14,590 nt of DNA, from contig CAIJMQ010000036.1 in assembly GCA_903821905.1 (NCBI GenBank), forward strand, positions 1 to 14,590, given 5' to 3'. The translations under genes and the position numbers were made by a program. This document shows positions 1 through 14,590 of the stretch, in pieces. The DNA comes from an uncultured bacterium (GTDB lineage Bacteria; CAIJMQ01). Under the pieces are notes generated by a model, which saw only the letters and a list, made by a program, of their open reading frames with translations, was not told the origin of the DNA and did not search any database. The first letter of the stretch is position 1. Every line of letters starts with the position of its first letter.

Positions 1-618
1 ACTTGTCTCTATTCCGTAACCTCTCCAGAGTAAAAATTTCTCGTCACCTTTTACTTCGGAATTCACAAGAGGAATCATGCCTTTCAAGATTAACTTCTTG
101 GTTTTTTGCTTCTCTGCTTCCGTAAGATGTTTTACCTGCTCTTCTCCCTCGGTAAAGAAATAATATCCCAGAACAACATTGCTGGCTTTCTTTATTGAAT
201 CGGTCAAGATTTTATCGTTATCGAATTTTTTCTGGTATTCTTCTATGAAATCCTGCGGAACTCTTTGGTTTAAATCTGTTTTATCAAGAACTGCTGATAA
301 CGGATTGTATTCTTCTTTAGAAAAAAGGACGTCGATACCTATTACTTTTGTGCCCCATTTACTCAAATTGTCTATAACTTTTGCATATGTATCTCTTGGC
401 CAGGGGAATTGACCGATTTTATCTTCTGATTTGTTATCTATCGTAACAATAATAATATCGTTGGAAGGAATATTTTTCTGAAAAGATTTGAATCTTAAAT
501 CGAGGGTTTTCAGTTCCAGCTGGTCAATAAAGTCTATGGGGAGAAAATAAAAGAAGACAATGACAGCAACGGCGAAAAATCCGATTGTATATGGGTTAAC
601 TATGCGGAGTTTTTTCAA
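1..618 (-). CDS. CHASE2-domain sensor protein, N-terminal part (runs off left edge)
   Basis: I translated the reverse complement by hand. The frame is open for 206 codons and continues past position 1. The product begins with a short basic stretch (KKLRIVNPY), then one hydrophobic transmembrane segment at about residues 10-27, then a region typical of the extracytoplasmic CHASE2 sensor domain: LELKTLDLRFK, then IIIVTIDNKSEDKIGQFPWPR at about 52-72, then KWGTKVIGIDVLFS. CHASE2 domains usually precede further transmembrane helices and an adenylate/guanylate cyclase, kinase or GGDEF output domain. That output is outside the window, so the signalling chemistry is unknown. The only plausible start is TTG at 618-616, because an in-frame TGA lies a few codons upstream and no ATG or GTG intervenes. 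No Shine-Dalgarno is visible. The gene starts 31 bp after the C11 protease gene stops, so it probably sits at the end of that operon and may be translated by read-through coupling. The family call is strong; the exact start is less certain. Confidence 0.82.
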   Translation of the reverse strand, partial: MKKLRIVNPYTIGFFAVAVIVFFYFLPIDFIDQLELKTLDLRFKSFQKNIPSNDIIIVTIDNKSEDKIGQFPWPRDTYAKVIDNLSKWGTKVIGIDVLFSKEEYNPLSAVLDKTDLNQRVPQDFIEEYQKKFDNDKILTDSIKKASNVVLGYYFFTEGEEQVKHLTEAEKQKTKKLILKGMIPLVNSEVKGDEKFLLWRGYGIETS

Positions 619-649
619 TGTTATAAAAGAGAGAAAAAAATTTCAGGCT

Positions 650-3600
650 CTATTTATCTTCTATGGTTAAATTACACCATTTAACTATAGGATACAAACT
701 GGACCTAACCATAACTCTCAAGAATTTATGATTTCCGATAAATCGTGCAACTGGAGGAGAATATCTGTAATATAGCGAAACAAAAACTTGCCCGATTGAA
801 TTACTCAAAAGATATTTGTCCCTGAAATTTCGTAGAACTTGAACCTCTCCAGCCATAGGAGAACCAAAACAGGCAGTAGCAATGAAACATCCACTTTTAC
901 CGCTGCTACTACCTTCTCCATTAGGTTCAGGGTCTATTCCTCCAGGTGGAGGTGGAGGTGTTTTTTCCGTAGATTTTGCAAGTGCCGTAAGAGTACGCTC
1001 TAATGAAACTATATAACGTTCAGATAGAGTGGAGCGGACAGGATTTACCACGAGAAGCACATAATCATCAGTTAGATTGTTAATCCAGTAACCTTCCCCG
1101 GGATTCATAACAGCAGTGGCACTATAATCTCCATTTTCATATTTCCATAGCGTTCTGGAAGTATAAACATTTTCAGATGAAGTTGCATCAAAAATCAAAT
1201 CTAAATCTAAACCAATAGTTCTATCATGTTTTTCTACTATCCCCCCTACCCCTGACCAAAATACCCATACCGTATCAAAATCAATATCAAAATTGAACGG
1301 GGTGCCAATCTGGTTCCAACCGGGATAAAGAAGAATCGGATAAGGTCTGTTAGTTTCTGCTAATAGACCTGTTACATCTATATCTACAGTGTTGCGCGAA
1401 ATAAGCCAGTAACCATTGCTTGGGACTACATCACCACCAATAGAAGGATATTCTTCCACATCATACTCGGGGAAAGGATATTCTTGATAACCTGGCGTAC
1501 TAAAAATAGGATTCCATCTGAAAAGACGCCATACATTCCGGTCATAAACTCCTAAGTCATCCTGAAGATTAGCAAAAGGGTCCAAATTGCTCGGAAGTAC
1601 AGGAGAAGAAATCATAACATAAGCTGAAGCAGTAGTCCCGCCCGGAATTGTCCTTGAATATGTATATGTGCCGGTATGATTAGGAACAAGAGACGTATCT
1701 ACATATTCGTATAAAAATTCATCCCAGTATTGCATATAAGGTAATGGCAATTTTGTCTCTTTTTTATATACTCCTTCTTCATCTTTAAGGAATAGTAAAT
1801 TTGTATCATTGTAATCAGGGTCTATTAAAGCAGTATCAGACAAATTTTCATCCCCCCAGAACCATTCCGGGAAATATATAGAAAGTCCATTGCCTTTATC
1901 AGCGATAGAACTATGATTTGCAATTACACACCCGTCAATTGCAGTAATTACATTTTGAGCTGCTGTTTGAATTAATTCACACTTAGCATTATCAGCAACC
2001 CCTTCCATAAATCCTCTTAAATCGCGGTAAGAAAAATATGGTTCATAATACCCTGCCCGTTGTTGTGCAGCAAAGATAACATCCCAATCATCATGTTCCG
2101 TTTCCAATGCTGTTTGAGCAAAGATGCTGACAGCATGGGCAAGAGTTGCAATTGTTGCGAACATACTGCCACTCTTTTGCAAAACAATAAGCTCATGACC
2201 TTCTCCTGCTCCTACCGTTGCAAAAACTATACTCTTATCCAGTGACATTACACCGTGAAATGTTGTGTCGTTGTCAACAGTATCAACAGTCACGATGCCA
2301 CTTGGAGTTATAGAAACTGTATTAGGAGTGCCTTCTATTGATGTATCTCCGTCACTATCCAGATAGGATATCCATGTCATATTACCACTGTTGTCTATAT
2401 TTACTGTGCCGCGCGACCAGCCATTATTATTGACATCGCCAGACTCCAAAGAATTCATGTTCCATATACCTTTAAAGTCAATTGCTGCGAATGTACCACC
2501 ACTCCTTTGCAAAACAATAAGTTCATAATCTTTATATCCCTCACCAGTCGACGTCATCGTTCCCACAACCGTATTCTTATCCAGTGACATTACACCGTGA
2601 AATGTTCCGTGATTGGGAAGAGATACGATACCACCTGAAGTTATAAGAGCCGTATCAGGAGCGTCGTCCATTTCTGTATCTCCCTCACTATCTAGACAGT
2701 CTGACCATACCATATTACCAACGGGGTCTATGGTTACTGTGCCGTATGACCAGCCACTATTATCGGCACCACCACCGGACCGGAGAGAATGCATTTTCCA
2801 TATGCCTTGAAGGTCGGTTTGCGCAAATGTTTCTCCGCCGCTCCTTTGCAAAATAATGAGTTGATAATCCTCATCACCAGCTGTCCCAACAACTATACTC
2901 TTATCTTGTGACATTACACCGTAAAATGAGTCGTCGTTAACAGTCACAATACCACTTGGATCTATCTGCATTGTATCGGGGGCATCTCCTTGTTCTGTAT
3001 CCTCTTCACTATCCAGATAGGATGTAAATGTCATATTGCCGCTGCCATCTATATTTACTTTAGCATGTTCCCAGCCACTATCACCGGAATCACTAGACTC
3101 AAGAGAATGCATAAGCCATGTGTCTTGAAGGTCACTTGCAGAATAATAACCTCCGAGCTGTTCTTGAAGCTGCACTGCTGAAAGAGTCTGGTCACCATCT
3201 TCTTCATTACTGATATAAAATTCTCCGTATTTTTGTACTATCATAGTGCCAAGTTCTTCAGGAGTCATAGTCGGGTTATCAGTCAAATCACTGAGTATAG
3301 TATTATAAGGCCAACCGGCAAGAGGTTCGGTCTTCTCGGAAGCCACCATCACTTTTGCATAATCTTTTACCTCATAACCTACTTCAAGCATACCCATCAG
3401 GCACGCATCAAACCCTATGAGTTCCACACCTGTTATTACTTCCCGGTCATATAAGTCTTTAAAAGCTTCCCTTATCTCTCTTATATTAAGCGCATCTCCG
3501 CCACTATGATTATCAACACATACTGATTTCCATGCATGCTCTTGCTGAACTTTTTGTTCCAAATTTTTTATTTCATTAAGGATATTTTCTCTTTCTGATA

Positions 3601-4087
3601 AAGAAAGTTCATTGCCTCTTGTCCTTAATTGGTTCCTTAGGAGTTCAATCTTTTCTCTCCAGCCATCCCCGTGGTCCCACAATATAAGAGCATAATTTGG
3701 AGCAGGATAGGTGTAAGTAGCCTGTTCAACAAAATTAGCCAAAGTTTGAGAATCCCCCATATCTACTTCACTAGAATCATCAAGGATAGAACCCCAAGAA
3801 CTATTAAGCACATCCCCTTTGGTTACAAGGCCCCAACGCGAATCATTGCTGGAAGCTCCATCAAACAGCACTACAATCGCTATATCGTCATCTGAACCAA
3901 TGTTTGCCATCTCAGTAAAATCAGCCTTTGCCGCATTTTCCAAATTATTATCGCCATCCATATAAACCATAAAAGTCCATTGGCGAGCTGGTTGAGCATA
4001 AATGGGTTGAGTAAAGAAAAACAAAGAAAAGATTGCGAAGAATAAATACAGAATATTCCTATAAGAAAAATTTATCTTTTTATGCAT
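650..4087 (-). CDS. Secreted clostripain-family (C11) cysteine peptidase with nested tandem repeats and CFI-box C-terminus
   Basis: The 1145-residue product has an N-terminal signal peptide (hydrophobic stretch 11-26, likely cleavage near AQPA at 31-34). The C11 peptidase region starts at WTFMVYMDGDNNLE (37-50). The catalytic His is probably H139 in LWDHGDGW and the catalytic Cys C229 in GFDACLMG. A charged, probably coiled-coil insertion spans about 145-185. The peptidase is interrupted after TLSAVQL (301-307) by three beta-type repeats (about 319-646) and resumes at ATLAHAVSIFAQ through GNGLSIYFP (732-740). A beta-rich region follows (GYWLI 892-896, PGWNQIG 922-928, PGEGYWI 996-1002), then a Pro/Gly/Ser linker (1044-1065) and a CFI-box tail starting GCFIATACFGS at 1066. 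ATG 4087 follows AAGGA at 8 nt spacing. Family members cleave after Arg or Lys, but this substrate is unknown. It lies 46 bp after fecR, probably in the same operon. Confidence 0.88.
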   Translation of the reverse strand: MHKKINFSYRNILYLFFAIFSLFFFTQPIYAQPARQWTFMVYMDGDNNLENAAKADFTEMANIGSDDDIAIVVLFDGASSNDSRWGLVTKGDVLNSSWGSILDDSSEVDMGDSQTLANFVEQATYTYPAPNYALILWDHGDGWREKIELLRNQLRTRGNELSLSERENILNEIKNLEQKVQQEHAWKSVCVDNHSGGDALNIREIREAFKDLYDREVITGVELIGFDACLMGMLEVGYEVKDYAKVMVASEKTEPLAGWPYNTILSDLTDNPTMTPEELGTMIVQKYGEFYISNEEDGDQTLSAVQLQEQLGGYYSASDLQDTWLMHSLESSDSGDSGWEHAKVNIDGSGNMTFTSYLDSEEDTEQGDAPDTMQIDPSGIVTVNDDSFYGVMSQDKSIVVGTAGDEDYQLIILQRSGGETFAQTDLQGIWKMHSLRSGGGADNSGWSYGTVTIDPVGNMVWSDCLDSEGDTEMDDAPDTALITSGGIVSLPNHGTFHGVMSLDKNTVVGTMTSTGEGYKDYELIVLQRSGGTFAAIDFKGIWNMNSLESGDVNNNGWSRGTVNIDNSGNMTWISYLDSDGDTSIEGTPNTVSITPSGIVTVDTVDNDTTFHGVMSLDKSIVFATVGAGEGHELIVLQKSGSMFATIATLAHAVSIFAQTALETEHDDWDVIFAAQQRAGYYEPYFSYRDLRGFMEGVADNAKCELIQTAAQNVITAIDGCVIANHSSIADKGNGLSIYFPEWFWGDENLSDTALIDPDYNDTNLLFLKDEEGVYKKETKLPLPYMQYWDEFLYEYVDTSLVPNHTGTYTYSRTIPGGTTASAYVMISSPVLPSNLDPFANLQDDLGVYDRNVWRLFRWNPIFSTPGYQEYPFPEYDVEEYPSIGGDVVPSNGYWLISRNTVDIDVTGLLAETNRPYPILLYPGWNQIGTPFNFDIDFDTVWVFWSGVGGIVEKHDRTIGLDLDLIFDATSSENVYTSRTLWKYENGDYSATAVMNPGEGYWINNLTDDYVLLVVNPVRSTLSERYIVSLERTLTALAKSTEKTPPPPPGGIDPEPNGEGSSSGKSGCFIATACFGSPMAGEVQVLRNFRDKYLLSNSIGQVFVSLYYRYSPPVARFIGNHKFLRVMVRSSLYPIVKWCNLTIEDK
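2150..3133 (-). repeat. Three tandem coding repeats, about 320-340 bp each
   Basis: This part of the C11 peptidase gene encodes three copies of a 106-112-residue unit, roughly residues 319-424, 425-536 and 537-646. Each copy follows the order D-(L/F)-(Q/K)-x-x-W, SL-(E/R)-S, GW, a (V/T)-x-ID-x-x-GNM stretch, LDS-(D/E), GIV, (F/Y)-(Y/H)-GVMS-x-DK, and LQ-(R/K)-SG. Similarity is also high at DNA level: a stretch of about 31 bases starting near 2234 recurs exactly near 2576, and a diverged copy starts near 2900, giving spacings of 342 and 324 bp. The pattern suggests a beta-barrel or beta-sandwich repeat, but I cannot name the family. Confidence 0.9.
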
Positions 4088-4133
4088 ATTTTATTCCTTA
4101 ATTTTCTCTTTATACCATACCTGTCGATTGCAT

Positions 4134-4973
4134 TTAATTTCCTGCTTCATCAGCCGGAGGAGCAGGTGGTGCCGGAAGCATATTCTCAGATGGAGGTACT
4201 TCTAAAGGTTGGTCAATTATACCGGTTTGTCCGCCCTGCGGAATAAGATTTCCCAAATTTCTTAATAATGTGTTTCCGCCTATATCTCCCCCCGTTCCCT
4301 GTCCGATGTTGTTGTCTTCTTTGTCTTTGTCAATAAGCCCTAAATTCTGCAGTAAATCAATTAGTTCGTCGAAACTTATGGGTACCGGGTCGCCGGGCGG
4401 CACGCCGTCTTCAATCGATATCATGACGCCGCTGGTCAACAGCATTTCGCCTTCGACTGAGGGTAAAATACTTGTTATAGTCACACTTCCGCTTAACCCC
4501 ATCAGTTTTGTCAACTGTTCGGATGTTACCCAAACGATAAAACTCGTGCCTTTAACTCCCGCTACTGCTGTGGGGGTTTTAACTTCAAATGTGGAATCTT
4601 TTGAAAAAAGCTTCCCTACATCGAATCTGGCTTTACCGGCAAGAAGTTTCAAACTACCTTCTCTTTGATTCTTTGAAGGAGAACATAATAATTTTTCTAT
4701 CTTGATAGTTGTCTCGGGCCCTACAGAAACAGTGGACTCATCCACAAAGAAAATTCTCGCTTGAGAATCCTCTCCTGTTCTAATTGTGTCCTTTTCGTAA
4801 ACGTCGCTTTTTACGCTTAATATTCTCCATGCTCCGTCTTCATCGAGTTTCGCCTCTACGCTGTTCTGCAAAGAAACGACTTTGCCAACTGCTTCTTGAG
4901 AGAATAAAGCGCCGACAGCGCCTGTGAACATTAAAATTGTTATCAAAACTATTTTTGATATATTTTTAATCAT
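4134..4973 (-). CDS. FecR-domain periplasmic protein
   Basis: The 279-residue product starts with a signal peptide (MIKNISKIVL..., hydrophobic 8-24, likely cleavage near LFSQ-E at 23-27), so it is probably periplasmic. A FecR-type domain follows: DTIRTGEDSQARIFFVDEST at 62-81, VGPETTIKI at 84-92, LLAGKARFDVGK at 110-121, and the family hallmark VKTPTAVAGVKGTSF at 131-145. The last 60 residues are Gly, Asn and Pro rich with acidic patches and look disordered, ending APPAPPADEAGN. It lacks the N-terminal cytoplasmic anti-sigma segment of E. coli FecR and no sigma factor gene is nearby, so a structural or ligand-binding role is more likely than classical anti-sigma signalling. The start is ATG 4973, preceded at 5 nt by GAGGTGA (4979-4985). 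That Shine-Dalgarno overlaps the TGA stop of the upstream TPR/barrel gene, so the two are probably translationally coupled. Confidence 0.88.
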   Translation of the reverse strand: MIKNISKIVLITILMFTGAVGALFSQEAVGKVVSLQNSVEAKLDEDGAWRILSVKSDVYEKDTIRTGEDSQARIFFVDESTVSVGPETTIKIEKLLCSPSKNQREGSLKLLAGKARFDVGKLFSKDSTFEVKTPTAVAGVKGTSFIVWVTSEQLTKLMGLSGSVTITSILPSVEGEMLLTSGVMISIEDGVPPGDPVPISFDELIDLLQNLGLIDKDKEDNNIGQGTGGDIGGNTLLRNLGNLIPQGGQTGIIDQPLEVPPSENMLPAPPAPPADEAGN

Positions 4974-4983
4974 TTATCTCACC

Positions 4984-6489
4984 TCAAAAATTATAATTTA
5001 CAAATAATGAAGTAACGTTTCTTCTATACTCGTAAAAATCTATATTGGAATTATTAGTAATATGTTTATAACTTAATGACGCATCCCAGTTCTCATTTAT
5101 TTTATATATTAATTTCAACCAAGCATCCAAATTAGTATCTTTTCTTTTCTCATTAAAAATGGAATCTTCATTTAGAAAATTATCAGTCGCATATTCGCCG
5201 CCTGCCTGCAATGTTGTATTTGATATCGGAAGAGGGACAGATAAACCTAGCACAGCTTTCCAACTGTAATAATCCCAATCAGAGCCATCCGCGTTATTAC
5301 CTTTATATGCTCCGCCAACTTTGATATATCCTTTATCGTTCATAATAGAAAAAAACTGGTTCAAACCGAGCGTATTGGCATAACCTGTACGGTTTTGGTC
5401 AGCGTCTCCAGGCGAATCAAAATAATTAAATTTTTCATACTGAGAATAAGATTGTGTGGTGTGCGGTGAAAACCAAGCAATATTCATTGCACTGAAAAGA
5501 GTGTGTTTTTCCATAAACTTGTCATTATCAACCAAACAATAATCATAACTATACTGGATAAAAGGTTGAAGAGGACGACTGTCCGCAGAAAAATAAATTG
5601 ACGCTGTGTGGTCCTGAACATTGTACTCGGATAAATCCTGATGTAGGGATTGATAAACCGAATATGAGCCCCCAAATTCTCCCCACGGTGAGAACTTGCG
5701 CCCTGTAAACTTTGCATCTATTACTGCTCTTGAATCTTCTTTACCAGAACTTGCCGCAACATCTTCACTCACAGGCTGAAGAGTAACATTGTCGTCGTAT
5801 TCTATACCCATAGTTGCATTGAAACCTATAGTTTTAGTTTGTTTTTTTATTGCCTCTAATAACTCGTTTATAGACTTTTCTAATTTTGGATCTGTAGAAA
5901 TGCGTTTTGCCTCTTGTAAACTATCTTCAGCTTTCTTATATACACCCTGCTGGAAAAGAGATACACCTTCCCAGTAATAAGACAAAACTGTAAGAGAAGA
6001 GTCTAATTCTCTCACCTTTCTAAATGGAGCAACACTTTTGTAGTATTTTTTCATACCGTAGTAGTTTGCTCCTTGATAATAATAGACCATAGCATCTTTC
6101 GGTGAATATTTTTCCGCTTCTTTCAATTCTTCTACTGCATTTCTATATTGTTTCAGCCGATAATAAGCTACACCCAACTGGAAATGTACGTCTTTAAATT
6201 CAGGGTTTAACTGCAATGCTTTTTCGTAAGAAGAAATTGCTTTCCCAAATTCTCCAAGCTGGGAATAAGCTCTTCCCAGATAGTAATGAGCATCGGCATT
6301 AAGAGGGTCTAATTCTTGGACTTTCAGAAATTTTGCTAAAGCTTCATTGGAATCCCCGGTTCCCAAAAGAAGTATCCCCGCTCTTAATTCTTTATCTGCT
6401 TCAAGAGAAGAATCAGCTGAAGAAACATACGTGGAATAAAGAAAAAACACAGAAAGGATTAATCCGAAATTTAAAAGTTTCTTATTCAT
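4984..6489 (-). CDS. TPR-repeat outer-membrane beta-barrel protein
   Basis: The product is exported (signal peptide core LLNFGLILSVFFLYSTYVSSA). About five tetratricopeptide repeats follow, roughly residues 32-200 from this start, with classical units such as ADAHYYLGRAYSQLGEFGKA and VHFQLGVAYYRLKQYRNAVE. A C-terminal half of about 280 residues alternates polar and aromatic residues and ends SLFVNYNF, the terminal Phe typical of outer-membrane barrels recognised by the BAM machinery. The family resembles periplasmic-TPR plus barrel porins or secretion proteins, but substrate and partner are unknown. I prefer ATG 6489 (501 residues). An upstream in-frame ATG at 6507 adds MKLTKE, but it overlaps the TATAAT box of the candidate promoter and has no Shine-Dalgarno. 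Either start leaves the signal peptide intact. It is the first gene of the minus-strand cluster and sits 10 bp from fecR. Confidence 0.85.
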   Translation of the reverse strand: MNKKLLNFGLILSVFFLYSTYVSSADSSLEADKELRAGILLLGTGDSNEALAKFLKVQELDPLNADAHYYLGRAYSQLGEFGKAISSYEKALQLNPEFKDVHFQLGVAYYRLKQYRNAVEELKEAEKYSPKDAMVYYYQGANYYGMKKYYKSVAPFRKVRELDSSLTVLSYYWEGVSLFQQGVYKKAEDSLQEAKRISTDPKLEKSINELLEAIKKQTKTIGFNATMGIEYDDNVTLQPVSEDVAASSGKEDSRAVIDAKFTGRKFSPWGEFGGSYSVYQSLHQDLSEYNVQDHTASIYFSADSRPLQPFIQYSYDYCLVDNDKFMEKHTLFSAMNIAWFSPHTTQSYSQYEKFNYFDSPGDADQNRTGYANTLGLNQFFSIMNDKGYIKVGGAYKGNNADGSDWDYYSWKAVLGLSVPLPISNTTLQAGGEYATDNFLNEDSIFNEKRKDTNLDAWLKLIYKINENWDASLSYKHITNNSNIDFYEYRRNVTSLFVNYNF

Positions 6490-6505
6490 TTCTTTCGTAA
6501 GTTTC

Positions 6506-6533
6506 ATTATACATAGTTTAAATAAAGTAGCAA
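6506..6533 (-). promoter_or_regulatory. Candidate sigma70-type promoter for the TPR/FecR/C11/CHASE2 cluster
   Basis: On the minus strand, TTGCTA (6533-6528) is followed after 16 bp by a perfect TATAAT (6511-6506). Transcription would begin near 6499, about 10 nt before the ATG at 6489 and downstream of the alternative ATG at 6507. AT-rich sequence produces such boxes by chance, so this is a candidate only. Confidence 0.45.
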
Positions 6534-6534
6534 G

Positions 6535-6553
6535 AGAAAAATAATATTTTTCT
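6535..6553. promoter_or_regulatory. AT-rich perfect palindrome just upstream of the candidate promoter
   Basis: AGAAAAAT-AAT-ATTTTTCT is an exact 8-bp inverted repeat with a 3-nt centre, lying 1 bp upstream of the -35 box proposed for the TPR gene. It could be an operator or the stem of a weak terminator from the operon upstream. On the minus strand its right arm ends in TTTTTCT, which only loosely resembles a terminator tail. Confidence 0.3.
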
Positions 6554-6560
6554 ATCTACT

Positions 6561-6660
6561 TCCCCCCTCATTCTTTCCCCGTGGAATTCTAAAGAATTCC
6601 CGGGACCAAGGTCCTTGAAATCGCATCCGCGATTTCTAAGGGCAGAATGAAAAAGGGGGA
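6561..6660. repeat. About 100-bp multi-hairpin palindromic element with TCCCCC/GGGGGA ends
   Basis: The element is bounded by TCCCCC (6561-6566) and its complement GGGGGA (6655-6660). A second inner pair extends this outer stem: TCATTCT (6568-6574) with AGAATGA (6644-6650). Inside lie three consecutive hairpins. The first pairs CCCG and GGAATTC (6578-6589, one bulged T) with GAATTCC and CGGG (6594-6604), with loop TAAA. The second is GGACC-AA-GGTCC (6603-6614), sharing two G residues with the first. The third is GAAATCGC-ATCC-GCGATTTC (6617-6636), extended by CTT/AAG. It lies in the gap after the homocitrate/citrate synthase-like gene and before the TPR gene. The layout resembles a small non-autonomous palindromic repeat (REP or MITE-like). 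Transcribed from either strand it would fold into a multi-branched RNA, and it may terminate or insulate the two operons. No clear target-site duplication is visible. Confidence 0.7.
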
Positions 6661-6672
6661 CTATTTGCAATT

Positions 6673-7914
6673 CTATGGAGGAGTAACAGTCATAATCTTT
6701 CTGGCTATATCAGGATAAGCGGCAATAAATTTTAATTCGTCTTCAACCAAAGGTTTCTGAGTATGGACATTTGCATACCTAACCAGTTCCAGTATTTTCG
6801 TTGCTTCTTTGTCATCTTTGAACTCTATTTCCATTTTGCCGTAGACATTCCTAAATCCTTTAATACCACTGTATTCACCAACCGTTATTCTTCTACCGGT
6901 TTCAATAATTTCCGGTTCCCCCCTACCTAATTCTTCGTAGTGATAAAGTTCGTAGTTTCTGGAATCTTTTAGAGCGCCGTCCACGTGGATACCTGATTCG
7001 TGTGCAAAAGCATTGTCTCCTACTCCAGGCTGATTAATAGGAATAGGAACATTGAAAGCATATGATGCGTATTTAGAAATCTTCCAAGCCATTTTTAAAT
7101 CTATGTTATCATCCATGGCATATTTATCTTTCAAACCGCTAGACTTTTTTATAGCCAATATTGTAGATACTAAATCTGCGTTGCCTGCTCTTTCTCCCAT
7201 TCCGTTAACAGTAGTATTTATATATGCATCTACTCCGCTGTCAACTGCTGCCTTAGCTCCGCCTATAGAAGTTGCAACAGCAATACCCAAATCGTTATGA
7301 CAGTGCAACTCAACACCTATTTTGACGGAAGCTACTATCTGGGATATTCTTTCATAAATAGAGAAAGGGTCATCGTATCCCAAAGTATCGCAGTATCTAA
7401 ATCTATCCGCTCCGGCTTCTTTAGCCGCAGCAGCAAATTCTATGAGAAAATTTACATCTGCTCTTGAAGCATCTTCCGCATTAACACCCACAGTTTTAAT
7501 CCCTTCCTTTTTAGCATATCGAGTAGCATCTACAATCATCCTGATTATGTCTTTTTTGGAATATTTACCTTCAAACTTACTGCTAAGCATTTGCTCGGAA
7601 GTAGATACTGAGATATTCATATCTTTGATACTGGTGAGTTCTACTGATTTTTCTATATCTTTAATTACAGGTCTGGACCATCCCGAAAGTATAATGGATT
7701 TAAACACACCTAATCTCTTCAGTTCAAGATTGGCATTGATATAGTTTATTTCGTGATTTGTAAATGGGAAACCCATTTCACTCTGATAAACACCCATTTT
7801 ATCAAGATACATATTTATTATCGTCTTCTGTAACTTTGCTAATCCCAACCGTGATGTCTGAACACCGTCTCTATTAGTTACATCCAAAATATGTATTTTC
7901 GGTTTCTTAGCCAT
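6673..7914 (-). CDS. Homocitrate/Re-citrate synthase-like DRE-TIM acyltransferase
   Basis: The 413-residue product belongs to the isopropylmalate/homocitrate synthase (DRE-TIM metallolyase) superfamily. Visible signatures are DVTNRDGVQT (11-20), a divergent form of the usual D-T-T-L-R-D-G-E-Q with the Arg-Asp pair at 15-16; metal-binding HCHND (204-208); NTTVNGMGERAGN (233-245), the second family signature; and FAHESGIH (303-310). These enzymes condense acetyl-CoA with a 2-oxoacid. Length and ending show it lacks the C-terminal allosteric domain of LeuA. No leu, lys or nif genes are adjacent, so the oxoacid is undecided: oxaloacetate (Re-citrate synthase), 2-oxoglutarate (homocitrate synthase) or another. 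The sequence type is one I associate with 'homocitrate synthase' annotations in strict anaerobes. ATG 7914 follows AGGAG at 11 nt. It lies 21 bp after serA, as the third gene of that operon. Confidence 0.85.
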   Translation of the reverse strand: MAKKPKIHILDVTNRDGVQTSRLGLAKLQKTIINMYLDKMGVYQSEMGFPFTNHEINYINANLELKRLGVFKSIILSGWSRPVIKDIEKSVELTSIKDMNISVSTSEQMLSSKFEGKYSKKDIIRMIVDATRYAKKEGIKTVGVNAEDASRADVNFLIEFAAAAKEAGADRFRYCDTLGYDDPFSIYERISQIVASVKIGVELHCHNDLGIAVATSIGGAKAAVDSGVDAYINTTVNGMGERAGNADLVSTILAIKKSSGLKDKYAMDDNIDLKMAWKISKYASYAFNVPIPINQPGVGDNAFAHESGIHVDGALKDSRNYELYHYEELGRGEPEIIETGRRITVGEYSGIKGFRNVYGKMEIEFKDDKEATKILELVRYANVHTQKPLVEDELKFIAAYPDIARKIMTVTPP

Positions 7915-7935
7915 TCTTATAAATTCTCCTTAAAT

Positions 7936-8886
7936 TTATTTCTTTATAGCTGATAAGTTTAGAGCGTTTTGAAATTTACCTTCTTTTAGAGCTAATGCTA
8001 TTGAATTAGCAATCTCCACCGCCACATTAACCTGCGCTTCCTTAGTAGAAGCACCCAGGTGCGGGGTAACAACAACATTATCCAACTCCAGAAGCGGAGA
8101 ATCAAGTAACGGCTCCTGTTCAAATACATCAAGCGCAGCACCGGCTATTCTTCCTTCTTTCAATGCTTTATAAAGTGCACCCTCATCAACTACTCCGCCT
8201 CTTGCACAGTTTATTATTCTCACATTTTTCTTCATTTTGCTTATTGTATTTTCGTTTATTAACTTTTTGGTATCGGGTGTACGCGGAACATGAAGAGAAA
8301 TAAAATCGGACTTTTGGAAAAGTTCATCTAAATCAACAAGTTTTACATCCAGATTCTTCGCTTTTTCTTCTCTTATTAAAGGGTCATAACCGATAACTTC
8401 CATGCCAATTCCTTTAGACATTTTAGCCATATGGCTTCCTACCCTGCCCAATCCTATGATACCTATAGTCTTGCCATAGAGTTCAATGCCCAATAATTTT
8501 TTCTCCCATTTTTTATTCTTAAGTAACGAATTAGCGCAGGGAATATTTTTTGACAGAGCGAACATAAGAGCGAATGCATGTTCAGCAGCCGATATAGTAT
8601 TGCCTGCAGGTGCATTCATTACCACAATTCCCTTGGCTGTTGCCGCGGGAATATCTATATTGTCAACACCTACACCTGCCCGGCCAATGACTTTTAGTTT
8701 ATCGGATGCATCGATTATATCTTTTGTAGCTTTAGTTTTTGACCTTACAATCAAAGCATCGTACCCTTTTATTTTTTCTTTTAACTGTTCCGGTGTAAGT
8801 TCTGTATTAATATCCACCTGAAAACCTTTTTGTTTCAGGATATCTACAGCTTCTTTTTCAAGTTTATCTGATATAAGTACCTTCAT
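7936..8886 (-). CDS. serA: D-3-phosphoglycerate dehydrogenase, short form
   Basis: The enzyme oxidises 3-phosphoglycerate to 3-phosphohydroxypyruvate with NAD+, the first step of phosphorylated serine synthesis in the cytoplasm. The 316-residue protein shows the D-2-hydroxyacid dehydrogenase pattern: substrate loop VIGRAGVGVDNID (67-79), Rossmann glycine motif GLGRVG (145-150), and the catalytic triad Arg229 (NCARGG), Glu258 (FEQEP) and His276 (TPHLGAST). It stops shortly after NALN, so it lacks the C-terminal ASB and ACT domains of long SerA proteins and is unlikely to be feedback-inhibited by serine through an ACT domain. ATG 8886 is preceded by GGAGG at 8 nt. It lies between the class V aminotransferase (45 bp upstream) and the citrate/homocitrate synthase-like gene. 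A related hydroxypyruvate or other 2-hydroxyacid reductase cannot be excluded, but the AGVGVDNID and GAST motifs and the neighbours favour SerA. Confidence 0.9.
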   Translation of the reverse strand: MKVLISDKLEKEAVDILKQKGFQVDINTELTPEQLKEKIKGYDALIVRSKTKATKDIIDASDKLKVIGRAGVGVDNIDIPAATAKGIVVMNAPAGNTISAAEHAFALMFALSKNIPCANSLLKNKKWEKKLLGIELYGKTIGIIGLGRVGSHMAKMSKGIGMEVIGYDPLIREEKAKNLDVKLVDLDELFQKSDFISLHVPRTPDTKKLINENTISKMKKNVRIINCARGGVVDEGALYKALKEGRIAGAALDVFEQEPLLDSPLLELDNVVVTPHLGASTKEAQVNVAVEIANSIALALKEGKFQNALNLSAIKK

Positions 8887-8931
8887 TTAGTTATCCTCCA
8901 ATATATTTAACTTACTTTTATAAACTATTAA

Positions 8932-10068
8932 TTAAACTTGATATAAAACTTTCTGGGCGGCTTTTACACCTTCTCCCATTTTTACCGGGTAACCTATTTT
9001 CCATAGTGCAACTTCCAAAGCAGAAATACCCAGAATTACATCGGAAGCATCCATATATCCCAAATGTGCGAATCTTAAAATCTTGCCTTTGAGATTTCCC
9101 TGACCGTCAGCAGCTTGGACGCCCAAATCGTTCTTCATCGTTTTATACAGTTTTCCACCATCCATACCCTCAGGCAATTTAACAGCAGTAACAGTATCGG
9201 AAGAAGGAGAAGCAAAAACTTCCAATCCCAATGCTTTAACTGCTTGTCTTGTAGCTTCAGCCATTACAGCATGTCTCTTCAATACATTTTCAAGCCCTTC
9301 GTCCTGTAAAAGTTTAAGTGCTTCTTTCAAAGCAACCGTTAAACCAATTGCCGGCGTATATGGTGTATCCAACTTTTCCAAAGCTTTCTTATATGCTTTC
9401 AGGTTAAAATAATATTTGGGCAACTTCGATGTTTCCATCATTTTCTGTGCTTTCTTGCTTAACGAAATAAAACCAAGTCCCGGGGGAAGCATCATCCCTT
9501 TCTGTGAACCCGAAACAACGACATCCACTCCCCATTCATCAGTCTTAAGTTCCATAGCACCAAGACCGGATATAGCATCTACCACTACAACAGCATTGGT
9601 CTTTGCAGTCACTGCAGCAATAGCTTTTACATCTGTCGTCACGCCGGTAGAAGTTTCGCATAAAGTGACAAATACCGCTTTAGTAGTGGGATTTTCTTTC
9701 AACAATTTTTCTATTAATGACGGAGCAACTGATTTTCCCCACTGAACATGAACAGGAATAACATCCAAACCGAACGTGTTACAAAGCTCCAGCCATCTTT
9801 CTCCAAACTTACCCGCTTCAACCGCGATTACTTTATCTTTCGGGGAAAGTAAATTGACCACTGATGCTTCCATTGCGCCTGTACCCGAAGATGCAAACAT
9901 AAAAACATCTTCTGCGGTTTGGAACAAATATTTTAAACCCTTATTTACTTCGCCAAATACTTCACCGTATTCAGCAGTTCTGTGATGTATAATCGGCCTT
10001 GACAAAGCACTCATAACTTCCGGTGGCAGAGGTGTAGGCCCCGGGGTCAAAAGATACTTCTTTTTCAT
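8932..10068 (-). CDS. Class V PLP aminotransferase (alanine/serine-glyoxylate type), probable phosphoserine aminotransferase substitute
   Basis: This is a fold-type I, class V aminotransferase of 378 residues, the usual family length. Seen motifs are LLTPGPTPLPPEV (6-18), the phosphate-binding SGTGAMEA (61-68), Asp164 in VVVDAISGLG, which would contact the pyridine nitrogen, and the PLP-binding Lys190 in SGSQKG. Relatives use Ala, Ser or Asp as donor and glyoxylate, pyruvate or 3-phosphohydroxypyruvate as acceptor. Its position directly before serA suggests it performs the phosphoserine step in place of a SerC-type enzyme. An upstream in-frame GTG at 10074 would add two residues. I choose ATG 10068 because AGGAGG (10077-10082) lies 8 nt from it but only 2 nt from the GTG. 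It is the first gene of a three-gene operon driven by the promoter at 10113-10141. Confidence 0.88.
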   Translation of the reverse strand: MKKKYLLTPGPTPLPPEVMSALSRPIIHHRTAEYGEVFGEVNKGLKYLFQTAEDVFMFASSGTGAMEASVVNLLSPKDKVIAVEAGKFGERWLELCNTFGLDVIPVHVQWGKSVAPSLIEKLLKENPTTKAVFVTLCETSTGVTTDVKAIAAVTAKTNAVVVVDAISGLGAMELKTDEWGVDVVVSGSQKGMMLPPGLGFISLSKKAQKMMETSKLPKYYFNLKAYKKALEKLDTPYTPAIGLTVALKEALKLLQDEGLENVLKRHAVMAEATRQAVKALGLEVFASPSSDTVTAVKLPEGMDGGKLYKTMKNDLGVQAADGQGNLKGKILRFAHLGYMDASDVILGISALEVALWKIGYPVKMGEGVKAAQKVLYQV

Positions 10069-10076
10069 GTTCACTC

Positions 10077-10082
10077 CCTCCT
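10077..10082 (-). promoter_or_regulatory. Shine-Dalgarno AGGAGG that decides the aminotransferase start
   Basis: A perfect AGGAGG on the minus strand lies 8 nt before the ATG at 10068 and only 2 nt before the in-frame GTG at 10074. The ATG is therefore the better start. Confidence 0.75.
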
Positions 10083-10112
10083 TTTTAGGGGTTAAGTTTT
10101 AGAGAAGGCGTA

Positions 10113-10141
10113 ATGATACAATTTCATAATATTAAAGTCAA
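10113..10141 (-). promoter_or_regulatory. Sigma70-type promoter of the aminotransferase-serA-citrate/homocitrate synthase operon
   Basis: On the minus strand, TTGACT (10141-10136) and TATCAT (10118-10113) are separated by exactly 17 bp, each matching the consensus at five of six positions. Transcription would start near 10106, leaving a leader of about 38 nt that includes the AGGAGG. This is the best-formed promoter in the window. Confidence 0.65.
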
Positions 10142-10218
10142 CACCATTTATAAATAAAAACCGTTATCAGTTTTAGGTAAAGAATTTTCAGCAATTTATT
10201 TTTTAGGAGAAAATCTTG

Positions 10219-10224
10219 TATAAT
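10219..10224 (+). promoter_or_regulatory. Perfect -10 box (TATAAT) 7 nt upstream of uppS ATG
   Basis: TATAAT at 10219-10224 would place the transcription start at about 10230-10233, at or within the uppS start codon, implying a leaderless mRNA. No good -35 hexamer is present at the 16-18 bp spacing. An AGGAG at 10205-10209 is 22 nt from the ATG, too far to act as its ribosome binding site. Confidence 0.45.
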
Positions 10225-10231
10225 AATAAAA

Positions 10232-10939
10232 ATGAATCCAAGATTAATATTAGACAAAAATAAACTCCCCAAACACATCGCATTTATCGTTGACGGCAAC
10301 CGCAGATGGGCAGAACAAAACAAACTATCTTCAAACCAAGGACATAAACAAGGCGCTGAAGTAGTAATCAGAGTAATAGAAGATTGCTTACAACTAGGAA
10401 TTCCTGTCCTCACGTTTTATATCTTCTCCACAGAAAATTGGAAGAGAAAAAAAACAGAAGTAAATTTCCTGATGACATTCGGTTTGAATTTTCTTAAAAG
10501 AAAAATGGATTATTTCCATTCAAAGGGAATTAAAGTCAGATTTATTGGCAGAATCCACGAGCTTGATGGGAACCTTAAAAAAGCCATCGACTATGCAGAA
10601 GAAACAACCAAGAACAACACCAAGATGGTATTAAACCTCGCCGTAAATTATGGCGGCAGAAAAGAAATAGTAGATGCGGTAAATAAAATATTAGAAAAGA
10701 AAGACATTAAAGAAGTAGATGAAGAAATAATTTCAAAAAATTTATATACTGCAGGACTTCCCGACCCCGACCTCTTAATAAGAACCGGAGGAGATTCTCG
10801 CATCTCTAATTACCTACTCTGGCAAATTGCTTATGCTGAAATTGTAATCATACCCGAATTCTGGCCCGATTTGAGTAAAGAAAAATTATACGAAGCAATT
10901 GCAGAATATCAGATAAGACAGAGAAGATGGGGGAAGTAA
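10232..10939 (+). CDS. uppS: Isoprenyl transferase (undecaprenyl diphosphate synthase)
   Basis: The enzyme adds cis-isopentenyl units to farnesyl diphosphate to make the C55 carrier lipid used for peptidoglycan and surface polysaccharide assembly. It acts at the cytoplasmic membrane surface. The 235-residue protein shows all main cis-prenyltransferase motifs: HIAFIVDGNRRWA (15-27, catalytic Asp21), GH at 37-38, FSTENWKR (65-72), and RTGGDSRISNYLLWQ (184-198) followed by AE (202-203), whose Glu is the expected second Mg2+ contact. The usual Glu in RTGGE is Asp here, a conservative change. It is slightly shorter than the 245-255 residues of many homologues. The start at 10232 is forced because no ATG, GTG or TTG lies between it and an in-frame TAA at 10178. 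It is the only clear plus-strand gene, divergent from the serine operon and convergent with the methyltransferase. No cdsA or frr partner is nearby. Confidence 0.95.
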   Translation: MNPRLILDKNKLPKHIAFIVDGNRRWAEQNKLSSNQGHKQGAEVVIRVIEDCLQLGIPVLTFYIFSTENWKRKKTEVNFLMTFGLNFLKRKMDYFHSKGIKVRFIGRIHELDGNLKKAIDYAEETTKNNTKMVLNLAVNYGGRKEIVDAVNKILEKKDIKEVDEEIISKNLYTAGLPDPDLLIRTGGDSRISNYLLWQIAYAEIVIIPEFWPDLSKEKLYEAIAEYQIRQRRWGK

Positions 10940-11019
10940 AACAATATCAAATATTAAAATTCAGATGAGCAGAGAAGCATAGCAGCGATTCGCTCGACCA
11001 ATCTGGTTAGGCCATATCT

Positions 11020-11610
11020 TCATCTTTTCCTACAGACCAACTCCCCGTTGCCAATAGGCACTATTATCGCGTCAACTCTTTCATCTCGCAAGGCTCGGTC
11101 CAGCATTGGTTGCAATGTTGCCTGATGATTGATCGCATTGTCTGCTACAAGAATGCCTCCCTGCACCATGCACGGCACGACCATCTCATAACAGCGGTCG
11201 TATATTTCTTTCTCTGCGTCAAGAAAGCAGAAGCCTATGTTTTTGCACTCCGACAGATAGTTCAAGGCGTCACCGTGAACCAACTCGACGACATCATTAA
11301 CACCAGCGGCATCGAAGGTCGCCCTCGCAAGTTCAACCTTTTCGTCCAAAATCTCGAAAGTTGTGACCTTCCTCCCAGTAACCCGGCAAGCTAAAGCGAG
11401 CCACAGCGTGGAATATCCCGCACTCGTTCCAATCTCAATGCAACGGCCATCAGGTGCCGCTGCTGCCAGCAAGGCGATGAATCTACCAACCCCGGATGGA
11501 ATCTGACGGAGCCGCTTCATTCGTGATGTTCCGTCGGCGCGGTCGCGCAAGTCAATCTGCTCCAACTCGCGCATCCGAGCCAAAATTGTCTGTGGGATAT
11601 CGTGGAACAT
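11020..11610 (-). CDS. SAM-dependent O-methyltransferase, catechol/CCoAOMT-like family
   Basis: The 196-residue product is a class I methyltransferase. SAM motif I is [15 protein letters not shown] (58-72), with the acidic residue of motif II at Glu85 (VTTFEI). [18 protein letters not shown] (127-144) and ILVADNAI (153-160) match the metal-dependent O-methyltransferase family, with likely divalent-metal ligands Asp131, Asp157 and Asn158. The methyl acceptor is unknown; relatives act on catechols, CoA-phenylpropanoids or small phenolics. Base composition is clearly richer in GC than the neighbours: two 60-base samples (11041-11100, 11281-11340) each give 53%, against 28% in a uppS sample. No Shine-Dalgarno precedes ATG 11610. 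Together these suggest recent horizontal acquisition. The gene converges on uppS with an 80-bp gap in which I see only weak short hairpins and no T-tailed terminator. Confidence 0.82.
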
Positions 11611-11695
11611 ATCGTTTAATTTCTAATACCGCAATTTCTGCAGTGTCTAATTTTATTTATACTATTCTATTCAAATACGTTTTGCATAAGTCCTA

Positions 11696-12238
11696 TTACA
11701 AATTCTTGCCTATGCTGTATGCGCAACGCATCAATTCACAATCGCTTGTCAGGAGCTGATTGCCTGTATGTATCAACTTATCAACCAGCACCATAGCGCG
11801 GTTTTGGAAATCGCCTAAATACCAGTTATATTGCGCCACATAGGTTTCAGGATTGCCATTCCCCTGTGAAAATACGCCTATCAGCTTAATCCCTGCATGA
11901 ACTCGCACCTTCCAATTTTTATCCAGCAGACAATAATGGCGGTTCATAAAAGTAATCATGGGACCGCAGACCTGCGCAGCATAATTAGGACTGCTGACTA
12001 AAAGGGCACCGCACTCGTGAAGGTCTTTCCAATAAGGTTTTAAATCATCCTGAATGATACAATCAACATTATTTTCTTTGCAATATCGGCAACCCTGGCA
12101 TCCCTTAACATTCATCTTGTTTATTTCATAGATAACCACTTGGTGCCCAGCGTCGGCAACTCCTCGCAATACTTCCCGCGCTAGCGTTGAAGAAAAACCA
12201 TTCTCCTTAGGACTTCCCAATACAGCAATAACTTTCAT
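11696..12238 (-). CDS. Iron-sulfur flavoprotein-like NAD(P)H:FMN reductase
   Basis: The 180-residue protein has a flavodoxin-like fold signature. The FMN-phosphate loop is VLGSPKENGFSST (6-18). A cysteine cluster follows at C47-x2-C50-x2-C53-x6-C60 (GCQGCRYCKENNVDC). The SSPNY loop (82-86) then binds the isoalloxazine region in this family. The compact four-Cys spacing is that of archaeal and bacterial iron-sulfur flavoproteins (Isf), where it holds a 4Fe-4S cluster next to FMN and passes electrons to O2, H2O2 or other acceptors. A plain NADPH-dependent FMN reductase is the alternative. ATG 12238 begins the canonical MKVIAVLGSP, so the start is secure despite the lack of a visible Shine-Dalgarno. 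One 60-base sample of the gene is 47% GC. It lies 15 bp after the unknown gene at 12254-12742 and 85 bp before the methyltransferase. Confidence 0.85.
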   Translation of the reverse strand: MKVIAVLGSPKENGFSSTLAREVLRGVADAGHQVVIYEINKMNVKGCQGCRYCKENNVDCIIQDDLKPYWKDLHECGALLVSSPNYAAQVCGPMITFMNRHYCLLDKNWKVRVHAGIKLIGVFSQGNGNPETYVAQYNWYLGDFQNRAMVLVDKLIHTGNQLLTSDCELMRCAYSIGKNL

Positions 12239-12253
12239 AAGTTGTTAGGTATG

Positions 12254-12742
12254 TTATTTTTTAAAAACCAAATGGCTCGCATTATTCAGCTCTTGCCCTA
12301 TCGCCATGTATTTCTGAATCGCAGATTCGTATGTTCTTTCAGCATCTTGATATACCTTCCAACTTACATGGTTATCGTGACCGCCTTTACTACGCTCATT
12401 TAGCAATTTTTGTCTCTCAACGAGTGCAATGACTGTCTCTTTTACGGCTTGAGCATATCTATTAAGAATCTCAAAATAATATCTTTCATCTTCATCCATC
12501 GAAGAATTTATATCACGACCGAATGAGGCAATCCTCTCAGTGATACCATTCCACAAAGAAATTAATGTCTCCGCATCTTGAAACAATTGCGACGTAGGAA
12601 CAGCACGACCAAATATATTTTTCAGAAAACTTTTGAAGGTAGCTGATTCTTTGAAAATTTTGTCATGAATTGTGATGTACGCCGTTAATCCATCATTTAC
12701 CGAATAAGCTAGATTTTTAATTTGTTCTCGACAATTACTCAT
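12254..12742 (-). CDS. Hypothetical protein, predominantly alpha-helical
   Basis: I do not recognise this 162-residue protein. It has no signal peptide, transmembrane segment, or obvious catalytic or nucleotide-binding motif. It is rich in Glu, Lys, Ala, Asn and Ser with regularly spaced Leu, Ile and aromatic residues (for example YYFEILNRYAQAVKETVIAL, about 88-107), which suggests a bundle of amphipathic helices. A hydrophilic loop, ERSKGGHDNHVSW (about 115-127), divides its two halves. ATG 12742 lacks a clear Shine-Dalgarno. The short 15-bp gap to the flavoprotein gene and the shared strand support a real co-transcribed gene. A small cytoplasmic helical-bundle adaptor is possible, but that is a guess. 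Confidence 0.6.
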   Translation of the reverse strand: MSNCREQIKNLAYSVNDGLTAYITIHDKIFKESATFKSFLKNIFGRAVPTSQLFQDAETLISLWNGITERIASFGRDINSSMDEDERYYFEILNRYAQAVKETVIALVERQKLLNERSKGGHDNHVSWKVYQDAERTYESAIQKYMAIGQELNNASHLVFKK

Positions 12743-12799
12743 AAAGGATATCTAACATTATATTATACAACCTAAACAATCCGACAAATACTGCAATAA

Positions 12800-14584
12800 C
12801 TATTCTACTCTAAATACACGATAGTCGTGCGGCTCAATGTATGTTTCAAAGACACATTTGTCACCTTCTGCACGGCCTTTGAGCTCACGTCCAGACTGAA
12901 GCTCGACGAGTTTTTTGAATTTCTTATCCACCACCATTTTCACGACCAGGCTATGCTCCTCGAAAGATGCCACAATAAAAGTGTTGTTGTTATATACAAA
13001 TAAACTCACGTGGCTGAGACTATCGGTGTATACGAAGAAATTTTTTAACAATATCTTCTTAATCGCGGTCAGGATTTCCTGGGGATAAGCATACAGGTCA
13101 CCCACATTATCGGGAATGGTGAGAACGTAAAGTTTGCCTTTAGCATAGTCAGCTTTCAGGAGAATGGGATAACCACTACCGTTGTGATTATCCAAAGCGG
13201 TTATCAGTTCCCACGAATCATTTGTAGCATATCGTATCTGTGGTATCAGGATATCGTATTCGGACGGGCTAACAGCCAGCCAGTTATAAAACCTGCGCAC
13301 CATTGCTTTTTTATCGGTATAGTCAAGCTCAACAAGTTCTTCTATACCTTTTCCCTGAAGCTTGTGCAACAGCCCGGAAGTTATCATTACATCTTTGCCT
13401 TTAAGTAGTTGGCCTTTTATTTTCTCGACAATATCTTTATCGAAACCGGCTTGTTCGGTCAGGAAGATAATATTCTCTTTATAAGGAAATTCCGGCGTGA
13501 TATCCATAGGAATACCCAATGTGCCGATATAATTGGGAAGGAAATCCTCTCCATGAGAGTTGTAGGGTTTGTAGGTCTTTACACCCAGCGGTTTGCCCAA
13601 CTGCCCCAAGAAAGAATCGGCTCTTTCTAAAGCATATCCCGCCACGCGTGCTATTTGGGTAACAGGTATCTCTTTCCCATTGTTTTGTTTAAGCATATGG
13701 AATATAGCTCTGTAGCAAAAAAGCGTAATCTCTTTTGATTTGGCAAAAAGTGTCAATGATAATTGTTCAGCATAACGGTCTAATGTCCGGCGATTAAAAG
13801 GGTCAACCCATCCGCCACCATTGCGTCCCGGCGCAACATTCTCAAAGTAGCGCATAATGGCATAACTTTCATATGGCTGTAAATGCTGATGGTTGTAAAC
13901 AGGGTCTCTGGTCTCTGTGCCGGTATATATCATGTCAAATATCTTGGGCCCTGTTTCCAAATCGAATCCACAATATTTAAAGTGGTCGTACCAGTTTGGA
14001 TATTTGATTATGAAATTTACTTTAGGATTAATCTTTTTAGCTGGACCCACGACAAGATTTTTTGCTGCATCCCGCATCAACTCCAATCTGAATTGTGTCC
14101 AACTCTTTTTCCCTTTTGCCTTAACACATACAGCACATTTGCAACTGTTGAAAAAGAAATCGTCGAGTATCACTTCATCAAACAGTTTAGCAGCATATTC
14201 GGAAATCTCACGCGCTTTCTTGCGTTGTTTCGGGTCGGTATAACAAAAGGTTTGAAATCGAAAATGGTCAATTGGTGGCACAGTATAGGTAATCCCGCCG
14301 GAAACTTTGACACCACTATCTTGGAAAAACTCTTTTGCTTTTAGAATAACTTTTTCATCTGCTAAGAATTTATCACGGGAAACCTCAAGATAGACCTTAT
14401 CAATATGAACATATCGGCTCAGAAGATTGTAAGTGCTTTTTAGCCACTGCAAATCCTTCATCTTCTGGACATCACGCACCGGTACATAAACAGCGACTTT
14501 AAAATTTTTATTAGGCTTTACATCAAACGAATTGTGGGACTCAATCTTAAACCTCCTAACAAGTTGCTTTCTATCTTTATACAT
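12800..14584 (-). CDS. Glycoside-hydrolase-like TIM-barrel protein (function unassigned)
   Basis: The 594-residue protein looks like a three-part carbohydrate-active enzyme. Residues about 28-330 have TIM-barrel character. They include EVILDDFFFNSCKCAVCVKA (137-156), where a DD pair is followed by a Cys-x-Cys-x2-Cys cluster, then SWTQFRLELM (161-170), KYPNWYDHF (194-202) and TGTETRD (221-227). Glu224 and Asp141/Asp142 are candidate acid residues, but I cannot assign them. Residues about 370-440 (NIIFLTEQ..., LLKGKDVMITSGLL) resemble the Rossmann/amidotransferase-like domain that follows the barrel in GH42-type beta-galactosidases. The C-terminal 80 residues look like a beta-sandwich (FIVASFEEHSLVVKMVV). 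There is no signal peptide. An in-frame TAA sits directly before ATG 14584, and only 6 bases of upstream sequence are available. The Arg/Lys-rich start resembles an internal segment, so an N-terminal part may be lost or encoded upstream in another frame. Confidence 0.7.
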   Translation of the reverse strand: MYKDRKQLVRRFKIESHNSFDVKPNKNFKVAVYVPVRDVQKMKDLQWLKSTYNLLSRYVHIDKVYLEVSRDKFLADEKVILKAKEFFQDSGVKVSGGITYTVPPIDHFRFQTFCYTDPKQRKKAREISEYAAKLFDEVILDDFFFNSCKCAVCVKAKGKKSWTQFRLELMRDAAKNLVVGPAKKINPKVNFIIKYPNWYDHFKYCGFDLETGPKIFDMIYTGTETRDPVYNHQHLQPYESYAIMRYFENVAPGRNGGGWVDPFNRRTLDRYAEQLSLTLFAKSKEITLFCYRAIFHMLKQNNGKEIPVTQIARVAGYALERADSFLGQLGKPLGVKTYKPYNSHGEDFLPNYIGTLGIPMDITPEFPYKENIIFLTEQAGFDKDIVEKIKGQLLKGKDVMITSGLLHKLQGKGIEELVELDYTDKKAMVRRFYNWLAVSPSEYDILIPQIRYATNDSWELITALDNHNGSGYPILLKADYAKGKLYVLTIPDNVGDLYAYPQEILTAIKKILLKNFFVYTDSLSHVSLFVYNNNTFIVASFEEHSLVVKMVVDKKFKKLVELQSGRELKGRAEGDKCVFETYIEPHDYRVFRVE

Positions 14585-14590
14585 TTAGAT

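Follow-up and report, generated by a model that had tools for sequence, protein, structure and literature searches.

What kind of sequence occupies positions 6561-6660 of the window, the whole 14,590-nucleotide stretch of DNA that was analysed? An earlier note described these 100 bp as an outer inverted repeat enclosing three successive hairpins, and likened them to a non-autonomous mobile palindromic repeat or a structured RNA. The inverted repeats are present where that note had placed them, and the RNA fold of 6540-6680 reaches -51.6 kcal/mol, as compared to -32.6 +/- 4.0 kcal/mol in 200 shuffles (z -4.7; 0/200 as good). The feature lies in a 165-bp intergenic region (6508-6672), and the two neighbouring genes are both on the minus strand. 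Within 6561-6660, the minimum-energy fold consists of an outer stem, a hairpin A, an unpaired linker and a hairpin B. This stretch is probably a composite of two short palindromic DNA repeats, in which a core element lies in the loop of an outer hairpin.

The core measures 66 bp (6577-6642) and is matched by the covariance model R1 with an E-value of 2.1e-17. Its two hairpins are supported by the fold, by parsing and by covariation. Hairpin A (6578-6604) reads CCCG / bulged T6582 / GGAATTC-TAAA-GAATTCC / CGGG and hairpin B (6613-6641) reads CCTT / GAAATCGC-ATCC-GCGATTTC / bulged T6637 / AAGG, a single T being unpaired on the outer arm of each. They are separated by the linker ACCAAGGT (6605-6612), which forms with the flanking GG and CC the palindrome GGACCAAGGTCC (family form GGACYNNRGTCC). 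The middle stem of the three hairpins counted earlier, GGACC-AA-GGTCC (6603-6614), shares bases with the basal pairs of both A and B and does not form in the minimum-energy structure. Only two hairpins are hence found, and the presumed third is a conserved palindromic linker, which can pair solely as an alternative to the basal pairs of its neighbours.

The outer hairpin has a 5′ arm, TCCCCCC followed by TCATTCT (6561-6574), recognized from the fold and from its resemblance to a dispersed hairpin, TCCCCCCTGTTAGTTTT/AAAACTAGGGGGGA. Its 3′ arm, composed of AGAATGA, an unpaired AAAA and GGGGGA (6644-6660), was delimited by the fold and by comparing empty with occupied outer hairpins. In the RNA fold, 6561-6566 pair with 6655-6660 and 6568-6574 with 6644-6650. 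A further stem, AGAAAAATA/TATTTTTCT, is located just 5′ of the element at 6525-6556 and is lacking in the relatives at the orthologous place.

The earlier note proposed a covariance-model search for further copies, which R1 made possible. Because most copies match on both strands, the number of matches is about twice that of copies, and the 18 matches in the window's genome correspond to approximately 9 copies. Three genomes of the same family gave at least 120, at least 112 and at least 58 matches, three genomes of the same class gave none, and eight genomes of other lineages gave 6 to 70. When relatives were sampled across the domain, 6 of 98 carried the core, the window's own genome included. 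BLASTN recovered three further partial copies in the window's genome and 17, 20 and 9 matches in the same-family relatives, while no copy was found in 37 other genomes. A search of the window's genome with the linker GGACYNARGTCC yielded additional copies; single-mismatch linker matches lacking the hairpins were discarded.

The distribution was extended by a pattern scan (a degenerate hairpin A, the linker and the start of B) over 84,980 species, which returned 28 stretches. Besides two near relatives (G002 and G003), these belong to Auribacterota, Elusimicrobia, Spirochaetes, UBP3, another Omnitrophota and other bacteria, and most matches from other lineages share the anatomy described above. 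Two matches in Collinsella (L103 and L106), in which the two hairpins do not form, were taken as chance. Viral contigs, phages and plasmids searched for the core gave no match. Such a range, from Ratteibacteria/Omnitrophota to Auribacterota, Elusimicrobia and Spirochaetes, suggests that the core is either very old or has been transferred.

Parsing yielded 50 cores at first and later 104, once one artefact had been removed. Each core opens with a C and four basal pairs (CCCG, CCTT, CCTC or CCCT), after which come a bulge of one base on the outer arm, a stem usually of 7-10 pairs and a loop of 3-5 nts. After the linker, the second half is the mirror image of the first and ends with a G. Across 32 aligned cores, GGA and CC are invariant within the linker motif GGACYNNRGTCC, both outermost basal pairs are C-G in either hairpin (32/32 copies) and 97.5% of the cells are paired. 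The compensatory changes that the earlier note had asked for are abundant, with 107 cells altered on both sides of the pair. The covariation reaches 0.415 versus 0.145 in shuffles (0/500 as high) and vanishes when the partner columns are slid by one to three positions. With many copies and such paired changes, the element is not the solitary, invariant structure that would have spoken against a repeat.

A strong fold and strong covariation could also suggest a structured RNA, such as an attenuator, an mRNA stabiliser or a terminator, copied by chance duplication within genomes, and 29 of 37 copies sit between co-oriented genes. However, an RNA under selection would be expected to use G-U pairs more, which would not be expected of DNA hairpins, and in the parsed cores only 18 of 2410 pairs (about 0.7%) are G-U and 10 are mismatched. 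The parser prefers Watson-Crick pairs, which somewhat biases this ratio, and the 32-core alignment agrees on the scarcity (7 G-U cells out of about 670). In addition, the folding of both strands gave nearly the same energies (-60.7 and -60.2 kcal/mol), no intrinsic terminator with a T-run was found at the element, and an Rfam scan of the feature returned no family at gathering scores. Nesting within hairpin loops, described below, would also be unexpected for a regulatory RNA. The RNA half of the earlier proposal thus appears unlikely, while its mobile-repeat half is well supported by the dispersed copies, the covariation, the nesting and the presence or absence of the element at orthologous places.

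Copies of this repeat are predominantly intergenic. In long loci, 39 of 42 lie outside ORFs of at least 100 aa, although such ORFs make up 84% of these loci (binomial, ~4e-28). Gene order around the window copy is conserved in three relatives. In G002 and G003, the orthologous intergenic gap measures about 40 bp and contains nothing of the element; in G001, the sequence at the orthologous place is unrelated to the element. Hence, either the window's lineage acquired the core and the outer hairpin or the other lineages lost them. That place in G001 (C34:39770-39938, L260) is occupied by another insert, GAAATAAATAGAAATACATGG...CCACGTATATCTATTTATCTCTATTTATTTC, which is partly palindromic. It was also observed that degenerate short repeats such as GTAATTGGTAATTAGTAA or AAATATCAAAAATCA often surround copies (flanks of L047-L055, L087, L091 and L101 in G002, and of L007, L234 and L244).

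Do the outer arms belong to the core? The outer arms differ in sequence between copies, yet the left flank pairs with the right one. For the cores with a 12-nt linker (n=58), flank-flank duplexes average -16.4 kcal/mol versus -11.5 kcal/mol when right flanks are exchanged between copies, with 34 of 58 at -15 kcal/mol or lower and 0/10000 permutations as strong. Cores with an 11-nt linker (n=46), by contrast, are flanked by A+T-rich sequences and display no such effect (9 of 46 at -15 kcal/mol or lower; 1391/10000 permutations), the two classes differing at p 6e-5. Hairpin-loop targeting is therefore not universal, since the 11-nt-linker cores have no preference for hairpins.

One frequent outer hairpin, TCCCCCCTGTTAGTTTT...AAAACTAGGGGGGA, is dispersed in its own right. 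Among 24 members examined, the loop is ordinary (5-8 nts) in 14, contains a different bulged hairpin in 6 and contains the twin core in 4, one of these 4 (L111) having a decayed linker and being assigned by reinterpretation. The window's outer arms share the ends of this family (TCCCCCC and GGGGGA) and differ in the inner half; judging from these ends, they probably belong to it. Just 5′ of TCCCCCC, (G)GAGTGCGAAG or GAGTGCGGAG is often present (L168, L177, L179, L180 and L195), and in G003 the outer hairpin is preceded by a full hairpin, CACTCCC..GGGAGTGCGAAG. These sequences suggest that the outer hairpin may be part of a larger two-hairpin element. A third repeat, CCCGAG...TGATTTC-loop-GAAATCA...CGGG, which forms a single bulged hairpin, occupies the twin core's kind of loop (CCCCCC...GGGGGG) at L171, L173, L174, L175, L181 and L098.

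Loops are also the sites at which cores enter one another. When each core was removed and the joined flanks were parsed again, five cores were found to interrupt another core, in every case in a hairpin loop (5/5) and never in a stem or in the linker; under uniform insertion along the host, this has a probability of ~1e-4 to 5e-4. Three more nested cases were recognized by eye (L031/L068, L064 and L110). Put together, the two halves of the host, GGAATCTTT^TAGATTCC, exactly restore the GGAATCTTTTAGATTCC of uninterrupted copies, and uninterrupted versions of the nested host cores exist in the same genome. These insertions thus took place without visible target duplication. The junction at the window copy, TCATTCTTT^CAGAATGA, is of the same kind. 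The recursive nesting constitutes a record of the order of insertions.

These observations bear on the claim that the outer inverted repeat is the end of a single element, that is, that outer arms and core form one unit with variable arms and that no insertion into hairpin loops took place. Both parts are missing from the relatives' orthologous site and may have arrived jointly. Nevertheless, the same outer hairpin is encountered with nothing in its loop, with the twin core or with another hairpin, cores lie in the loops of other cores that have uninterrupted versions in the same genome, and the 11-nt-linker cores have no outer hairpin at all. A single element is consequently improbable, and the outer repeat is more plausibly a host hairpin distinct from the core that it holds in its loop.

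The locus is thus best explained as two non-autonomous palindromic repeats, one nested in the other, and it is likely that the 66-bp core is a dispersed, REP/BIME-like mobile DNA that enters hairpin loops. All data come from draft metagenome-assembled genomes, and the mobility proposed here is a reading of sequence comparisons. Most likely, the core would move as folded single-stranded DNA and be joined, without target duplication, into short T-rich hairpin loops belonging either to its own kind or to other palindromic repeats. At the window locus, the outer hairpin would have come first and the core would then have entered the loop of this CCCCCC...GGGGG hairpin. IS200/IS605 elements insert without target duplication, and the duplication-free insertion into loops, together with the two bulged hairpins, fits a single-strand transposition of the HuH/Y1 type. 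We infer that an enzyme acts in trans, for which a HuH/Y1 transposase of the IS200/IS605-RAYT kind would be the first candidate.

The search for a transposase acting on the element's ends, as the earlier note had proposed, did not find one. Y1_Tnp (PF01797) had no match in the window's genome G000, which is 84% complete, nor in G002, which is 92% complete and has at least 50 core copies. It is present in 8 of 8 carriers of other lineages, and its frequency in carriers (12/14) versus other genomes (57/92) does not differ significantly (p 0.13). Around 38 Y1_Tnp genes from carriers and same-class relatives, no core was found within about 1.5 kb. The search hence gave no support to a RAYT as the mobiliser, Y1_Tnp being undetected in two carriers, never beside a copy among the genes examined and not significantly more frequent in carriers. 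The enzyme may act in trans, may have been lost from some carriers or may be of another family.

The same evidence weighs on a classical REP/BIME, in which a tail-to-tail pair of REPs is moved by the host RAYT (TnpA-REP). Two short, bulged, inverted hairpins, intergenic and in high copy number, are what REPs display (PMC8266576, PMC3733652), and Y1_Tnp genes occur in most of the carrier genomes, as given above. The bulge is needed for TnpA-REP activity on the E. coli REP, and recognition by the IS608 transposase likewise involves a stem base that is unpaired (PMC8266576). However, the tag and the linkage to a RAYT are two defining features of GTAG REPs (PMC3733652, PMC6006769, PMC8266576). In the parsed cores, no GTAG or GTGG tetranucleotide is found 0-2 nts 5′ of either hairpin; the bases beside hairpin B are R-G-T then CC, with the complement beside A, and the conserved motif is the palindromic linker GGACYNNRGTCC shared by the two hairpins. 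No copy flanks any of the 38 genes, two carriers have no detected Y1_Tnp, and in G001 a RAYT-like gene has its own flanking palindrome, unrelated to the core. Although the core has the short, intergenic, high-copy hairpins with bulged or perfect stems of a REP, membership among the GTAG REPs is not supported, and the classical REP/BIME is an unlikely explanation for an element that, in addition, sits in hairpin loops.

Other systems resemble the core in part. Group IIC introns prefer hairpin targets, a preference shared with other elements that target terminator hairpins; the core differs in being 66 bp long, in lacking intron domains and RNA-type covariation and in inserting into the loop itself. 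The REPs tagged with CGTC are palindromic, have no dedicated transposase and were also reported in Spirochaetes; they carry an unpaired CGTC-type tag, stems of 8-9 bp that start with A/T pairs and CCA-like tails (PMC3733652). The core has no such tag, and its bulged hairpins, which begin with C/G pairs, form a fixed pair. IS200/IS605 ends and their miniature derivatives (PATEs) comprise a pair of end hairpins whose unpaired bases are read by the transposase (PMC8266576), comparable to the outer-arm bulges of the core. The lack of target duplication is also shared, the host hairpin being split exactly in nested insertions. Unlike them, the core has no copy of tnpA between or near its hairpins, no full-length tnpA element with related ends was found among the Y1_Tnp genes examined, and no fixed left tetranucleotide was found, the context being T-rich on both sides.

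We place the element as a variant among the small non-autonomous palindromic repeats, with placement in hairpin loops as its unusual property. In the literature searched, which included few subscription journals, no description was found of the element, of the linker as a bacterial repeat or of REPs placed in loops. A bolder reading, offered tentatively, is that of a twin-hairpin superfamily new to the literature, which might span several uncultured phyla, target loops, build hairpin-in-hairpin nests and be moved by a not-yet-recognised enzyme. With an inner repeat so often found in the loops of other hairpins, it resembles a little-known class of very small parasitic DNA. If loops are chosen as the target, the copies would provide direct evidence, from the genome, for extruded or single-stranded hairpins in these cells and for their recognition by a mobile system. 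Finally, several RAYT-like Y1_Tnp genes were observed to adjoin palindromes centred on CCACCT..AGGTGG-like sequences, some on both sides (L046 1248-1280 and 1967-1991; L142 1258-1288 and 1963-1993; L133; L139), which are unrelated to the twin core.
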